A DNA stretch of 64,000 bases from Lysinibacillus sp. JNUCC-52 (GTDB lineage: Bacteria; Bacillota; Bacilli; Bacillales_A; Planococcaceae), in assembly GCF_015999545.1 (NCBI RefSeq), contig NZ_CP065546.1, forward strand, positions 1,922,001 to 1,986,000, written 5' to 3'. The position numbers and the translations under genes are program-made. Of this stretch, positions 1-64,000 are shown one piece after another (position 1 is the first letter of the stretch; each line of letters begins with the position of its first letter). The notes under the pieces were generated by a model. It worked only from the letters and a program-made list of their open reading frames with translations. It made no database searches and had not been told where the DNA came from.

Positions 1-629
1 GGCGTTAACCGTTCAGCTGCTGCTTTCGCCACTATTTTACCGACAGCTACACTGCCAGTAAAAAATATATAATCAAACGAAGCATGAATTAGGGCAGTTA
101 CTTCTTCCTTTTCCCCTTCTACAACGCGAATATAGGATGGTTCAAATGTTTCTTCAATAATTTTCTTCACGATATTTGCTGTATTCACAGATGTTTCAGA
201 AGGCTTGACAATAGCTGTATTCCCACCAATAATTGCACCAATTAAAGGTTCCATCACAAGTTGAAATGGGTAATTAAATGGCCCAATAATTAACGTAACG
301 CCATATGGCTCTCGAACAATAAAACTTTTTCCCATTTGAAGGTGAATTGGCGTTTTAGCTATTTCCGGCTTCACCCACTCCTCTAAATTTTTCACCATAT
401 AAGAAATACTATCAAGGACAATTCCAATTTCTGTTGCGTATGCCTCAAACTCACTTTTTCTTAGATCTAAAAACAACGCATGTAAAATATCTTTTTCATA
501 CTTTAAAATACTTTTCTTTAAGTTCATTAATTGGTTTTTTCGAAACTTTACATCTTTTGTAGCGCGAGAAAAATAAAATTGTCGCTGCTCTGTAATCATA
601 TTTTCAACATCTTGTGGCGTAAAATTCAT
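1..629 (-). CDS. aldehyde dehydrogenase, 3'-truncated by window edge
   Basis: This is the N-terminal ~209 residues of an NAD(P)-dependent aldehyde dehydrogenase, which oxidises aldehydes to carboxylic acids. The frame is open from a start at 629 to the window edge, and the catalytic Cys region lies outside. Visible family features are the PYGVTLIIGPFNYPFQL substrate-tunnel segment, IGGNTAIVKPSE (cofactor-binding Lys) and the FFTGS Rossmann motif. The short N-terminus and the motif style resemble class-3/YwdH-type enzymes. A GGGGTG Shine-Dalgarno lies 8 bases before the ATG. No operon partner is visible upstream. The family is secure; the substrate is unknown. Confidence 0.9.
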   Translation of the reverse strand, partial: MNFTPQDVENMITEQRQFYFSRATKDVKFRKNQLMNLKKSILKYEKDILHALFLDLRKSEFEAYATEIGIVLDSISYMVKNLEEWVKPEIAKTPIHLQMGKSFIVREPYGVTLIIGPFNYPFQLVMEPLIGAIIGGNTAIVKPSETSVNTANIVKKIIEETFEPSYIRVVEGEKEEVTALIHASFDYIFFTGSVAVGKIVAKAAAERLT

Positions 630-848
630 AAATAAACACCCCTTTTTTTTTATTGCAATACATAGTTTGGTCTTTTTTGAAACAAACTATCTTTGTCTAT
701 ACGATACAACATTGAAGGCGAAAATTCCTCCTTCTGAAACAGGTGGTGTTGTAAAAAAAAAGTAATAGCAACTAATGATGCCATGTTTTTTTTTGTGAAT
801 CTCGGGAAATATACAATTACATATTAATTTGAAACGGGGGCGTAGATA

Positions 849-1013
849 ATGACAACAACAACAGGAACTTGGTGGGAATCCATTTTTTCAGGAGTATTAT
901 CGCACGGGATATGTGAAGAGAAATTATTGTTATTGCAAGATGAGGCATTTTTATATCTTTCTACAATACCGTCGGAGAAAGAAACTTTATTGGATGAATC
1001 TGAAGTAAATTAA
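849..1013 (+). CDS. small hypothetical protein, 54 aa
   Basis: The frame runs from an ATG at 849, preceded by a GGGGG Shine-Dalgarno about 6 bases upstream, to a TAA at 1011. It is followed directly by a strong terminator-like hairpin. The protein starts MTTTTGTWWESIF and is acidic at the C-terminus, with no signal peptide or membrane segment. I recognise no family. The ribosome site, complete frame and terminator together argue for an expressed unit, but function is unknown. Confidence 0.5.
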   Translation: MTTTTGTWWESIFSGVLSHGICEEKLLLLQDEAFLYLSTIPSEKETLLDESEVN

Positions 1014-1018
1014 TCGAT

Positions 1019-1060
1019 TAAGCGCATCTTAGGAGTGCATTTCCTGCGATGCGCTTTTAT
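1019..1060 (+). terminator. Rho-independent terminator after the 54-aa ORF
   Basis: An 8-bp perfect stem (agcgcatc/gatgcgct, 1021-1028 with 1048-1055) is followed by TTTTAT. It sits 7 bases after the stop of the 849-1013 ORF. Confidence 0.7.
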
Positions 1061-1063
1061 ACA

Positions 1064-1488
<425 letters not shown>

Positions 1489-1581
1489 TCACCTCATTTA
1501 TCACCTTAACATTTACAAAATTTGAATGCAATGACACATCCTTCTTCTTACCATATATAAAGAACTTCCGACATAACGGGA

Positions 1582-1988
1582 TTCCCGCGGAATAAAACAA
1601 TATTTCCGCGAAGTGAAATGTTATTTCCGCGGAACAAATCAGGATTCCCGCGAAGTGAAATGCTTTTTCCGCGGAGCAAATCAGGATTCCCGCGAAGTGA
1701 ACTGTTATTCCCGCGGGACAAATCAGGATTCCCGCGAAGTGAAATGCTTTTTCCGCGGAGCAAATCAGGATTTCCGCGAAGTGAACTGTTATTCCCGCGG
1801 AACAAATCAGGATTCCCGCGAAGTGAAATGTTATTCCCGCGGAACAAATCAGGATTCCCGCGAAGTGAAATGTTATTCCCGCTGAACAAATCAGGATTCC
1901 CGCGAAGTGAAATGTTATTCCCGCGGAACAAATCAGGATTCCCGCGAAGTGAAATGTTATTCCCGCGGAACAAATCAGGATTCCCGCG
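1582..1988. repeat. 21-bp-period tandem array, 20 cores (array 1)
   Basis: A core TTCCCGCG or TTTCCGCG recurs at 1582 + 21k for k = 0 to 19 without any indel; only the copy at 1876 is changed, to GCT. Two half-units alternate, one ending GAACAAATCAGGA and the other AAGTGAAATGTTA (with C/T variants), giving a 42-bp higher-order repeat. Many even-numbered cores form the palindrome TTCCGCGGAA. The array fills most of the gap between the flavoenzyme remnant and the stop of the deacetylase gene. Because 21 is divisible by 3, long spurious frames run through it on both strands; they lack ribosome sites and I do not count them as genes. Confidence 0.97.
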
Positions 1989-2005
1989 AAGCATAGCGGT
2001 TTTTA

Positions 2006-3202
2006 TTATTTATTAAAATTAATCCAAAAAACTTCTTTACTTCCGTCTTGTTTAATCATAATCGCTTTAACGGAATAACCACCCGCTTCATATTTTGCGA
2101 TATTTTCTTCGGTTGACATCACTCTTGTACTCTTATTTGCTGTCACACAGTAACTGCCAAAATCACGTTGAAGCTGGCGCTCTCCATTCACCATTTTATA
2201 AAGCTCGAAACGTGTTTCTTTTGCTTGAAGTGGTCCTTTATTCATATCACTTTTTAACCAAGCTTTGAGTGTCACTTTATTTGAAGTCACTTGAGCCTCG
2301 ACTTGTATATCTCGTTGTCGATATTGTTGCTCTGCAAGTGAATAATTTTTTTCTAAAATCTTTTTTAACTCATGCGCCGACACTCGATTGCTAGAATCGA
2401 TACGTTTAATATGAACGGTTCCTTGTCCAAATAAATTATAGCCACCCTGTGTAGAGTAATCGATCGTGTAACCTGCTTTTTTGATTGCCTGCTCAGCAAT
2501 TCGATCATAAACACCATATGGATATGCAAACGATTTAGGTGCTATCCCTGTATATTTTTCTATTAGCTGATGTGCCTTTGTAACATCCTCTTGAATGTAT
2601 CGAAGACGCTCCTCATTTGTAAGTGGCTCTCCATTTTTTTTCTGATTAAGTATCATTGCCTCGTGTTTTGACTTATCATTGTTCCCTCGCCAATGTAAAT
2701 CATATGTATGATTGCCAATACGCATAATACCAGAATCGGACATTTCCTTTATTTGTTGCCAATTCAACATAGGTACATTTTTTCTGGCACCTGTCTCTAC
2801 ATCATTTGCGATCACAAACAATGTTGCCTGCATGCCCATTTCTTTTAAAATAGGGTATGCCATTTTATAGACACTTTCATAGCCATCATCTATCGTTAAA
2901 AATACTGCTTTCTCAGGAATGCGACCATGCCCTTGTAAATATGCGATTAGCTGCTCCTCCGTAATGGTTGAATAGCCATTGTCCTTTAGCATCTTCAACT
3001 GCTCACGAAATAGCTTTTCTGTAATATTTATATTCGCTATTTCTTTATAATCCCCAAATGAATGATAGTTAATGACCGTAATACCTTTAGCATTACTATA
3101 TTCATAGAATTTTGTTGCTTTTGCTGCCATTGCCTGTTCTGATATTGAGAGAAAGCAGCAAACAAGTACAACAAATAATAATATTTTCCTTATGTATTTC
3201 AT
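2006..3202 (-). CDS. secreted polysaccharide deacetylase (NodB fold)
   Basis: The protein has 398 aa with an N-terminal signal peptide (residues 1-26, ending AMA). The NodB/CE4 domain spans about residues 40-270: motif 1 is LTIDDGYES (usual TFDDG changed to TIDDG), motif 2 is NHTYDLH (metal His pair), motif 3 is FAYPYG. A VINYHSFGD segment precedes it, as in IcaB/YxkH-type enzymes. The C-terminal ~110 residues form an additional, apparently beta-rich domain. It likely de-N-acetylates a cell-wall or exopolysaccharide GlcNAc polymer outside the membrane. It stands alone, with the 21-bp array directly after its stop codon. Confidence 0.88.
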   Translation of the reverse strand: MKYIRKILLFVVLVCCFLSISEQAMAAKATKFYEYSNAKGITVINYHSFGDYKEIANINITEKLFREQLKMLKDNGYSTITEEQLIAYLQGHGRIPEKAVFLTIDDGYESVYKMAYPILKEMGMQATLFVIANDVETGARKNVPMLNWQQIKEMSDSGIMRIGNHTYDLHWRGNNDKSKHEAMILNQKKNGEPLTNEERLRYIQEDVTKAHQLIEKYTGIAPKSFAYPYGVYDRIAEQAIKKAGYTIDYSTQGGYNLFGQGTVHIKRIDSSNRVSAHELKKILEKNYSLAEQQYRQRDIQVEAQVTSNKVTLKAWLKSDMNKGPLQAKETRFELYKMVNGERQLQRDFGSYCVTANKSTRVMSTEENIAKYEAGGYSVKAIMIKQDGSKEVFWINFNK

Positions 3203-3262
3203 AATATTGGTCCCTTTCTCAAACTATAGTCCATATAAGTATATACGAAATAATGACATACT

Positions 3263-3296
3263 GAAAGAGACTGTGCTATATTGAACAGTCTCTTTC
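3263..3296. terminator. perfect 12-bp hairpin between catalase and deacetylase genes
   Basis: The arm gaaagagactgt (3263-3274) pairs perfectly with 3285-3296 across a 10-base loop. It lies ~200 bases beyond the leftward catalase stop. Neither side has a clean T-run, so it may be a weak or bidirectional terminator. Confidence 0.45.
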
Positions 3297-3308
3297 TTGT
3301 GACAAATC

Positions 3309-3459
3309 GCTAAATTGTTTGAGTGCCTGACACTTATAAGCTGTTTCCGCACGGACCTCTTGCCAGCGCGTGATTTGATACGTCTAACATTGCATACGTT
3401 CTGAGCAGAAATCTAAGTTGGCGAAGAAGCACATGCTAAATTGTTTGAGTGCCTGACAC
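3309..3459. repeat. 25-bp direct repeat pair in intergenic DNA
   Basis: The word beginning gctaaattgtttgag and ending tgcctgacac occurs at 3309-3333 and again, identical over 25 bases, at 3435-3459. Copy starts are 126 bp apart. A second short direct repeat (caccctcataca) follows near 3457-3480. No frame or transposase is associated with them. Confidence 0.8.
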
Positions 3460-3498
3460 CCTCATACAACACCCTCATACACCCGTCATGGACGTATA

Positions 3499-5565
3499 TT
3501 AGAAAATATTGCGCTGCCAAAAACGTTGCTGAGCAATGGCATCAACAAATTTTTTGGCAAATCCAGCATTTCCAGTTGCTAAAATAATGCCTGGCCCTAC
3601 GTTAGCATTGGACATATTAAAAAATGTTGTGCCTGTTGAGGCAATGCCAATTGGCTTAAAATGTCTGTACGCTTCATTAATATAATTGACAATATAAGTG
3701 TTAAACTTTGCTTGATTGTCAGCTCGAACTCCGACAACATATAAGGAATCAAAAAGCACCGCATCCGTTGTAATAAATGTATCGCTCGCTGTTAACTGCA
3801 CACCATTAGTACCCGTCACCACACCGAGCCTATCAGAAATGATGCTATAGCGAACACCATTCTTTGTTAAATATTTAAGTACTTCTCCCACCTCATTGGC
3901 GTCAAACCCATCCCCTATTAATACTCCCACTTTAAGTGTCTGTGGCAATTTCACAGTATTCGCCTGACTCAATGCAGGTGAGGATATAGTAACGTTTGAT
4001 TGCTCACCTGTAGGTCGATTAACACCAATATTATTGGCAACTATTGTAGCCATCTCTTTATCGACACGGACAAACATATCTACAACTTGCTGACGAACGT
4101 ATTTACTTTTAACCTTCCCTACCTCGAAGCTAAAGGCGTCAATAATATGCTGCTTTTCAGGTGGCGACATACTATTCCAAAATAGTCGAGCTTGTGAGAA
4201 ATGATCATTAAAGGACTTACTTCGAGCTCTTGTAATACGTCCCTCCACCTTTTCTTCATAATGGACAAATCCCCCTTCTTTTGCAGTGGATGTTGAAGGC
4301 GTATTACCTGCAAGCGAGTTTTTATGATAACTAACCTTTCCCGTATTAATCGTTTGTCGACTGAATCCATTTCGTTGGTTATTATGAATCGGGCAAACTG
4401 GCCTATTAATAGGAATCTCAGCAAAATTTGGTCCGCCTAAACGAAGAAGCTGTGTATCGATATATGAAAATAAGCGACCTTGAAGCAGTGGATCATTTGT
4501 AAAATCAATGCCTGGCACAACATTTCCAGGATGAAAAGCGACTTGCTCCGTTTCAGCAAAAACATTATCTACATTGCGATTCAATGTCATTTTTCCAATT
4601 CTTTTAACAGGTACTAGCTCTTCAGGCCATAATTTTGTTGCATCTAAAATATCAAAATCAAATTTAAATTCTTCCTCTGGCTCAATCATCTGGACACCAA
4701 GCTCATACTCTGGAAAATCCCCGATTTCAATTGATTCCCATAAATCTCGTCGTTGAAAATCGGCATCTTTGCCCCCTATAATTTGTGCTTCATCCCAAAC
4801 AAGTGAATGCACACCTAGCACTGGCTTCCAATGAAACTTTACAAATCTCGACCTACCTTTGTCATTTACAAAACGGAACGTATGCACACCAAAGCCTTCC
4901 ATCATCCGAAAACTTCTAGGAATCGTTCGATCAGACATATGCCACATAATCATATGCGCTATTTCTTGATTATTTGCGACAAAATCCCAAAATGTATCAT
5001 GTGCAGAAGCCGCTTGTGGCATATCATTATGAGGCTCAGGTTTTACAGCATGAATTAAATCTGGAAACTTAATAGCATCCTGAATGAAAAACACTGGTAT
5101 ATTGTTACCAACTAAATCATAATTGCCCTCTTCTGTGTAAAATTTTGTTGCAAAGCCGCGTACATCTCGGGCCGTATCCATTGAGCCTAAGCTCCCTACT
5201 ACGGTCGAAAATCTAACAAAAACAGGCGTCTTCTTTCCAGGCTCCTGCAAAAATTTGGCCCTTGTATACTCTTTCATCGATTCATATAGTTCAAACTCTC
5301 CGTGCGCGGCAAATCCTCTAGCATGTACAACACGTTCGGGAATCCGCTCATGATCAAAATGCGTCATTTTTTCCCGAAAATGAAAATCCTCCATAATGGT
5401 TGGTCCACGAACGCCAGCTTTCAATGAATCTTCATCATTGGAAACCTTCAGCCCCTGATTGGTCGTCATCTTTTTCCCATCATTATTGACGCGAAATGCC
5501 TCTAGTTGTTGATCCTTCGCATTCTCAGTCAAATCCTTGCCCTGATTTGATTTAGACTTATCCAC
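3499..5565 (-). CDS. katE: large-subunit catalase (HPII/KatE type)
   Basis: This 688-aa monofunctional heme catalase disproportionates hydrogen peroxide. Residues 1-65 are a hydrophilic extension. The core follows with catalytic His in RVVHARG, distal Asn in GNNIPVFFIQD and proximal heme-ligand Tyr in RLFSYIDTQ. The last ~150 residues form the DJ-1/PfpI-like flavodoxin domain (KVGVLIGDGFDANEV) that defines clade-2 catalases. Length matches B. subtilis KatE (~686 aa). A GGGGATCGCG segment precedes the ATG. It is monocistronic. In Bacillus such genes are general-stress or spore catalases; I could not identify a sigma-B promoter convincingly. Confidence 0.96.
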   Translation of the reverse strand: MDKSKSNQGKDLTENAKDQQLEAFRVNNDGKKMTTNQGLKVSNDEDSLKAGVRGPTIMEDFHFREKMTHFDHERIPERVVHARGFAAHGEFELYESMKEYTRAKFLQEPGKKTPVFVRFSTVVGSLGSMDTARDVRGFATKFYTEEGNYDLVGNNIPVFFIQDAIKFPDLIHAVKPEPHNDMPQAASAHDTFWDFVANNQEIAHMIMWHMSDRTIPRSFRMMEGFGVHTFRFVNDKGRSRFVKFHWKPVLGVHSLVWDEAQIIGGKDADFQRRDLWESIEIGDFPEYELGVQMIEPEEEFKFDFDILDATKLWPEELVPVKRIGKMTLNRNVDNVFAETEQVAFHPGNVVPGIDFTNDPLLQGRLFSYIDTQLLRLGGPNFAEIPINRPVCPIHNNQRNGFSRQTINTGKVSYHKNSLAGNTPSTSTAKEGGFVHYEEKVEGRITRARSKSFNDHFSQARLFWNSMSPPEKQHIIDAFSFEVGKVKSKYVRQQVVDMFVRVDKEMATIVANNIGVNRPTGEQSNVTISSPALSQANTVKLPQTLKVGVLIGDGFDANEVGEVLKYLTKNGVRYSIISDRLGVVTGTNGVQLTASDTFITTDAVLFDSLYVVGVRADNQAKFNTYIVNYINEAYRHFKPIGIASTGTTFFNMSNANVGPGIILATGNAGFAKKFVDAIAQQRFWQRNIF

Positions 5566-5651
5566 GCGATCCCCTTTCCTTTTGTACTAATTACGCTCTA
5601 TATACACTGTATGTTTTTCTGAAATAAACATGAATGGATGAGTCCATTCAT

Positions 5652-5688
5652 AAAAAAGAACCTTGACTCAATAACGCCAGTCAAGGTT
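5652..5688 (-). terminator. Rho-independent terminator of the flavoprotein operon
   Basis: A 10-bp perfect stem (aaccttgact, 5659-5668 with 5679-5688) is followed on the minus strand by CTTTTTTA. It lies just past the stop at 5699. Confidence 0.85.
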
Positions 5689-5698
5689 TCTTCATTCT

Positions 5699-6763
5699 CT
5701 ATTTCGCTTTCGCTGTTGCCGTCATCTTCTCAAGCTGTCTAACTGTCGGTGTTAAATTAGCAAAGAAGTAGGCCTCGCGTAGCTTACGTGATGGTGTACT
5801 TCCTGCAATATAACCCGCTGAGCCATTATGGAGCATGTTGGCCTGCACTGCAGCCAATGTATTATAAACGACTTGTAAACGAAGCTGACAAATTGCTTGT
5901 AAATTTACTTCACCAGATTGAATTAGTGCTTGAAGTGTTTCTTGTAATGAGTGTAGATTTTCTGTTAGTTCATCCGCTTGCACTTGCAAATATTCATTAC
6001 AACCATTTTGCTTAGCTTTAACTTTTTCTATCCCTTCAATGGCTGAGTCTACAACACCAAAACCTAGCGGGATTTGATACAGTACAAATATCGGGCGAAT
6101 AGTATCTACAAATGTGCTTGCATCTTGTGCAATGATATAGTTATCAGCAACAAACACGTTGTCAAACTTACATGTATAGGTCGCACTGCCGTTGACACCT
6201 AAAAAGTGGATTTTTTCCTTTAGTGTAATGTTCTCATTGTCTGTATTAACGAATACCATCACTTCCTGCTCACCGTTATGGGCAATCGCCCCGAACCAGT
6301 GATTCGCTGCTAAGTTTGAAACAGCGGGTAACACTCCATTTACGACATAGCCACCGTCCACACGCTCAGCTGATAAATGAAGCTTCTCTAGTCCAGCATA
6401 AAACTTCATCGGATTCGATAAACCTGTCGCACCAAGTACTTTTCCACGTTCTAGTAATGGTAAAATATTTTCACGTAATTGCATATTATTCGTTTTACGT
6501 AAGTAAGTTAAAGCGGCAAGGTGGCACCATAAGCAAAATGCAGTTGTCATACAAACTTTCGCTGTCTCTTGTACAATCGTTAGCTCATCTAATAGCGTTG
6601 TTTGTTCATCTTTTTGTGTTGAAGCAAAAAATCCAGCCTTGCCGAGCTCCAATAAAAAATCCTCCGCGTAATAAGCTTCCTCATCAATCTTTTTTACGAA
6701 CGGTTTTAATTTTTCTTCAATTAACGTTTGTAAAGCTACTGCATCTACTGCCATGGTTTCCAC
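5699..6763 (-). CDS. acyl-CoA dehydrogenase-like flavoprotein
   Basis: The 354-aa product has the acyl-CoA dehydrogenase fold: helical N-terminal domain, beta domain with SNPMKFYAGLEKL and FLGVNGSATYTCKFDNVFV, and a C-terminal helical bundle ending in PSRKLREAYFFANLTP. The C-terminus and reduced length recall SfnB/DszC-type flavin oxidoreductases that act on small organosulfur or aromatic compounds rather than true beta-oxidation enzymes. It lies 9 bases after the DUF4242-type gene, in one transcript. Adjacent genes encode an HxlR regulator and a NitT/TauT-type importer, suggesting the imported compound or its product is the substrate. The substrate is inferred only. Confidence 0.8.
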   Translation of the reverse strand: METMAVDAVALQTLIEEKLKPFVKKIDEEAYYAEDFLLELGKAGFFASTQKDEQTTLLDELTIVQETAKVCMTTAFCLWCHLAALTYLRKTNNMQLRENILPLLERGKVLGATGLSNPMKFYAGLEKLHLSAERVDGGYVVNGVLPAVSNLAANHWFGAIAHNGEQEVMVFVNTDNENITLKEKIHFLGVNGSATYTCKFDNVFVADNYIIAQDASTFVDTIRPIFVLYQIPLGFGVVDSAIEGIEKVKAKQNGCNEYLQVQADELTENLHSLQETLQALIQSGEVNLQAICQLRLQVVYNTLAAVQANMLHNGSAGYIAGSTPSRKLREAYFFANLTPTVRQLEKMTATAKAK

Positions 6764-6772
6764 TCCTATCCT

Positions 6773-7291
6773 TTACTTATCAGCTAATTCAGTTAAAGAC
6801 GTAATTGGTGTTTGCACTGCCTCACGAGCACGTTTTACAGCTGCTTCGTCTGGTGCGTCATAGAAGCACAGGCACTTTGTCATATCTTCACATACATATG
6901 TGCGAGAAAAATGTACTTCTGGTACTTCTTCATAGTGAACGGAGTTTTTCTTTTTACGTGCTAAATATTGATCCATTGTAATTTCTGCTGGAATTTCCCA
7001 CTCTACTAAATAGTTCACAACTTCTTGATTTGTTTTAACTTCATCCAACTCTTTCCCAACTAGGCGAACTTCTTTTACTAAATCTGTTTGAATGTTTTGA
7101 GCTGCTAGTGCTGTTGTTGCTTGAGATTCTTCATTTGCCTCCACGATAAAGTACGCACGACTAAAATCCTTCGCTACTTGTACTTCGATAACAGTTACAT
7201 CCTGCTCTTGTCCTACACGCTCTACTAATGCTGCAAATTGCTCTTTGTTCGTTACTTCACTAACTGTTGATTCTACCAAAAATAAACTCAT
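6773..7291 (-). CDS. tandem DUF4242-like protein
   Basis: The product has 172 aa. The C-terminal half (about 90-170: YLVEWEIPAEITMDQYLARK, then VHFSRTYVCEDMTKCLCFYDAP) is a DUF4242 domain, a ferredoxin-like alpha+beta fold whose SCO4226 member binds nickel. The N-terminal half (MSLFLVESTVSEVTNKEQF...) looks like a diverged copy of the same fold, so the protein is probably an internal duplication. No signal peptide. First gene of the two-gene leftward operon with the flavoprotein; its promoter faces the hxlR-type gene. Function unknown. Confidence 0.75.
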   Translation of the reverse strand: MSLFLVESTVSEVTNKEQFAALVERVGQEQDVTVIEVQVAKDFSRAYFIVEANEESQATTALAAQNIQTDLVKEVRLVGKELDEVKTNQEVVNYLVEWEIPAEITMDQYLARKKKNSVHYEEVPEVHFSRTYVCEDMTKCLCFYDAPDEAAVKRAREAVQTPITSLTELADK

Positions 7292-7329
7292 AGTAAATAC
7301 CTCCGAATAGTTTGTTTTTTCTTTATGTG

Positions 7330-7346
7330 AGTTATTTTATTATACT
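7330..7346. promoter_or_regulatory. candidate HxlR-type operator / -10 region
   Basis: The 17-mer AGTTATTTTATTATACT lies between the divergent 7291(-) and 7417(+) genes. On the minus strand it contains TATAAT as a -10 and an imperfect inverted AGTAT/ATAACT pair. The identical 17-mer occurs upstream of the ABC importer operon at 10455-10471. Confidence 0.6.
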
Positions 7347-7416
7347 TACTTAATAAAAACAACTGAATTTACTAAAAATTATGATTTGTGCTACACTACT
7401 GCATGGAGGGAACACT

Positions 7417-7857
7417 ATGAAAACACGATATGACTTACCATGCAATATTGCACAAACATTGAACATTATCGGTGATCGTTGGACATTGCTCATCTTACAT
7501 GAACTATTAATCGGTCAATCGAACTTTAATGACATTAAATTAAATTTACCAGGTCTTTCAGCAAATTTATTGTCTGCACGTTTAAAATCTTTAGAAGAAG
7601 CAGGTTTAGTTGCTTCCACTCTTTACTCTGCACATCCACCGCGTTATGCCTATTCATTAACTGAATCAGGAAAGGCATTAGAATCTGTATTTAATGCAAT
7701 GATTTTATGGGGCAGCGAATATTTGGACCCTTGCTATAAAGAAATTGTTGATGCGCATTCAGGTGACCGAGTAGAAATTGGTTACTATTCAAAAAACACT
7801 GGTGAGCGTAGCGATACGATTCAAATACGTGCCATTCAAAACGGAGCTAACCAATAA
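7417..7857 (+). CDS. HxlR-family transcriptional regulator
   Basis: This 146-aa winged-helix DNA-binding protein starts at the ATG at 7417, chosen because GGAGGG lies 6 bases upstream; an in-frame ATG at 7381 has no ribosome site. Typical HxlR features are the conserved Cys near the N-terminus (LPCNIAQTLNIIGDRWTLLI), the recognition region LPGLSANLLSARLKSLEEAGLV and the wing YSLTESGKAL. Family members often sense electrophiles or small aromatics through the N-terminal Cys. It is transcribed divergently from the DUF4242/flavoprotein operon and converges on the ABC importer operon, so it likely controls both through the shared 17-bp motif. Confidence 0.88.
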   Translation: MKTRYDLPCNIAQTLNIIGDRWTLLILHELLIGQSNFNDIKLNLPGLSANLLSARLKSLEEAGLVASTLYSAHPPRYAYSLTESGKALESVFNAMILWGSEYLDPCYKEIVDAHSGDRVEIGYYSKNTGERSDTIQIRAIQNGANQ

Positions 7858-7879
7858 TTTATTGGGCTAGCTCTTTTTT
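7844..7879 (+). terminator. terminator overlapping the hxlR-type stop codon
   Basis: The stem gagcta-ccaataa / ttattgg-tagctc encloses the stop codon region and is followed by six Ts. It also sits where the leftward permease operon ends, so it may act in both directions. Confidence 0.75.
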
Positions 7880-7886
7880 GCCCGCT

Positions 7887-8642
7887 CTAAGCCCCTTGTC
7901 CGCCCCAAATTTTCGAAACCCAGCCTTCAAAATAGCGAATGACCTTGTCGAGCAACAGACCAAGTACGCCAATAACAATAATGGCCGCCATAACTAAATC
8001 TAAACTAAGTGAATTTCTAGCATCGACTATTAAAAAGCCTAATCCTGATTGCGCCCCTACCATTTCTCCAGCAACTAAGAATATCCAGGCACTTCCTAAT
8101 GCCATATGCAACCCGTTTGCAATCATAGGAAAAGCAGCTGGAAAAACAATTTTACGCAATAGGTTAAACTGCGACATTTCAAAATTGGCCGCAATTCGTA
8201 AATAAGTAGCATCAACTTTTTTCACTGCAGTCACTGTGGATAATAACACGGGGAAAAAGGCTGCAATAAATATTATGACAATGGCTGGCATATTGCCAAT
8301 GCCAAACCATAGTACGATAAAAGGTGACCAAGCAATCGGTGATACAGGACGTAAAATTTGTACAATCGGATCTAGCACAGCCCAAACTTTCACCAATCTC
8401 CCGACAACTAATCCGACAATTACAGCGACAACAACCGCTAACAAATAACCGCTAAAAAAGCGAAACAAACTAATTTGTATATGCTCGAATATGGAGCCAT
8501 CTTTGATAGTATCCAGTAATGCCGTAAAAACAGCTAATGGTGGAGGAAATAATGCTGCATCATGATCACCAATAATCGTTACTACTTGCCAAACGCCTAT
8601 TAATAACACAAATCCAAGTAAAATTGGTCCTATTTTTTTCAT
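7887..8642 (-). CDS. NitT/TauT-family ABC transporter permease
   Basis: This 251-aa inner-membrane permease has about six membrane segments and a BPD_transp_1 domain; the ATPase-contact loop is near ANFEMSQFNLLRKIVFPAAFP. It is the third gene of an ATPase, binding-protein, permease operon, starting 14 bases after the lipoprotein gene. SsuC, TauC, NrtB and ThiX-like permeases belong to this family. The substrate cannot be read from sequence. The neighbouring flavoprotein points to a small organosulfur or aromatic compound. Confidence 0.88.
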   Translation of the reverse strand: MKKIGPILLGFVLLIGVWQVVTIIGDHDAALFPPPLAVFTALLDTIKDGSIFEHIQISLFRFFSGYLLAVVVAVIVGLVVGRLVKVWAVLDPIVQILRPVSPIAWSPFIVLWFGIGNMPAIVIIFIAAFFPVLLSTVTAVKKVDATYLRIAANFEMSQFNLLRKIVFPAAFPMIANGLHMALGSAWIFLVAGEMVGAQSGLGFLIVDARNSLSLDLVMAAIIVIGVLGLLLDKVIRYFEGWVSKIWGGQGA

Positions 8643-8656
8643 ACATATGCACCCTA

Positions 8657-9610
8657 CTATTCTTCCAATAATGTCGTATCAACAAATTCCTCATATGATG
8701 GTGGGTTCTCTGACAAGCCCATCTCTATTAATGAATCTCTTAAAATGGTATACGCATCCACTTCAATTTTTAAGTTATGATACGAAATCCAATTCAACGA
8801 TAAATCTAAAACATCCTTATCGACTTTAATATATTTAGCAACAACATCATTTGCATGGTCTCCCTCTGCATTCATGAGCTCACCAGCAGCGGCATAATCT
8901 TTAACGAATTGTTTTGCAATATTTTTATTTTTTTCGATAAAGTCATGACGAAGGACTAGTCCACAGTCAATTGAATCCTGCCAAATTTCCTCTGATTGGA
9001 ATAACACTTTACCCTTTTCAAGCGCCACAGAAATAGCACCAAATGGTTCTGCTACTACATATCCTGCAATGCGACCTTCTGCAAGGGCAGCTGGCATTTC
9101 TGCTGGTGGTAGCTCTACAACATTTACGTCTTCATAATTTAAGCCCGCATTTTGTAACATCCGATATAACAAAATATTGTGTGTAGAATATTTATTTGGA
9201 ATCGCAAAGCTTTGCCCTTTCAAATCCTCCACATTTTCTATCGTAGGGGCTACCACTAAAACATTGCCATCTCGATGTCCTAAAGCTACTGCCTTTAAGT
9301 CAATTCCTTGTTCTTTTGCCTTCATCGCTAATTGAATAAGCACTGATGCACCATCAATTTTTCCTGTATTTAAAGCATCCATTAGTTCGGGCCATGAACC
9401 AAATTTCACAAGCTCAATGGCATAACCTTCGTATTCTCTATCTGTTTGCATGTAAAGTGGTGCAGCATGCGTAATTGGTAAATACCCAATTTTCACTACC
9501 TTTTTATTGCCTTCTGTTTGGGATACTGCCTCTTTTTCATCCGTTCCACATGCCGCAAGTGTCAGCAATAGTATTAACGCTAGTAAAAAAATGCCTACCT
9601 TCTTGTTCAT
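8657..9610 (-). CDS. NitT/TauT-family ABC substrate-binding lipoprotein
   Basis: The product has 317 aa with a lipoprotein signal (lipobox LAAC at residues ~18-21). The periplasmic-binding fold of the SsuA/TauA/NrtA class is visible: KIGYLPITHAAPLY, then GSWPELMDALNTGKIDGASV and AEGRIAGYVVAEPFG. It captures the substrate outside the membrane for the permease at 7887-8642 and the ATPase at 9626-10399. The ligand is unknown; assignments of this family to sulfonate, nitrate or pyrimidine precursors need ligand-site comparison. Confidence 0.88.
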   Translation of the reverse strand: MNKKVGIFLLALILLLTLAACGTDEKEAVSQTEGNKKVVKIGYLPITHAAPLYMQTDREYEGYAIELVKFGSWPELMDALNTGKIDGASVLIQLAMKAKEQGIDLKAVALGHRDGNVLVVAPTIENVEDLKGQSFAIPNKYSTHNILLYRMLQNAGLNYEDVNVVELPPAEMPAALAEGRIAGYVVAEPFGAISVALEKGKVLFQSEEIWQDSIDCGLVLRHDFIEKNKNIAKQFVKDYAAAGELMNAEGDHANDVVAKYIKVDKDVLDLSLNWISYHNLKIEVDAYTILRDSLIEMGLSENPPSYEEFVDTTLLEE

Positions 9611-9625
9611 CGTTTTCCCCCTATT

Positions 9626-10399
9626 TTAAATGTTGTATTCAATCGTATCTTGCGGATGCGTAAACTGAAATTCATTGAAAATAATCTCACGAAAATGCTG
9701 GAATTCCGAATCTGAACGATCGCGTGGTTTCGTACTACGAATATGTAATTCACGATGGACGCGTCCGGGATTTGGACTCATAATAAAAATGCGGTCAGCT
9801 AAATAAATAGCCTCGTCTATATCATGTGTCACCAATAAAATAGTTGTTTGCTCCTTTTTTTGAATAGCAAGTAGCTCGTCCTGTAAGTAATAACGTGTAA
9901 AGGTATCAAGTGCTGCAAATGGTTCGTCCATTAAAATTACCTCTGGACGAATCGCTAATGCGCGTGCAATGGCAACACGCTGTTGCATACCGCCCGATAA
10001 TTCACTAGGTAATGCGCTTAATCGATTTTCTAAGCCAACAAGCTTCAAATAATATTGCGCACGTTGCTGTCGTTCACTCTTCGTTAAAGTCTCTCCCTCT
10101 AATGCGAGCTCTACATTTTTTTGCACAGAACGCCAAGGAAGTAATCCATAATTTTGCATGAGCATAATACAACGTTTACTTGCTCTAGTAACAACTTGGT
10201 TTTCTAACAATACTTGTCCACTAGTTGGCTGCTCAAAACCCCCAACTAAATTTAACAATGTACTTTTGCCACAACCACTCCTTCCTAATATGGCAATAAC
10301 CTCTCCCTTTTGAATATCCAACGAAATTTCATGAAGTACTGTCTGCTCAGCAAATGTTTTACTAACTTGTTGTATAGAAATTAACGGTGCTGTCATCAT
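9626..10399 (-). CDS. NitT/TauT-family ABC transporter ATPase
   Basis: The 257-aa ATP-binding subunit shows Walker [11 protein letters not shown]-loop, signature [15 protein letters not shown], Walker B VILMDEP and H-loop [10 protein letters not shown]. It is the first gene of the importer operon, 15 bases before the lipoprotein gene. The upstream region carries the 17-bp motif shared with the flavoprotein operon, so expression is probably coordinated. SsuB/TauB-like by family; the substrate is not known. Confidence 0.9.
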
Positions 10400-10454
10400 G
10401 CAATTGTCACCTCACACTTTAATCTTATAATTTTACTAGGTTTAATATGTTTTA

Positions 10455-10471
10455 AGTTATTTTATTATACT
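10455..10471. promoter_or_regulatory. second copy of the candidate HxlR operator
   Basis: An exact 17-bp match to 7330-7346, again placing TATAAT (minus strand) as the -10 of a leftward operon, here the ABC importer. About 55 bases separate it from the ATPase start. Confidence 0.6.
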
Positions 10472-10529
10472 CAGTTTAAAATTTCAACCTAATTTTAAGA
10501 AGAATATTTGTATTCCGACAATTCGCATA

Positions 10530-10565
10530 AAAAAACAGGTTTTCTATTTTTAAATAAAAAACCTG
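10530..10565 (-). terminator. terminator of the rloB-like gene
   Basis: The stem caggtttt-tattt / aaata-aaaacctg (10536-10565) is followed on the minus strand by TTTTTTATG. It lies ~75 bases past the stop at 10642. Confidence 0.7.
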
Positions 10566-10641
10566 CAAACTATTCATCGCCTGTACTTAAATAATGCTTC
10601 ACCTTTCTCATTACGTTAGCTGAACAAGACATCCACCAGAT

Positions 10642-11217
10642 TTAGAATATGTATTGAATCATGTCATGTATATTGCAATAAGGATTATCACGATTTTCTG
10701 TCGTTCGTAGGGACATCATTTCCGCACAATTTTTAATGGCTACCTCATGTAGTAGTGCAATCGGAGCAATAATAGACTCGTCTGCCTTGTGACGAAAATA
10801 GCGTGTTACCCCTAAATGCTCCTCCATCTTGTTGTTTAAAACAGCACGTGGATATTTTTCAGATACATCTACTTCTTCAAAATGTAGTAATAGCCACAAT
10901 TCAAATGCCTCATTTGAATAAGCGATGTGAATATTTTTTTCCTCACAGAACATATTTACTTCGTCTAGCTGTTTATCTGTTAAATCATCCTTATCAAAAA
11001 CAATCCATACTTCATCAAAATATTGGTAGCTGGAATCACGGAAGGCGTGTTGTGCTAGCTTGATCGCAGAGCGCTTAACGTTTTTTATTTTCACGCTCAC
11101 TGTTTTCGAGCGCTTTAAAATACGCAATTGCTCAAAGTAAATGCGCTCCGTTTCTCCCTCACAATAAATTAATATTGTTTTACGTATTGTCCGATTACCA
11201 TGTTGATGTACGCTCAC
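10642..11217 (-). CDS. rloB: RloB-family protein (TOPRIM-like)
   Basis: This 191-aa protein has RloB signature motifs: YCEGETERIYF near residue 18, VFDKDD near 75 and NEAFELWLLLHF near 102. The conserved acidic residues suggest a TOPRIM-like metal site. RloB is normally encoded beside the AAA ATPase RloA in restriction/defence islands; here no ATPase is present within 10 kb. The GTG start (GGAGG ~10 bases upstream) overlaps the TGA of a short start-less frame, as in a translationally coupled pair. Function unproven; this may be a relic or an orphan form. Confidence 0.75.
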   Translation of the reverse strand: MSVHQHGNRTIRKTILIYCEGETERIYFEQLRILKRSKTVSVKIKNVKRSAIKLAQHAFRDSSYQYFDEVWIVFDKDDLTDKQLDEVNMFCEEKNIHIAYSNEAFELWLLLHFEEVDVSEKYPRAVLNNKMEEHLGVTRYFRHKADESIIAPIALLHEVAIKNCAEMMSLRTTENRDNPYCNIHDMIQYIF

Positions 11218-11410
11218 TGGTCAAATACCTCCACTCCACGTAAATATTGATTGGATAAGTATTCATTTATAACTGGTATTGCAATGAGTACACTAGAAAA
11301 AATCGCCTTTCTTTTATTGTATGCAGCTACTATGACTCATGCTAAATACACCATTTGTACGTGCCTATAAAATCCATTTGATGAAAATGAACATAAACAA
11401 ACACCCCATA

Positions 11411-11461
11411 GAAAAACTGCACCTCCAATTGTTAGATGTGTCTAACAATTGGGGTGCAGTT
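11411..11461 (-). terminator. strong terminator of the ABM-domain gene
   Basis: A ~21-bp near-perfect stem, AACTGCACC..CAATTGTTAGA paired with its complement (11415-11461), is followed on the minus strand by TTTTTC. An outer caaacacc/ggtgtttg pair flanks it. Confidence 0.8.
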
Positions 11462-11492
11462 CACTCCTTGAGGTGTTTGCTTTTTTTACAAA

Positions 11493-11789
11493 TTATGCTT
11501 TTAGAGGTTCTCCACTAAATACTCTAAGATCCATTGGTGCAGCCATAAAAGTTAGTGCTTTTTGAGTAAAAGCAGTAAAATGCTCACTCGTATTATGGAT
11601 TGCAGTAGCTTCTACGTCTTTCCAAATTTCAACCATTGTATAATGGCAATCATGTTCAGTAGACTTCATCAAATCGTAGCTAATGTTACCCTCTTCAGCT
11701 CTTGTTGCTGAAAGAAGGATCTTTGCTTCTTCCAAGAATGCTTGCTCTTGCTCTGGTTTTACTTGTAAGTGTGCGTGAATAATAATCAT
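11493..11789 (-). CDS. antibiotic biosynthesis monooxygenase-fold protein
   Basis: The 98-aa product is a dimeric alpha/beta-barrel ABM-domain protein: MIIIHAHLQVKPEQ, then AEEGNISYDLMKS and YTMVEIWKD. It resembles YgiN-type quinol monooxygenases, not the heme-degrading IsdG. The MarR-type gene lies 77 bases upstream on the same strand, suggesting it may be the regulated target in an electrophile or quinone response. Its own T-rich terminator follows. The actual reaction is not deducible. Confidence 0.8.
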   Translation of the reverse strand: MIIIHAHLQVKPEQEQAFLEEAKILLSATRAEEGNISYDLMKSTEHDCHYTMVEIWKDVEATAIHNTSEHFTAFTQKALTFMAAPMDLRVFSGEPLKA

Positions 11790-11866
11790 AGTTACCCATC
11801 CTTTTAATTAAATTCATTTATTGAACTAAATGCTTCATTTTCAAATCAGTATATTGGTCAAAAAAT

Positions 11867-12295
11867 TCAATAATCGATAATGTTGTTTTGCATGCGATTT
11901 AGCATGACAGGTAAGGATTCTAATTCTTCTTGATTAAAATCATGAAGCATTTGGTTAACGAAACGAACCTTTTCTTTTTTGTAACCGACAATTTGTTTAC
12001 GACCTTCATCAGTCAGTCGAACAAATATTACACGATTATCGGTGGGGTTTCGTCGTCTTGTCACCATACCGCTTGCCTCAAGTTGTTTTAAATGACGAGT
12101 AATGGCACCACTGTCTATATTAACTGCTTTTTGGAGGGTAGATTGATTAATTTCTTCTGTTTTATAAAGCTGGTGTAGCAATTCATAGCGTGATGCGCTA
12201 ATGCCTGTACATCGTTCAAATTTAGGGCTAATTTGATTATTCAGCTCTTTAAGAAGCTGTAAAATTTGTTCATGATTTGAAAGTGAACATTGCAT
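11867..12295 (-). CDS. MarR-family transcriptional regulator
   Basis: The product has 142 aa. I chose the ATG at 12295 because AGGAGGG lies 7-8 bases upstream; the longer frame from 12325 has no ribosome site. The winged helix is evident (INQSTLQKAVNIDSGAITRHLKQLE and wing TRRRNPTDNRVIFVRLT). A Cys at residue 3 and another near 29 (ERCTGIS) could serve as thiol sensors. The upstream region holds two TTGA-type palindromes, so autoregulation is likely. Targets probably include the downstream ABM-domain gene and perhaps YceI. Confidence 0.88.
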   Translation of the reverse strand: MQCSLSNHEQILQLLKELNNQISPKFERCTGISASRYELLHQLYKTEEINQSTLQKAVNIDSGAITRHLKQLEASGMVTRRRNPTDNRVIFVRLTDEGRKQIVGYKKEKVRFVNQMLHDFNQEELESLPVMLNRMQNNIIDY

Positions 12296-12348
12296 CAATA
12301 ACCCTCCTAATAATTTTGTGGTCAACTTTATAGAAGTGTCAACTAATC

Positions 12349-12376
12349 ATTGAGTGCTCAATCATTGACCCGTCAA
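12349..12376. promoter_or_regulatory. two adjacent palindromes upstream of the marR-type gene
   Basis: ATTGAGTGCTCAAT (12349-12362) and TTGACCCGTCAA (12365-12376) are each inverted repeats with two-base centres and nearly abut. They lie 54-81 bases upstream of the marR-type start; placement and spacing suit a MarR autoregulatory operator. Confidence 0.6.
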
Positions 12377-12436
12377 TTAATATAATACAAAATGATCGAT
12401 CCAGCAACAAATGACAACTTACCTAAATCAGGAAAT

Positions 12437-12473
12437 CAAAAAGGTCTGTGCTCGAAAAAATCGAACGCAGACC
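12437..12473 (-). terminator. terminator of the epimerase gene
   Basis: The stem ggtctg..tcga / tcga..cagacc (12443-12473) is followed on the minus strand by TTTTTGATTT, downstream of the stop at 12530. Confidence 0.75.
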
Positions 12474-12529
12474 GAATAAACCGATTAGTAGACTTCATTT
12501 TCAAAACAGCTCTTCTGTGTTTACCATTA

Positions 12530-13456
12530 TTAAATTTCAACAATTTTCTCTTTCTGTAATGCCTGTATAGTAAGCTCGATGCCTTCTGCAAATGTTTTTT
12601 TCGGCTTCCAGCCAATCGCATTAGCAAGCTTTTCATTATTTAAAAATGAATGCTCAATATCGCCTTCTCTTGCAGGGGCATATTGGATTTCTAATGGATG
12701 ATTTAAATGTTGTAATAATAATATCACTTGATGAAGTGACCACGCTTCGTTTGTTGAAACATTGTAGATACCTTGAAGTCTAGCTTCTACTCCAGCATAA
12801 ATGGCATCTGCGATATCATCTACGTAGATGAAATCACGCGTCTGTTCACCGTCGCCATAAATAGTAAAAGGTCTACCTTCAAGACTACTTTTCAACATAC
12901 TAGGGATAACAGCCGCCTCCCCTTGCATACGTTGTCTTGGACCAAAAACATTAGCAAAACGATAGATGAGCGTTGGTAAACGATAATCACGTTGCCACTT
13001 TTCACAATATGTTTCACCAATACTTTTATTTAGCCCATACATTGAAACTGGCTCACTAATATCTGTTTCCTCTAACGGTGGATAGTGACTATTACCATAA
13101 ACCGCTGCTGAAGATGCGAACACGAAATGTTTCACCTTGTATTTAGAAGAATAAAAGAGCATTTGGCTTAGCCCCACGATATTTGTTAATATGTCCTTCA
13201 TTGGCTCTTGGATAGAGAGCTGAACGCTCGTTTGCGCCGCACAATGAACGACTACATCAAATGCTACTTCCTTAAAGAAATGCTCACATACTTCATCTTC
13301 AACATTTAATAAGTACGATTTATGTTCGAAATCAATATTCCGTAAATGTCCTGTACTTAAATTATCAATTATATAAATATTGGCGCCTTCTTCAAAAAAA
13401 CGCCTCGCCACGGCACTACCAATAAACCCATAGCCACCTGTCACTAATACATTCAT
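12530..13456 (-). CDS. NAD-dependent nucleotide-sugar epimerase (GalE-like)
   Basis: The 308-aa extended short-chain dehydrogenase starts at the ATG at 13456, chosen for the GGGGGCG ribosome site. It shows NAD-binding VTGGYGFIGS at the N-terminus, the FASSAAVYG segment and catalytic YGLNKSIGE (YxxxK). Family members epimerise UDP-glucose/galactose or their N-acetyl forms for cell-wall polysaccharide synthesis. The gene is monocistronic with no glycosyltransferase neighbours, so the substrate remains open. A 67-residue frame inside its 3' end is an out-of-frame shadow. Confidence 0.88.
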   Translation of the reverse strand: MNVLVTGGYGFIGSAVARRFFEEGANIYIIDNLSTGHLRNIDFEHKSYLLNVEDEVCEHFFKEVAFDVVVHCAAQTSVQLSIQEPMKDILTNIVGLSQMLFYSSKYKVKHFVFASSAAVYGNSHYPPLEETDISEPVSMYGLNKSIGETYCEKWQRDYRLPTLIYRFANVFGPRQRMQGEAAVIPSMLKSSLEGRPFTIYGDGEQTRDFIYVDDIADAIYAGVEARLQGIYNVSTNEAWSLHQVILLLQHLNHPLEIQYAPAREGDIEHSFLNNEKLANAIGWKPKKTFAEGIELTIQALQKEKIVEI

Positions 13457-13590
13457 CCCATCGCCCCCAAAAACAATATGATGTTTTATATGCATTAATT
13501 GCTAAAAATATGCAAGGAACATACTACTGGATTATTTTAACAGACCTTCGTCCGCAGGTAAAAGATTAATGAGCATTCTATTAAAAGACA

Positions 13591-13687
13591 AAAATCCACA
13601 CAGTCTTCCAAGCATGTACACAAGAGAATCGCAAGCGTTAGCTAGCGACCCACCTCATACTATGCTCATGAAAGCCGAGCGGATTTT
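13591..13687. ncRNA. possible structured RNA or long imperfect hairpin
   Basis: AAAATCC at 13591-13597 pairs with GGATTTT at 13681-13687, closing a ~97-nt GC-richer segment with internal complementarity (GAG..TCGC / GCGA..CTC). On the minus strand TTTTTGTCTTTT follows the closing stem. No convincing frame is present. Identity unknown; structure prediction and Rfam comparison would decide. Confidence 0.25.
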
Positions 13688-13730
13688 CACAAACTTATTC
13701 TTTATTTTTTTACAACATGGGCTAACATTA

Positions 13731-14258
13731 TTACGCAGGGTTTACTTCTAGTTCAACTGAAATTTTAATATCTTTCCCTACAAGTACTCCACCAGTTTCT
13801 AAAGCAGCATTCCAAGTTAAACCGAAGTCTTCACGGTTAATTGTAGTTTCTGCCTCGAAGCCATATACTTCCTGACCCCATGGGTTTGTACCTTTACCAT
13901 TGAATTCAGTATTGAAAGTAACTGGTTTTGTAACATCCTTAATTGTTAAATCACCAGTTAAGGCATACTCATCACCTGATTTTTTTGTAATGCTTGTTGA
14001 TTTAAACGTAATATTTGGGTATTTTTCTGTATCAAAGAAATCAGCTGCTTTTAAGTGATTATCGCGATCTTCGCTACGAGTGTTAATGCTTGCTGCATCA
14101 ATTGTAATGCTAATGTTTGCTGTTGTTAAATCTGCAAGATCTGCTGCTTCAATATCAGCTGAATAAGAATCGAATACACCTTTTACTTTTGATACCATCA
14201 TGTGTTTTACTTGAAAGTTAATTGCTGAGTGTCCTAAATCGATATTCCATTTTGCCAT
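13731..14258 (-). CDS. YceI-family lipocalin-like protein
   Basis: The product has 175 aa; the ATG at 14258 was chosen for the GGAGGAA site 6-7 bases upstream. It starts MAKWNIDLGHSAINFQVKHM and shows YceI hallmarks VKGVFDSYSADIEAAD, DFFDTEKYPNITFKST and LTIKDVTKPVTF. YceI proteins form a lipocalin-like barrel that binds isoprenoid or quinone-like lipids. There is no signal peptide, so it is probably cytoplasmic, as is common in Bacillales. A perfect 20-bp palindrome resembling the MhqR operator lies 29 bases before the start, linking it to a quinone/catechol stress response. Confidence 0.9.
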   Translation of the reverse strand: MAKWNIDLGHSAINFQVKHMMVSKVKGVFDSYSADIEAADLADLTTANISITIDAASINTRSEDRDNHLKAADFFDTEKYPNITFKSTSITKKSGDEYALTGDLTIKDVTKPVTFNTEFNGKGTNPWGQEVYGFEAETTINREDFGLTWNAALETGGVLVGKDIKISVELEVNPA

Positions 14259-14286
14259 TTTAAATTCCTCCAATTTGAATTGTTTT

Positions 14287-14306
14287 ATATCTCGAATTCG
14301 AGATAT
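14287..14306. promoter_or_regulatory. MhqR-type operator upstream of yceI
   Basis: ATATCTCGAATTCGAGATAT is a perfect 20-bp palindrome. As I recall, the B. subtilis MhqR operator consensus is TATCTCGAATTCGAGATA, which is embedded here. It overlaps the expected -10/+1 zone of the leftward yceI promoter. Confidence 0.75.
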
Positions 14307-14319
14307 ATGTTAAAATATG

Positions 14320-14435
14320 AAGTAACTACTCTAATTATGTTACCCAAAAATAAATGGGTTAAACATATGTAGTTACTTCGCAGTACATCTTAGTTAATTT
14401 TCCGTTACTAAAAGTAATCAATTACTTTATGTAAC
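14320..14435. promoter_or_regulatory. two nested inverted repeats upstream of yceI
   Basis: AAGTAACTAC (14320-14329) pairs with GTAGTTACTT (14369-14378), with inner ATGTTACCCA/TGGGTTAAACAT pairing. A second hairpin, GTTAC-AAAGTAAT / ATTACTTT-GTAAC, spans 14404-14435. Shared GTTACT words suggest a second regulator's sites. With the operator and array 2 they occupy the 400-bp gap before the sortase stop; no gene is seen there. Confidence 0.5.
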
Positions 14436-14556
14436 TTACTATATATTAATAATTAATTTACGTCAAGTAATTTATTTAAATTATTTTCGACGTCATTCTT
14501 ACTCATTTCAAGATGCAAAAGTAATGCTGATATCCGATGCTTTACGAAGGTTTACT

Positions 14557-14657
14557 GGCGATTTATAGTCTTTTATCGGCGATTTCTCCTGTCCAATCGG
14601 CGAAACGCGGACTGTAACCAGCGATTCATAAGTTTCTATCGGCGATTTTCAACTTAG
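14557..14657. repeat. 21-bp-period array, 5 cores (array 2)
   Basis: GGCGA (AGCGA once) recurs at 14557, 14578, 14599, 14620 and 14641, exactly 21 bp apart. Each unit tends to be GGCGATTT followed by a variable stretch, and the first four units end in ATC or ACC. The spacers are diverged, unlike array 1, but the period is intact. The fifth unit runs into the stop codon of the sortase gene. Confidence 0.8.
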
Positions 14658-15434
14658 TTAACGTTTCACTAATTTCCCTTGTACAACAAATCGATGGTCA
14701 TCACTAATTACGGAATCTTTACATGTAGAAAGCGTAATAATTTTATCATCTGGTCCTATATCTACATTCATATCAATTGTAGAACGCTTTTGAACTTCTC
14801 CGATAAACTGAAGAAATTCCTCGTCTGTTTTAAATTCTGTTTCAATATAATAAAAATCAATCGTTGTCTCATATGCAGCGAATACTTCAATATCATACCC
14901 TTCATATAATGTATCTAAATAAATTGTACGATGTGCATCGGCATAATCCTGATTCAAGTAATTTTTCAAACTACCAAACATCGTCCCATCTTTCATGGCA
15001 TGACCATACAAAATGGTATTACGACTAATATCAAGTGCGTCATTTCGATAATCCATAAAAACACTGCCTGCACGACTTTCCCGATCTTTATAATTATGGT
15101 TTAAATAGAATTCATTGTTATCCGCATGTAAAATTGGATTGTTGAGCTTTGTATTATCTACTGAAATCCAGCCAACTATGCGCTTATTTACAGCTAATAA
15201 ATCATGAAATTGAGGTCTAATCGTATATTTGGTTTCTATTTCAGTAGTTGAAATGTCTTCCTCAACTACTTCTTCTTGAATCGTCGCCAATGTTTCAGCG
15301 TAAATCGTTTGCACTTCTTTTAAAGATTTTGATGATTCATAGTATGTGTAGACGTACTTTACTAGCACAAAGCCAGAGTATAAAAATATAGACAAGTATA
15401 AAACTGTTAAAAGCTTCGATTTCCATTTTTTCAT
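14658..15434 (-). CDS. srtB: class B sortase
   Basis: The 258-aa membrane-anchored transpeptidase has an N-terminal hydrophobic segment (residues ~9-28). Catalytic His lies in ILYGHAMKDGTMFGSL, Cys in LSTC and Arg in DHRFVVQGK, with the class B helix insertion. SrtB attaches heme-relay proteins carrying NPQTN-like signals to peptidoglycan. Here the likely substrate is the IsdC-like protein ending NPQTS, encoded by the first gene of the same leftward operon. It lies 12 bases after the ATPase gene and is the last gene of the operon. Confidence 0.93.
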   Translation of the reverse strand: MKKWKSKLLTVLYLSIFLYSGFVLVKYVYTYYESSKSLKEVQTIYAETLATIQEEVVEEDISTTEIETKYTIRPQFHDLLAVNKRIVGWISVDNTKLNNPILHADNNEFYLNHNYKDRESRAGSVFMDYRNDALDISRNTILYGHAMKDGTMFGSLKNYLNQDYADAHRTIYLDTLYEGYDIEVFAAYETTIDFYYIETEFKTDEEFLQFIGEVQKRSTIDMNVDIGPDDKIITLSTCKDSVISDDHRFVVQGKLVKR

Positions 15435-15446
15435 CGTTTCACCAAC

Positions 15447-16226
15447 TTAAATACCAAGAGGCACCATATAAAGACCGAGCTGTTCATCTTCATTGAAGAT
15501 TGCGTCAACTCCATAGACTTCTTTAATAACTTCCTTTGTGATGACGTCACGCGGTGCGCCCTCAGCTATAATTTGTCCTGCTTTCATCAAAATAATATGA
15601 TCACTATAACGAATTGCTTGGTTAATATCATGAAGCACCATAACAATTGTTAAACCATGTTCTTCGTTCAATTCTTTTACAAGCTCCAATAACTCCATTT
15701 GATAATAAATATCTAAATACGTAGTCGGTTCGTCTAAGCATAAAATTTCAGACTGCTGTGCTAATGCCATCGCGATCCAAACTCGTTGTCGTTCACCGCC
15801 TGATAGCGCTTCTAAATCATTTTTTCGCTTTTCTAATAAGTTTGTACATGCTAATGCCCAATCAATCGCTTTTTCATCTTCCTCATGATTACGTTTTAAC
15901 ATTGTATTATGCGGAAGGCGCCCAAAACTCACTAATTTTTCAATGGTTAAATCTTTTGGGACATCATTTTGTTGATAAACAATTGCTAGCTTTTTAGCAA
16001 ACTCTTTTGGCTTATAATGGACTAAGTCTTTATTTTCCAAAGAAACATGCCCCGATTTCGGCATATTATTTCGTGACATCACACTTAGTAATGTTGATTT
16101 CCCACAGCCATTCGGGCCGATTATCGTTGTAATTTTGCCCTTTTGAATGCTCGTTGAGACTCCATCTAAATGATTGCGTGTATTATCATGCGAGACGATA
16201 AGGTCGTGCATTTCCATTTTCTTCAC
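15447..16226 (-). CDS. heme/iron ABC transporter ATPase (FecE family)
   Basis: The 259-aa ATP-binding subunit has Walker A GPNGCGKST, signature LSGGERQRVWIAMAL, Walker B EILCLDEP and the FecE-type switch [16 protein letters not shown]. Its start overlaps the stop of the permease gene by 4 bases (ATGA), indicating translational coupling. It energises the permease at 16223-17188 for heme taken from the binding lipoprotein encoded upstream. Confidence 0.92.
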   Translation of the reverse strand: MKKMEMHDLIVSHDNTRNHLDGVSTSIQKGKITTIIGPNGCGKSTLLSVMSRNNMPKSGHVSLENKDLVHYKPKEFAKKLAIVYQQNDVPKDLTIEKLVSFGRLPHNTMLKRNHEEDEKAIDWALACTNLLEKRKNDLEALSGGERQRVWIAMALAQQSEILCLDEPTTYLDIYYQMELLELVKELNEEHGLTIVMVLHDINQAIRYSDHIILMKAGQIIAEGAPRDVITKEVIKEVYGVDAIFNEDEQLGLYMVPLGI

Positions 16227-17188
16227 TCTTTTCGTAAAAGGAATATTAAGAACGGGCCACCGATAATTGCCATAATAGTTGATGCAGGGATTTCAATTGG
16301 TGCAACGATTGTTCGACCAATTGTATCTGCCACTAAAATTAATAAGGCACCTGCTAACGCCGTAAACGGTATTAGGTATCGATGATCATGTCCAACTAAA
16401 CGTCGGGCAATGTGTGGAACTAATAAGCCGACAAAGGAAATAACACCTGCGACGACTACTGACACGGCTGCTAATAATACAGCAACTGCGGCAATAATTA
16501 AACGCGCGCGTGCTACGTTAAAGCCGAGACTTTTTGCCGTTTTATCTTGTAGAACGAGAAGATTACACCAGCTATATAACGCAAATGCTGCGACTAAGCC
16601 TATCGTTCCGTATGTTGCAATAGTCGTCACATCTTTCCATGTCCGCATTGTTAAATTTGATCCGACGACACTAGAAGCAGATGTATTCAATGAGCCACCT
16701 AGACTTAAAAATGCTTCTGTTAGACCAGTAAACATCGCATTAATCGCAATCCCTACTAATATTAATTTTAAAGGACTCAATTCCGATTTCCATGACAAGG
16801 CAAACACTAGCGCACAAGCAAATGCTCCACCGATAAACGCTAATATCGGTGTCATAAAAAAGAGAGCTGGAAAAAATGAAATAATAAATAATTGTACAAA
16901 TGCTGCTCCTGATGAAATACCTATGACGCCAGCGTCTGCTAGCGGATTACGCATAACTGATTGCAATAATACACCTGAAACAGAAAGCGCAGCACCTGCA
17001 AATAAAGCGACTAGAATACGTGGAAAACGCAAATCACGTATTGCCTCCATCTGACTATTTCCTTCTTCAAACAATGCACCTATAAATTCAAAAAAGCCCA
17101 TTTTAATACTACCTGTCGTGGCTGAGTAAATCATCGAAATTAGTAACAATAATATTACCAATGCAAAACTTATTATTTTTTTCGTCAT
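16223..17188 (-). CDS. isdF: heme ABC transporter permease (IsdF-like, FecCD family)
   Basis: The 321-aa BtuCD-type permease has 8-10 membrane helices and FecCD landmarks LRFPRILVALFAGAALSVSG, NPLADAGVIGISSGA and GLLVPHIARRLVGHDHRYL. It imports heme or iron complexes delivered by the IsdE-like lipoprotein. A 204-bp gap containing a terminator-like hairpin separates it from isdE, so its expression is probably lower than that of the binding protein. Name assigned from operon context. Confidence 0.88.
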   Translation of the reverse strand: MTKKIISFALVILLLLISMIYSATTGSIKMGFFEFIGALFEEGNSQMEAIRDLRFPRILVALFAGAALSVSGVLLQSVMRNPLADAGVIGISSGAAFVQLFIISFFPALFFMTPILAFIGGAFACALVFALSWKSELSPLKLILVGIAINAMFTGLTEAFLSLGGSLNTSASSVVGSNLTMRTWKDVTTIATYGTIGLVAAFALYSWCNLLVLQDKTAKSLGFNVARARLIIAAVAVLLAAVSVVVAGVISFVGLLVPHIARRLVGHDHRYLIPFTALAGALLILVADTIGRTIVAPIEIPASTIMAIIGGPFLIFLLRKE

Positions 17189-17334
17189 ATCGGATTCCTT
17201 TTTCTAATCGAATTCCGCAAAATCACATTGCACAGTGAATGTGCATCTTAGAATTGCGTCGATTTTACTTATTTAAAAGATTCGCTCACTACGACTGCTC
17301 AGGAACGAAAAAATACTATGTAATAGAATATAAG

Positions 17335-17374
17335 AAAAGCGCTCTACGGCAAGAGTTATCTTGCAATACGAGCG
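17335..17374 (-). terminator. attenuator-like hairpin between isdE and isdF
   Basis: CGCTC..GCAAGA pairs with TCTTGC..GAGCG (17340-17374), followed on the minus strand by CTTTTCTTAT. Its position inside an operon suggests partial termination. Confidence 0.6.
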
Positions 17375-17392
17375 ACAATTTCAGCTTACTTA

Positions 17393-18307
17393 TTAGCGAT
17401 AAAAAATTTCCATTAACTGTCCTAAAGCCTGTGGCACCTGTAAGGAAGCTGTCGTTCCAAATAATTCTTCTTCCAAATCATATACTTTACCATTTTTCAC
17501 TGCGTCAAAATGCTTCCAAATATCGTTTGTTTTAAATTCTTCATCAAACATTTTAACAACTTCATCAGGCATGCCGTGCGATAGACGTAAAATAATATCA
17601 GGGTTGCTATTATGCAAGTACTCCGTATTTGATGATAAATACTCTGCTTCTTGCCCCTCCATTACATTAATTCCCCCCGCACGTTTGACAAGGTCGCCAG
17701 CATAAGAATTTTCAGTTGCTACTAAGTAACTTCCTGGAATACCAAGTAATATTAAAACACGAGGTCCTTCTTTATTGGCAGCGACAGTTTGTATAGCATC
17801 AATGTTCTTTTGTAGTCCCACCACTAATTCTTCTGCTTGAGCTGACCGATCATACCGCTCACCTAATGTTTTTATTTCAGCCATCATCGCATCAACACTT
17901 TGGAAATTCAAAAAATTTACAGGTATTTTTAGCTGTTCAAATTTATCTTGTAAATCATATTGTAATGTGGACACTGATAATACATCGGTAGGAGTTAATG
18001 ATTTTACAATTTCCATATCTGGCTCCATTGCATTACCTATTGTAGGTAAACCTTCAAAGCGTTTTGCTAATACTTTTTCTGTTTCTGGTACTGCAATAGC
18101 ATCAAGCTCTAGCTTATCTAAAATATCAGCTATAACAACTGTACCTGCAATAATACGATTTTCACTTGGTGTATTTGCTACTGATTCTTCAGCTTTTTTA
18201 GTAGATGCTTCATTCTTTGCTTGCTCGCCCCCACCGCTACAACCAGCAATTAAAAATACTGTCATAAGCGCTATCAATGCCAGCCAGTTTTTTTGTTTTT
18301 TAGACAT
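17393..18307 (-). CDS. isdE: heme-binding ABC lipoprotein (IsdE-like)
   Basis: The product has 304 aa; the ATG at 18307 follows AGGAGATG. A lipoprotein signal with lipobox LIAGC precedes the class III periplasmic-binding fold: RIIAGTVVIADILDKL, PDMEIVKSLTPTDVLSVS, then GAGGIN-like and NPDIILRLSHG. It probably receives heme from the NEAT proteins encoded immediately upstream and passes it to IsdF. The start is 20 bases past the NEAT gene stop, so co-transcription is likely. Confidence 0.88.
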   Translation of the reverse strand: MSKKQKNWLALIALMTVFLIAGCSGGGEQAKNEASTKKAEESVANTPSENRIIAGTVVIADILDKLELDAIAVPETEKVLAKRFEGLPTIGNAMEPDMEIVKSLTPTDVLSVSTLQYDLQDKFEQLKIPVNFLNFQSVDAMMAEIKTLGERYDRSAQAEELVVGLQKNIDAIQTVAANKEGPRVLILLGIPGSYLVATENSYAGDLVKRAGGINVMEGQEAEYLSSNTEYLHNSNPDIILRLSHGMPDEVVKMFDEEFKTNDIWKHFDAVKNGKVYDLEEELFGTTASLQVPQALGQLMEIFYR

Positions 18308-18327
18308 ATAGTCATCTCCTACTTTGT

Positions 18328-19575
18328 TCAAGTATTTTTGGAATTTCTTAAGCGACGAATGAGTAACCAGCCCGATAGTAAACAAATGACCACTAACAAT
18401 AGTAATTTCACTTTATCTAACTGGGCAAGTTGTTGATCTACATTCGTTTTATTTTCAGCCTGCTCAATTTTCGGTTGCTTTTCCTCTTCAGTTACAGTAG
18501 GTTCTTCTACCTTGTCCTCAGCACTTGCATCAAGTGTACGGTCAAAAGCTAACTGTTCTTCTGGTAATGCTGTGAAAGGAGGCTGAACTGTTGGCAATGA
18601 CTGCAAATTAGCATTTGTTATAGGTTCCTCTGTTTTTTCCTCTAATGGCTTCTCTATTTTGTCACTTGTGGCGTCAGGAGGCTTCACACTATCATCTTGC
18701 TTAGGAGGCTCCGCTTCGATTGGTTTTTCTAAAATATTCGCCACTTGTTGCGCATCAAATTGTAAATCAACAAAATATTGATGATGATATGCAATTTCTG
18801 GAATATCTACTTGTACCCACATACGCAATGGTCTTGTTAAATCAACTACTTCAAATTCGACAATTCTCTCATTTCCCACAATCGATACAAGTGTTGGTTC
18901 CACCTGTGTCCCTCGTTGATCAACTGTTAACCCCGTTACCCAAGCTGATTTTAAAATGGTCATCTGGGCATAATATTTGCCGTCTTTTTCTATCACCTTT
19001 GCCACTGGATTGACATACGTATTCATAATGGATTGCTCTTTTTTTCCATCAGCGTACAAAATATAATCAATGGACCATTGTTTTTTAGGTGTAGTTTCTT
19101 CTATTGTATTGTCTTGTTCATTGTCTTCGATTGGTGCTTTTAATATGATACGAAGTCGCTGAGCAAATTGAAAACTTTCCTCTACAGATTCTGAAGCTAA
19201 AAGACCCTTTATAATAATAGGTTCTTCTAAATCTTTTACATCAAACTGAACTAAATTTTCAGTCCATTTTAAAATTGAAGAAGACTCTTTTTCCGATTGT
19301 TCAATATGTATCTCTTGTAAACTATATGAATGATTTATCGCCATAGACAAAGTATATTGGCCATTCACTATGTTAATTGTTGCCTCTTCATTGAAAAATC
19401 GATTTGGTTCCACCCCATCAATGGATGAAAAACTTAGTTCAACTTGATAGCTCCCATTTTTTAACGAACTACCTACTTCGGCTTGTGCATGTAACGGCAA
19501 TTGAGGGATAAACACCAAGATTATTGCACTGATAAAAGACAATAAAAAGATAACTTTTTTATTGTATGTTTTCAT
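18328..19575 (-). CDS. two-NEAT-domain membrane-anchored heme protein
   Basis: The 415-aa surface protein has a signal peptide (1-32), NEAT domain 1 (about 36-145), NEAT domain 2 (about 166-282), a Pro/Glu-rich stalk and a C-terminal membrane helix (about 390-408) with an RRLRNSKNT tail. NEAT2 keeps the heme-ligand pattern YHHQYFVDLQF (YxxxY) and the SIMNTYVN lip. NEAT1 ends FQFAQRLRIIL and lacks both tyrosines, so it may not bind heme. I see no sortase motif before the helix, so it is probably held by the membrane helix alone. Second NEAT tier of the relay. Confidence 0.85.
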   Translation of the reverse strand: MKTYNKKVIFLLSFISAIILVFIPQLPLHAQAEVGSSLKNGSYQVELSFSSIDGVEPNRFFNEEATINIVNGQYTLSMAINHSYSLQEIHIEQSEKESSSILKWTENLVQFDVKDLEEPIIIKGLLASESVEESFQFAQRLRIILKAPIEDNEQDNTIEETTPKKQWSIDYILYADGKKEQSIMNTYVNPVAKVIEKDGKYYAQMTILKSAWVTGLTVDQRGTQVEPTLVSIVGNERIVEFEVVDLTRPLRMWVQVDIPEIAYHHQYFVDLQFDAQQVANILEKPIEAEPPKQDDSVKPPDATSDKIEKPLEEKTEEPITNANLQSLPTVQPPFTALPEEQLAFDRTLDASAEDKVEEPTVTEEEKQPKIEQAENKTNVDQQLAQLDKVKLLLLVVICLLSGWLLIRRLRNSKNT

Positions 19576-19598
19576 AAAATACCCCCAATTTCTATAGA

Positions 19599-19643
19599 AG
19601 CAACAGTAACTTCCTTCCTCATCTAAGTGAGAAAGGAAGTTGC
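19599..19643 (-). other. intercistronic hairpin between NEAT genes
   Basis: AGCAACTTCCTT pairs with AAGGAAGTT-TTGCT across the 86-bp gap. No T-run follows, which fits an mRNA processing or stability element rather than a terminator. Confidence 0.55.
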
Positions 19644-19662
19644 TATTGTTTAATGCTTATTC

Positions 19663-21186
19663 TTATTCTTCAAATTCATAGAAGAATTTTAAAGAGTTAT
19701 TTAAAATTTTTGCCATTTGTCCACGAGTTAATGGTTTGTTTGCATTGATATAAGTTTTACCATCTTTCGCAACAGATCCTGTCATAATGCCTTCTTTGTT
19801 CAGTAATGAGAAAGCTTCTTTCGCTTCATCATTCGCAATTGTAGCTACATCAGCATATGGTAATGAAATTTGAACATTTAAGTCGCCTTCAGTGACAGCT
19901 TGGATAGCACGGTAAATCATTAATGCACCTTGTTGACGTGTTAAAATGCCATTTGGATTGAATTTTTCACGTGATTCTACGATGCCATATTCAGCAAGAG
20001 CATTAATTGCATTTTCTGCTTCAATACCTTTAATATCTTGGAAGCCAGCAACTTCAGTAGCTTCTAACTCTAAAGTACGTGCAATCATTAATGCAAATTG
20101 AGCACGTGTTAAATTGTTATTTGGATTAAATTTATCTTGCGGCATGATAATCTCATAAGCTAGTAAGTTAAGGATTGCTTCTTTATTTTCGTTGTTATCG
20201 ATATCTTTAAATGGATTTTCAACTGTTGTTTCTTCAGTATCTGTAACTGGTTTGCTTAAATCTACATTAAAGCTAAATTGTACAGTATGAACTGAATCAT
20301 ATTTTACACCCGCTGCAGGCTCATCTACGATAATATGAATTTCAGCGTTTGCAAGTGCTTTTAAATCTTTTACTTCAAAAGTATAAATACGTTCATTTGT
20401 TTCTTTATCTTCTTCTTCTAAAACAGCGTCTTTACCGTCCACTTTAAATGATTGAACATACTGCCCTTTAGGGAATACCATTCCTACAACGTATGTGCCA
20501 TCTGCATCTCCAACAACTACAGTAGAACTAATATAGTTTTTCATGATGGATTCTTCTTTCGTTCCATCTTTATAAACTGTTACAGTACCTTCATATAAAT
20601 CAACATCTTCTTCTTCGTCAGTAACAACTGTTTCCTCTTTTTCAGGTTGTTCTTCTTTTACTTCCTCAGTTGGTTCTGTAACCTCAGTTGTCGCAACTGG
20701 TTGGAAATCAAAGTCATACCATTTATCCATGTTTGCTTGAGAAGCAACTACATGTACTTTTGCCCCCGTTTTTACTTTTGGATCTACTGGGAATGACACG
20801 ATGCTTGAACCATCTTGTTGCTTTTCAATTGTCGCATCTACATATTTATCGCCTTGTTTTATTTGGAAACCAGGAATCATTGCAGCAAATTGAGCTGGAA
20901 TCGTTAGTTTCACTGTATATGTACCATCTTTCTCAACAAGTAAGCCTGTTCCAGCAAAATACTTATCCATGTATCCTGCTTCATCTGTACCAGGTTTAAA
21001 CGTTTGGAACTTTACAACTGTCCCTTCTGTTGTTTCAGCCGTAGCTTCCACTTTTACATCTGTAGATATAGTTGTCGTTGTTGTGTCAGCCACCTTTGCT
21101 GATGCAAATGTTGGAACTGAAAGTGATGCTGCTAATAATGAAGCGAGTACGATTTTTGTTGCACGAGATTGACGATTTTTAGCCAT
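19663..21186 (-). CDS. NEAT heme-binding protein with three SLH domains
   Basis: The product has 507 aa: signal peptide (1-30), two NEAT-like domains (about 45-165 and 195-310), an acidic linker, and three SLH repeats (about 325-375, 385-435, 440-500; LTRAQFALMIARTLEL, LTRQQGALMIYRAIQA, LTRGQMAKILNNSL). SLH domains bind pyruvylated secondary wall polymer, so it is wall-anchored non-covalently like B. anthracis BslK. NEAT2 shows KYDSVHTVQFSF, i.e. YxxxH in place of YxxxY. NEAT1 (KWYDFDFQP) lacks the pair. Its ATG overlaps the upstream isdC-like stop by one base (TAATG). Confidence 0.9.
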   Translation of the reverse strand: MAKNRQSRATKIVLASLLAASLSVPTFASAKVADTTTTTISTDVKVEATAETTEGTVVKFQTFKPGTDEAGYMDKYFAGTGLLVEKDGTYTVKLTIPAQFAAMIPGFQIKQGDKYVDATIEKQQDGSSIVSFPVDPKVKTGAKVHVVASQANMDKWYDFDFQPVATTEVTEPTEEVKEEQPEKEETVVTDEEEDVDLYEGTVTVYKDGTKEESIMKNYISSTVVVGDADGTYVVGMVFPKGQYVQSFKVDGKDAVLEEEDKETNERIYTFEVKDLKALANAEIHIIVDEPAAGVKYDSVHTVQFSFNVDLSKPVTDTEETTVENPFKDIDNNENKEAILNLLAYEIIMPQDKFNPNNNLTRAQFALMIARTLELEATEVAGFQDIKGIEAENAINALAEYGIVESREKFNPNGILTRQQGALMIYRAIQAVTEGDLNVQISLPYADVATIANDEAKEAFSLLNKEGIMTGSVAKDGKTYINANKPLTRGQMAKILNNSLKFFYEFEE

Positions 21187-21785
21187 TATTGACCCTCCAT
21201 TTTTGTTTTGTATTTAGTTCTATAAAGTAAAAATGCTGATCCTGCAAATGCAACTAGTAATAAATAAGGCATCGCATCGCTTGTTTGTGGATTAGACACT
21301 TGACTTTCAGATCCTGTTGACGTTTTCGTATTATTTGTTGCTGTTGTTGTAGCTGCTGAACTTCCTGATACCGCTGCATCAAATACTAGTGAAACGCTAT
21401 ACTCATGGTGATAATTAATATCATCGATATCAATTTTCATAGATGTTACAACTGGCTTTGATAAATCTTTTACTGTGAATTGTACAACACGTGTATCAGC
21501 TGTTTTATCTTCGCTAACAACTGCTGCTCCACCTGGTGGTTGAAATTTAGTAATCCAAGCACTATTCTTTAATGTAATTTGTACAGTAGCTGTACCATTT
21601 TTCACTGTCACCGTAGCTGGCTTTACGAAATAATCATTGGCAATAGATGCTGAGCTACTATCTGGTTTATTCACCTGATATTTTACAGAATATGTGCCAT
21701 CAGCCATTTGAGCAGATGCATGTGGTAACGCTAAATTAAAAATAACCATACTGACTAGCATGACCAACATCATTATTTTCTTCAT
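21186..21785 (-). CDS. isdC: IsdC-like sortase-anchored NEAT protein
   Basis: The product has 199 aa; the ATG at 21785 was chosen because GGGGG lies 9-10 bases upstream, while the GTG at 21794 is too close. A signal peptide (about 1-28) precedes one NEAT domain (30-150) with ITLKNSAWITKF and heme-binding YHHEYSVSLVF. A Ser/Thr-rich spacer follows, then NPQTS, a hydrophobic helix and a KYKTKMEGQ tail, i.e. a class B sorting signal. It is likely the peptidoglycan-buried conduit linked by SrtB of the same operon. First gene after two Fur-box-like sites. Confidence 0.92.
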   Translation of the reverse strand: MKKIMMLVMLVSMVIFNLALPHASAQMADGTYSVKYQVNKPDSSSASIANDYFVKPATVTVKNGTATVQITLKNSAWITKFQPPGGAAVVSEDKTADTRVVQFTVKDLSKPVVTSMKIDIDDINYHHEYSVSLVFDAAVSGSSAATTTATNNTKTSTGSESQVSNPQTSDAMPYLLLVAFAGSAFLLYRTKYKTKMEGQ

Positions 21786-21854
21786 GTGTTGCACGCCCCC
21801 TCTAATAATTATGGAAAATTTTTATTTAATTTCCATTAAACATTATAATTGATA

Positions 21855-21919
21855 CGAATTATATTCTCAATATTTCCATGAAATCAATATTATGAGAATG
21901 AAAACGAAAATAATTCTCA
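21855..21919. promoter_or_regulatory. two Fur-box-like sites upstream of the heme operon
   Basis: CGAATTATATTCTCA (21855-21869) and CGAAAATAATTCTCA (21905-21919) are near-copies 50 bp apart; each approximates the Bacillus 7-1-7 Fur box on one half. TGAGAAT (21893-21899) forms a further inverted pair with the second site. Confidence 0.55.
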
Positions 21920-22011
21920 ATTACACTATCTATCCAAAGAATAATCTCTGTTACCTTAGTATGTCAACTAGCAATCCAAAAACGTCCTCAATATGTCAAA
22001 ATTTCCTCATA

Positions 22012-22048
22012 AAAAAAAGAATATCACTGTTAAACATCAGTAATATCC
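22012..22048 (-). terminator. terminator of ytaF-like gene
   Basis: ATATTACTG / CAGTGATAT (22021-22046, one mismatch) is followed on the minus strand by TCTTTTTTTT. Confidence 0.75.
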
Positions 22049-22058
22049 CTTCATTTTA

Positions 22059-22631
22059 TTATTTAGCAAAAACTTCAAACACCCCAATTAAAATTAATAA
22101 CCATCCTGAAATTGCTGTCGAGTACATGCCAATATATGTTTTTGAAAGAAGGGCACCAAAATGAATTCCTACGCCGACAGTAATAAAGGAAAAGATTCCA
22201 ATTGAGATAACCGTCCATATAGCTGAAATACCATTCGCTCCAATGGCAATTCCGCCTGCTAAACAGTTTGCCGATAAAACAAAGCCAAGTGTCATTGCCT
22301 CTCTAATTGAAATAATGTAGTTTTTATCTTCATCAAACACTTCAGGATTTTTCGCGATGCCGTTTTTGGAAAGGCGGTTAGAGAATAGCGTATACACCCC
22401 AATCGCACAGAGCAAAAGACTTCCCAAAAGATTGGCTGTGTGTGGAGAAATATACTCTACTACTGTACTACCAGCCGTTACTGCTACGTAAGTGACAATC
22501 ATTGAAATGATGGCAATGACTGCGTTCGATACAATAGGAATCCTCACTCGCTTAACACCATATGCAAGGCCAATCCCTAGATTATCTAAATTGGCAGCTA
22601 TACCAATCAGAATAATGGTTATCCAATGCAT
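22059..22631 (-). CDS. ytaF: sporulation membrane protein YtaF-like (MntP fold)
   Basis: The 190-aa membrane protein has about six helices and the MntP/YtaF internal repeat: AANLDNLGIGLAYGVKR near the N-terminus and ANCLAGGIAIGANG in the second half. The ATG at 22631 is chosen for GGAGGG 5 bases upstream. Homologues are predicted cation exporters; YtaF is annotated as sporulation-related in Bacillus. It stands between the heme operon and the siderophore locus, transcribed alone. Confidence 0.82.
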   Translation of the reverse strand: MHWITIILIGIAANLDNLGIGLAYGVKRVRIPIVSNAVIAIISMIVTYVAVTAGSTVVEYISPHTANLLGSLLLCAIGVYTLFSNRLSKNGIAKNPEVFDEDKNYIISIREAMTLGFVLSANCLAGGIAIGANGISAIWTVISIGIFSFITVGVGIHFGALLSKTYIGMYSTAISGWLLILIGVFEVFAK

Positions 22632-22769
22632 GATTTCCCTCCTGTCCATAACGCTTCGGCATAAATACGTCAAGAAATGCGTTTACCCATTGCTATAATA
22701 TGAGGAGCAAATTTTGTTCAAGTAGGCGTTCATCTGTGATGCAATGTATTCGTTATGGAAAAAGGCTCT

Positions 22770-22882
22770 TTTCCACGGTAATACCTCGGGTTTCCGCGTT
22801 TGTAGCACCTTTTTCCGCGATAATACCTCGGGTTTCCGCGTTTGTAGCACCTTTTTCCGCGATAGCACCTCGGGTTTCCGCG
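22770..22882. repeat. 21-bp-period array, 6 cores (array 3)
   Basis: The core TTTCCGCG (TTTCCACG at the first) recurs at 22770, 22791, 22812, 22833, 22854 and 22875, exactly 21 bp apart. Two half-units alternate: core + ATAATACCTCGGG (or near variants) and core + TTTGTAGCACCTT. Core and period match array 1 although the flanks differ. It lies between ytaF-like and the terminator of the siderophore-binding gene, and the 310-bp gap holds nothing else. Confidence 0.93.
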
Positions 22883-22884
22883 AA

Positions 22885-22934
22885 ACAAAAAACCACCTAC
22901 TGTATGAAATGGCTTTCAACAGTAGGTGGTTTTA
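22885..22934 (-). terminator. terminator of the siderophore-binding lipoprotein gene
   Basis: A perfect 14-15-bp stem (aaaccacctactgt / acagtaggtggttt, 22889-22934) is followed on the minus strand by TTTTTG. Confidence 0.88.
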
Positions 22935-22942
22935 CAATAATT

Positions 22943-23923
22943 TTATTTAACAAAAAATTCTTTAACTTGGTCTAACATAATATTCGCAGCTAGAATGCCT
23001 CCAGCAGTATTCCAAATGACATCATCCACTTTATGTGCGTTGCCTTTTTGGACAGCAGTTAGGTTTTTCCAAAGTGGATCTTGTGTCCACTCTTGTTCAG
23101 TTGCTAATGCAGTATCATCACCCGTTGGCATGTATGTGAAGTAGAATATAACATCCCCATCCATTTGAGGAATTGCTTCTTTTCCTAAATCAATAGCCAA
23201 TTTCCCTAATTTTGCATTATCTTTAAATAAGTCTGCTTGAGCTGGAACACGTTTAAATCCTAATTCATCAAAAATAACACCAGAGAATGAATCCGTGTAA
23301 TAGATGCGAGATTTATCTGCCATAAAACGTACAAACGAAATTTCTTTATTCGTTTGATCACCCAGTTCTTCTTTTAATGCTTGTAATTTATCTTCGTAGG
23401 CTGTTAATACTTCTTCACCTTTAGCTTCTTGATTTACTGCTTTTGCATATAATTTAAAATTCTCTTTCCAGTCACCACGTAATGTTTCAGAAAAAATTGT
23501 TGGTGCAATCTTGCTAAGTTTCGCATAGTCTTTTTCTTGTCTTAGTTTATTACCAATGATTAAATCGGGCTTTAAAGAAGCAATTTTTTCAATATTAACT
23601 TCATGTTCAACACCAACTACTTCTACACCGTCCATTTGATCTTTAATATGGTCATACCAAGGATCACCTGACCATGATTGAACTGCACCTACAGGCTTAA
23701 TACCTAGAGCTAAAAGTGCTTCTGTACCTTCATTTGTAAGTACAACAATACGTTTTGGCGTATCTTTTACATCAGTTGTCCCCATTGCATGTTCGACACT
23801 ATAGGCATTGCCCTCTTTTGAACTTTCTTCCTTCTCGTTATCTTTCGAATTGCCACACGCTGCAAGAACAAAAATAGCCATAACAGCTAGCAATACTAAT
23901 AACTTTTGAAATGCTTTTTGCAT
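22943..23923 (-). CDS. iron-siderophore ABC binding lipoprotein
   Basis: The product has 326 aa; the ATG at 23923 has GGGGGA 7-8 bases upstream. Lipoprotein signal with lipobox VLAAC, then a class III binding fold (FeuA/YfiY group): TPKRIVVLTNEGTEALLALG, IASLKPDLIIGNK, ISFVRFMADKSRIYY and DVIWNTAGGILAANIMLDQV. It binds ferric siderophore outside the membrane. Divergent from the permease/ATPase operon across a perfect Fur box. YfiY-like schizokinen specificity is possible but not shown. Confidence 0.88.
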   Translation of the reverse strand: MQKAFQKLLVLLAVMAIFVLAACGNSKDNEKEESSKEGNAYSVEHAMGTTDVKDTPKRIVVLTNEGTEALLALGIKPVGAVQSWSGDPWYDHIKDQMDGVEVVGVEHEVNIEKIASLKPDLIIGNKLRQEKDYAKLSKIAPTIFSETLRGDWKENFKLYAKAVNQEAKGEEVLTAYEDKLQALKEELGDQTNKEISFVRFMADKSRIYYTDSFSGVIFDELGFKRVPAQADLFKDNAKLGKLAIDLGKEAIPQMDGDVIFYFTYMPTGDDTALATEQEWTQDPLWKNLTAVQKGNAHKVDDVIWNTAGGILAANIMLDQVKEFFVK

Positions 23924-23960
23924 CTTTTTTTCCCCCATTGTATATGATAAAATTGTTTGG

Positions 23961-23975
23961 TGATAATGATTATCA
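23961..23975. promoter_or_regulatory. perfect Fur box
   Basis: TGATAATGATTATCA is a perfect 7-1-7 inverted repeat matching the Bacillus Fur consensus, placed between the divergent binding-protein and permease genes. It predicts iron repression in both directions. Confidence 0.93.
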
Positions 23976-24077
23976 TTTTTAGTAAGAACGAATCAATAAT
24001 ATTGTAAGAATTTATTACTGTCAATATATTTTTAATCAAACGTTAGTGCATTCTATATAAAGAAAGAGTACGAATTT

Positions 24078-25079
24078 ATGATATTAAAAAATAATGCTTC
24101 AAAGTCTATAGCGTTAATAGTAGGATTGCTTCTTTTACTTATTTGCATGGGAATAAGTATTGTATATGGCTATGCAAATACCTCCATACAAACGACGATT
24201 GAATCTTTTACCCAGTTTAATAATTCTAACGAGCATATTATTATCCAAAATGTTCGTATTCCTAGAGCTTTAATAGCTACATGTGTAGGGGCTTCTTTAG
24301 CTATTACAGGGGTACTTATGCAAACATTAACGAAAAATCCACTCGCATCACCAGGGATTTTAGGGATTAATACTGGAGCAGGTTTTGCCGTCGTATTTGC
24401 CATGATTTTCTTCCATATTTCGAGTTTACAATCTCTAGCATGGGTTGCATTTTTAGGTGCTACAATTGCTGCTTTAGCAGTTTATGGCATTAGTTCATCT
24501 GGACGTGACGCCGTAACACCAGTCAAAATAACGTTAGCTGGGGCCGCCATCAGTGCCCTCTTCGCTTCTTTTACACAAGGTTTACTGGCAACAAACGAAG
24601 CTGAACTTGAGCAAGTACTGTTTTGGTTAGCTGGATCTGTACAAGGGAGAAAGCTAGAGATTCTAATATCTGTGTTACCATATTTAGTTATTGGATGGAT
24701 TGCTGCTCTCCTAATCTCTTCTAAAATGAATATTCTTGCACTTGGGGATGATATAGCAAGAGGCCTAGGTTTACCACTAGGAATGATGAAATTAGCAGTT
24801 GGCATTATTGTCATCTTTTTAGCTGGTGGTTCAGTTGCTATAGCTGGCCCAATTGGGTTTGTAGGAATTGTAGTACCCCATTTTGCGCGAAAGTTTGTTG
24901 GCACAGATCATCGCTGGCTTATTCCAATGGCTGCACTATTAGGTGGCATATTATTATTGGTTGCTGATGTTGCAGCACGCTACATCATTATGCCGCAAGA
25001 AGTGCCTGTAGGCGTAATGACAGCCATGATTGGTACGCCATTCTTTATTTACCTTGCGCGAAAAGGTGGAAAAAAATAA
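24078..25079 (+). CDS. iron-siderophore ABC permease, subunit 1 (FecCD)
   Basis: The 333-aa BtuCD-type permease has about ten helices, NVRIPRALIATCVGASLAIT, NPLASPGILGINTGAGFAVV and GIVVPHFARKFVGTDHRWL. It pairs with the next gene as a heterodimer, as in YfiZ-YfhA or FeuB-FeuC. Its stop overlaps the next start by one base (TAATG). The ribosome site is weak (AAAGAG at a distance). Controlled by the Fur box 100 bases upstream. Confidence 0.9.
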   Translation: MILKNNASKSIALIVGLLLLLICMGISIVYGYANTSIQTTIESFTQFNNSNEHIIIQNVRIPRALIATCVGASLAITGVLMQTLTKNPLASPGILGINTGAGFAVVFAMIFFHISSLQSLAWVAFLGATIAALAVYGISSSGRDAVTPVKITLAGAAISALFASFTQGLLATNEAELEQVLFWLAGSVQGRKLEILISVLPYLVIGWIAALLISSKMNILALGDDIARGLGLPLGMMKLAVGIIVIFLAGGSVAIAGPIGFVGIVVPHFARKFVGTDHRWLIPMAALLGGILLLVADVAARYIIMPQEVPVGVMTAMIGTPFFIYLARKGGKK

Positions 25080-26134
25080 TGAAACAATTAAAAACAGTTC
25101 GTTTACTACAAAATAAAATATCCTTTTTATTAGATATAAAAGCTTCTAAAAAACTAACGTTTATTAGCCTCATTGCATTATTGGTTTTTTTCTTTAGTGC
25201 ATCATTTGGAGATTCATTTATAAATCCGATAAAAGTATTGCAAACGATACTCGGACAAGGTTCGGATTTCGATCAATTAATTATTATTGACTTCCGACTG
25301 CCAAGAATTTTTATTGCGGCATTTGCAGGTATGGCGTTAGCCGTTGCGGGTGCTATTTTACAAGGCCTTATTAAAAACCCACTCGCTTCACCAGATATTA
25401 TCGGTATTTCTGCTGGTGGTGGAGCTGCGGTAGTTGGGTTTTTAGCTATTTTTAGCGACTCTAATCATTCATTAACAGTTAGTATTGAATGGCTACCTCT
25501 CGCTGGATTTATCGGAGCTACTGTCGTTGCATTTATTGTGTATATCTTTGCTTGGAAAGATGGTGTGACAGCAACTCGTCTTGTTTTAATTGGTATTGGG
25601 GTTTCAGCTTTTATGCAGGCTATTACGACAATGTTAATGGTAATTGGTCCAATTTATCAAGCTAGTGAAGCCAATAAGTGGATTACAGGAAGCGTCAAAA
25701 GTGCTGATTGGAATCAAGTTCAAATTATAGTTCCGATTATTATCATCCTCCTGCTTCTAACAGTCTTTATTACTCGACAGTTAAATGTGCAAGAATTGGG
25801 TGATGATACAGCTGCTAGTTTAGGTCAAACTGTACAAAAAACTCGTTTTTTCCTATTACTTTTGAGTTCAAGTCTCGTTGCTTGTGCTATTTCATTTGCA
25901 GGCGCTATTGGTTTTGTCGGCTTAATGGCACCACACATTGCAAGACGCATTGTAGGTCCAGCATTCGGTGTATTAATTCCTACATCCGCTGCTATTGGTG
26001 CTTTATTAGTAATGGTTGCAGATATTATTGGACGAACTGCATTTAGTCCTTTAGAAGTGCCAGCAGGAGTATTTACAGCTGCTATTGGTGCCCCTTATTT
26101 CATCTACTTATTATTGCGAAACCCTAGAAAATAA
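25079..26134 (+). CDS. iron-siderophore ABC permease, subunit 2 (FecCD)
   Basis: The 351-aa FecCD permease has an N-terminal cytosolic extension of ~25 residues and the motifs [36 protein letters not shown] and [19 protein letters not shown]. It is translationally coupled to subunit 1 and followed 14 bases later by the ATPase gene. It forms the second half of the membrane pore for ferric siderophore uptake. Confidence 0.9.
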
Positions 26135-26148
26135 AGGAGTCAAACTTC

Positions 26149-26943
26149 ATGACTAAAACGTTAGAAACTAAATCACTTACATTAAATTATGGTGATTCCA
26201 ATATTATTGAAGATCTTAATCTATCTATTCCTATGAATGAAATTACTGTGCTAATTGGGGCCAACGGTTGTGGAAAATCGACACTTTTGCGTTCAATTGC
26301 TCGATTATTAAAGCCGAAGCAAGGTACAGTATTATTAGATGGTCAAGATGTTTTTAAGTTATCGACGAAACAAGTAGCTAAAAAGCTTTCCATTCTTCCC
26401 CAATCACCAGTTGCTCCAGAAGGGTTAACAGTGTTACAACTTGTTAAACAAGGCCGTTATCCTCATCAAAGCTGGCGGAAGCAATGGACTGAAGAAGATG
26501 AAGCAATCGTGTTAAACGCCTTAAAAGCGACAGGCGTTGATCAGTTGCAAGATAAACCAGTGGACGAGCTTTCAGGTGGTCAACGTCAACGTGCTTGGAT
26601 TGCTATGACACTAGCTCAAGATACAGATATTATTTTATTAGATGAACCTACAACTTACTTAGATTTAACACATCAAATTGAAATTTTAGACTTACTCTTT
26701 GAGTTAAATAAACAAAATAGAACAATCGTTATGGTTCTACATGATATTAATTTAGCATGTCGATATGCTGATCACATTATTACGGTGCGTGACCGAGGCG
26801 TTTACCAACAAGGAAAACCTGAAGAAATTATGACAACCTCTTTAGTCAAACATGTTTTCGATTTAGAATGTCAGATGACAAATGATCCTATTTATGGAAC
26901 GCCTTTATGTATCCCTTTTGGTAAAGGAAGAGTTATTTCTTAA
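26149..26943 (+). CDS. iron-siderophore ABC ATPase (FecE family)
   Basis: The 264-aa ATPase has Walker [10 protein letters not shown], signature [15 protein letters not shown], Walker B IILLDEP and [23 protein letters not shown] lies upstream of the start. It completes a full importer (binding protein, two permeases, ATPase) under one divergent Fur-controlled region. Similar to YusV, which in B. subtilis serves several siderophore systems. Confidence 0.92.
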
Positions 26944-26985
26944 AGCTTATATCTAATTATTTTGTTAAAAAACTCTAATTAAAAT

Positions 26986-27026
26986 GCCCCGTAAAGGTTA
27001 GATTTAATGTCTAACTTTTACGGGGC
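26986..27026 (+). terminator. terminator of the siderophore permease operon
   Basis: A 17-bp stem GCCCCGTAAA..TTAGA with its complement (26986-27026) ends the operon ~40 bases past the ATPase stop. The T-run is short (TATTTAC). Confidence 0.75.
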
Positions 27027-27079
27027 TATTTACTTGAAGAATACATTATAAGCAAAATAATTTTCAGCTGGATTTCTTT

Positions 27080-27135
27080 CACGTTACCCTGGCATGTGGT
27101 ATATTTTATTCCCTTTAATGTTACAAAACTCTTAT
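27080..27135 (-). pseudogene. fragment of a thermonuclease-type C-terminal motif
   Basis: The minus strand reads CNIKGNKIYHMPG then a stop, matching the KGNKIYHMPGQRDY motif at the end of the nuclease encoded at 40431-41255. Flanking sequence is not open. DNA similarity is high across ggcatgtggtatattttatt. It is probably the remnant of a second copy. Confidence 0.65.
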
Positions 27136-27200
27136 TGCTACTTGGATCATTTGAGGTTGCAATCGTCTTTTGACAATTAAGAAGAGCAAAGCACTGACCT

Positions 27201-27989
27201 TTAATTACAAGATAATGTCACACTACCGAGCACATCGAAATCTGCTACGACTGTATCCCCTGGCTGAAAAGAAATCGCCTCAGACATCGCACCACTTAAA
27301 ATAATATCGCCTTTTTTAAAGCCTTTTCCTACCTTGGCTAATTCTTTCACTGCCCACACAATGGCAGTAGCAGGATGCCCTAATACAGCCGCGCTTGAGC
27401 CTGTTTGCTCCACAGTGCTGTTTTTACTTAGTACCATGCCGATTTGTCCCAAATCAAGCATATGAGGAGAAACCCACTTACTACCAACAATAAATTTCGC
27501 CGAGGAACAATTATCTGCGATCACATCTGCTAATGTAAAGCGAAAATCTTTATAACGGCTATCTATTACTTCAAGGGCAGGTGCGACATATTTTGTTGCC
27601 TTTACAACATCCGCCTCTGTAACTGCCTCCCCCGCCAAATCCTCACCTAAAAAAAAGGCAATCTCAGGTTCAACTTTTGGATGAATGAGCTGTGAAAATT
27701 CAATCGTTTCCCATTCTAGCGCGAGCATATCACTATGTAAATAGCCATAAATCGCTTCGTTGACTCCCATCATCTGCTGCTTTGCTTTACTCGTTAACCC
27801 TAGCTTTACGCCTACTTGCTTCGTGCCATTCTCCTCTAGCTTGCGCACTAGTAAAGCATCCTGTATCCGATAAGCCTCCTGTATCGTCAACTGTGGGTAG
27901 TCATCTGTCAGCTTGATGACTTCCTTTACATCACGCTCTGCATCATATAAATAATCAACCAATTTTTGCTGATTTATTTGTACCGTCAT
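27201..27989 (-). CDS. 2-oxo-acid decarboxylase/hydratase (likely 4-oxalocrotonate decarboxylase)
   Basis: The 262-aa member of the MhpD/DmpE-DmpH fold has metal-site EPEIAFFLGEDL and a C-terminal KGDIILSGAMSEAI loop. It is paralogous to 29948-30730. Gene order on the transcript (29948, AcDH, aldolase, this gene) equals dmpE-F-G-H, so I infer this is the DmpH-type decarboxylase turning 4-oxalocrotonate into 2-hydroxypenta-2,4-dienoate. The ATG at 27989 was chosen because GAGGTG lies 5 bases upstream; it follows the aldolase stop (TGA) within a few bases. Last gene of the kynurenine operon. Confidence 0.8.
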   Translation of the reverse strand: MTVQINQQKLVDYLYDAERDVKEVIKLTDDYPQLTIQEAYRIQDALLVRKLEENGTKQVGVKLGLTSKAKQQMMGVNEAIYGYLHSDMLALEWETIEFSQLIHPKVEPEIAFFLGEDLAGEAVTEADVVKATKYVAPALEVIDSRYKDFRFTLADVIADNCSSAKFIVGSKWVSPHMLDLGQIGMVLSKNSTVEQTGSSAAVLGHPATAIVWAVKELAKVGKGFKKGDIILSGAMSEAISFQPGDTVVADFDVLGSVTLSCN

Positions 27990-27991
27990 TT

Positions 27992-29020
27992 TCACACCTC
28001 AATTTCCCTTTTTTTAGCGAGCTCAGCAGCGACATCGATAATCATATCCTCCTGGCCACCTACTACTTTTTGTTTACCTAATTCAATCAGTATATCGCGT
28101 GGATCAAGACCAAATTTCTTCCCCGCACGCTCTGCATGAAGCAGGAAGCTTGAATACACCCCTGCATACCCTAATGCTAAGCTCCCCTTTCGAATTTCCT
28201 GCGAGCCTGGCAAGAGAGGGCCTACAATATTTTCTGCGACATCCATCATTTTATATAAATCAATACTTACATCTATTCCCATGCGGTCTAGCACAGCTAA
28301 TAGCACTTCTGTTTGCGTATTTCCTGCACCTGCTCCTAAACAGCGCACACTCCCGTCAATCCGTGTCGCTCCTTCCTCTATAGCAACGACCGTGTTCGCC
28401 ACTGCCAAAGATAAATTGTTATGAGCGTGGAATCCTACTTCTATTTGCAACGATTGTCGTAAAGCGCGCACACGCTCACGCACCTCATGCGGCAGCAATG
28501 CGCCAGCAGAATCTGTTATATAAACCGCTTCAGCACCGTAGCTTTCCATTTTCTTCGCTTGCTCCACTAACTTTTCCACAGGTGCAGAATGAGCCATCAT
28601 TAAAAAGCCTACTGTCTCCATCCCTAGCTCGCGTGCCTTGCTCATATGTTGTGCTGACACATCCGCTTCTGTTACATGTGTAGCCACACGCACTAAGCGA
28701 GCACCTAAATCATTTGCCTGCTTCAATTCGTGTACAGTACCAATGCCTGGTATTAACAGCACAGCAACTTTTGACTTGGTACATGCAGCAACAGCTGCTT
28801 CAATGAGCTTCATCTCATTAACGAGCGATTTGCCATACTGAAAAGTGGAGCCTCCAAGGCCATCTCCGTGACTTACTTCTATATAATGCATGCCTGCATC
28901 ATCTAATCCTCTTACAACATCTCGTACTTGCTGCTCTGTAAATTGATGTGCCACGACATGACTGCCATCTCGGAGGCACACTTCTGTTAATCGAATGGGT
29001 TTATTAACTTGCAAATTCAT
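27992..29020 (-). CDS. 4-hydroxy-2-oxovalerate aldolase (DmpG type)
   Basis: The 342-aa pyruvate aldolase of the HMGL-like TIM-barrel family shows CLRDGSHVVAHQF (metal-binding Asp), EVSHGDGLGG, FLMMAHSA, YITDSAGA and metal-ligand GFHAHNNLSLA. It splits 4-hydroxy-2-oxovalerate to pyruvate and acetaldehyde, channelling the aldehyde to the dehydrogenase encoded just upstream. AAAGGGGGC precedes the ATG. Length matches DmpG (~345). Confidence 0.95.
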   Translation of the reverse strand: MNLQVNKPIRLTEVCLRDGSHVVAHQFTEQQVRDVVRGLDDAGMHYIEVSHGDGLGGSTFQYGKSLVNEMKLIEAAVAACTKSKVAVLLIPGIGTVHELKQANDLGARLVRVATHVTEADVSAQHMSKARELGMETVGFLMMAHSAPVEKLVEQAKKMESYGAEAVYITDSAGALLPHEVRERVRALRQSLQIEVGFHAHNNLSLAVANTVVAIEEGATRIDGSVRCLGAGAGNTQTEVLLAVLDRMGIDVSIDLYKMMDVAENIVGPLLPGSQEIRKGSLALGYAGVYSSFLLHAERAGKKFGLDPRDILIELGKQKVVGGQEDMIIDVAAELAKKREIEV

Positions 29021-29037
29021 GTATTCTGCCCCCTTTC

Positions 29038-29928
29038 TTAATGCGTCTCTAATGTCGTTCTTTCTAACATGGCCCGCGCAAAATCTTCCGCAACACGTGT
29101 TGCAGCAGCTGTCATAATATCTAAATTCCCTGCATACGGAGGGAAATAATCTCCAGCACCTTCTACTTCTATAAAGATTGTTACACGGTTGCCATCAAAT
29201 AATGGCTCCTGTCTGAGACGATAGCCTGGCACATATGCCTTCACTTTCTCTACCATTGTATAAATAGAATCACGAATTGCCTCTTCTTTCATATTTTTCA
29301 CTTCACAATAAATCGTGTCTCGCATAAGGATAGGTGGGTCTGCAGGGTTTAAAATAATGAGCGCTTTTCCAGTATTTGCTCCACCTACTTCTTCGATTCC
29401 ACGGCGCGTCGTAATTGTAAACTCGTCAATATTTTCCCTCGTCCCTGGTCCTGCACTTAAGCTTGAAATAGTCGCCACAATTTCCCCATATAGTACATCT
29501 GCAACTTGGTTGACCGCATAGACGATCGGAATCGTCGCCTGGCCACCACACGTAATCATATTGACATTGTGTAAATCGAGTAAGTTTTCCGTAGTCCCCA
29601 CTGCTGGACAAAAGAACGGTCCTCTTGCTGCTGGGGTTAAATCAATCGCTAAAATCCCTAGCTCCTTCAATACTTTCGCATGGCGTACGTGAGCTTTCGC
29701 TGATGTGGCGTCAAACACGATAGCCGCCAGGTTAGGATTGGTAATGATAGCTTCGATGCCATTTGAATATGTCGCATACCCTTTCTCTGCGGCACGCTTC
29801 AAACCTTCTGATTGTGAATCTATCCCAATCATCGCCACCACTTCAATCACTTCACTGCGCTCTAATTTATAAAGCAAATCAGTGCCTATGTTTCCTGTGC
29901 CCAGTATAGCTGCTTTGATTTTGCCCAT
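29038..29928 (-). CDS. acetaldehyde dehydrogenase, acetylating (DmpF type)
   Basis: The product has 296 aa; the ATG at 29928 is chosen for AAAGGAGAAGG. Rossmann segment [16 protein letters not shown], active-site Cys in [16 protein letters not shown], and [20 protein letters not shown] are diagnostic. It converts acetaldehyde, NAD and CoA to acetyl-CoA, in complex with the adjacent aldolase. Spacing to the aldolase gene is 17 bases. Confidence 0.95.
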
Positions 29929-29947
29929 ATCCTTCTCTCCTTTCACA

Positions 29948-30730
29948 TTATTCAAAGTGAACTGTTACTGATCCGATGCCTCCAAATTTCGCTTCAATCC
30001 TATCCCCAACATTTACTACAACTGCCGCAGATAAAGCGCCAGGTAAAATAAGCTCGCCTTTTTTAAGTGTAATGCCAAACTCATGTAATTTATTTGCCAA
30101 CCAAGCAATAGCGTGTGCAGGGTGTCCCAGTGCAGCAGCCCCTGCCCCTGTCGCGAGTAGCTCTCCATTTTTGTAAAGTGCCATGCTTGCTGTCCGTAAA
30201 TCAACTTCATTTACCTTCGCCTTTTCATGTCCGACGATGACCTTTGCAGACGAGCCATTATCAGCTACTGTATCAATTAATTTAATGCGCCACTCCTCTA
30301 CTCTGCTATCAATTACTTCAATTGTCGGCACGATATAGTCAGTAGCCATCATGACATCGAGAAAGGTTACATTCGGTCCTACTAAATCCTCTCCAAGTAC
30401 GAAACCAATTTCCGCCTCAATTTTTGGGGAAAGCATGCTAGACACTTTTATAATAGCTTCATTTCCAAACACCATATCATCTAATATATGACCATAATCT
30501 GGCTCGTCCACATGGAGCATTTTTTGCATAGCTACACTTGTTAAACCAACCTTTTTACCAACGACGTGTCGACCTTCATCCAGCTTCATTTTTACTGTTT
30601 CAAGCTGTATTTCATAAGCATCCTTTATGCTTAAACTTGCATCCGACTCTGTTAAAGGAACGATGCTTTGCATTGTTTTTTCAGCTGTTAGTAATTGTGT
30701 GGCATAATGCTTAATTTTCTCTGACACCAC
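29948..30730 (-). CDS. 2-keto-4-pentenoate hydratase (likely DmpE type)
   Basis: A ~260-aa MhpD-family protein with [12 protein letters not shown] metal motif, [13 protein letters not shown] and [14 protein letters not shown]. Position before the acetaldehyde dehydrogenase gene matches dmpE, so hydration of 2-hydroxypenta-2,4-dienoate is inferred. An alternative decarboxylase role cannot be excluded, as the paralogue at 27201-27989 has the same motifs. The start is a GTG at 30730 or 30727 after AAGGAGA; the upstream ATG at 30757 precedes this ribosome site and is unlikely. Confidence 0.8.
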
Positions 30731-30750
30731 ATTCACTCTCCTTAGTAAAA

Positions 30751-30785
30751 CAAACAAAAGCGGTTGCTATACCAACTTTTGTTTG
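30751..30785 (-). other. intra-operon hairpin before the dmpEFGH-like genes
   Basis: CAAACAAAAG / CTTTTGTTTG with inner GTTG/CAAC (30751-30785) lies in the 67-bp gap after the aldehyde dehydrogenase gene, followed on the minus strand by TTTTACT. It may cause partial termination or stabilise the upstream mRNA. Confidence 0.6.
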
Positions 30786-30797
30786 TTTATTCATTCC

Positions 30798-32267
30798 TTA
30801 TTTTTTCACGGTAATTGTTTTTGTTTCACTATAGAACTCAAAGCTATGACGACCGCCTTCGCGCCCAATACCACTAGCTTTCGCTCCACCAAATGGAGTT
30901 CTTAAATCCCGCACATACCAGCAATTCACCCATAATAAGCCCGCATGAATTTGGGCTGTCACACGCTGTCCTCTCCGTAAATCATTCGTCCATACTACCC
31001 CTGCCAATCCATAAATAGAATCGTTCGCTATCTGAATAGCTTCTTCTTCTGTTTTAAATGGAATAATGACAGGGACAGGACCAAATATTTCCTCTTGAGC
31101 AACGCGCATATGATTATTGACATCGTACAAAACAGTCGGCTCATAGAAGTTCCCTTCAGGTAATGTAGCGACAGCCTTACCACCGTAAGCTAGTTTCGCC
31201 CCTTCAGCTAGACCAATTTTCACATACTCATCTACAAGCTTTAAATGCCCCTTCGAAACTAAAGCACCCATATCTGTTGTCATATCGAGGGGGTTTCCGA
31301 CTTTAATTTGTTTCACAGCTGCCACGAATTTATCTAAAAATTGATCATAAATACTTTCCTGCACTAAAATTCGGGAGCCTGCTAAGCAAATTTCTCCTTG
31401 ATTGCGATAAATGGCTTCGATTGACCCTGATACTGCTTCTTCTAAATCAGCATCTTCAAACACAATATTAGCTGATTTGCCACCAAGCTCTAACGAAACT
31501 GGGATTAAATTTTGAGCAGCATTACGCATAACCGTTTTTCCTGTATTTGATTCACCCACGAAGGAGATTCTCTTCACAGCAGGGTTTGTCGCCATTTCTG
31601 TTCCAACAATACCGCCTGGACCTGTCAAAATATTTAGCACCCCTGGAGGTAATCCCGCCTCATTCGCTATTTCTCCAAGCATGATGGCACTTAGCGGTGT
31701 ATAAGAAGCAGGCTTGATGACAACGGTATTACCTACAGCAAGAGCAGCAGATGCCTTCCACGTCATTTGCATAAACGGCAAGTTCCACGGAATAATTAAG
31801 CTTGTCACACCGACTGGGGCATACTGCACATATGAGTAATGCTTGCTTTGATCATAATGCTCGTGCGTCATATATTTCGCCATCTCCGCGAAGAAACGGA
31901 AGTTAGCAGCCGCTCGAGGTATATCAAATTCTAGACTCTCCCGTATTGGCTTACCTACGTCTAACGTTTCGACATAGGCAAGTTTTTCAACATTCTTCAT
32001 TATTAAATCAGCCATTTTGCATAAAATGCGGGAGCGTTCCTCAACAGGCATCTTGCTCCATACACCACTAGCAAATGTTTTATGTGCAACTTCTATTGCG
32101 CGCTTTGCATCTTCTTGTCCGCCATTTGCTACTGATGCTAATATTTCATTTGTAGCGGGATTAATCGTATCGAAAGTTTCACCTGATAAGGCTTCTACAT
32201 AATGGCCACCAATGAATAGTTTGGCATCTTTTAAATATTTTCCTTCGATTACTTTTTCATTAATCAA
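30798..32267 (-). CDS. 2-aminomuconate-6-semialdehyde dehydrogenase (ALDH family)
   Basis: The ~489-aa NAD-dependent aldehyde dehydrogenase shows IIPWNLPFMQMTWK, VSLELGGKSANIVF (general-base Glu) and GEICLAGSRI (catalytic Cys). The RidA-type deaminase and decarboxylase genes just upstream identify 2-aminomuconate semialdehyde as the probable substrate, giving 2-aminomuconate. I prefer the TTG at 32267 (AGGAGG 7 bases upstream) over a GTG at 32273 that sits only two bases from the ribosome site. Confidence 0.88.
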   Translation of the reverse strand: MINEKVIEGKYLKDAKLFIGGHYVEALSGETFDTINPATNEILASVANGGQEDAKRAIEVAHKTFASGVWSKMPVEERSRILCKMADLIMKNVEKLAYVETLDVGKPIRESLEFDIPRAAANFRFFAEMAKYMTHEHYDQSKHYSYVQYAPVGVTSLIIPWNLPFMQMTWKASAALAVGNTVVIKPASYTPLSAIMLGEIANEAGLPPGVLNILTGPGGIVGTEMATNPAVKRISFVGESNTGKTVMRNAAQNLIPVSLELGGKSANIVFEDADLEEAVSGSIEAIYRNQGEICLAGSRILVQESIYDQFLDKFVAAVKQIKVGNPLDMTTDMGALVSKGHLKLVDEYVKIGLAEGAKLAYGGKAVATLPEGNFYEPTVLYDVNNHMRVAQEEIFGPVPVIIPFKTEEEAIQIANDSIYGLAGVVWTNDLRRGQRVTAQIHAGLLWVNCWYVRDLRTPFGGAKASGIGREGGRHSFEFYSETKTITVKK

Positions 32268-32278
32268 TGCCACTCCTC

Positions 32279-32725
32279 CTATTCTTCGATTTCAATAATC
32301 ATCTCTATTTCGATTGCTGTATTATTAGGTAATTGAGCCATACCAACAGCAGAGCGCCCGTGCTTACCCTTCTCTCCGAAAACCTTCCCAATTAAATCTG
32401 AGGCTCCATTCATTACTTTAGGCTGCTCAATGAAATCCTCCGTGCAATTTACCATCCCTAATACTTTGACAAATTGCTTCACTTTACTTAATTCGCCTAT
32501 TTCATGTTTCACTACACTGAGTAGGTTAAGCATCGATTGCTGTGCTGCTAAATAACCTTCTTCTGTCGTCAAATCTCTCCCTAGCTTACCGTGGTACTGA
32601 TCCACACCCTGTCCTGCGGTAAATAAAAGATTGCCTGTCCTTACACAACCTACATAGTCTCCCCAAGCAGGACGTAAAGGTGGTAATTCAAGTCCTAACT
32701 GTGCAAGTCTTTCCTCTGGTGTCAT
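32279..32725 (-). CDS. RidA-family 2-aminomuconate deaminase
   Basis: The 148-aa YjgF/RidA-fold protein shows GRSAVGMAQLPNNTAIEIEM, retaining the Rid active-site Arg. In 3-hydroxyanthranilate pathways a RidA-like enzyme (AmnD/NbaF) deaminates 2-aminomuconate to 4-oxalocrotonate. Its placement between the ACMS decarboxylase and semialdehyde dehydrogenase genes supports that role. The start overlaps the preceding stop (ATGA). Confidence 0.88.
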   Translation of the reverse strand: MTPEERLAQLGLELPPLRPAWGDYVGCVRTGNLLFTAGQGVDQYHGKLGRDLTTEEGYLAAQQSMLNLLSVVKHEIGELSKVKQFVKVLGMVNCTEDFIEQPKVMNGASDLIGKVFGEKGKHGRSAVGMAQLPNNTAIEIEMIIEIEE

Positions 32726-33738
32726 GATTCGATCTCTTCCTTTATCTCGATATTTAAAAAGGCTAGGGCATTTCTTCCTAAAATATCCCTTCTTTGTTCT
32801 TCTGAAAGATGAAGTGTCTCATCCACTATCTTCCCTGGTGGGATTTCCCTTAATAAGAAGGGATAGTCTGAGCCCATCACAATTTTGTCTGCTCCAAATC
32901 GATCGATTAAATATTGAAGATTTAGCGGATCATAATTTAAAGAATCAAAATAGAAATTTTTCGCATAATAGCTCGGTGGTTTACTCGTTAAGCGTAGATG
33001 CGGCCATACTTTCCACCCTTGATCTAAGCGAGGTAAAATATAAGGAAAAGAGCCGCCACCGTGTGCAAAACACACTTTAAGTTTTGGGAATTTTTCGATA
33101 ACTCCACCGTTAATAAGACTAGCAGCAGCAAGCGCAGTTTCACTTGGCATTCCTACCGTGTACATAAAATTATGACGTGGCATTCGGTCCTTCCCAAGCG
33201 TTTCCCACGGGTGAATAAATAAAGGAACTTGCCATTTCTCCGCCATTTCGAAAAATGCTGTAAAAGCTGGGTCGTCTAAATTTTTGCCGTTTATATTCGT
33301 CCCGATTTCGATGCCTTTAAGCCCTAGCTCATGTATGCAACGATCCATTTCACGAATAGCTACCTCTACATCTTGGAGTGGCACTGTGCCAAGACCGATA
33401 AATCGCTTCGGATATTGCTTCACCGTATTCGCAATAAAGTCGTTTTGAATACGAGCCATTTCCTCTGCCGCATGTGGCTCAGCCCAATAGGAAAACGTCA
33501 CAGGAATCGGGGACAATACTTGTATATCCACCCCTTCAGCATCCATATCCTGTATGCGTTTTTCTGGGCTCCATACTTGGTCTGTCACTTCTCTAAACAC
33601 TTTTCCTGCCACCATAATATTCGCACCACATGTACATGTTTTTTCTAATGTTGGCCAGCGCTCTCCGCCAAACTTCTCCACAAAGTTAGGAATATCCTCT
33701 GGAATAATATGCGTATGGAAATCTACTCGCATTGCCAT
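32722..33738 (-). CDS. 2-amino-3-carboxymuconate-6-semialdehyde decarboxylase (ACMSD)
   Basis: The 338-aa amidohydrolase-fold decarboxylase shows the zinc HxH motif VDFHTHIIPED at the N-terminus, PLFIHPWETLG, CFAHGGGSFPYILPRLDQG and GSDYPFL. ACMSD removes the carboxylate from ACMS before it cyclises to quinolinate, sending flux to catabolism. The gene overlaps the 3-hydroxyanthranilate dioxygenase gene by 16 bases, consistent with coupled expression of an unstable intermediate's producer and consumer. Confidence 0.93.
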   Translation of the reverse strand: MAMRVDFHTHIIPEDIPNFVEKFGGERWPTLEKTCTCGANIMVAGKVFREVTDQVWSPEKRIQDMDAEGVDIQVLSPIPVTFSYWAEPHAAEEMARIQNDFIANTVKQYPKRFIGLGTVPLQDVEVAIREMDRCIHELGLKGIEIGTNINGKNLDDPAFTAFFEMAEKWQVPLFIHPWETLGKDRMPRHNFMYTVGMPSETALAAASLINGGVIEKFPKLKVCFAHGGGSFPYILPRLDQGWKVWPHLRLTSKPPSYYAKNFYFDSLNYDPLNLQYLIDRFGADKIVMGSDYPFLLREIPPGKIVDETLHLSEEQRRDILGRNALAFLNIEIKEEIES

Positions 33739-34256
33739 AAACTCACTTCTTCAGACATTACATGACCGCAATTTTTACATGTGCGCAGCTCTAAACTACC
33801 ATTGAATTCTTCAATTGCACCTTTCACTTGTGTTTCGATATCTGTTAATTGCACTGTTTTTTTGTGCATTTGTTGATCACAGTTTTCACAGAACCATACG
33901 AAGTCCTCTAGCTCTCCCTCTGCTCGCTTCCTTTCTACGACAAGTCCATATGTGTCAGCAATTCGATGAGGAGAGTGCGGCACATTGGCTGGTAGCATGA
34001 ACACTTCCCCTTCTTTAATTGTAATCACTTCACGCTTTCCTTCATTAATTACCTCAACGAAGCAATCGCCTTTAATTTGATAAAAGAACTCATCAGATGG
34101 ATCGACATGGAAATCACGACGGCGATTAGGTCCGCCCAAAATCATACAAATAAACTCCGAATCCTCCCATAGCACTTTATTGTTAACAGGTGGCTTTAAA
34201 GAATGCTTATTTTCTTCGATCCATTTTAATAGATTAAATGCTTGTAATGTTGCCAT
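33723..34256 (-). CDS. 3-hydroxyanthranilate 3,4-dioxygenase
   Basis: The 177-aa cupin dioxygenase has iron ligands in RRDFHVDPSDEFFYQ (His and Glu) and NVPHSPHR (His). The bacterial-type C-terminal rubredoxin-like iron site is present as two CxxC pairs (FCENC and TCKNC). It opens the ring of 3-hydroxyanthranilate to ACMS. AGAGGAG precedes the ATG. It follows the permease gene by 99 bases. Confidence 0.95.
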   Translation of the reverse strand: MATLQAFNLLKWIEENKHSLKPPVNNKVLWEDSEFICMILGGPNRRRDFHVDPSDEFFYQIKGDCFVEVINEGKREVITIKEGEVFMLPANVPHSPHRIADTYGLVVERKRAEGELEDFVWFCENCDQQMHKKTVQLTDIETQVKGAIEEFNGSLELRTCKNCGHVMSEEVSLWQCE

Positions 34257-34355
34257 ACGAAAACCACTCCTCTAAAATTTTATATTTATGTTTTTTTATG
34301 GATTTTAAAACCGTGCTGAAATGGCTTACCGACTGCATACCATGATTGCCTACAG

Positions 34356-35789
34356 CTAAATAATCCCGCTTCCTGAGCTCTCTGTAGTATCTTCTACAAT
34401 AACCGAAGATTTCGTGTTCGCCTTCTTCCAGAAGAAGTAACAAACTGTAATAAAGATTAACCAAGGGAACCCTAGTGTTAATGTAGCTTTAAAGTCTGGT
34501 GAGAACCACGTTGATAGTACAACAGACGTTAACAGGACTGCTCCGAAAATTGTTAAGTACGGATAACCAATCATTCTTACTGGTAATTTGCGCCCGTTCG
34601 TTTCATTCCATTTTTTACGGAAGAACAGGTGTGTAATAAAAATCATAAACCAAGCAAACATCGCACCAAAGCTAGAAAGCGAAATCATCGTTGCAAAAGC
34701 TGCATCTGGTCTGACAACTGTAAAAATTGTCGCGATGGCGATACCGATAACAGAAGCAAATAATGCAACTGAAGGTACGTTTTTACTATTTAATTTACCT
34801 AATACTTTCGGGGCATAGCCACCTCTTGATAAAGAAAACATCATACGTGTAGAAATATATAATTGACTATTCATCGCAGAAAGCGCTGCTACAAGTACGA
34901 CGAAATTCATAATAGCTGCTGCTCCTGGGATATTCATAATTTCCATTACTTTTACGAATGGACTCTTATCGATTCCTGCCATCCCCCAAGGCACGATCAT
35001 CAGCATTAAAGAAAGAGTTAATAAGTAAAACAGTACAAGTCGAACAACGGCTGAACGAAGCGCGATCGGCACTGCTTTTTCCGGATCCTTTGCTTCACCA
35101 GCACTAACAGCAATCATTTCAATACTTAAATAACTGAACAACGATACAAATATAGCAATCCACATTCCCCATACCCCATTAGGGAAGAATCCACCGTCAT
35201 TTGTATAATTTTGAGTACCAATAGCTGCGCTACTATCCGCGCCAACAATGACATATACCGCTAGAATAATAAATCCAACAATCGCAGCCACTTTAATGAT
35301 TGAAAACCAATATTCAACAGCACCAAATAATTTGACCGTTGTTGCGTTGACATACATAAGCACTGCTGCAAACAAGACTATCCAAACGATGGCAGGCACG
35401 GTCGGAAACCAATACTTCATATAAACGGCTACAGCTGTAACCTCCGTCCCGATTGCACATACTAAACTAAACCAATACGAATAGCGTACCGTAAAGCCAG
35501 CCCACGGATTAATATACTTCTCAGCATAGGCACCAAACGACCCTGTCACTGGATGAGCTACAGTCATTTCTGCTAAGCAGCCCATAAGTAATAATGCAAT
35601 TAATGCACCGATTGTATAGCTAATAATGACACTTGGCCCTGCCAAGCCAATTGCCAAGCCACTTCCTAAAAATAACCCGGTCCCGATTGCTCCACCAATG
35701 GCAATCATCGTCAACTGACGTGTCGTTAAGCTCTGACTTAATCCCTTTTCTCTTTCAACGATATCTTGCAAACGATTGTCTTGTGACAT
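34356..35789 (-). CDS. amino-acid permease (APC superfamily, AAT type)
   Basis: The 477-aa, 12-helix transporter shows TMIAIGGAIGTGLFLGSG in helix 1 and a PVTGSFGAYAEKYINP loop. Such permeases take up amino acids by proton symport. Lying between kynureninase and hydroxyanthranilate dioxygenase genes, it probably imports tryptophan, kynurenine or a hydroxylated relative, which is inference from context. AAAGGGGGGG precedes the ATG; 26 bases separate it from kynU. Confidence 0.9.
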   Translation of the reverse strand: MSQDNRLQDIVEREKGLSQSLTTRQLTMIAIGGAIGTGLFLGSGLAIGLAGPSVIISYTIGALIALLLMGCLAEMTVAHPVTGSFGAYAEKYINPWAGFTVRYSYWFSLVCAIGTEVTAVAVYMKYWFPTVPAIVWIVLFAAVLMYVNATTVKLFGAVEYWFSIIKVAAIVGFIILAVYVIVGADSSAAIGTQNYTNDGGFFPNGVWGMWIAIFVSLFSYLSIEMIAVSAGEAKDPEKAVPIALRSAVVRLVLFYLLTLSLMLMIVPWGMAGIDKSPFVKVMEIMNIPGAAAIMNFVVLVAALSAMNSQLYISTRMMFSLSRGGYAPKVLGKLNSKNVPSVALFASVIGIAIATIFTVVRPDAAFATMISLSSFGAMFAWFMIFITHLFFRKKWNETNGRKLPVRMIGYPYLTIFGAVLLTSVVLSTWFSPDFKATLTLGFPWLIFITVCYFFWKKANTKSSVIVEDTTESSGSGII

Positions 35790-35815
35790 ACATTTCCCCC
35801 CTTTGATATTGTCGT

Positions 35816-37102
35816 TTAAGATACTACATTTCTTTCCTTCCCGTACTTTTCATATTGCTTTTCTGTCACGATTGCCTTTAATATTTCGACGGTTTCCCAC
35901 ACCTCCTCGAATGATGTATAAAAGGCGATTGGTGCGAGACGAATAATATTAGGCGGTCTAAAGTCTGGAATGACACCCTTATCAATTAAAGCTTTGCAAA
36001 TTCGAACCGCCTCATCATGCTCTAAGCAAACATGCCCCCCTCGTCTATCATCTTCATCTGGATTGCCAATTGAAAAGCCAAGCTCAGTTAGCTCTTGCTC
36101 GATTAAGTCCATCATATATCGTGTAAGCTTTAATGATTTTTGACGAATATTTTTGATACCAGCCTCCGCAAACATTTCTAATGAGCCGATTATAGGGGCT
36201 AAGCTCAGCACGTGCGGTGTACCCATTTGAAATGCCCCTACAGATTCTTCCACATCTAATGTATGTGCCATATCAAACTGTTTATCTTTTTTGGAGCTGT
36301 ACCAGCCAGCTAAGCCAGGATGAATGCCGAAATGCTTTTTATTCACATACAAGCCAGCGACTGAACCAGGACCACCGTTGAGATACTTATAGTTACACCA
36401 TATAGCAAAATCAACATTCCACTCACTGAAGTAATGCGGAATTGCCCCAATGGAATGACAAGCATCAAAGCCAATGCAAATGCCTCTTGCATGTGCTTCG
36501 GCAGTTAAGCGTTTTATATCTAGTAGCTGACCACTTCTGTAAAGGACAGTTGGCAGCAATATGAGCGCTATCTCATCTGTCATCGCCGCGATAATATCCT
36601 CTTCTAAAATTAGCTTGCCATCACGACTTTTCACACGTACTAAATGCTCATCTGGATCATAGCCTTTTAACTTTATTTGACTTTGTAGCGCATAAATATC
36701 TGATGGAAATGTTAATTCATCCGCTAAAATTTTTGTTCGTCGCCCTTCTGGTTTATAAAATGTTGCGACAGCTTGATGAATATTGGAAGTCGTAGAACCA
36801 GCAATAATGACTTCGTTTTTCTCAGCTCCGATTAGCGGTGCACACATTTCTCCGAGCTTCTCTGAAATGAAAAACCATGGATACTTACCAGTTGTCCACC
36901 CTTTAATCCCATATGCTTTCCACGATTCCATTAATTCACTGACATTTCTCTCTGCTCTTTTGGACATTAAGCCTAAGGAATTGCCATCCATGTAAATAAC
37001 ACCTGATTGTAAATAAAATTCATCGCGGTATGATCGAAATGAATCATTCGCATCATATTGTTTTGCTTGCTCATTTTTGTAAACGCTTTCTCTAATCCCC
37101 AA
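35816..37102 (-). CDS. kynU: kynureninase
   Basis: The 428-aa PLP enzyme cleaves kynurenine or 3-hydroxykynurenine to anthranilate or 3-hydroxyanthranilate plus alanine. Evidence: [31 protein letters not shown] and the Schiff-base Lys in [14 protein letters not shown] start it at the TTG at 37102, which has GGGGGGAG upstream and gives the usual kynureninase length. The ATG at 37144 lies upstream of the expected transcription start of the promoter at 37145-37173. First gene of the ten-gene operon; flux to the dioxygenase requires the 3-hydroxy substrate. Confidence 0.93.
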
Positions 37103-37144
37103 AATTCTCTCCCCCCGTTTTTTAAATTTTCTGAATATGTTCAT

Positions 37145-37173
37145 AGTCTAAAATAAAGTTGACATGGTGTCAA
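37145..37173 (-). promoter_or_regulatory. kynU promoter with TetR-type operator on the -35 box
   Basis: On the minus strand TTGACA, 17 bases, TAGACT (37173 to 37145). The -35 is part of TTGACATGGTGTCAA (plus strand, 37159-37173), a near-perfect inverted repeat also found before the 38381 gene. Confidence 0.75.
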
Positions 37174-37312
37174 TATTATTTCTACCAAATTTTTCAACGT
37201 CATTTGTAAAAATATTTCAAATGGTCTATGATTAAATGAAATAAATCATTGGATTATCAAGTAATCGCACGCTTATTATAAATAAAACAAGTCATATCTT
37301 GGAGGTCATTTT

Positions 37313-37930
37313 ATGAGTGGAGAAACGAAGCAAATCGACGGAAGAAATATGCGCTCTATCGCAACGAAACAAAAATTATTGGATGCCGCGCGTGACGTTT
37401 TCTATGAATGTGGCTTTAAAAAAACTACTATCTCTCAAATTATTAAGAGAGCAGAAACTGGTTATGGAACAGCTTATGTACACTTCAAAGGAAAAGATGA
37501 GATTTTAATCGCACTCATGGAAACGGTCATGCAGGAATTTCTTGATATGGCACACACACCTTTCCTCCCTACTAGCAAAGAAGAAGCAAAAGAGCTTGTC
37601 TTAAAACAAGTCACTGCTTTTTTAACGATGGCAAAATCCAATAAAGATATTATGAAAGTATTCGCAGAAGCGATTAGCCTTTCCCCTGCCGTGAATGAAA
37701 AGTGGGATGACATCCGAAAAACGAACATTCATTTTATTATCCGCGATATTACATATGCGCAAAGTCAAGGCTTAGTTCGATCAGATTTAAAAATCGATAT
37801 CGTCGCACGCTCATGGTTTTTAATCAATGAAAACCACCAATGGGACCTCGTGCGTGATGATACGTCTGCCTCTATTGAGGATATCGCATGGACGATTACA
37901 ACGATGTATATCGATGGGTTATACAAATAA
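37313..37930 (+). CDS. TetR-family regulator of the kynurenine cluster
   Basis: The 205-aa protein has an N-terminal TetR helix-turn-helix (LLDAARDVFYECGFKKTTISQIIKRA, then GYGTAYVHFKGKDEILIAL; cited in parts) and an all-helical ligand domain. TTGGAGG precedes the ATG. It is divergent from kynU and followed by its own terminator before the LVIVD-protein gene. It likely represses both flanking promoters through the TGACA-type palindrome; the inducer could be kynurenine or a pathway intermediate. Confidence 0.9.
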   Translation: MSGETKQIDGRNMRSIATKQKLLDAARDVFYECGFKKTTISQIIKRAETGYGTAYVHFKGKDEILIALMETVMQEFLDMAHTPFLPTSKEEAKELVLKQVTAFLTMAKSNKDIMKVFAEAISLSPAVNEKWDDIRKTNIHFIIRDITYAQSQGLVRSDLKIDIVARSWFLINENHQWDLVRDDTSASIEDIAWTITTMYIDGLYK

Positions 37931-37983
37931 AAAAACTAGATCAAGAACTGACCTAGTTATGTGAGACACATATAAAACACCTC

Positions 37984-38037
37984 ATTAGGCTGCTTGCTTC
38001 CCAAATTATAGGGGAGTTAAGTAGCCTAATTTTTTTC
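37984..38037 (+). terminator. terminator of the tetR-type gene
   Basis: ATTAGGCT..CTTCCC / GGGGAG..AGCCTAAT with seven Ts (37984-38037). The rest of the 450-bp gap before 38381 holds a weak hairpin at 37935-37957 and the promoter described at 38219. Confidence 0.88.
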
Positions 38038-38218
38038 TAATCGTTTCTCATTATATTCTCTCATATATTTCACGACACGTAATCTCGTCACTTCATTATC
38101 CCCACAATTCCCTCTGTGTGACCTACTAGCCTGGCACCAATTTCCGAGCTCTAATTATTGCGTATAGAAGGATTGGAAACTAAAACAAAACAAAGTCTAA
38201 ATATTCAGAAAATAAAAG

Positions 38219-38248
38219 TTGACACCGTGTCATATATAATTGTAGTAT
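38219..38248 (+). promoter_or_regulatory. promoter with TetR-type operator before the LVIVD protein
   Basis: TTGACA (38219-38224), 18 bases, TAGTAT (38243-38248). The -35 lies in TTGACACCGTGTCAT, whose core TGACACCGTGTCA is a perfect 13-bp palindrome. A further palindrome, GTTCCGGAAC, lies just downstream near 38256. Confidence 0.75.
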
Positions 38249-38380
38249 TTATTTAGTTCCGGAACAACTAAAGTACAATTTTTCAGCTTCAAATTATTTG
38301 TCACCTATCCAATCTACATGTCTTTAGTAAAATGCTCTTACGCTTTAAAAAATTCATACATTTCTAGGGGGATTGCGTTG

Positions 38381-40156
38381 ATGAAAAAATTTAAGTCACA
38401 TCCTTTTCTGAGTCATTTAGCTTTTACCTCTCTTATGTTGGGCATTATTTTATTCGTGTCTTTAGGTACTGCCGCAGCGAACGATGAAGCTAAAAAAGAA
38501 GAAAAGCAGGAAGCACCGCGCACAGGTCTGAACAAAAATGCACCTGATGCACCACTGCCAACGAAAAAGGAAGGCACAACAAAGCTTTTACCAGGTGAAC
38601 CAAAAGAGCCCGCGAAAGACAGTTGGGGCTATGATGCAAAGACAGGCATTTTCACTCACCCAGCCGCAACACCAGATAATGAAGGTCCACAACCATTTGA
38701 AGGGAGTTTGCCTTATCTAGATCAAAATCAATATACAAAAAATATGAATGTAGAAGCATTCTATCCATACGTTATTGGTTGGGGACATAGCTGGCAAGCT
38801 ACTTTCGATCTAGACGGTCGTCGCTATTTATACGATCTTGAAACAGATATGTACAATGTATTCGATATTACAGATCCTAAAAACGCCAAGCGTATTGCCA
38901 ATAAATTAATTGACACAGATAAGGGAGACAATCGCTTCGGTCCAATGACAGTAAAATACAATAAAAAGTTGGACAAAACAATTGCCGTTCAATGTTACGA
39001 AGTACCACGTTATGGTGTTCTATCGAATAAGTATGAATACCCTGAGCAAGTAAAGGCTATTAAAGAAAAAGAAATGCTGCGTGGATTCCGTATTTTTGAA
39101 GTGACAAGCCCATTATTTTCAGAATGGGAGCTGCTATCTGAAACACCTTTAGATGCGAAAGCAAATGCAAGTGACCTTGTACAAGAAGGCTCTGGCTGTC
39201 AAGACGTACCTGTCTATGATGGTGGAGATTATTTATTTGTTGCAGGTGCACCTGATGATTCCTTCAGCAATACAGAGTATAAAAGCTATTTATACTCAGG
39301 TGCACAAATGGCTTTTGATATTTCAGACCCATCTAATCCGAAACGTCTTTCAACTTGGTGGGTGCCAGGTCAACGTGTAGGTGAAGAAGAAGCCTATAAC
39401 AAAAACCCCCGCGCTGGCAACAAAACAACATGGATGGGCGCTCGCATGCCGCTATTCATTCCGACACCTGTAGAAAAAGGTGGCAAATACGGCTATGCAG
39501 CAATGGGTGGCTTTGGGTTTTATATTGTCGACATATCCGATCCATCAAATATGAAAACGGTTTCACATATTGACATGCCTATGAGTGTTAGCGGTACTGA
39601 AGGGGATAATATTGACGTTTCCAAAGTCGAAAGCACAGGCATTGTTTACTATAGCGGCTATCCACTTAGCGAAGATTGCCATGAGCCTTATAAGGATATT
39701 TACGCAATCGATGTCAACGATCCGCTTAAGCCTAAAATCATTAGTACGTTAAAACGCCCGACACCACCAGAATCAGCACCTTTCACAGACTTTTGCCAAC
39801 GTCGCGGCAGCTTTGGACCGAAGCGTAGTGGCTATGCAACTATTAATCCAGGTGTTCCGAGCGAACAATATATCCCTTATGCCTTCTACAATGCAGGTGT
39901 CCAAATTTTTGACGTAACTAACCCAACAGAATCAACAATCGAAGCATACTTTGTGCCGAAGATGTCTGGAGAAATTCCAAATGAAGATGGCACAACTACA
40001 ACAAGCGATCATTCTAATCCAGTACACGGCATTTTCGTCGAATGGGACCGAAATTTAATTTGGGCATTTTCCAACCATGGCATGTACGCCCTATCTACAC
40101 CTTTACTCGGTGACCCGATCATCGGTTTACCGAAGCCCGTAGAGGAGAAAAAATAA
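38381..40156 (+). CDS. secreted LVIVD-repeat beta-propeller protein
   Basis: The product has 591 aa; the ATG at 38381 follows AGGGGGA. It has a signal peptide (about 1-38, TAAANDEA junction), a Lys/Glu/Pro-rich linker, then a propeller with LVIVD-type blades: MYNVFDITDPKNAKRI, AFDISDPSNPKRLS, YIVDISDPSNMKTVS, YAIDVNDPLKPKIIST and VQIFDVTNPTESTIEA. It has few Cys (QCYEV, GCQDV, EDCHE, DFCQRR), possibly paired. No known catalytic motif. Its promoter shares the kynU operator, so it is probably induced with kynurenine breakdown, perhaps acting outside the cell on a precursor. Function unknown. Confidence 0.8.
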   Translation: MKKFKSHPFLSHLAFTSLMLGIILFVSLGTAAANDEAKKEEKQEAPRTGLNKNAPDAPLPTKKEGTTKLLPGEPKEPAKDSWGYDAKTGIFTHPAATPDNEGPQPFEGSLPYLDQNQYTKNMNVEAFYPYVIGWGHSWQATFDLDGRRYLYDLETDMYNVFDITDPKNAKRIANKLIDTDKGDNRFGPMTVKYNKKLDKTIAVQCYEVPRYGVLSNKYEYPEQVKAIKEKEMLRGFRIFEVTSPLFSEWELLSETPLDAKANASDLVQEGSGCQDVPVYDGGDYLFVAGAPDDSFSNTEYKSYLYSGAQMAFDISDPSNPKRLSTWWVPGQRVGEEEAYNKNPRAGNKTTWMGARMPLFIPTPVEKGGKYGYAAMGGFGFYIVDISDPSNMKTVSHIDMPMSVSGTEGDNIDVSKVESTGIVYYSGYPLSEDCHEPYKDIYAIDVNDPLKPKIISTLKRPTPPESAPFTDFCQRRGSFGPKRSGYATINPGVPSEQYIPYAFYNAGVQIFDVTNPTESTIEAYFVPKMSGEIPNEDGTTTTSDHSNPVHGIFVEWDRNLIWAFSNHGMYALSTPLLGDPIIGLPKPVEEKK

Positions 40157-40181
40157 ACGCTAAAAAGTAAAAAGCAAACTA

Positions 40182-40219
40182 AAAAACCGAACGACTATTG
40201 AAAAGTCGCTCGGTTTTTT
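40182..40219 (+). terminator. terminator of the LVIVD-protein gene
   Basis: AAAACCGA-CGACT / AGTCG-TCGGTTTT followed by a T-run (40182-40219). The remaining 210 bp to 40430 show no supported feature. Confidence 0.88.
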
Positions 40220-40430
40220 TATGCTCGGAAGTGAATTGTTCCACATCCCTTCAAGTGAAAAGATTTAGCAAAACAAAGGCTGCCAGAGCGTTGGACACGT
40301 AAGACACGCAATTGGTCAGCGCATCAACAAGTAATACTAAACCTAATAGGCGCTTATCCATAGATTACATACACGTTTATTACTTTATTTGTCGAGGCTT
40401 CAAATCTAAAAATATAAAACTTCAAATATT

Positions 40431-41255
40431 TTATTGCTTTGCTGGAACGAATCCATTTTCCACTGCCTCTTCCTCAGTACAAAACATTTCTTCCGCTACA
40501 GTATTGTCATAATCACGTTGACCAGGCATGTGGTATATTTTATTTCCTTTCGCATTAATATTTCCTTTAATTACACAACTATTATTATTAGTATTCTTAG
40601 ATTCGCCATTATTTGTTGCAGCATCATCTTTCTGATCTTTTGTTGCAACATAATAGGCTTCTTTATCATAACCGCGATTTGTTACATAGTCTTCCACTGA
40701 CCAGATACCAAGGGCTGACTGTTGGGCGGTTTTTTGAATGGATTTAAACCAATCGACATGCTTCGTATTTGGAGCATATATATAAGCTACACGTGCTAAG
40801 CCATTTTTTAATAACTGTTCTTGAACACTAATACCATCTTTAGTATAAATATATGCTAGTAATCTTTTATATTTATCTCGATAGGACACATCGAATTCTA
40901 AGTAAACCGTATCTTGACCAGCTAATAATTGCTTTGTAAATTCTTTCGCCTCAGGTCCGTACGGTTGGACGCCTAATGTCTCATGATTCGTTTCAGGCGT
41001 ATCCACAAGTAAAAAACGAACTTTTTCAGAGCTGCCATTATATTTAATTCTTATCGTATCGCCGTCAATGACACTTTCTAGCTCAAATTCTTCAAATTTA
41101 CTGACATCATGCTTTTCAGCAGTGTCCTTTGTGACAGTGACAATTCCTTGTATATCTTCAGTTTTTATACTTTCTGTGCTAGATTCTTCTTCCGTACATC
41201 CACTAATAAGCAATGTTAAAAAGAACAATGCAAAAAATAACTTTTTCAAATTCAA
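40431..41255 (-). CDS. thermonuclease-family lipoprotein
   Basis: The 274-aa protein has a lipoprotein signal (LISGC) and a staphylococcal-nuclease domain (about 50-190): VIDGDTIRIKYNG, VRFLLVDTPETNHE, YRDKYKRLLAYIY, preserving the catalytic Arg, Glu and Asp pattern. The C-terminal tail has KGNINAKGNKIYHMPG, a short motif frequent on secreted nucleases. It is held on the outer membrane face and likely degrades extracellular DNA/RNA. TTG start after AAGGAAG. A fragment of the same tail motif lies at 27080-27135. Confidence 0.9.
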   Translation of the reverse strand: MNLKKLFFALFFLTLLISGCTEEESSTESIKTEDIQGIVTVTKDTAEKHDVSKFEEFELESVIDGDTIRIKYNGSSEKVRFLLVDTPETNHETLGVQPYGPEAKEFTKQLLAGQDTVYLEFDVSYRDKYKRLLAYIYTKDGISVQEQLLKNGLARVAYIYAPNTKHVDWFKSIQKTAQQSALGIWSVEDYVTNRGYDKEAYYVATKDQKDDAATNNGESKNTNNNSCVIKGNINAKGNKIYHMPGQRDYDNTVAEEMFCTEEEAVENGFVPAKQ

Positions 41256-41322
41256 ATCCTACTTCCTTCTATTTTCCATAACAAAAATCCTCAGTTCGAT
41301 ACAAAACTGAAGATGTCAAAAT

Positions 41323-41403
41323 TCATCTAAATATTAAATACAACACAACTGCAAATATAATCGTTCCGCTAGTAATTAACGTCTTAATATCTTTGTCACT
41401 CAT
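41323..41403 (-). CDS. single-pass membrane peptide, 26 aa
   Basis: ATG at 41403, GAGAGG ribosome site 7-8 bases upstream, TGA at 41323. The peptide starts MSDKDIKTLITSGT and ends in a ~14-residue hydrophobic helix closing with LIFR. Its form resembles known small bacterial membrane peptides, but I recognise no family. The rest of the gap 41404-41717 shows only the terminator at 41622. Confidence 0.45.
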   Translation of the reverse strand: MSDKDIKTLITSGTIIFAVVLYLIFR

Positions 41404-41615
41404 TTTTAGTACCTCTCTTCTTACCTTCATTATATTTAATACTATTATCAATAAAGTCGGCGAATAGCACAATGATTTTGATTTGTTTTCTTCTGCTAAA
41501 TTTGTTAAGAAAACTTACAGTAATACTCCATTGTTCGACTTTAGTCGACCAATCTACCCGCGGCTTTATGCTAGACAATCGTAAGCTATGCCTTAGCAAA
41601 AATCAACTTGCTATG

Positions 41616-41665
41616 CAAAAAAGACTGTAGATAAACTCGGTCATGTTCGAGTTTATTTACAGTCT
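41616..41665 (-). terminator. terminator of the yutG-like gene
   Basis: AGACTGTA-ATAAACTCG with its complement (41622-41665), followed on the minus strand by TTTTTTGC. Confidence 0.85.
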
Positions 41666-41717
41666 AAGCCTGCTTATATTAATGGAGAAATCAATTGCAT
41701 TGATGTGCCATTAAATA

Positions 41718-42299
41718 TTAAATTTCATTATGTGGTTTTGGTTTTGGGCCAAGTTCTTCTGGCTCAATATCTGCAAATGTTTCGCCTTCCTCTTCTAAGT
41801 CACGCATACGGTGCGCAATACGTGAGGCTGCCGAAGCTGCAATACTGCCAACTAAATCATCTAAAAATGTATTAACATGCTGTCCTGGCTCTGTGTCGAG
41901 TTTTTTTATGATACCGATTTTTTGTTTATCTAAATGTCCAAATGTTGTTACAGCAATACTTCCATATGTAAACACAGACCCCAGCGCAATTGTTTCATCT
42001 ACTCCGAATAATCCTTCATCAGATTCGATAATTTGTTGAAGAGGTGATGATAATAGCCCTTTTTCAGCTAGCTCATCTAGCTCTATTCCAACTAATAGTG
42101 CATGCTGGACTTCACGTTTACGCAATACACGTTCAACCGAATGAATACAATGCTCTAATGTTAAACCTACATTGTAGGATTTTTGCATCTCATAAACAAT
42201 TTCAGCAATGTCCTCTAATTTTACACCACGACGAATTAGTGCAGCTTGAGCCGCTTTCGCCACTTCTTCTGAATGTACGCGAATACTTTTATCGTGCAT
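41718..42299 (-). CDS. phosphatidylglycerophosphatase A-related protein (YutG/YpjQ)
   Basis: The 193-aa product is of the PgpA-related family found in Bacillus as YutG and YpjQ. The conserved core is DEGLFGVDETIALGSVFTYGSI, followed by KKLDTEPGQHVNTFLDDLVGSIAAS. PgpA of Gram-negatives dephosphorylates phosphatidylglycerol phosphate, but the Bacillus paralogues are uncharacterised as far as I know. No membrane helix is evident. Divergent from yjcH across 110 bp. Functional name tentative. Confidence 0.75.
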   Translation of the reverse strand: MHDKSIRVHSEEVAKAAQAALIRRGVKLEDIAEIVYEMQKSYNVGLTLEHCIHSVERVLRKREVQHALLVGIELDELAEKGLLSSPLQQIIESDEGLFGVDETIALGSVFTYGSIAVTTFGHLDKQKIGIIKKLDTEPGQHVNTFLDDLVGSIAASAASRIAHRMRDLEEEGETFADIEPEELGPKPKPHNEI

Positions 42300-42411
42300 A
42301 ACTAACCCTCATTTCAGTTTTTTTGCTAGTATTACGCTAGCCCAACCTATTATACCTTTACTTTCGTAATATGGTACAATTTTGTCACAAACACATGAAG
42401 GAGTGTCATCA

Positions 42412-43131
42412 TTGGATAAGGGAACTGTACAAGATTTAAAATTCTATAGTGAAGCATTACAGGAGGAATTAGAGCTATATATTTATGTCCCTGCTAATTA
42501 TTCTCCACTATACAAATATAATATTTTAATCGCATCAGACGGTAAAGACTATTTCCAACTAGGAGGTATTACAAAACTAGCCGATGAACTTATCGATGAC
42601 TATGAAATCGAGAATTTAATCATTGCATTCGTTCCATATAAAGATATTAAAGATCGCCGACATAAATATATTCCAAGTGGCGAACAACATGAAGCCTATT
42701 TGCGATTTTTAGCACATGAACTTGTTCCTTATTTGGATGCTGAATATGCAACATACCAAATGGGTATGAGTCGCGCGGTTATTGGTGATTCTATGGCTGC
42801 AACCGCTTCCTTAATGGCTGCTTTAAAGTATCCAAGCATCTTTGGTAAAGTTATTTTACAATCACCTTATGTTGATGAAGATGTACTGAAAGCTGTTGAA
42901 CAATTCAAAGATCCAGGGGCTATTTCTATTTATCATATCGTAGGCAAAAACGAAGATAAAGTTGTAACAATGGATAAAACTGTTAAAGATTTCTTAACTC
43001 CAAATCGTCGGTTGCATAATCTTATGTTAAGCAAAGGCTTTTCTACATTTTATGAAGAGTTCGATGGTAATCATACATGGAAATATTGGAAACCTGATTT
43101 AAGACGTGCATTAATCGAAAATTTCAATTAA
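42412..43131 (+). CDS. yjcH: putative esterase YjcH
   Basis: A 239-aa alpha/beta hydrolase of the esterase-D/Fes type has nucleophile Ser in VIGDSMAATAS and His in FDGNHTWKYWK. I use the TTG at 42412 with AAGGAG 8-9 bases upstream; an in-frame ATG at 42382 lacks a ribosome site. Order yjcH-yjcG-yjcF matches B. subtilis. Substrate unknown. Confidence 0.87.
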   Translation: MDKGTVQDLKFYSEALQEELELYIYVPANYSPLYKYNILIASDGKDYFQLGGITKLADELIDDYEIENLIIAFVPYKDIKDRRHKYIPSGEQHEAYLRFLAHELVPYLDAEYATYQMGMSRAVIGDSMAATASLMAALKYPSIFGKVILQSPYVDEDVLKAVEQFKDPGAISIYHIVGKNEDKVVTMDKTVKDFLTPNRRLHNLMLSKGFSTFYEEFDGNHTWKYWKPDLRRALIENFN

Positions 43132-43214
43132 TGTTGGGCGATTCAAATTACGTATTTTGAATTTTCTGTTATACTTAGATAGAAAAATTGTTTATTTACG
43201 GGAGGTAATGGACT

Positions 43215-43730
43215 ATGAAGTACGGAATTGTGGCATTTCCATCAAAAAAATTGCAAGATTTAGCGAACACGTATCGCAAGCGTTACGATCCGCATTATGC
43301 AAAGATTACACCGCATATGACGTTAAAGGACAGCTTTGATGCAACGGAAGAAGATATTCAATCTATCGTGAAGCAATTAGATGACATTGCTGCCAATCAA
43401 GCACCTTTAAGCATTCATGCATCACGCATTAGTTCGTTTTTCCCAACAACAAATGCGATTTATTTCCGCATCGAACCAACTGAACAATTACAAGCATTCC
43501 ATCGTGTAATTGAAGAAAAAATTCCATTTGGGGATTCTAAACATGTATTTGTTCCACACATTACAATTGCACAGAAAATGACTGATTCAGAGCATGATGA
43601 CATTTTTGGCCAACTCCGTATGACAGGGGTTGATGAAAAAGATAGTATTGATCGTATTCATCTTTTATATCAATTGGAAGATGGGTCATGGACAACATAT
43701 GAAACATTCCGATTGACTGGAGCTGAATAA
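43215..43730 (+). CDS. yjcG: 2H phosphoesterase superfamily protein YjcG
   Basis: The 171-aa protein has the two HxT motifs of the 2H/RNA-ligase-like fold, HMTLKD near residue 35 and HITIAQ near 115. Such enzymes hydrolyse 2',3'-cyclic or 2'-5' phosphodiesters. GGGAGG precedes the ATG. It is co-transcribed with yjcF, which starts 4 bases after its stop. Confidence 0.9.
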   Translation: MKYGIVAFPSKKLQDLANTYRKRYDPHYAKITPHMTLKDSFDATEEDIQSIVKQLDDIAANQAPLSIHASRISSFFPTTNAIYFRIEPTEQLQAFHRVIEEKIPFGDSKHVFVPHITIAQKMTDSEHDDIFGQLRMTGVDEKDSIDRIHLLYQLEDGSWTTYETFRLTGAE

Positions 43731-43733
43731 TTT

Positions 43734-44162
43734 TTGTATAACGTTAAGATTGTTGAAACAGAGAAAGAGCATGATGATGCATTTGCGGTTCGAAAAAAGG
43801 TTTTTGTAGAGGAACAAGGTGTTCCACTTCATTTAGAATGTGATGCGCAAGATAAAACTGCAACACATTTCATTATGTATGAGGGCGATGAACCAGTTGG
43901 TGCTGCTCGTCTCCGTAGCATTGAAGACCAAACTGCAAAAATTGAACGCGTATGTATTTTACAAAGTCAACGTGGCAAAAAACTTGGGGCTTTAATAATG
44001 AAGGAAATGGAAAAATATGCGATTTCCATTGACCAAAAGAAATTAAAACTCCATGCACAGAGCTACGCTGTTCCCTTTTATGAAAAGCTTGGCTATACGG
44101 TAACATCTCCTGAATTTATGGATGCAGGTATACCACATCGTGCAATGGAAAAAAAGATTTAA
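43734..44162 (+). CDS. yjcF: GNAT-family N-acetyltransferase YjcF
   Basis: The 142-aa acetyltransferase has acetyl-CoA-binding VCILQSQRGKKLGALIM (R/QxxGxG/A) and substrate loop FYEKLGYT. TTG start directly after yjcG with GGAG inside the yjcG end. In B. subtilis the yjcF-G-H genes are likewise adjacent. Substrate unknown. Confidence 0.88.
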   Translation: MYNVKIVETEKEHDDAFAVRKKVFVEEQGVPLHLECDAQDKTATHFIMYEGDEPVGAARLRSIEDQTAKIERVCILQSQRGKKLGALIMKEMEKYAISIDQKKLKLHAQSYAVPFYEKLGYTVTSPEFMDAGIPHRAMEKKI

Positions 44163-44168
44163 TTAATA

Positions 44169-44209
44169 GGTGTTACGATATGCAAAGCATAGTCGTAACA
44201 CCTTTTTTT
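44169..44209 (+). terminator. terminator of the yjcHGF operon
   Basis: GGTGTTACGA / TCGTAACACC (44169-44202) followed by seven Ts. Confidence 0.92.
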
Positions 44210-44288
44210 ATTTCTTAGAAAATCGCTTTCTACTAATTAAGTAGCTATTTAAGCTCTTTCATATTCAAATGGTGCTAGCTTTGAAGTA

Positions 44289-44537
44289 TTACTTCATCAT
44301 TTTAGCAAGCTTTTCGAAATCTAGTGAAGCACCATCTTGAATAATGGAGTTTACGATTTTATCTTCCAACTCTTGTGTGATTTGTCTATTAGACACTTTG
44401 CCCACACGACGTACAATTTTTCTTACTTGTTTTTCATTGGTAAAATCCGCATGTTGAATTGCATTTGCTAATGCAAAGATTTCATCCATTGAAACGCCTG
44501 TCTTTTGTTCAATCGAATTAAAAAACGAGCGATGCAT
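44289..44537 (-). CDS. spoVIF: stage VI sporulation protein F
   Basis: The 82-aa protein resembles SpoVIF/YjcC: FFNSIEQKTGVSMDEIFALA, EKQVRKIVRRVGKVSNR, LEDKIVNSI. SpoVIF acts late in the mother cell in coat assembly. GGAGGGGG lies ahead of the ATG. In B. subtilis yjcC sits in the same yjc neighbourhood. Monocistronic. Confidence 0.88.
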   Translation of the reverse strand: MHRSFFNSIEQKTGVSMDEIFALANAIQHADFTNEKQVRKIVRRVGKVSNRQITQELEDKIVNSIIQDGASLDFEKLAKMMK

Positions 44538-44730
44538 GTTCCCCCTCCTATCAATTCCACCTCAACATCATTGTCGTTAATGTTTGGAAGCAAACGCATA
44601 GCACTTGCCCAAAATCTATGACAACTGTTGGAGGCTTTAACCTAATTTAGTAAGCTATTTATATACTCACAGAAATAAAGTTAAAGCCTAATACTCAAAA
44701 CCTTTTTAGAAAACACTAGTAGCTAGTAAA

Positions 44731-44895
44731 TTAGTTTACAAAAGTTGCACCAACAATAATAAGAAGAATGAATAGGACAACTATTAGAACAAATGTTGAG
44801 CCATAGCCACTATTGTTGTTATTACCTCCACAATAATTATTGTTCCAGCTATTCATCCCTGCATAAGGTTGTGCACACCAGCCCTGATATCCCAT
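44731..44895 (-). CDS. YjcZ-family sporulation membrane peptide, 54 aa
   Basis: ATG at 44895 after GGGAGGGG, TAA at 44731. The N-terminus is Cys, Asn and Gly rich (MGYQGWCAQPYAGMNSW), then a single helix GSTFVLIVVLFILLIIVG typical of YjcZ/SscA-like spore proteins. Probably a small forespore or coat-associated membrane peptide. Confidence 0.85.
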   Translation of the reverse strand: MGYQGWCAQPYAGMNSWNNNYCGGNNNNSGYGSTFVLIVVLFILLIIVGATFVN

Positions 44896-44959
44896 AAAAG
44901 CACCCCTCCCTTCTACAACCTATAATATGTAAAGTTGCAGATAAGAGAGGGGTATTCGT

Positions 44960-45325
44960 CTAGTCAATATTCCCTTTTGGTTTAAAAATTAATGCTCCAA
45001 TAAATCCAAAAACAATAGCAGCGCTGATTCCTGAGCTTGTTACTTCAAACATTCCCGTTAATACGCCTACTAATCCATGTTTTTCTGCTTCAGCCATTGC
45101 TCCATGTGTTAAGGAGTTCCCAAATGACGTAATTGGTACTGTAGCACCAGCACCCGCTAAATGAATTAGCGGCTCGTATAACCCCATTCCATCTAAAATG
45201 GCACCAACGACAACTAACGTACTTAATGTATGTGCTGGTGTCAATTTACCAACATCCATTAATAATTGACCAATCACACAGATAATGCCTCCTACTATAA
45301 ATGCAAAAATAAATGTCGTAACCAT
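44960..45325 (-). CDS. spoVAE: spore protein SpoVAE (SpoVAEb type)
   Basis: A 121-aa membrane protein with four helices: [40 protein letters not shown]. It is part of the SpoVA channel moving dipicolinate in and out of the spore core. Last gene of the YhcN-like, spoVAC, spoVAD, spoVAE unit, 9 bases after spoVAD. The SpoVAC homology (GxGSAVPVTGFGN) shows common ancestry. Confidence 0.92.
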
Positions 45326-45334
45326 GCTATTGCC

Positions 45335-46330
45335 TCATTTCATTGTAATTTCTATCGCATGTGCCGTACATGGAATTGTTTCTTTTTGTTGGAATGAAAG
45401 TGGAGATAGTAGCGCACCTGTCGCTACAAGAAGCACACGTTTATATGTGCCTGCTCGGAGTTCTTGAATAACATAACTAAAAAAAACAGCCGCTGAACAG
45501 CCTGCTCCACTTGCACCAGATTGAAATGCTTCATCTTGACCGTAAAATTCCGCTCCAGCATCGCGTAAAAGTGTTAGCTCTTCATTTTTTATGCCACTCT
45601 CAACAAGCATCCCTTTAAGAAGTTTTAAGCCAAGCTGTCCTAAATCACCCGTTAAAATTAAATCATAATGATAAATTTCTTGCTTTCGGTCCTCAAGATG
45701 TGCCTTGATTGTTTGAAAGGCAGCAGGTGCCATTGCAGCGCCCATATGGAAAGGATCATCCATTCCATAATCAATTACCTTTCCAACTGTCGCCGCTTCA
45801 ATACATGGAGCGTCCTCTTGATGTTTGCCAATAAGTGCATACCCAGCAGCGGTTACTGTCCACTGCGCCGTTTGAGGTTTTTGTGCCCCGTAATTGATAG
45901 GATAACGAAATTGGCGTTCTACCGCATTGTGCTGACTTGATGCACCAGCAATTGAAAAATTTGCGGCTCCAATCTCTGTTAAAAGGCTAGCTACAATAAC
46001 AGAAGAGACCGAGGTAGCACAAGCTGAAAATAGTCCGATAAATGGAATGGCTAATTCCCTTGCAGCAAAATTTGTAGGTGTCATTTGATTAACTAAATCG
46101 CCACCTAACAAAAAATCGACTTCCCCAGTTGAAATGCCACCTTTTTTCATTACAATTTCACTGGCTTCTTCAATCATTTTTCGATGGCCTTGTTCATTTG
46201 TTTCCATTTGCCAGCGCTCATCGTCGTAAATCGTATCGAAATATTGTTTAAACGTACTACGGTCCTCTAACGGCCCTGCCACCACACCACCAGCTAACAG
46301 TGATGGTTTGGATGGAAAAATGATTACCAT
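45335..46330 (-). CDS. spoVAD: stage V sporulation protein AD
   Basis: The 331-aa thiolase/ketosynthase-fold protein lacks synthase activity and binds dipicolinic acid: GLFSACATSVSSVIVASLL, DYGMDDPFHMGAAMAPAA, DLGQLG, GASGAGCSAAVFFS. Start overlaps spoVAC by 7 bases. Peripheral on the inner spore membrane. Confidence 0.95.
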   Translation of the reverse strand: MVIIFPSKPSLLAGGVVAGPLEDRSTFKQYFDTIYDDERWQMETNEQGHRKMIEEASEIVMKKGGISTGEVDFLLGGDLVNQMTPTNFAARELAIPFIGLFSACATSVSSVIVASLLTEIGAANFSIAGASSQHNAVERQFRYPINYGAQKPQTAQWTVTAAGYALIGKHQEDAPCIEAATVGKVIDYGMDDPFHMGAAMAPAAFQTIKAHLEDRKQEIYHYDLILTGDLGQLGLKLLKGMLVESGIKNEELTLLRDAGAEFYGQDEAFQSGASGAGCSAAVFFSYVIQELRAGTYKRVLLVATGALLSPLSFQQKETIPCTAHAIEITMK

Positions 46331-46779
46331 GAGACCACCCCTATCGTTACAAGGATATATTTAATAAGTGCTACAAAAAATGCAGATACTACTCCAAATA
46401 AAACAACCGATCCAGCTAATTTGAATAAGTTACCGCCAACACCAAGTACTAGACCTTCTGATTTATGTTCAATTGCAGCCGATATAACAGCGTTACCAAA
46501 ACCTGTAACTGGCACTGCTGAACCCGCTCCAGCGAATTGACCAATTTTTTTGTATAAACCTAAGCCAGTTAAAATCATTGCAAAAAATACCATTGTGGCA
46601 ACGGTAGGATTCCCTGCTGTTGCTTCTGTGAAATTAAAGAAAACGATATAAAAAAGAGAAACTGCCTGTCCGATTGTACAAATAAGGCCTCCTACTAAAA
46701 ATGCTTTTACAGCATTTTTTAAGTAAGGTGGAGTCGGTGTTATATTTTGCTCAAGTTGTTGATATTGCTCTTTTTCCAT
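46324..46779 (-). CDS. spoVAC: stage V sporulation protein AC
   Basis: The 151-aa membrane protein is SpoVAC, the mechanosensitive channel component for dipicolinate: YLKNAVKAFLVGGLICTIGQ, GAGSAVPVTGFGNAVISAAIEHKSEG (cited as landmarks). Its ATG overlaps the lipoprotein stop by one base (TAATG). Confidence 0.95.
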   Translation of the reverse strand: MEKEQYQQLEQNITPTPPYLKNAVKAFLVGGLICTIGQAVSLFYIVFFNFTEATAGNPTVATMVFFAMILTGLGLYKKIGQFAGAGSAVPVTGFGNAVISAAIEHKSEGLVLGVGGNLFKLAGSVVLFGVVSAFFVALIKYILVTIGVVSW

Positions 46780-47183
46780 TATGTTTCCTCCTTTGCAAGC
46801 TTTGTTAGCTCCGTTATTTTTTTGCTTAGTTTATTATCTTCAAGTTGATCCTTTTTTATTTTATTTGCTTCATAAAATATTTTATAATCAGCTGAAACGA
46901 AAATTTCTTTGTTAGGGTATTTTTCATCAAACTTCTTTTGTAGTTTTTTCTCTAATTTAGTCTTATTCCATTTTTTTATTGGTTTAATTTGCACGGCAAC
47001 AAGCATTTTATCGTCATATTGAATAACCGTTGATTTTTCAACAAATTTTTCTTCTTTTAATAACGATTCCAGCTCTTCCTCATTTTGAGGAGAACCATAA
47101 ACAATAAATTTTTCTTTTTCCGTGCATCCAATAAGCAATGTCATACAAACTAATAGAGGCAACATCATTCTTAATAACCTCAA
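46779..47183 (-). CDS. YhcN/YlaJ-type sporulation lipoprotein
   Basis: A 134-aa product; I start it at the TTG at 47183 with AGGAGGG 8 bases upstream. This gives a compact lipoprotein signal (MTLLIGC) and a lysine-rich mature part with VIQYDDKMLVAVQIKP and KKFDEKYPNKEIFVSAD, the pattern of the YhcN/YlaJ family. Gene order lipoprotein-spoVAC-spoVAD-spoVAE matches the second, spoVA2-type operon of Bacillus. Confidence 0.75.
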   Translation of the reverse strand: MRLLRMMLPLLVCMTLLIGCTEKEKFIVYGSPQNEEELESLLKEEKFVEKSTVIQYDDKMLVAVQIKPIKKWNKTKLEKKLQKKFDEKYPNKEIFVSADYKIFYEANKIKKDQLEDNKLSKKITELTKLAKEET

Positions 47184-47279
47184 GTTATTTACCCTCCTTT
47201 TCTTCACAGTTTCTCCACACAGAAAAAAACTATTCATTTGAATAAGTAAACGAAAGCCCGAGTCCATTTTTTAAAAGTA

Positions 47280-47288
47280 CATATTGTA
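47280..47288 (+). promoter_or_regulatory. candidate sigma-K -10 element
   Basis: CATATTGTA fits the CATAnnnTA -10 of sigma-K, 30 bases before the coat-protein start. No clear AC-type -35 was found at the proper spacing. Confidence 0.4.
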
Positions 47289-47317
47289 GAAGTATTAGAA
47301 AGAAAGGAGGTGACGAT

Positions 47318-47842
47318 ATGGGTTGTGGTAAACCAACAAATCCTATTGGACCTATCCAATCAGCAGGCTGCGTATGTGACGTAGTTCGTGCAATTCTAGA
47401 TATTCAAAATCAAGCGGTGCGAGATGAGTGTTCTCCATGTACAGCAAACTGTTTCTTAGAACCACTAGGCGGGATTGTAAGTCCTGCACGTTCAGCAGCA
47501 GACACACGCGTATTCATGTTAATTACAAAAGACGGTACTCCATTTAAAGCATTCTTTAGCTCACCATCAGCAGATCCTTGTAAATGTACATCAGTATTTT
47601 TCCGTGTCGAAGATATGTTTGATGAATGCTGTGCTACTTTACGTGTTTTAGAACCTTTATGTACTTATGATTCTACTGAAAGCACAGTTGACTTATTAAG
47701 TCGTGATGGCTGCTGCGTTAATATGAAGAAAATTTGTAAAGTAGATGATTGGAACTCCACTGATAGCTGTATTACTGTGGATCTATCTTGTTTCTGCGCT
47801 GTACAATGTATCGCTGATGTTGACTTAGGGATTTGTGATTAA
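47318..47842 (+). CDS. cotZ: CotY/CotZ-type spore coat or exosporium protein
   Basis: The 174-aa cysteine-rich protein (about 18 Cys) shows CVCDVVRAILDIQNQA, SPARSAADTRVFMLITKDGTPF, KCTSVFFRVEDMFDECCATL, CKVDDWNSTDSCITVDLSCF, all CotY/CotZ/ExsY landmarks. These proteins self-assemble through disulfides into the outer crust. AAAGGAGGTGA precedes the ATG; a candidate sigma-K promoter lies upstream. The CotO-like gene converges on it. Confidence 0.92.
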   Translation: MGCGKPTNPIGPIQSAGCVCDVVRAILDIQNQAVRDECSPCTANCFLEPLGGIVSPARSAADTRVFMLITKDGTPFKAFFSSPSADPCKCTSVFFRVEDMFDECCATLRVLEPLCTYDSTESTVDLLSRDGCCVNMKKICKVDDWNSTDSCITVDLSCFCAVQCIADVDLGICD

Positions 47843-47871
47843 GTCTTTCTCCTTTGACACACTACACATAA

Positions 47872-47910
47872 AAAAAAAGTGTACAGCATCCTCTGCTGTA
47901 CACTTTTTTT
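47872..47910. terminator. bidirectional terminator between coat genes
   Basis: AAAAAGTGTACAGCA / TGCTGTACACTTTTT, with T-runs in both directions, serves the convergent 47318-47842 and 47909-48346 genes. Confidence 0.92.
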
Positions 47911-48346
47911 ATAATGTTGGCAATTTTTTTCCTCGCCATAATATTTGTTCGATATCTTCAAAGTAAATAATTTCTTGTGTATTAAATTCCCTCGACGTCA
48001 ACATAAGTGAATCCTCTTGCATATCAGAAGCAGTTCCACTCAATTTTCTACCATCTTTTAAACTAATTAATAATGGCTGGTAGGCCTTTTGACGAAATGG
48101 TTTTTCCAAAAATCGCAACTGTTTAATTAAATACTCATCAATTTGTTCTTCTTTTACTTGTAATTCTACTTTTTCTTCCTTTTGTTTTAACAGCGCTTCT
48201 TCTTCACTCGACTCGCTTGCATATTGATCCCTTACATACACAGACGTACTTTCATCCAAATCAAGTTCATGTAGCATTTTGGAAATGTTTAAGAAATAAG
48301 TTGGTGATTTTATATATAGGCGTGGCTCTCGCTCCACAATTATCAC
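47909..48346 (-). CDS. probable CotO-like spore coat protein
   Basis: The 145-aa acidic protein begins MIIVEREPRLYIKSPTYFLN, resembling the PLLYIxxP start of CotO, has a Glu/Lys-rich middle and ends with a small beta domain (LISLKDGRKLSGTASDM, then IIYFEDIEQILW). In B. subtilis cotO (yjbX) neighbours cotZ, and here a CotZ-type gene converges on it. Assignment rests on weak sequence likeness plus context; it is shorter than CotO (~227 aa). Confidence 0.5.
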   Translation of the reverse strand: MIIVEREPRLYIKSPTYFLNISKMLHELDLDESTSVYVRDQYASESSEEEALLKQKEEKVELQVKEEQIDEYLIKQLRFLEKPFRQKAYQPLLISLKDGRKLSGTASDMQEDSLMLTSREFNTQEIIYFEDIEQILWRGKKLPTL

Positions 48347-48390
48347 TTCCCTTTTTTCCCTACAATATGCTAAAACGAAGAAATTGGTTC

Positions 48391-49767
48391 TTAGCCTATT
48401 TGACTTAAAAACATTGTCGCTAGTCCTAAATAAATTAAAATACTTGTAATATCGTTTAACGTAGTAATAAACGGACCCGATGCAACAGCAGGATCAATTT
48501 TCATGCGGTGCATTAATAATGGGATAAATGATCCAGCAAGCGTAGCCACTAAAATTGAACCACAAATAGCTGCCCCTACAAGCATGCCTAAAATTAATTC
48601 GTTTTTCCATATATATACAATACCAATAACGATAATACCACAAACAATACCAGTCAAAATTCCCGTACCAGCCTCTCGAAGTAGCAGTTTCATCTTGCTA
48701 TGTTCTTCGACATCACCAGTAGCAATACCTCGAATGGCAACAGCCAACGCTTGTGTCCCACTATTCCCCGAAGTACCCGAGATAAGTGGAATAAAGACAG
48801 CTAGTAGTGCAACTTTATCGAGGGTATCTTCAAATTGGCCCATTAAATTTGCTGTTAGCATGCCTAAAAATAATAATACGACAAGCCATGGCAATCGTTT
48901 TTTCGCTGCTTGCCAAGGACTTGTATCAAATTTATCCATATCTGAAATACCCGCTAATTTAGAGTAATCCTCAGATGCTTCTTCATCAATAACATCGATA
49001 ATATCATCGACTGTAATAATCCCCAAAAGTTCACCTTTATCATCAATAACAGGTGTCGCCAAGAAATTATAATCTTTCATAATTTGTGCTACTTCTTCTT
49101 GGTCATCCCCAACATGGACCATTACAACACGTTCATTCATAATGGAGCGAATAAGTGTATCTTCGTCAGCAATAATTAAATCACGAAGAGATATAACACC
49201 TGTAAGTCGATGCGCCTCATCCACAACGAAAATATAATAAATCGTTTCGGCATTCGGTGCCTCTTTACGTAATATCGCCATTGCCGAACGCACTGTAGAA
49301 TTTTCAGGAATAGCCACATATTCCGTTGTCATAATAGAACCAGCTGTATATTCATCATAGCTTAAAAGCTCATTAATCTCTCCAGCTGTTTCTTCATCCA
49401 TCATGCCTAAGTAGCTTTCTCGTTGCTGAGTATCTAGTTCATTTAAGACGTCTGCGGCATCATCGGCATACATATGAGACAGCATTTCCGCACCATAGGC
49501 GGGATCCATCTCTGCTAAATATGCTTTATATTCATCATCATCTAATTCGATTGCCTCAAAAATGTCAGCCATTTCCGTCGGAGACAAGTACGAATAGATG
49601 ATCTTTCGTATATCAGGCTCCACCTTTTCATAAAACGTTGCCTGATCATATGGATGAAGTTCTAAAAACTCATCACGGAATGCGGTAATATCATTGGTCT
49701 CGAGCATACCTCGTAAATGTGCTTCGTCAAATTGCACATCATCCTTTTCATTTCTTTCCTCTATCAT
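48391..49767 (-). CDS. mgtE: magnesium transporter MgtE
   Basis: The 458-aa MgtE protein has an N-terminal MgtE_N superhelix (about 15-130), a CBS pair (about 135-255; GSIMTTEYVAIPENSTVRSA, FLATPVIDDKGELLGIITVDD) and five membrane helices (285-455) with pore motifs ISGTSGNSGTQALAVAIRG and GSFIPLLMHRMKIDPAVASGP. It is a homodimeric magnesium channel gated by intracellular Mg. The 230-bp upstream gap shows no M-box I could identify. Confidence 0.95.
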   Translation of the reverse strand: MIEERNEKDDVQFDEAHLRGMLETNDITAFRDEFLELHPYDQATFYEKVEPDIRKIIYSYLSPTEMADIFEAIELDDDEYKAYLAEMDPAYGAEMLSHMYADDAADVLNELDTQQRESYLGMMDEETAGEINELLSYDEYTAGSIMTTEYVAIPENSTVRSAMAILRKEAPNAETIYYIFVVDEAHRLTGVISLRDLIIADEDTLIRSIMNERVVMVHVGDDQEEVAQIMKDYNFLATPVIDDKGELLGIITVDDIIDVIDEEASEDYSKLAGISDMDKFDTSPWQAAKKRLPWLVVLLFLGMLTANLMGQFEDTLDKVALLAVFIPLISGTSGNSGTQALAVAIRGIATGDVEEHSKMKLLLREAGTGILTGIVCGIIVIGIVYIWKNELILGMLVGAAICGSILVATLAGSFIPLLMHRMKIDPAVASGPFITTLNDITSILIYLGLATMFLSQIG

Positions 49768-49954
49768 GCTTGTCCCCTCCTTCCGAGCGTTGAATTCATT
49801 TCATTTTACATACATTGATGTAAATCTACCTTTTATATAATAGTGTGCATGTACTATTTGTGCAAACTCTTTTTTTAGGTAGCAACAACTTTCTACTATA
49901 CTATACCCTACAATTGCTTATTTTTCTGTTAACATGCTATTAAGATAATTTTTT

Positions 49955-49998
49955 TTAGTAAAAATGATAAGGAGATGCCCGTTTTTGCGAACACCTCC
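49955..49998 (-). terminator. terminator of the rluD-like operon
   Basis: GGAGGTG / CATCTCC (49971-49998, one G-T pair) followed on the minus strand by TTATCATTTTTAC. Confidence 0.65.
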
Positions 49999-50925
49999 TC
50001 AATTATTTAATATTTGTAGCATATCATCCTTCAGCGGACTAGAGAAATAATGTTGCTCTTTTGTTAAAGGGTGCTGTAAACATAACGATACGCAATGTAA
50101 CGCTTGCCGATCTATTAGATCGCGACTCCCTCCATATAAATCATCACCAACGAGCGGATGCCCCAAATAACTCATATGCACACGAATTTGGTGCGTTCGT
50201 CCTGTATGCAACTTTAAGCGGATATGCGTCATCGGCTCGCCTTGAACAGAAAAACGCTGTAATACAGTTACATCTGTATGTGCATATTGTCCATCTTGTC
50301 GTACCTCACGCTCAATAATACTTGTTTCTTTGCGTCCAATAGGCGCTATGATAGACTGGCGATTTTGTGTTAAATGTCCATGTACAATTGCTTCATATTC
50401 CCGTGATACTTCACCAAAGCGTTGGGCTAAACCCATTAGATGATGAATATGCGCATGTTTTGCAATGCATAACAAGCCAGATGTATCCCGATCAAGTCTT
50501 GTCACAATATGAACGGTAGAAGCTAAATTCTGTTGTTCGAAATAGCCGCAAACATCATTCGCAATACTTTTTGTTGGATGCTCCCGAGATGGAATAGTAC
50601 TTTGATGTGCTGGTTTATCGAGTACTAACAGCGCATCATCCTCATAAATAACAGCAAGCTCGCCATATTCAATGGCAAGCCCATCACTTTTCTCTTCTGG
50701 TGGGAATTTTACTTCTACTTGATCGCCTATACGGAGAGGGTAACGTACATTTTGTTCGTTACCATTCACCATCAATAAGCCCCCTTCAAATTTAATAGCT
50801 GTTAAGGCCCGTTTGGATATTTGCCATTCTGCTAAAGCTTCACGCAATAATTGGCCATCCTTCTCAGCTAGAAACTGAAGCGTAAATCTTCTATCGCTAT
50901 TATTCATTGGCAACAAATGACTCAT
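49999..50925 (-). CDS. yjbO: RluD-family pseudouridine synthase (YjbO)
   Basis: The ~308-aa large-subunit rRNA pseudouridine synthase has an S4-like N-terminal domain and the catalytic segment [14 protein letters not shown] (catalytic Asp), then [22 protein letters not shown] at 50925 overlaps the NAD kinase 3' end, GGGA upstream; a later in-frame ATG at 50907 is possible. Last gene of the relQ-nadK-yjbO set, the same order as in B. subtilis. Confidence 0.93.
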
Positions 50926-51694
50926 GCACACGTTCCCAGAATGGAAAAGGTCTAAAGCGAGCAAAGCGAACTCTTTCATTGGCGACATTAAAAGCAATGG
51001 ATTTTACATCGCCTTGTGTAACTTGAATATGATCAACTGTCATATTAAAGTTTTGCTCATTGACAGGGCGTAACACACAGTGATGATGTGCAGGTAATAT
51101 CAATGGCGAGCCAACTGTACGGAAAACACGATTATTTATAGAGGCTATTTCAGTAATTTGAAGTGCAGCTAATGTTGGATGAATAATCGCTCCTCCAAGT
51201 GCTTTGTTATAGGCTGTACTACCTGAAGGTGTGGAAACACAAAGGCCGTCGCCACGGAAACGCTCAAATTGATTGCCGTTTAATTCTACATCCATTACGA
51301 GCGTAACATCTGGTGATTTCACTGTCGCTTCATTTAACGCCAAATAAGTATTTGAATCTGTATTATGATGCTCCACTTTTACTTCCAGTAATGGATACTC
51401 CACAACATTAAAGTCCTTCTTGGCAATAGATAACACCAATTTCTCTAATTCCGAAGGCTTCCAATCCGCATAAAATCCTAAATGACCTGTATGAATACCG
51501 ACAAATGCTACCTGATCTAGCAAATGTGAGTAGCGATGGAAGGCGTGTAATAATGTTCCGTCTCCGCCTATTGATACAACAATTTCAGGCGTCTCTTCAT
51601 CATAGGTTAATCCAAAATCTTGTAAATATGTTTTTGCTAGCTCCATTAATTCATTTGATTGTGCATCTCTACGTGATTGAATGGAAAATTTCAT
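50900..51694 (-). CDS. nadK: NAD kinase
   Basis: The 264-aa ATP-NAD kinase has the GGDGT motif ([16 protein letters not shown]), [18 protein letters not shown] and [17 protein letters not shown]. It makes NADP from NAD. AGAAGGAGCG precedes the ATG; the start overlaps the relQ stop (ATGA). Equivalent to ppnKA/yjbN of B. subtilis. Confidence 0.96.
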
Positions 51695-52362
51695 TGTGAG
51701 TCACGCTCCTTCTCTGATAGTAAACTAGGATTCGATGCCTCTTTAAATTCACTAAAATAGGCCTGCGCTTCTTGAATTTCACTGCGAATCGATGACATTT
51801 CTTCATCCAACCGAAAGGCAGCCTCAGCAGCACTTTGCAGACGATTCTTTATTTCCTCTGGAAACATGCCTTTATATTTGTAATTTAGTGAATGTTCTAT
51901 TGATGCCCAAAAATTCATAGCTAATGTACGAATTTGAATCTCAGCTAGCACTACCTTTTTTCCTTGTATGGTTTCAACGGGGTATTCTACAATCATATGA
52001 TGTGATCGGTAACCACTTGGTTTACTATGGGTGATATAGTCACGCTCTTCAACAACACGCATATCCTTCCGCTGTCGAATTAGCTCTGTCACCGTCGAAA
52101 TATCATCTACAAATTGGCACATAATACGAACACCTGCAATATCGCCAAGCTCGTCGCCAAGTTGTTTCGAAGGTTCAAAGGCTAGTCCTTTTTCTAAAGT
52201 TTTATCGTAAATGCTTGCCAGTGGCTTTACTCGTCCAGTGACAAATTCAATTGGTGAATTTGCATTGACAATGCCAAACTGGGAACGCATACCTTTTAAT
52301 TTTATTTTTAACTCATCTACTGCTTGTTTATAAGGACTTAAAAAAATCTCCCATTGTCCCAT
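51691..52362 (-). CDS. relQ: small alarmone synthetase RelQ (YjbM)
   Basis: A 223-aa product; ATG at 52362 follows GGGAGG. The RelA/SpoT synthetase domain is present without hydrolase or regulatory domains: [66 protein letters not shown]. It transfers pyrophosphate to GDP/GTP to give (p)ppGpp. First gene of the relQ-nadK-yjbO operon. Confidence 0.94.
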
Positions 52363-52424
52363 CGCTAAAACCTCCCGACATTCGGTATCGAACAATCGCA
52401 ATACCGTCTGTTCGTTTTGTCTCT

Positions 52425-52808
52425 TTATTCAGCGAGAACTGCCTTGAAGTGTTGTTCCACTGCCTGAACAAATTCTGCTCCGTAATTGTAATTTCCTTCA
52501 ATATTATACACGAGCATTTCCAATTCATCGTAAAAATTTGTAAGTTCAATGACTTCTTCATCTATTTTTAACATTGGGTTTTGTTTAGCTTGTAAAATAT
52601 GTACAAGATTCTCCCAACTAGTCAATGGAAAACGTAAATAATGATAGTCCTCTCCTGCATCTAGTAAATAAATAAAAGCAAAATCATCTGAGTCTGCAAT
52701 TAATTGAGCAGCAGGCTTTAACTGTAAATTTTTATTATTGTCGTTTAAACTAAAATGAGGTTGCTGGTTTTCAAAATAAAATGATTCTATTGTATATATT
52801 TTACGCAC
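52425..52808 (-). CDS. yjbL: UPF0738 family protein (YjbL-like)
   Basis: A 127-aa cytoplasmic protein (MRKIYTIESFYFENQQ, then DAGEDYHYLRFPLTSWENL) placed exactly where yjbL lies in B. subtilis, between relQ/yjbM and yjbK. Length and position support a UPF0738 assignment. Function unknown. Divergent from yjbK. Confidence 0.75.
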   Translation of the reverse strand: MRKIYTIESFYFENQQPHFSLNDNNKNLQLKPAAQLIADSDDFAFIYLLDAGEDYHYLRFPLTSWENLVHILQAKQNPMLKIDEEVIELTNFYDELEMLVYNIEGNYNYGAEFVQAVEQHFKAVLAE

Positions 52809-53036
52809 ATGTGGGTCCCCTTTTCGTCGTTCTCTTCCTCTTATTTTAGCATATGGGGTAAATAGTTGCAGTGTGTAATTGCAAAACTACAAGCAAACGC
52901 TTGTTAAAAATCAATTACCTCTTAGTGACATTATTTTCGAGCGTACTTGAAAGAGGTGACCTCCACTTTAACAAGTGTATATTTGGAGAAATTCTGCATA
53001 AACAAGGTAAAAACTAATAATAAAGGGTGAACATAG

Positions 53037-53627
53037 ATGGCACAACAACTTGAAATTGAATTTAAAAATGTGTTAACCAAACAACAATATGAACAATTAC
53101 TAGAGGATTTCCAAATCAAAGAAAATGCTATTCATCGTCAAACAAATCATTATTTCGACACGCCTTCCAATGCTATTCGCAAATTGCAAAGTGGACTACG
53201 AATTCGAATAATAGACACTTATTACGAATGTACATTAAAAGAAAAATCTTCAAAACATGCCCATTTAGAGACGACAGACGTTTTAACTGCAACGCATGCT
53301 GAAAAAATGCTTGCTGGTCAAGGCTTTTATGCACCTGAAGTTGCAAAAAGACTGGCGCTACACAATATACCACTAGAGCAATTAGCTGTGTTCGGTTCCC
53401 TTACAACAGATCGTGTCGAAATCCCTTATAAAGACGGACTTCTTGTATTTGATCATTCTTTCTATTTGCAGTGTGACGATTATGAGGTAGAATATGAATC
53501 AAAAGATGAAATAAAAGGAAATGCAATCTTCGACGAATTTCTACAGCAATATGGTATAGAAAAACAAATTGCTGAAAAAAAAATCGCCCGATTTATGAAA
53601 GCACTTCAATCAATTAAGCAACAATAA
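53037..53627 (+). CDS. yjbK: CYTH-domain triphosphate-tunnel protein YjbK
   Basis: The 196-aa CYTH/TTM protein has the signature LEIEFKN (ExExK) at the N-terminus, alternating charged strands lining a triphosphate tunnel (GLRIRIIDTYYECTLKEK) and DRVEIPY. Family members hydrolyse triphosphates or polyphosphate. Adjacent to relQ-type and transglycosylase genes as in B. subtilis. Confidence 0.92.
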   Translation: MAQQLEIEFKNVLTKQQYEQLLEDFQIKENAIHRQTNHYFDTPSNAIRKLQSGLRIRIIDTYYECTLKEKSSKHAHLETTDVLTATHAEKMLAGQGFYAPEVAKRLALHNIPLEQLAVFGSLTTDRVEIPYKDGLLVFDHSFYLQCDDYEVEYESKDEIKGNAIFDEFLQQYGIEKQIAEKKIARFMKALQSIKQQ

Positions 53628-53673
53628 ATAAAGCAACTACAACTATAGTACAAACGAAAGGGTGACCAACTAA

Positions 53674-54465
53674 TTGGATATCCAATCTTTAAGAACGATG
53701 CTTGAAATACAAGCACTGCAAACACTAGGTTCAACAGAAAATACTTCAGCTAATTCTTTCACAAATAGCAATTCATTATTTTCTGATATGATTGACGAAA
53801 TGTTAGGTGATGCTACAACAACTAATAGTGCAAAATTATCTAGTTTGCTTGGTATGAGTTCTTCAAGCTCTGCAAATTTCATGGATCAGCTAAATAGTTT
53901 AACAGGTATGTCTGTCGGAACAACAAACAGCTCGCTGCAATCATTGCTTTATAATGGCTCTAATTCCGTGTATATACCTGCTTCGATTCAGGCTACGTTA
54001 GCAAAAATGCAATCCAGCACTAGCCTTGATTCCTATGTATCTGATGATGTAATTGGATCAACTGCCTATGCAAATTCACTTACTGGAGCAAATAAATACG
54101 CCGATATCATTGACAAGGCTTCGACTACTTATAATGTACCTGCCAAGCTTATCGCAGCCGTTATAAAGCAGGAGTCCAACTTTAATGCATTAGCTGTCAG
54201 CAATGCAGGAGCACAAGGCTTAATGCAATTAATGCCAAAGACAGCACAATTTTTAGGTGTAACGAATTCTTTTGATCCTGAACAAAATATTATGGCAGGC
54301 GCCAAATATTTACGTCAAATGCTCGATAAATTCGATAATGATCCAACACTTGCATTGGCAGCTTATAATGCTGGTGCTTCTCGTGTTACAAAATATAATG
54401 GAATTCCGCCATTCAAAGAAACACAGAATTATGTCAAAAAAGTGATGAATTACTACACTGTGTAA
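53674..54465 (+). CDS. yjbJ: lytic transglycosylase YjbJ
   Basis: The 263-aa protein has a Ser/Thr/Asn-rich N-terminal half (1-145) and a C-terminal SLT domain: LIAAVIKQESNFNALAVS (catalytic Glu), GAQGLMQLMPKTAQFLGV, ALAAYNAG, NYVKKVMNYY. It cleaves peptidoglycan glycan strands. TTG start with AAAGGGTGA. No clear signal peptide is visible, so the export route is uncertain. Confidence 0.9.
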   Translation: MDIQSLRTMLEIQALQTLGSTENTSANSFTNSNSLFSDMIDEMLGDATTTNSAKLSSLLGMSSSSSANFMDQLNSLTGMSVGTTNSSLQSLLYNGSNSVYIPASIQATLAKMQSSTSLDSYVSDDVIGSTAYANSLTGANKYADIIDKASTTYNVPAKLIAAVIKQESNFNALAVSNAGAQGLMQLMPKTAQFLGVTNSFDPEQNIMAGAKYLRQMLDKFDNDPTLALAAYNAGASRVTKYNGIPPFKETQNYVKKVMNYYTV

Positions 54466-54498
54466 ATCGCATAAAACCTGTAATTACGGTCTTTTTCA

Positions 54499-54535
54499 GC
54501 AAATTTCACCCACGTTGGTGAAATTTGTTCTTTTC
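54499..54535 (+). terminator. terminator after yjbJ
   Basis: CAAATTTCACC / GGTGAAATTTG perfect 11-bp stem (54500-54527), followed by TTCTTTTC. Confidence 0.88.
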
Positions 54536-54668
54536 TAGCGAAAACATTTTCAAAGTGCTCTTTGTTTGTGTAAACGAATGGACGTTGATAGAATGAAGGT
54601 AGTCACAAGATATTCACATTTTTCTATTCAACTTAGTATTAGATAAAATTGTACATCAACATATTGAT

Positions 54669-54696
54669 TTGCACTTTACGATATACTTCCTATAAA
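54669..54696 (+). promoter_or_regulatory. sigma-A-like promoter for yjbI-spxH
   Basis: TTGCAC (54669-54674), 16 bases, TATAAA (54691-54696), 22 bases before the ATG at 54718. Confidence 0.6.
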
Positions 54697-54717
54697 GAAT
54701 AAAAGGAGCATTTACTT

Positions 54718-55125
54718 ATGAGTCGAAAATACACTGTTCCTTATGAGGAGCTGGGCGCTGAAAAACTTTCTGAACTCATACATGCGTTCTATAAAAGAGT
54801 TGCACAGCATCCTGAACTTATACCAATCTTCCCAAAAGATTTGACAGAGACAGCACGTAAGCAAATTCAATTTCAAACACAGTATTTAGGTGGTCCAAAT
54901 CTTTTTACTGAAGAGCACGGACATCCGATGATGCGTGCGCGTCATATGAATTTTCCAATTACACCCGATCGTGCACAAGCATGGCTAGAATGTATGGCCG
55001 AAGCAATGGATGAAGTTGGCTTGGAAGGGAAGTTCCGTGAAACTTATTACCATCGCTTAGTATTAACAGCTCATCACATGATTAATACACCTAATGACGA
55101 TGAGGGGGAATTATTACGTGAATAA
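54718..55125 (+). CDS. yjbI: truncated hemoglobin YjbI (group II)
   Basis: The 135-aa globin has helix F proximal His in MRARHMNFPI, and FQTQYLGGPNLFTEEHGHPMM typical of group II (TrHbO). It binds oxygen or NO. Overlaps the next gene: its TAA lies within the first codons of spxH. In B. subtilis and Staphylococcus yjbI is co-transcribed with yjbH, linking redox sensing and Spx control. Confidence 0.94.
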   Translation: MSRKYTVPYEELGAEKLSELIHAFYKRVAQHPELIPIFPKDLTETARKQIQFQTQYLGGPNLFTEEHGHPMMRARHMNFPITPDRAQAWLECMAEAMDEVGLEGKFRETYYHRLVLTAHHMINTPNDDEGELLRE

Positions 55126-55927
55126 TATTCAAATGTTGCAAGAACCAACACCGACGATTTCTACTGCTAATAAGCCAATTGAATTGTATATTTTCGTAGA
55201 TCCACTTTGTCCTGAAGCTTTTAGTATGCAATCCATCATTCGCAAACTACAACTAGAATACAATCATTATTTTTCATGGCGTTTTGTCTTAAGCACAGAG
55301 CTTTCATCACTTAATTGTCTGAGCAAGCGTATGAAAGGTTGCGAATCTGGGATTGAGCTGGATATTAATCACCCTGTGTTACCCTCTATAGCGATAAAAG
55401 CAGCTGAATTACAGGGTAAACGTGCAGGCGCTCGCTACTTATCGAAATTACAGGAATATGTTGTATTGAACTACCAGGATGTAAATTCCTATGCAACGCT
55501 TTTAAAAATTGCAGAGGATGTCCAATTAGATATGAATGAATTTGTTGTAGACTTTGGTTCAAAAGAAGCCGCACGTGCCTTCCAATGCGATTTATATATA
55601 AAACGGGAAATGGAAGTAGATGAAGTACCGAGTATCGTATTTTTCAATGAATGCATTGAGGATGAAGGTTTAAAGGTAAGTGGCAGCTATTCCTATGAAG
55701 TTTATGAACATATTTTACAAGAGATGTTGAACGAGCAGCTTATACGTCAACCGTTACCAACCATTGAAGAATTGTTTTCAAAGTATCAAACACTTTCTAC
55801 AAATGATATAGCTTTTATTTATTCATTAACAGAACAAGCAGCTGAGCGTGAATTAAAAAAACGGATGCTGCAACAAAAGATAGAACGGATTCAAACAGAT
55901 TACGCTACACTATGGCGTATTAAATAA
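55118..55927 (+). CDS. spxH: ClpXP adaptor SpxH (YjbH), DsbA-like
   Basis: The 269-aa DsbA-superfamily adaptor hands Spx to ClpXP. IYIFVDPLCPE-like start (here LYIFVDPLCPEAFSM), AAELQGKRAGARYL, LKVSGSYSYEVYE are family features. GTG start at 55118 overlaps yjbI, GGGGGAA upstream. Two differences from B. subtilis YjbH as I recall it: the N-terminal His/Cys-rich extension is absent, and the CPEC dithiol is CPEA, leaving one Cys. Confidence 0.88.
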   Translation: MNNIQMLQEPTPTISTANKPIELYIFVDPLCPEAFSMQSIIRKLQLEYNHYFSWRFVLSTELSSLNCLSKRMKGCESGIELDINHPVLPSIAIKAAELQGKRAGARYLSKLQEYVVLNYQDVNSYATLLKIAEDVQLDMNEFVVDFGSKEAARAFQCDLYIKREMEVDEVPSIVFFNECIEDEGLKVSGSYSYEVYEHILQEMLNEQLIRQPLPTIEELFSKYQTLSTNDIAFIYSLTEQAAERELKKRMLQQKIERIQTDYATLWRIK

Positions 55928-55947
55928 TGCAATTATACTTTTATTCC

Positions 55948-55997
55948 AAAAGGTTAGGAACTCTCTGAGTATATGAGAGACCTATCCTTTTTTTTAT
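55948..55997 (+). terminator. terminator of yjbI-spxH
   Basis: AAAAGG-TAGG / CCTA-CCTTTT with inner ACTCTC/GAGAG (55948-55990) and a T-run. Confidence 0.82.
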
Positions 55998-56192
55998 TTA
56001 GAAAACTGGTAATTAAAATAACGGATTTTCAAAGCCGTGCATCCAAAACATTATCGATAGACGAAAAATCGCATCAATAGTCTCAGCAATAAAACAACGC
56101 ATCACTCGCATCATTAGTAAAAGAGATGCTTAATATTAAAACTACTAATGGCACATAAACTACATGCTGATAGCAATAAAGACCTAAAATAA

Positions 56193-56236
56193 AAGAGACG
56201 CCTCTATCCTCGACAGATAGAGACGCCTCTTTTTCA
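56193..56236. terminator. GC-rich hairpin in the 600-bp gap before pepF
   Basis: AGAGACGCCTCTATC pairs with GATAGAGACGCCTCT with two mismatches, followed by TTTTT on the plus strand and TTTTATTTT on the minus strand. A 24-residue frame (56254-56328) begins just downstream. The rest of 55928-56525 is AT-rich with no supported gene. Confidence 0.55.
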
Positions 56237-56487
56237 CAAAGGGGATGGGAGAAATGTTCACGTTCAAACAAAGGGGTGTATGTTTGTTTTGTGATTTATT
56301 TCACAAGATTCACTTTATCATGGAATAATAAATTAAGCAATGTATCCTGCTTTAGATTCACAAATTTGTCATATAGAAAGCGATTACAATAGAGTATTTT
56401 TACAAGATGGTACCTTTTTTTCATTTGTAAATCAAAGAAAATCATTATTAATTATTTTTTCTAAAATGTCCTTTTCTAATTAGCAGA

Positions 56488-56518
56488 AAAAAACGGCTGT
56501 AGTAATTTTACTACAGCC
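56488..56518 (-). terminator. terminator of pepF
   Basis: GGCTGTAGTAA / CTACAGCC (56495-56518) followed on the minus strand by GTTTTTTT. Confidence 0.92.
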
Positions 56519-56525
56519 ATACAAA

Positions 56526-58343
56526 TTAATTATTCAACAATAACTTTTCTAGTTCATTTAATCGTTGTTCAAATACTTTACAAGCATCATCAATTGGTTT
56601 TGCTACATTCATATCAACACCTGCTGCTTTTAGCACATCTATTGGGAAGTCAGAGCAACCAGCTTTTAAGAAGTTATTAATATAACGTTCTACAGCAGGT
56701 TCACCTTCCTCCAAAATTTGCTTACTTAATGCCGTAGCGGCAGATTTGCCAGTAGCATATTGATATACGTAGTAATTGTAATAGAAATGTGGAATACGTG
56801 CCCATTCTAGACCGATTTCCTCATCAACTACCATTGCCTCTCCGAAATAGAGCTTATTTAAATTATAATATACTTCCGTTAAACGTTCCGCTGTTAATGA
56901 TTCTCCATTTTTGTCCATCTGGTGTATCATATGCTCGAATTCGGCAAACATTGTTTGTCGGAAAACTGTACTACGGAACTTGTCTAACCAATGATTTAAT
57001 AAATAAATTTTTTGCTGAGGATCTTCTATTGTTTTTAACAGATAATCATTCAATAATTCTTCATTACATGTAGAAGCTACTTCAGCCACAAAAATTGAAT
57101 AATCTCCGTAGACATATGGCTGATTTTGACGTGTGTAATAACTGTGTACGCTATGTCCAAATTCATGGGCTAATGTAAATAAATTATCTACATTATCCTG
57201 CCAGTTCATAAGAATATACGGATTCGTACCGTAAGTACCAGATGAATAAGCACCACTCGTTTTCCCCTTGTTTTCCAACACATCCACCCAACGATTATCA
57301 AAACCACTTTGTACGATGCTTTGGTATTCTTCCCCAAGAGGTGCTAGCGCCTTCACTAAAATATCCTGCGCTTCCTCATATGGCACTTGCATGTCAACTT
57401 CCTGGACAAGTGGTGTAAACAAATCCCACATATGCAGTTCATCCACACCTAATAGCTTTTTACGTAAAGCAATATAACGCTGCATAGCTGGTAAATGCTT
57501 ATGAATGGTCTCGACTAATTGATCGTATACACTTTCTGGAATAAAGTTATTTGACATCGCAGCATGACGTGCAGAATCATAATGACGAATATTGGCACTT
57601 ACATTATGTTTTTTTACATTGCCTGTTAATGTAGCCGCAAATGTATTTTTAAAATTACCATACGTTTCATACATCGCTTTAAATGCAGCTTCACGTACCG
57701 CTCTATTTTTACTTTCTAAAAACTTAATATAATTACCATGTGTCAGCTGGACTTCTTCCCCTTCTTCATTCTTCACTATAGGGAAAACTAAATCCGCATT
57801 GTTCAGCATACCAAACGTATTCGATGCGGTGCCTGTAACCTCTGCCATCTGTGCAAGTAATGCTTCTTGATCAGCAGGTAACACATGAGGACGAGTCATT
57901 GAAATTTCTTTCAATGATTGCTTATATAATTGTAAATCTTTATTTTCTGCTAAATAGCTTTCGATTGTCTCTTCACTTAATGATAAAATTTCAGGCGTTA
58001 AAAATGATAATGCCGTTGAAATATTAGTCGCTAACGTTTGAATACGCCCATACAAATCTTGATAAAAACTATTCGTTTTATCTTGATCATTACGCATATG
58101 TGCGTACGTATACAGTTTCATTGTACGCTGATAAATTTCATCGTAATATGTTAATACTGCTAATAAGGCATCTGAACCATTTTTTAAAGTACCTGCATAG
58201 CTAGGTGCTTTTTTTGCTAGTTCTGCGACCTTCTTAAACTCCTCTTCCCATAGTGCATCAGTGGCAAAAATATCTTCTAATCGCCAAGTTAACTCTACTG
58301 GTACTTCACTTCTCATTAATACTCGATTGCTGTTACTAGCCAT
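56526..58343 (-). CDS. pepF: oligoendopeptidase F
   Basis: The 605-aa M3-family zinc metallopeptidase has the active-site motif FTLAHEFGHSVHSYYTRQ (HExxH) and a downstream Glu in FVAEVASTCNEELL. PepF cleaves peptides of about 7-17 residues in the cytosol; B. subtilis YjbG is the equivalent. Located between coiA and spxH in the conserved order. A possible role in processing signalling peptides is inference from the family. Confidence 0.95.
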   Translation of the reverse strand: MASNSNRVLMRSEVPVELTWRLEDIFATDALWEEEFKKVAELAKKAPSYAGTLKNGSDALLAVLTYYDEIYQRTMKLYTYAHMRNDQDKTNSFYQDLYGRIQTLATNISTALSFLTPEILSLSEETIESYLAENKDLQLYKQSLKEISMTRPHVLPADQEALLAQMAEVTGTASNTFGMLNNADLVFPIVKNEEGEEVQLTHGNYIKFLESKNRAVREAAFKAMYETYGNFKNTFAATLTGNVKKHNVSANIRHYDSARHAAMSNNFIPESVYDQLVETIHKHLPAMQRYIALRKKLLGVDELHMWDLFTPLVQEVDMQVPYEEAQDILVKALAPLGEEYQSIVQSGFDNRWVDVLENKGKTSGAYSSGTYGTNPYILMNWQDNVDNLFTLAHEFGHSVHSYYTRQNQPYVYGDYSIFVAEVASTCNEELLNDYLLKTIEDPQQKIYLLNHWLDKFRSTVFRQTMFAEFEHMIHQMDKNGESLTAERLTEVYYNLNKLYFGEAMVVDEEIGLEWARIPHFYYNYYVYQYATGKSAATALSKQILEEGEPAVERYINNFLKAGCSDFPIDVLKAAGVDMNVAKPIDDACKVFEQRLNELEKLLLNN

Positions 58344-58437
58344 GAGCCAGCCCCCTTTATATATGACTTTCCTTCTCCTAACATTTTCTCAATATATTGC
58401 GACAATTGCAAATAATAATCTACCTACCTTTTCCTCC

Positions 58438-59565
58438 TTATGAGGCTTTTATATGACAATACAAATGCTCATATACTTTTTCCAACATTCCCATACTGTC
58501 ATCTTGTTGAAGGAAACTATGCCCTAACAGTTTTGCATAGTTTTCAATCACTTGCACTCTTATATTTGTTGGCTCTAGATTGAGAAGCGTTAGAAATAAT
58601 TGAATATCCTCTTTACACAGCACTGAAGGTGGTAACTGCCGTTTCCTGCAAAAATCCAATAAAATGGCTTGCCATTCTATTGGAGAAATTGGAATAGCAT
58701 TTGCATTTTTAACAGGTATGCCAATATAATTCGGCAATGCATTAAGTGAAAACCTCAATTCATAACAACTTCGTAAAAAAAGGTCCTGCACGCCTTTTTT
58801 ACTGCGCATTAAACGTTGCTTTACATACTGTTGGCATAATCTTTTATACGTATGCCAGTAAATAATAAACGCTTCATACGTAATTAACTTTGGCTCATAA
58901 AATGGAAAGTGTTGTTTTTCAAGTGGGATATTTAGTACTTGCGCTATAAAAGTATGCCCGTGAACATGAAGAAGATTCGTCCAATAATTAAATTGAGCTG
59001 CATTCGCATCATATGTAACTAAATATGGCACATTGCTCGCTGAATAATTAATCACGTTTTGAAAGATAGGCGAAATTCTAATTTTTTGAATAGCATGCGC
59101 TTTATATTTGTTCTGCGGGGTTTGAAATAGCCATAACGCTTGGATGTGATTTTTCTCATAACCTTCTGTTCGTAATAGCCAGTTTTCGTTTGTTATCGCA
59201 CTGCATTGATATTCCATTGCAATCGTTTGCTTTTTGCTTTGTAATAAAATATCTGGTCGTTGAGCTAATTTCGGTAAAAATGGCTCCAGCTCTACTGTAT
59301 GCCCGAGCGATTTCAACCATTCGAATAATTGAATTTTTCCCCGTAAATGAAGCTGTGATTCTCCTTCTGAAAATTGTCGATCACAAGAATGGCTAGCAAT
59401 ATGAGCAAAGTGTGGGATTTTCAGCTGACCGATTTTTAATTGAACAGGCTGCTGGCATTGAGGGCAAAAAAATTGTTGAAGCTGGCGATACTTTTGTAAG
59501 GCTTCTCTCGAATGTTGATATGAGATAAATAATTGCTGTTGCTCTGTATAGGCAATTAGCATAAC
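58438..59565 (-). CDS. coiA: competence protein CoiA
   Basis: The ~375-aa protein has an N-terminal zinc-ribbon-like part (FFCPQCQQPVQLKIGQLKIP, then HFAH) and a nuclease-like core: RPDILLQSKKQTIAMEYQCSAI has the D...ExQ pattern of PD-(D/E)XK folds. CoiA is needed in competent cells for recombination of imported DNA. ATG at 59565 follows AAAGGAG closely; 59559 is an alternative. Same order as yjbF in B. subtilis. Confidence 0.9.
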   Translation of the reverse strand, partial: VMLIAYTEQQQLFISYQHSREALQKYRQLQQFFCPQCQQPVQLKIGQLKIPHFAHIASHSCDRQFSEGESQLHLRGKIQLFEWLKSLGHTVELEPFLPKLAQRPDILLQSKKQTIAMEYQCSAITNENWLLRTEGYEKNHIQALWLFQTPQNKYKAHAIQKIRISPIFQNVINYSASNVPYLVTYDANAAQFNYWTNLLHVHGHTFIAQVLNIPLEKQHFPFYEPKLITYEAFIIYWHTYKRLCQQYVKQRLMRSKKGVQDLFLRSCYELRFSLNALPNYIGIPVKNANAIPISPIEWQAILLDFCRKRQLPPSVLCKEDIQLFLTLLNLEPTNIRVQVIENYAKLLGHSFLQQDDSMGMLEKVYEHLYCHIKAS

Positions 59566-59653
59566 CATCTTTCTCCTTTTTGCACTCATTGTAAATAAAG
59601 TTATTCTTTAAGCCAACTAATTATCTGCTTTTCTTTGAAATTTGATTTTTAGC

Positions 59654-59703
59654 ACAAAAAAAGACTGTAGATTTACTCAAATTTCTGAGTATGTCTACAG
59701 TCT
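59654..59703 (-). terminator. terminator of mecA
   Basis: AGACTGTAGA..ACTCA / TGAGT..TCTACAGTCT (59662-59703) followed on the minus strand by TTTTTTTGTG. Confidence 0.9.
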
Positions 59704-59731
59704 AATAGCTCCATCAGAAGCTTAAAAGATG

Positions 59732-60400
59732 TTAACTAAAATATTTTCGAACAGTTTCGAAGCAATTGTATTCCATAATTTTTTCGCCATATTCTTCAAG
59801 ACGATGAATTGTGAAATTTGAAGGGCTTAAAAACTCTTTAATGACTGCATTTTTATCATGACGATTTAAATCATCATCTGCGTTCCCAAAGTCTACTACT
59901 AAATAGTAACAACCTTCATATTTGAATAATGAGGAATCCACTAAATCATCAGTCATCCGTTTTGCAACGGGGATTAACTCATCTATATCTTTAAATTTAT
60001 AAACATAAATGTCTGTATCCATAAATAACTCTGATTCATCCATGTCACCAAATTGAGTTAATTGACTAAGAAGATCCTCTCCTACTTCGTCGAATGGGGC
60101 AAACATACTTTTTTGTTCATCATAATGTGAATGACCATCTAATGTTTCACCGTCTTTTAAAATATGTGCACGTGTGACAATGATTTCTAAGCCTACTTCC
60201 GACGCATTGATATGAATCCAAATCGGACCCTCTACATCAAAATAATCTTCCGTATTCACTTCATCAATCATATCCCAAAAAAGTTGCTCACCCTTTGCTC
60301 GGTTGTACCAAATTTCTTCACGACTGTAGCCGCGATCCTCTATATCATTGTACGTAATAAAGAGCTTGAGTGTATTTTCATTTACACGTTCGATGTCCAC
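59732..60400 (-). CDS. mecA: ClpC adaptor MecA
   Basis: The 222-aa adaptor has an N-terminal substrate-binding domain (MDIERVNENTLKLFITYNDI, SREEIWYNRAKGEQLFW) and a C-terminal ClpC-binding domain (YVYKFKDIDELIPVAKR, SLFKYEGCYYLVVDF). It targets ComK and other proteins to ClpCP. The 437-bp upstream gap (60401-60838) contains only the spx terminator and AT-rich DNA; promoter not assigned. Confidence 0.95.
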   Translation of the reverse strand: MDIERVNENTLKLFITYNDIEDRGYSREEIWYNRAKGEQLFWDMIDEVNTEDYFDVEGPIWIHINASEVGLEIIVTRAHILKDGETLDGHSHYDEQKSMFAPFDEVGEDLLSQLTQFGDMDESELFMDTDIYVYKFKDIDELIPVAKRMTDDLVDSSLFKYEGCYYLVVDFGNADDDLNRHDKNAVIKEFLSPSNFTIHRLEEYGEKIMEYNCFETVRKYFS

Positions 60401-60759
60401 TAGACCTCATCTCCCTTCACTGTCATTTGTCGAAAAACAGTATTATTCCATTAGTATGCTTTGATTCATTGTTTTTAACCTTCATACTCCCTTGTTTTTC
60501 AACCTTTGACCACACCACAGAAAAGTCATCGAGCAACTGTAATCATAAATTTTTTGTTCACAGTTGTCTCTAATTCTATTGTATGCTGTTCTTTCATAAA
60601 ATGAAAAGGATATACACCATTTCAAAGAAGATATTTGAATTATTGAAATTGTAGTAAACTATTTTGATTAAATCAAGTTTAACATACTTTTAGGGAAATA
60701 TATGACTTTTACCTATTAATTATTAGTTTTGTTTGAAGGTTTTTACATAAGTAAAACAT

Positions 60760-60805
60760 AAAAAAATAGATGTCACAACATGCATGCTTCTGCATTTGTA
60801 ACACC
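60760..60805 (-). terminator. terminator of spx
   Basis: GTTACAA-ATGCA / TGCAT-TTGTGAC with one bulge, followed on the minus strand by TATTTTTTTATG. Confidence 0.75.
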
Positions 60806-60838
60806 TAATACATTTAATCTATGCAATATAGGAGGATT

Positions 60839-61237
60839 TTAGTTCACCATGCGCTGTGCTTCTTGTAATTGATAAGCCCGAACCTTACGTGGTAAAAATC
60901 TTCGAATTTCATCTTCATTATAGCCTACTTGCAAGCGTTTCTCATCCAAAATTATTGGTCGTCGTAATAATCCTGGATATTCTTGAATTAGTTCATATAA
61001 GCGTTGTAACGGTAAGCTTTCAACATCTACATTTAATTTTTGAAATATTTTAGATCGAGTTGAAATGATTTCATCTGTTCCATCCTCCGTCATGCGTAAA
61101 ATTTCTTTAATTTCACTAATGCTTAACGGTTCAGAAAAAATATTACGTTCTGTATATGGAATTTCATGCTCCTCTAACCATGCTTTCGCTTTACGACAAG
61201 ACGTACAACTTGGTGATGTAAATAAAGTAACTATCAT
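60839..61237 (-). CDS. spx: transcriptional regulator Spx
   Basis: The 132-aa ArsC-fold regulator has the N-terminal redox switch [17 protein letters not shown] (CxxC), [17 protein letters not shown], the RNA-polymerase alpha-CTD contact region and [20 protein letters not shown] at 61237 follows AAAGGATG; the longer frame to 61333 has no support. Spx controls disulfide stress and is degraded through SpxH-ClpXP, whose gene is also in this window. Confidence 0.97.
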
Positions 61238-61643
61238 ACTGACACATCCTTTCTCTTTGTTTTCGTTATCTATAGACCATTTTGTTAAATTAGAATTAAT
61301 GTAATGTAAAACTACAGTTCCATTATACAGCACTCAGCTGTATTTGAATATAGTTCCAAGGAAAAAAAGAATGCATAGTAAATGACTTTGTTACAAAATA
61401 TTCTGTCTTTTAATACTACCTTAAAGTGTCTAATTCCTTTGTATGTCCTACGAACTAATAATAATATTCCCATAAGCACGTCATTTTAAACATGAATATA
61501 CGGAAACTAGTTGTTCTCAATTAAAAAATACAAACGAGAATAATGTCACTTAGACGTGTACAATCATGACGCAGCTTTCAAACTGCAGGTTGCTTTTTTT
61601 GACAAAACAAAAAAAGTTCAGTCTAAAGACTGAATTTGCAGAC

Positions 61644-61673
61644 TTGCATTTAGATAAGTCTTTATACTATAAT
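61644..61673 (+). promoter_or_regulatory. promoter of the trpS T-box transcript
   Basis: TTGCAT (61644-61649), 18 bases, TATAAT (61668-61673), just upstream of the leader. The preceding 61334-61643 holds only a GCAGC/GTTGC hairpin with TTTTTT near 61570-61602 and no gene. Confidence 0.65.
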
Positions 61674-61734
61674 GTGGTGCAATAAGAAAAGCGCATTTGC
61701 GCTAAACATCTACATTTATAATGTAGTTAAAAAC

Positions 61735-63011
<1,277 letters not shown>

Positions 63012-63026
63012 GAAAGGAATTAGCAC

Positions 63027-63341
63027 ATGTACTGTGAACATTGTAATAAACCAATCAAAGCGCTTTTGTTAGAAAGTGACTTTGGTGCTGATCCATTATG
63101 GTGTGGTCATTGTCGTACCAATTTAGAATTAGAACAACTTCCGTTAGAAGAGGCATTACAAGATGAGTTGACAACATGGATGTGTAAGTTTGGTGAATGG
63201 ATTGATCTTGAAACAGATTCATTTATTGAAGGTATGGAATATTTAGCGAAAAATCATGATGTGCAAGGTGAAGACTTGGCCCAAAAAGTGGCAGTAGCAT
63301 TAGCGATACCCGTTACATTTATACCTTATCTTTCAAATTAG
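63027..63341 (+). CDS. small zinc-ribbon protein, function unknown
   Basis: The 104-aa protein has two CxxC pairs (MYCEHC and WCGHC), making a probable zinc ribbon, then an acidic helical region with FGEWIDLETDSFIEGMEYL. AAAGGAAT precedes the ATG; it lies 15 bases after trpS and may be co-transcribed. I do not recognise the family. Its 3' end overlaps the converging 63319-63549 gene by 23 bases. Confidence 0.65.
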   Translation: MYCEHCNKPIKALLLESDFGADPLWCGHCRTNLELEQLPLEEALQDELTTWMCKFGEWIDLETDSFIEGMEYLAKNHDVQGEDLAQKVAVALAIPVTFIPYLSN

Positions 63342-63549
63342 CTGTTCGATCAACACCAAAATCAAGCACAACACTACAAAGTACAATACAGGCTCCAATT
63401 GCTATATAAAATTCTGTCGTATGCACAATAAATTTAAAGACAACCGACCAGGAATATCCAAGTGTCCTGTAATTTAAATATAAAATTAAATTGCCAATAG
63501 AAAGTATCATTAATCCATAGCTCATTAAAAATATAAAAAGACGAAACAA
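63319..63549 (-). CDS. small conserved membrane protein beside fabF
   Basis: The 76-aa protein has two hydrophobic helices (FLMSYGLMILSIGNLILYL and FYIAIGACIVLCSVVLDFG). The TTG start has AAAGGATG 8-9 bases upstream. Similar short two-helix proteins occur next to fabF in other Bacillales as far as I recall. Function unknown. The fabF terminator separates it from fabF. Confidence 0.65.
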   Translation of the reverse strand: MFRLFIFLMSYGLMILSIGNLILYLNYRTLGYSWSVVFKFIVHTTEFYIAIGACIVLCSVVLDFGVDRTANLKDKV

Positions 63550-63602
63550 ATAAACGGCATCCTTTCTATTTCTTCTTACTTTCTTTTCTATTCGCTAGCC
63601 TT

Positions 63603-63644
63603 AAAAAAAAGACGTCAGCCTTGTAAATTCGGCTGACGTTTTTT
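63603..63644 (-). terminator. terminator of fabF
   Basis: ACGTCAGCC / GGCTGACGT (63612-63639) with T-rich flank on both strands, right after the fabF stop. Confidence 0.92.
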
Positions 63645-63646
63645 AA

Positions 63647-64000
63647 TTATTCCTCAATTTTTTTAAATAATAGACTTGCGTTATGTCCACCAAAACCAAG
63701 GGAATTACTCATTGCATATTCGATATTGGCCTCACGAGCTTCATTCGGCACATAATCTAAATCACATTCTGGATCTGGCTCTGTTAAATTAATTGTTGGC
63801 GGTAAAATGCCCTCTTTTAATGCAAGTGCTGTAAAAATAGCTTCAACCCCACCAGCTGCACCTAATAAGTGACCTGTCATGGATTTAGTAGAACTCATCG
63901 CTAGTTTATAAGCATGTTCACCAAAAGCAGTTTTTACTGCTTGAGTTTCAAATAAATCATTGTATGGCGTACTTGTGCCATGCGCGTTAATATACCCAAC
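63647..64000 (-). CDS. fabF: beta-ketoacyl-ACP synthase II, 5' part outside window
   Basis: The C-terminal ~117 residues are present, with the frame open to the window end. They contain active-site His in [11 protein letters not shown], the second active-site segment [20 protein letters not shown] (Lys, His) and [11 protein letters not shown]. FabF elongates fatty acids by condensing acyl- and malonyl-ACP. The in-frame ATG at 63898 is internal. Confidence 0.95.

Follow-up and report, generated by a model that had tools for sequence, protein, structure and literature searches.

The window analyzed here, a stretch of 64,000 nucleotides from Lysinibacillus sp. JNUCC-52 with a G+C content of 37.5%, contains two arrays of short direct repeats, designated A1 and A2, together with the genes that flank them (Table 1). 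On the minus strand, the order at the first array is deacetylase gene, A1, dihydrolipoyl dehydrogenase (lpd) remnant, and the stop codon of the deacetylase gene is 14 bp away from A1. The first 67 residues of the remnant fit the dihydrolipoyl dehydrogenase family, and two other genomes of the genus (G017 and G022) carry a much longer similar gene at this place. At the second array, an inverted repeat that the terminator scan did not find was noted by eye between A2 and the substrate-binding protein gene. An array orthologous to A2 is present in G029. Scans found no terminator-like site at A1, A2, or the G029 array, and no promoter-like site at A1. No Rfam 15 match reaching the gathering score was obtained at the arrays; the T-box leader and the RsaE RNA that Rfam gave for the window both lie away from the arrays.

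Table 1. Features of the analyzed window (position 1 is the first nucleotide of the stretch).
Feature	Position	Strand	Description
Dihydrolipoyl dehydrogenase gene remnant, downstream of A1	1064..1482	-	two short frames
Array A1	1582..1991	+	20 cores WTYCCGCGRA, exact 21-bp step, two alternating spacer types (42-bp dimer)
Polysaccharide deacetylase gene	2006..3202	-	PF01522; PgaB/IcaB-like, below curated NCBIfam cut-offs
Large catalase gene, beside the deacetylase gene	3499..5565	-	close to HPII, just under curated cut-off
YtaF/Mntp-like gene, other flank of A2	22059..22673	-	
Array A2	22769..22884	+	five TTTCCGCG cores and one decayed core, 21-bp step, 42-bp dimers, spacers unlike those of A1
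Substrate-binding protein gene, A2 at its 3' side	22943..23938	-	PF01497
RsaE/RoxS small RNA	56192..56304	-	
T-box leader	61727..61958	+	

In A1, TTYCCGCG was found at 19 of the 20 positions 1582 + 21k, with TTCCCGCT at position 1876. Tandem Repeats Finder reported the array at a period of 42 (1581-1991, 9.8 copies, 91% matches, 0% indels, score 689) and also scored it at a period of 21 (1581-1988). Two types of 13-bp spacer take turns between the cores, namely a GAACAAATCAGGA-type (n = 10, the first one divergent) and a AAGTGAAATGTTA-type (n = 9), and the hexamers alternate as well, between CCGCGG (n = 9) and CCGCGA (n = 10). A preliminary description of this DNA had reported a 21-bp step without an indel and alternating half-units within a 42-bp super-repeat, and both were confirmed by these data. 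Its statement that many cores are the palindrome TTCCGCGGAA was not borne out, as a single A1 core, at position 1625, has this form. When up to one mismatch was allowed, 23 core matches were obtained in the window, 20 of them in A1 and 1 in A2, showing that solitary cores are rare. The further claim, that the phase is better conserved than the sequence, has little backing from A1 alone because spacers two units apart are 90% alike (likeness of 0.90, compared with 0.46 one unit apart); it was supported once other arrays and other species were added, as detailed below. Selection on spacing and very recent expansion had been offered as alternatives. Core and spacing do appear to be constrained, and the 42-bp dimers of A1 look recently and locally expanded; A1 itself has also lengthened through 42-bp duplication.

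A1 contains open frames on both strands (148, 132, and 90 aa), and the 148-aa frame scored over the Pfam cut-off for PAH, yet no single stretch of it passes. At the level of the family, a coding repeat was rejected because steps of 19, 20, 40, and 41 bp break the frames in sister arrays, including the orthologous array of G029 (20 bp); moreover, no 3-periodicity was seen in the mismatch profile.

Orthologs of the deacetylase gene were found in 9 of 32 genus genomes (E≤1e-60). A 21-bp array lies behind the gene in five of these (JNUCC-52, G029, G017, G020, and G022) and is absent from four (G011, G006, G016, and G010). By eye, an inverted repeat followed by T's stands after the deacetylase stop codon in place of the array in G011, G006, and G016, and in G029 an inverted repeat with T's lies beyond the array, where a scan with loops of 3-8 lists none. 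Among the five species that carry an array at this deacetylase-array-lpd locus, the core is kept and the spacers are largely different between the array-bearing groups.

A1 is not the only array of its kind in this chromosome. CCGCG-N16-CCGCG occurs 121 times in forward and 106 times in reverse orientation in the JNUCC-52 genome (227 in total), compared with 0 and 1 for the reversed control, and the 21-bp spacing is therefore not due to chance. At least 15 loci have five or more cores in perfect step. With dif at 433 kb, the replication origin should lie near 2.77 Mb. A relation to origin and terminus, for which a plot of positions had been proposed, was not supported: no replication polarity of the arrays was seen, both orientations occurring on one replichore, and the longest interval free of arrays (1.09 Mb, starting at 2.35 Mb) is expected of 15 random points (P = 0.35). 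Gene orientation was counted in 14 JNUCC-52 stretches holding 15 arrays, 14 of which were scored; genes were taken as ORFs of at least 90 aa, so that small genes may be missed, and ORFs running through arrays were dropped. Gaps with arrays (n = 14) were co-directional in 9 cases, convergent in 5, and divergent in 0, whereas gaps without arrays (n = 47) were co-directional in 30, convergent in 5, and divergent in 12. Arrays were accordingly less frequent in divergent gaps (0/14 vs 12/47, p = 0.05) and more frequent in convergent gaps (5/14 vs 5/47, p = 0.04). For the nine arrays between co-directional genes, the orientation of the cores agrees with that of the genes in 3 and opposes it in 6. 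The array at 2071 kb sits past a terminator-like site of one neighbour gene (one such site was found there by scan), which argues for a DNA rather than an RNA role at that locus.

The search of related genomes that the preliminary description had proposed was then extended to other taxa. A three-core pattern matched 27 of 101 genomes, JNUCC-52 included; the matches comprised 19 of the 31 other genus genomes (one with a single match) and 7 genomes outside the genus, with 1-6 hits each. The reversed control gave 6 and 2 hits in two genus members. No match to the pattern was present in 12 of the 31 other genus genomes, and the arrays are therefore dispensable. In a draw of 398 genomes from the class, 50 matched, in 29 of 145 genera; as an accidental control, a 20+21 bp spacing gave three hits in 2 of the 398 genomes (compared with 50 of 398 for 21+21). 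Many of the matches in the class draw are single ones in genomes where the control fires too, and are probably chance. Counts well over a control of 0 or 1 were obtained in family f33 (28 in G150 and 15 in G300), f57 (15 in G386), f59 (8 in G430), f55 (25 in G361), and f46 (6 in G265), as well as in the family to which JNUCC-52 belongs (G339, 13; G365, 26; G373, 13; G390, 7; G252, 6; G296, 10; G050, 6). In G330, the control (25 hits) exceeded the pattern (15 hits). Array DNA was inspected for G150, G300, G386, G430, G373, and G361, and the other genomes were judged by listings or counts. The f33 arrays mostly have 4-6 units of AATTCCGCGAAA, with a spacer that differs from unit to unit. The core reads AATCCCGCGAAA in f57 and TAATCCCGCGARTTT in f59, with the 21-bp step of the genus, and other flanks were found in G373 (TTTATCCGCG) and G361 (CTATGCGCGG). 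Given that the flanks differ in other taxa, a single protein for all arrays is doubtful.

Several further repeats were noted in these surveys. A number of f33 arrays end, by eye, in AACTGGAAA-like letters that open an inverted repeat containing A and T runs, and this end element is common to different loci (L247, 2738-2812; array ends in L241, L249, and L250). In G361, one array (L260, 4329-5091) has 41 CGCG with the core CTATGCGCGG, and 22-bp steps follow units reading CGCGCG. A second widespread 21-bp array family, TGTCATTYCCGCG-N8, accounts for 20 of the 118 loci among the matches listed, in records of several phyla (L093, L100, L105, L119, L131, L133, and L134 included); it has the same architecture and a different core, and the word was also found in the viral contig L261. 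In one Neisseriaceae MAG with this second family, the spacers differ between arrays on different contigs, and two arrays share one. Other repeat families and many high-GC matches were also given by the scan of genome contigs, among the matches listed. The reversed control GCGCC at 21 bp had 12 hits in G036 and 25 in G330, where 21-bp arrays with other cores may be present.

To separate core and spacer change, 49 genus sources were reduced to 38 distinct arrays, each having three or more gaps of 21 bp, while duplicates and arrays with fewer such gaps were dropped. The oriented consensus of the genus arrays was AATWYC-CGCG-RAA. In 37 runs of at least 6 cores, each unit was compared with the majority of the units of the same parity. 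Mismatch was 17/1200 (1.4%) within CGCG, a value that is partly by construction because the arrays were found through CGCG, compared with 5.7% at positions -6 to -1, 10% at +4 to +6, and 22.8% at +7 to +14. At positions -4, -3, and -1, which were unused in array finding although the flanks helped to orient the arrays, mismatch was 1-2.3%. Orthologous arrays were also compared, using five array pairs (three in f33 and two in the genus) with 26 ungapped units and the core defined as -4 to +5; unit-by-unit alignment failed for a sixth pair (1157 kb), which was excluded. Differing sites amounted to 15/260 in the core and 79/286 in the spacer (p = 2.7e-12), and to 11/156 in the core when CGCG was removed (p = 6.8e-8), p-values that are indicative since units are not independent. 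Pair by pair, core and spacer differed at 6/60 vs 14/66 (f33 pair A, in which the contrast is weak), 1/60 vs 10/66, 1/40 vs 14/44, 3/40 vs 12/44, and 4/60 vs 29/66 sites. Change in the spacer exceeds that in the core by a factor of about 5 to 16.

The retention of the step was measured in 21 sources, comprising 20 stretches from three genomes (JNUCC-52 included) plus the initial 30 kb of the window, in which 23 clusters of at least four CGCG yielded 312 gaps. A length of 21 bp was found for 244 of these gaps, and the others measured 19 bp (18), 20 bp (6), 40 bp (4), 41 bp (4), or 42 bp (15) or were scattered, with none at 22 bp. One cluster (L210, 919-1002), located within an ORF, does not form a regular array. 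When only gaps between adjacent spacers no more than 45% alike were considered, the 21-bp step was retained in 195 of 216 genus cases, a count of gaps of 15-28 bp (longer ones being left out) over overlapping triplets, so that inner gaps are counted twice. The same test gave 41/44 in f33, where the remaining three are at array ends, and 28/28 in f57, 2/2 in f59, 8/8 in g8, and 18/24 in f55, a family that shows 22-bp steps. Two f57 loci (L251 and L252) have gaps of 41 and 61 bp, i.e., 1 bp less than two units and 2 bp less than three. Indels that break the phase, named in the preliminary description as evidence against its reading, were thus partly encountered, both in these f57 arrays and in the 19- and 20-bp gaps of the genus sample. 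The 21-bp step is strongly preferred, not absolute. Alternation of units was also evident beyond A1: position +4 alternates between G and A, with 114 differing neighbours compared with 92 expected from shuffles of unit order (z = 3.8), and an excess over shuffles was likewise found at -6, +6, and +7 (z of 4.5, 3.8, and 4.1). The alternation is pronounced in A1, and arrays such as L046 and L050 lack it; two-unit expansion is the best reading of it.

Taken together, these comparisons give about an even chance that A1 is a phased site array for a candidate sequence-specific DNA-binding protein of the nucleoid type. A1 would belong to a family of arrays of intergenic binding sites spread over the genome, in which each 21-bp unit would consist of one mostly asymmetric site of ~12 bp, AATWYCCGCGRAA, and a freely changing spacer of 8-9 bp. 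The two-turn step would set every site on the same face of the DNA, where the candidate protein, probably nucleoid-associated, could bind neighbouring sites cooperatively; the resulting patch, stiff or bridged, would lie between genes and in many cases at their ends. Growth and turnover of the arrays may proceed through duplication of single units or pairs of units, which would leave alternating half-units. That a protein causes the constraint, binds cooperatively, and has an architectural role is what we infer from the sequence comparisons. If a protein reads ~12 bp every two turns, the core should be constrained, the step preferred, and the spacers free, and the arrays should recur in several families; the array past its neighbour's terminator-like site at 2071 kb would also be explained. 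Such a protein is the simplest account. More tentatively, CCGCGR at a two-turn step may be the target of a candidate widely conserved chromosome-architecture protein of Bacilli, and the constant-length "satellites" of bacteria may be phased operator arrays, with the helical repeat fixing their length and the spacers free to drift. If a protein reading CCGCGR is found, a class of chromosomal repeats would be explained and a new handle on nucleoid organization in Bacilli obtained, and a constrained core common to several families makes the constant satellite length, described until now as an enigma lacking conserved sequence, a testable question.

The main functional rival of the binding-protein reading is that the arrays buffer supercoiling as preferred wrapping sites of DNA gyrase or a similar wrapping protein, as for BIME-2 of E. 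coli, with GC-rich and AT-rich blocks alternating each 10.5 bp so as to favour wrapping; we consider this rather unlikely. According to the sections of PMC6379681 considered here, the gyrase motif of E. coli shows a phased 10-bp variation of G/C, and an enrichment of gyrase sites is seen downstream of operons with high transcription. A 10.5-bp harmonic of G+C dominates 35 of 38 arrays (18 of 21 non-redundant ones) and the pooled units of five other taxa, and the avoidance of divergent and preference for convergent gaps in JNUCC-52 points the same way. However, 3 of 11 f33 arrays lie in divergent gaps (two of these being orthologous), the G+C of f33 spacers is close to that of the fetched stretches, and gyrase would need no nearly invariant CCGCG. 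Shuffling the middle of the spacer left the harmonic unchanged in the genus (1120/2000) and also in f55 (268/2000); it did alter it in f33 and f59 (0/2000 each), f57 (28/2000), and G373 (26/2000), in all four of which the shuffled block includes conserved flank bases. The phased 10.5-bp composition is real as a description and is not decisive. Static curvature, calculated from wedge parameters, was clearly stronger than in spacer shuffles for 3 of 24 arrays (z below -2); as a general property it was not supported (mean z -0.52 over the 24 arrays), and A1 itself gave z +0.95, so that the bending reading of the preliminary description found no support as far as static bending is concerned. A neutral origin, in which replication slippage multiplies short seeds and the core is a seed without function, would fit the 90% likeness of A1 units two steps apart, the variation of copy number between species at one locus, and the 12 array-free genomes among the 31. 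Yet decay should then strike core and spacer equally, which is not what the mismatch data show, and the same core is met again in further families and at loci that are unrelated to one another. This reading is thereby weakened, although it may still hold for A1 taken alone, and we regard it overall as unlikely.

Neighbouring cores are able to pair (stem CGCGG/CCGCG across one spacer), so transcribed hairpins serving as terminators, RNA stabilizers, or small RNAs can also be imagined. The array of G029 may be transcribed, given the inverted repeat and T's noted past it by eye and absent from the scan, and the 52-nt repeats of B. coagulans are transcribed, as stated in the consulted sections of PMC8625621. 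Predicted folds were no stabler than spacer-shuffled ones, however (mean z +0.32 over 98 folds from 49 runs, with 2 values below -2 and 3 above 2), and no compensatory change was seen at positions (-1,+4), where C-G was counted 176 times, C-A 152, T-G 87, T-A 2, and others 22; the C-A and T-G units may be one site read on opposite strands. Moreover, arrays occur in both orientations relative to genes, and one lies past its neighbour's terminator-like site. An RNA element is accordingly very unlikely. One core with array-specific spacers at many loci would also be expected if a core-recognizing enzyme spread the arrays, and their geometry resembles that of plasmid iterons, direct repeats of about two turns, so that the arrays might be decoys of a replication initiator; we judge a mobile or iteron-like nature to be quite improbable. 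No support was obtained for the RAYT transposase as the agent: PF01797, the one gene family tested for co-distribution, occurs in 21 of the 32 genus genomes without following the arrays. It is missing from seven array-bearing genomes (G015, G014, G026, G019, G028, G024, and G003), and eight genomes without arrays carry it (G011, G027, G004, G016, G030, G005, G001, and G010). Furthermore, A1 had no plasmid match, the sole match in a viral contig belongs to another repeat family, and the four named neighbours of A1 and A2 include no replication gene.

Among known systems, the BIME-2/REP elements of E. coli are likewise intergenic, tandem, and GC-rich, and the JNUCC-52 arrays are likewise near gene ends. 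REP are palindromes that alternate in orientation within BIMEs, whereas in A1 and the other arrays inspected the repeats are direct, all point the same way, and have a mostly asymmetric core, and the presence of PF01797 does not follow the arrays. The make-up of a CRISPR array does not fit: CRISPR repeats have about 23 nt or more and unique long spacers, compared with a core of ~12 bp, 8-9 free bases, and spacers that are repeated within A1. Plasmid iterons, which are bound on one face, share direct repeats of about two helical turns; unlike them, the arrays occupy many chromosomal loci, and none of the four neighbours named for A1 and A2 is an initiator gene. The Noc binding site, ATTTCCCGGGAAAT, is not known to occur near the terminus. 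It shares TTCC..GGAA arms and a chromosome-wide spread with the arrays, but the centre here is CCGCGR rather than CCCGGG, the sites stand in arrays, and arrays at 57 and 683 kb lie within 0.4 Mb of dif, which speaks against Noc sites. STAR elements of Staphylococcus are short GC-rich direct repeats in AT-rich intergenic DNA, which is similar, and have a different core and spacing.

The closest kin are the tandem repeats of Bacillus with a constant unit of 20-21 nt described by Subirana and Messeguer in 2021 (PMC8161180); in the sections of that paper considered here, the two-turn length is noted and a nucleoid protein or small RNAs are proposed. Like those repeats, the present ones have a constant 21-nt unit, several families per genome, and a short signal common to every repeat in most arrays of a species, and are generally non-coding. 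A1 consists of 20 units, all of 21 bp, where the definition asks for 20-21 nt, at least 4 repeats, and at least 60% of one length ±1; JNUCC-52 arrays differ in spacer consensus, CCGCGR is the characteristic signal, and frames break in sister arrays. Table 2 of PMC8161180 lists the signal TCGCGG in 21-nt repeats of B. weihaiensis (Metabacillus harenarius, Bacillaceae, in the taxonomy used here), which is the reverse complement of CCGCGA, i.e., the A1 core on the other strand. The kind is thus already known, and the core is already in print once. In the same sections of PMC8161180, partial conservation from strain to strain is shown for the 52-nt class, and no published account of such arrays in Lysinibacillus was found in the literature searched, PMC6749651 included and supplementary tables aside. 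Unlike the repeats of PMC8161180, there described as species-specific and without sequence conservation except between B. simplex and B. muralis, those analyzed here share one core across the genus and several families; core and spacer evolution, not separated in the sections considered, were separated here. Compared with the literature examined, what is new is that the same core occurs in the genus and in several families of Bacilli, that core and spacer evolve separately, and that the step is mostly kept after the spacers have diverged.
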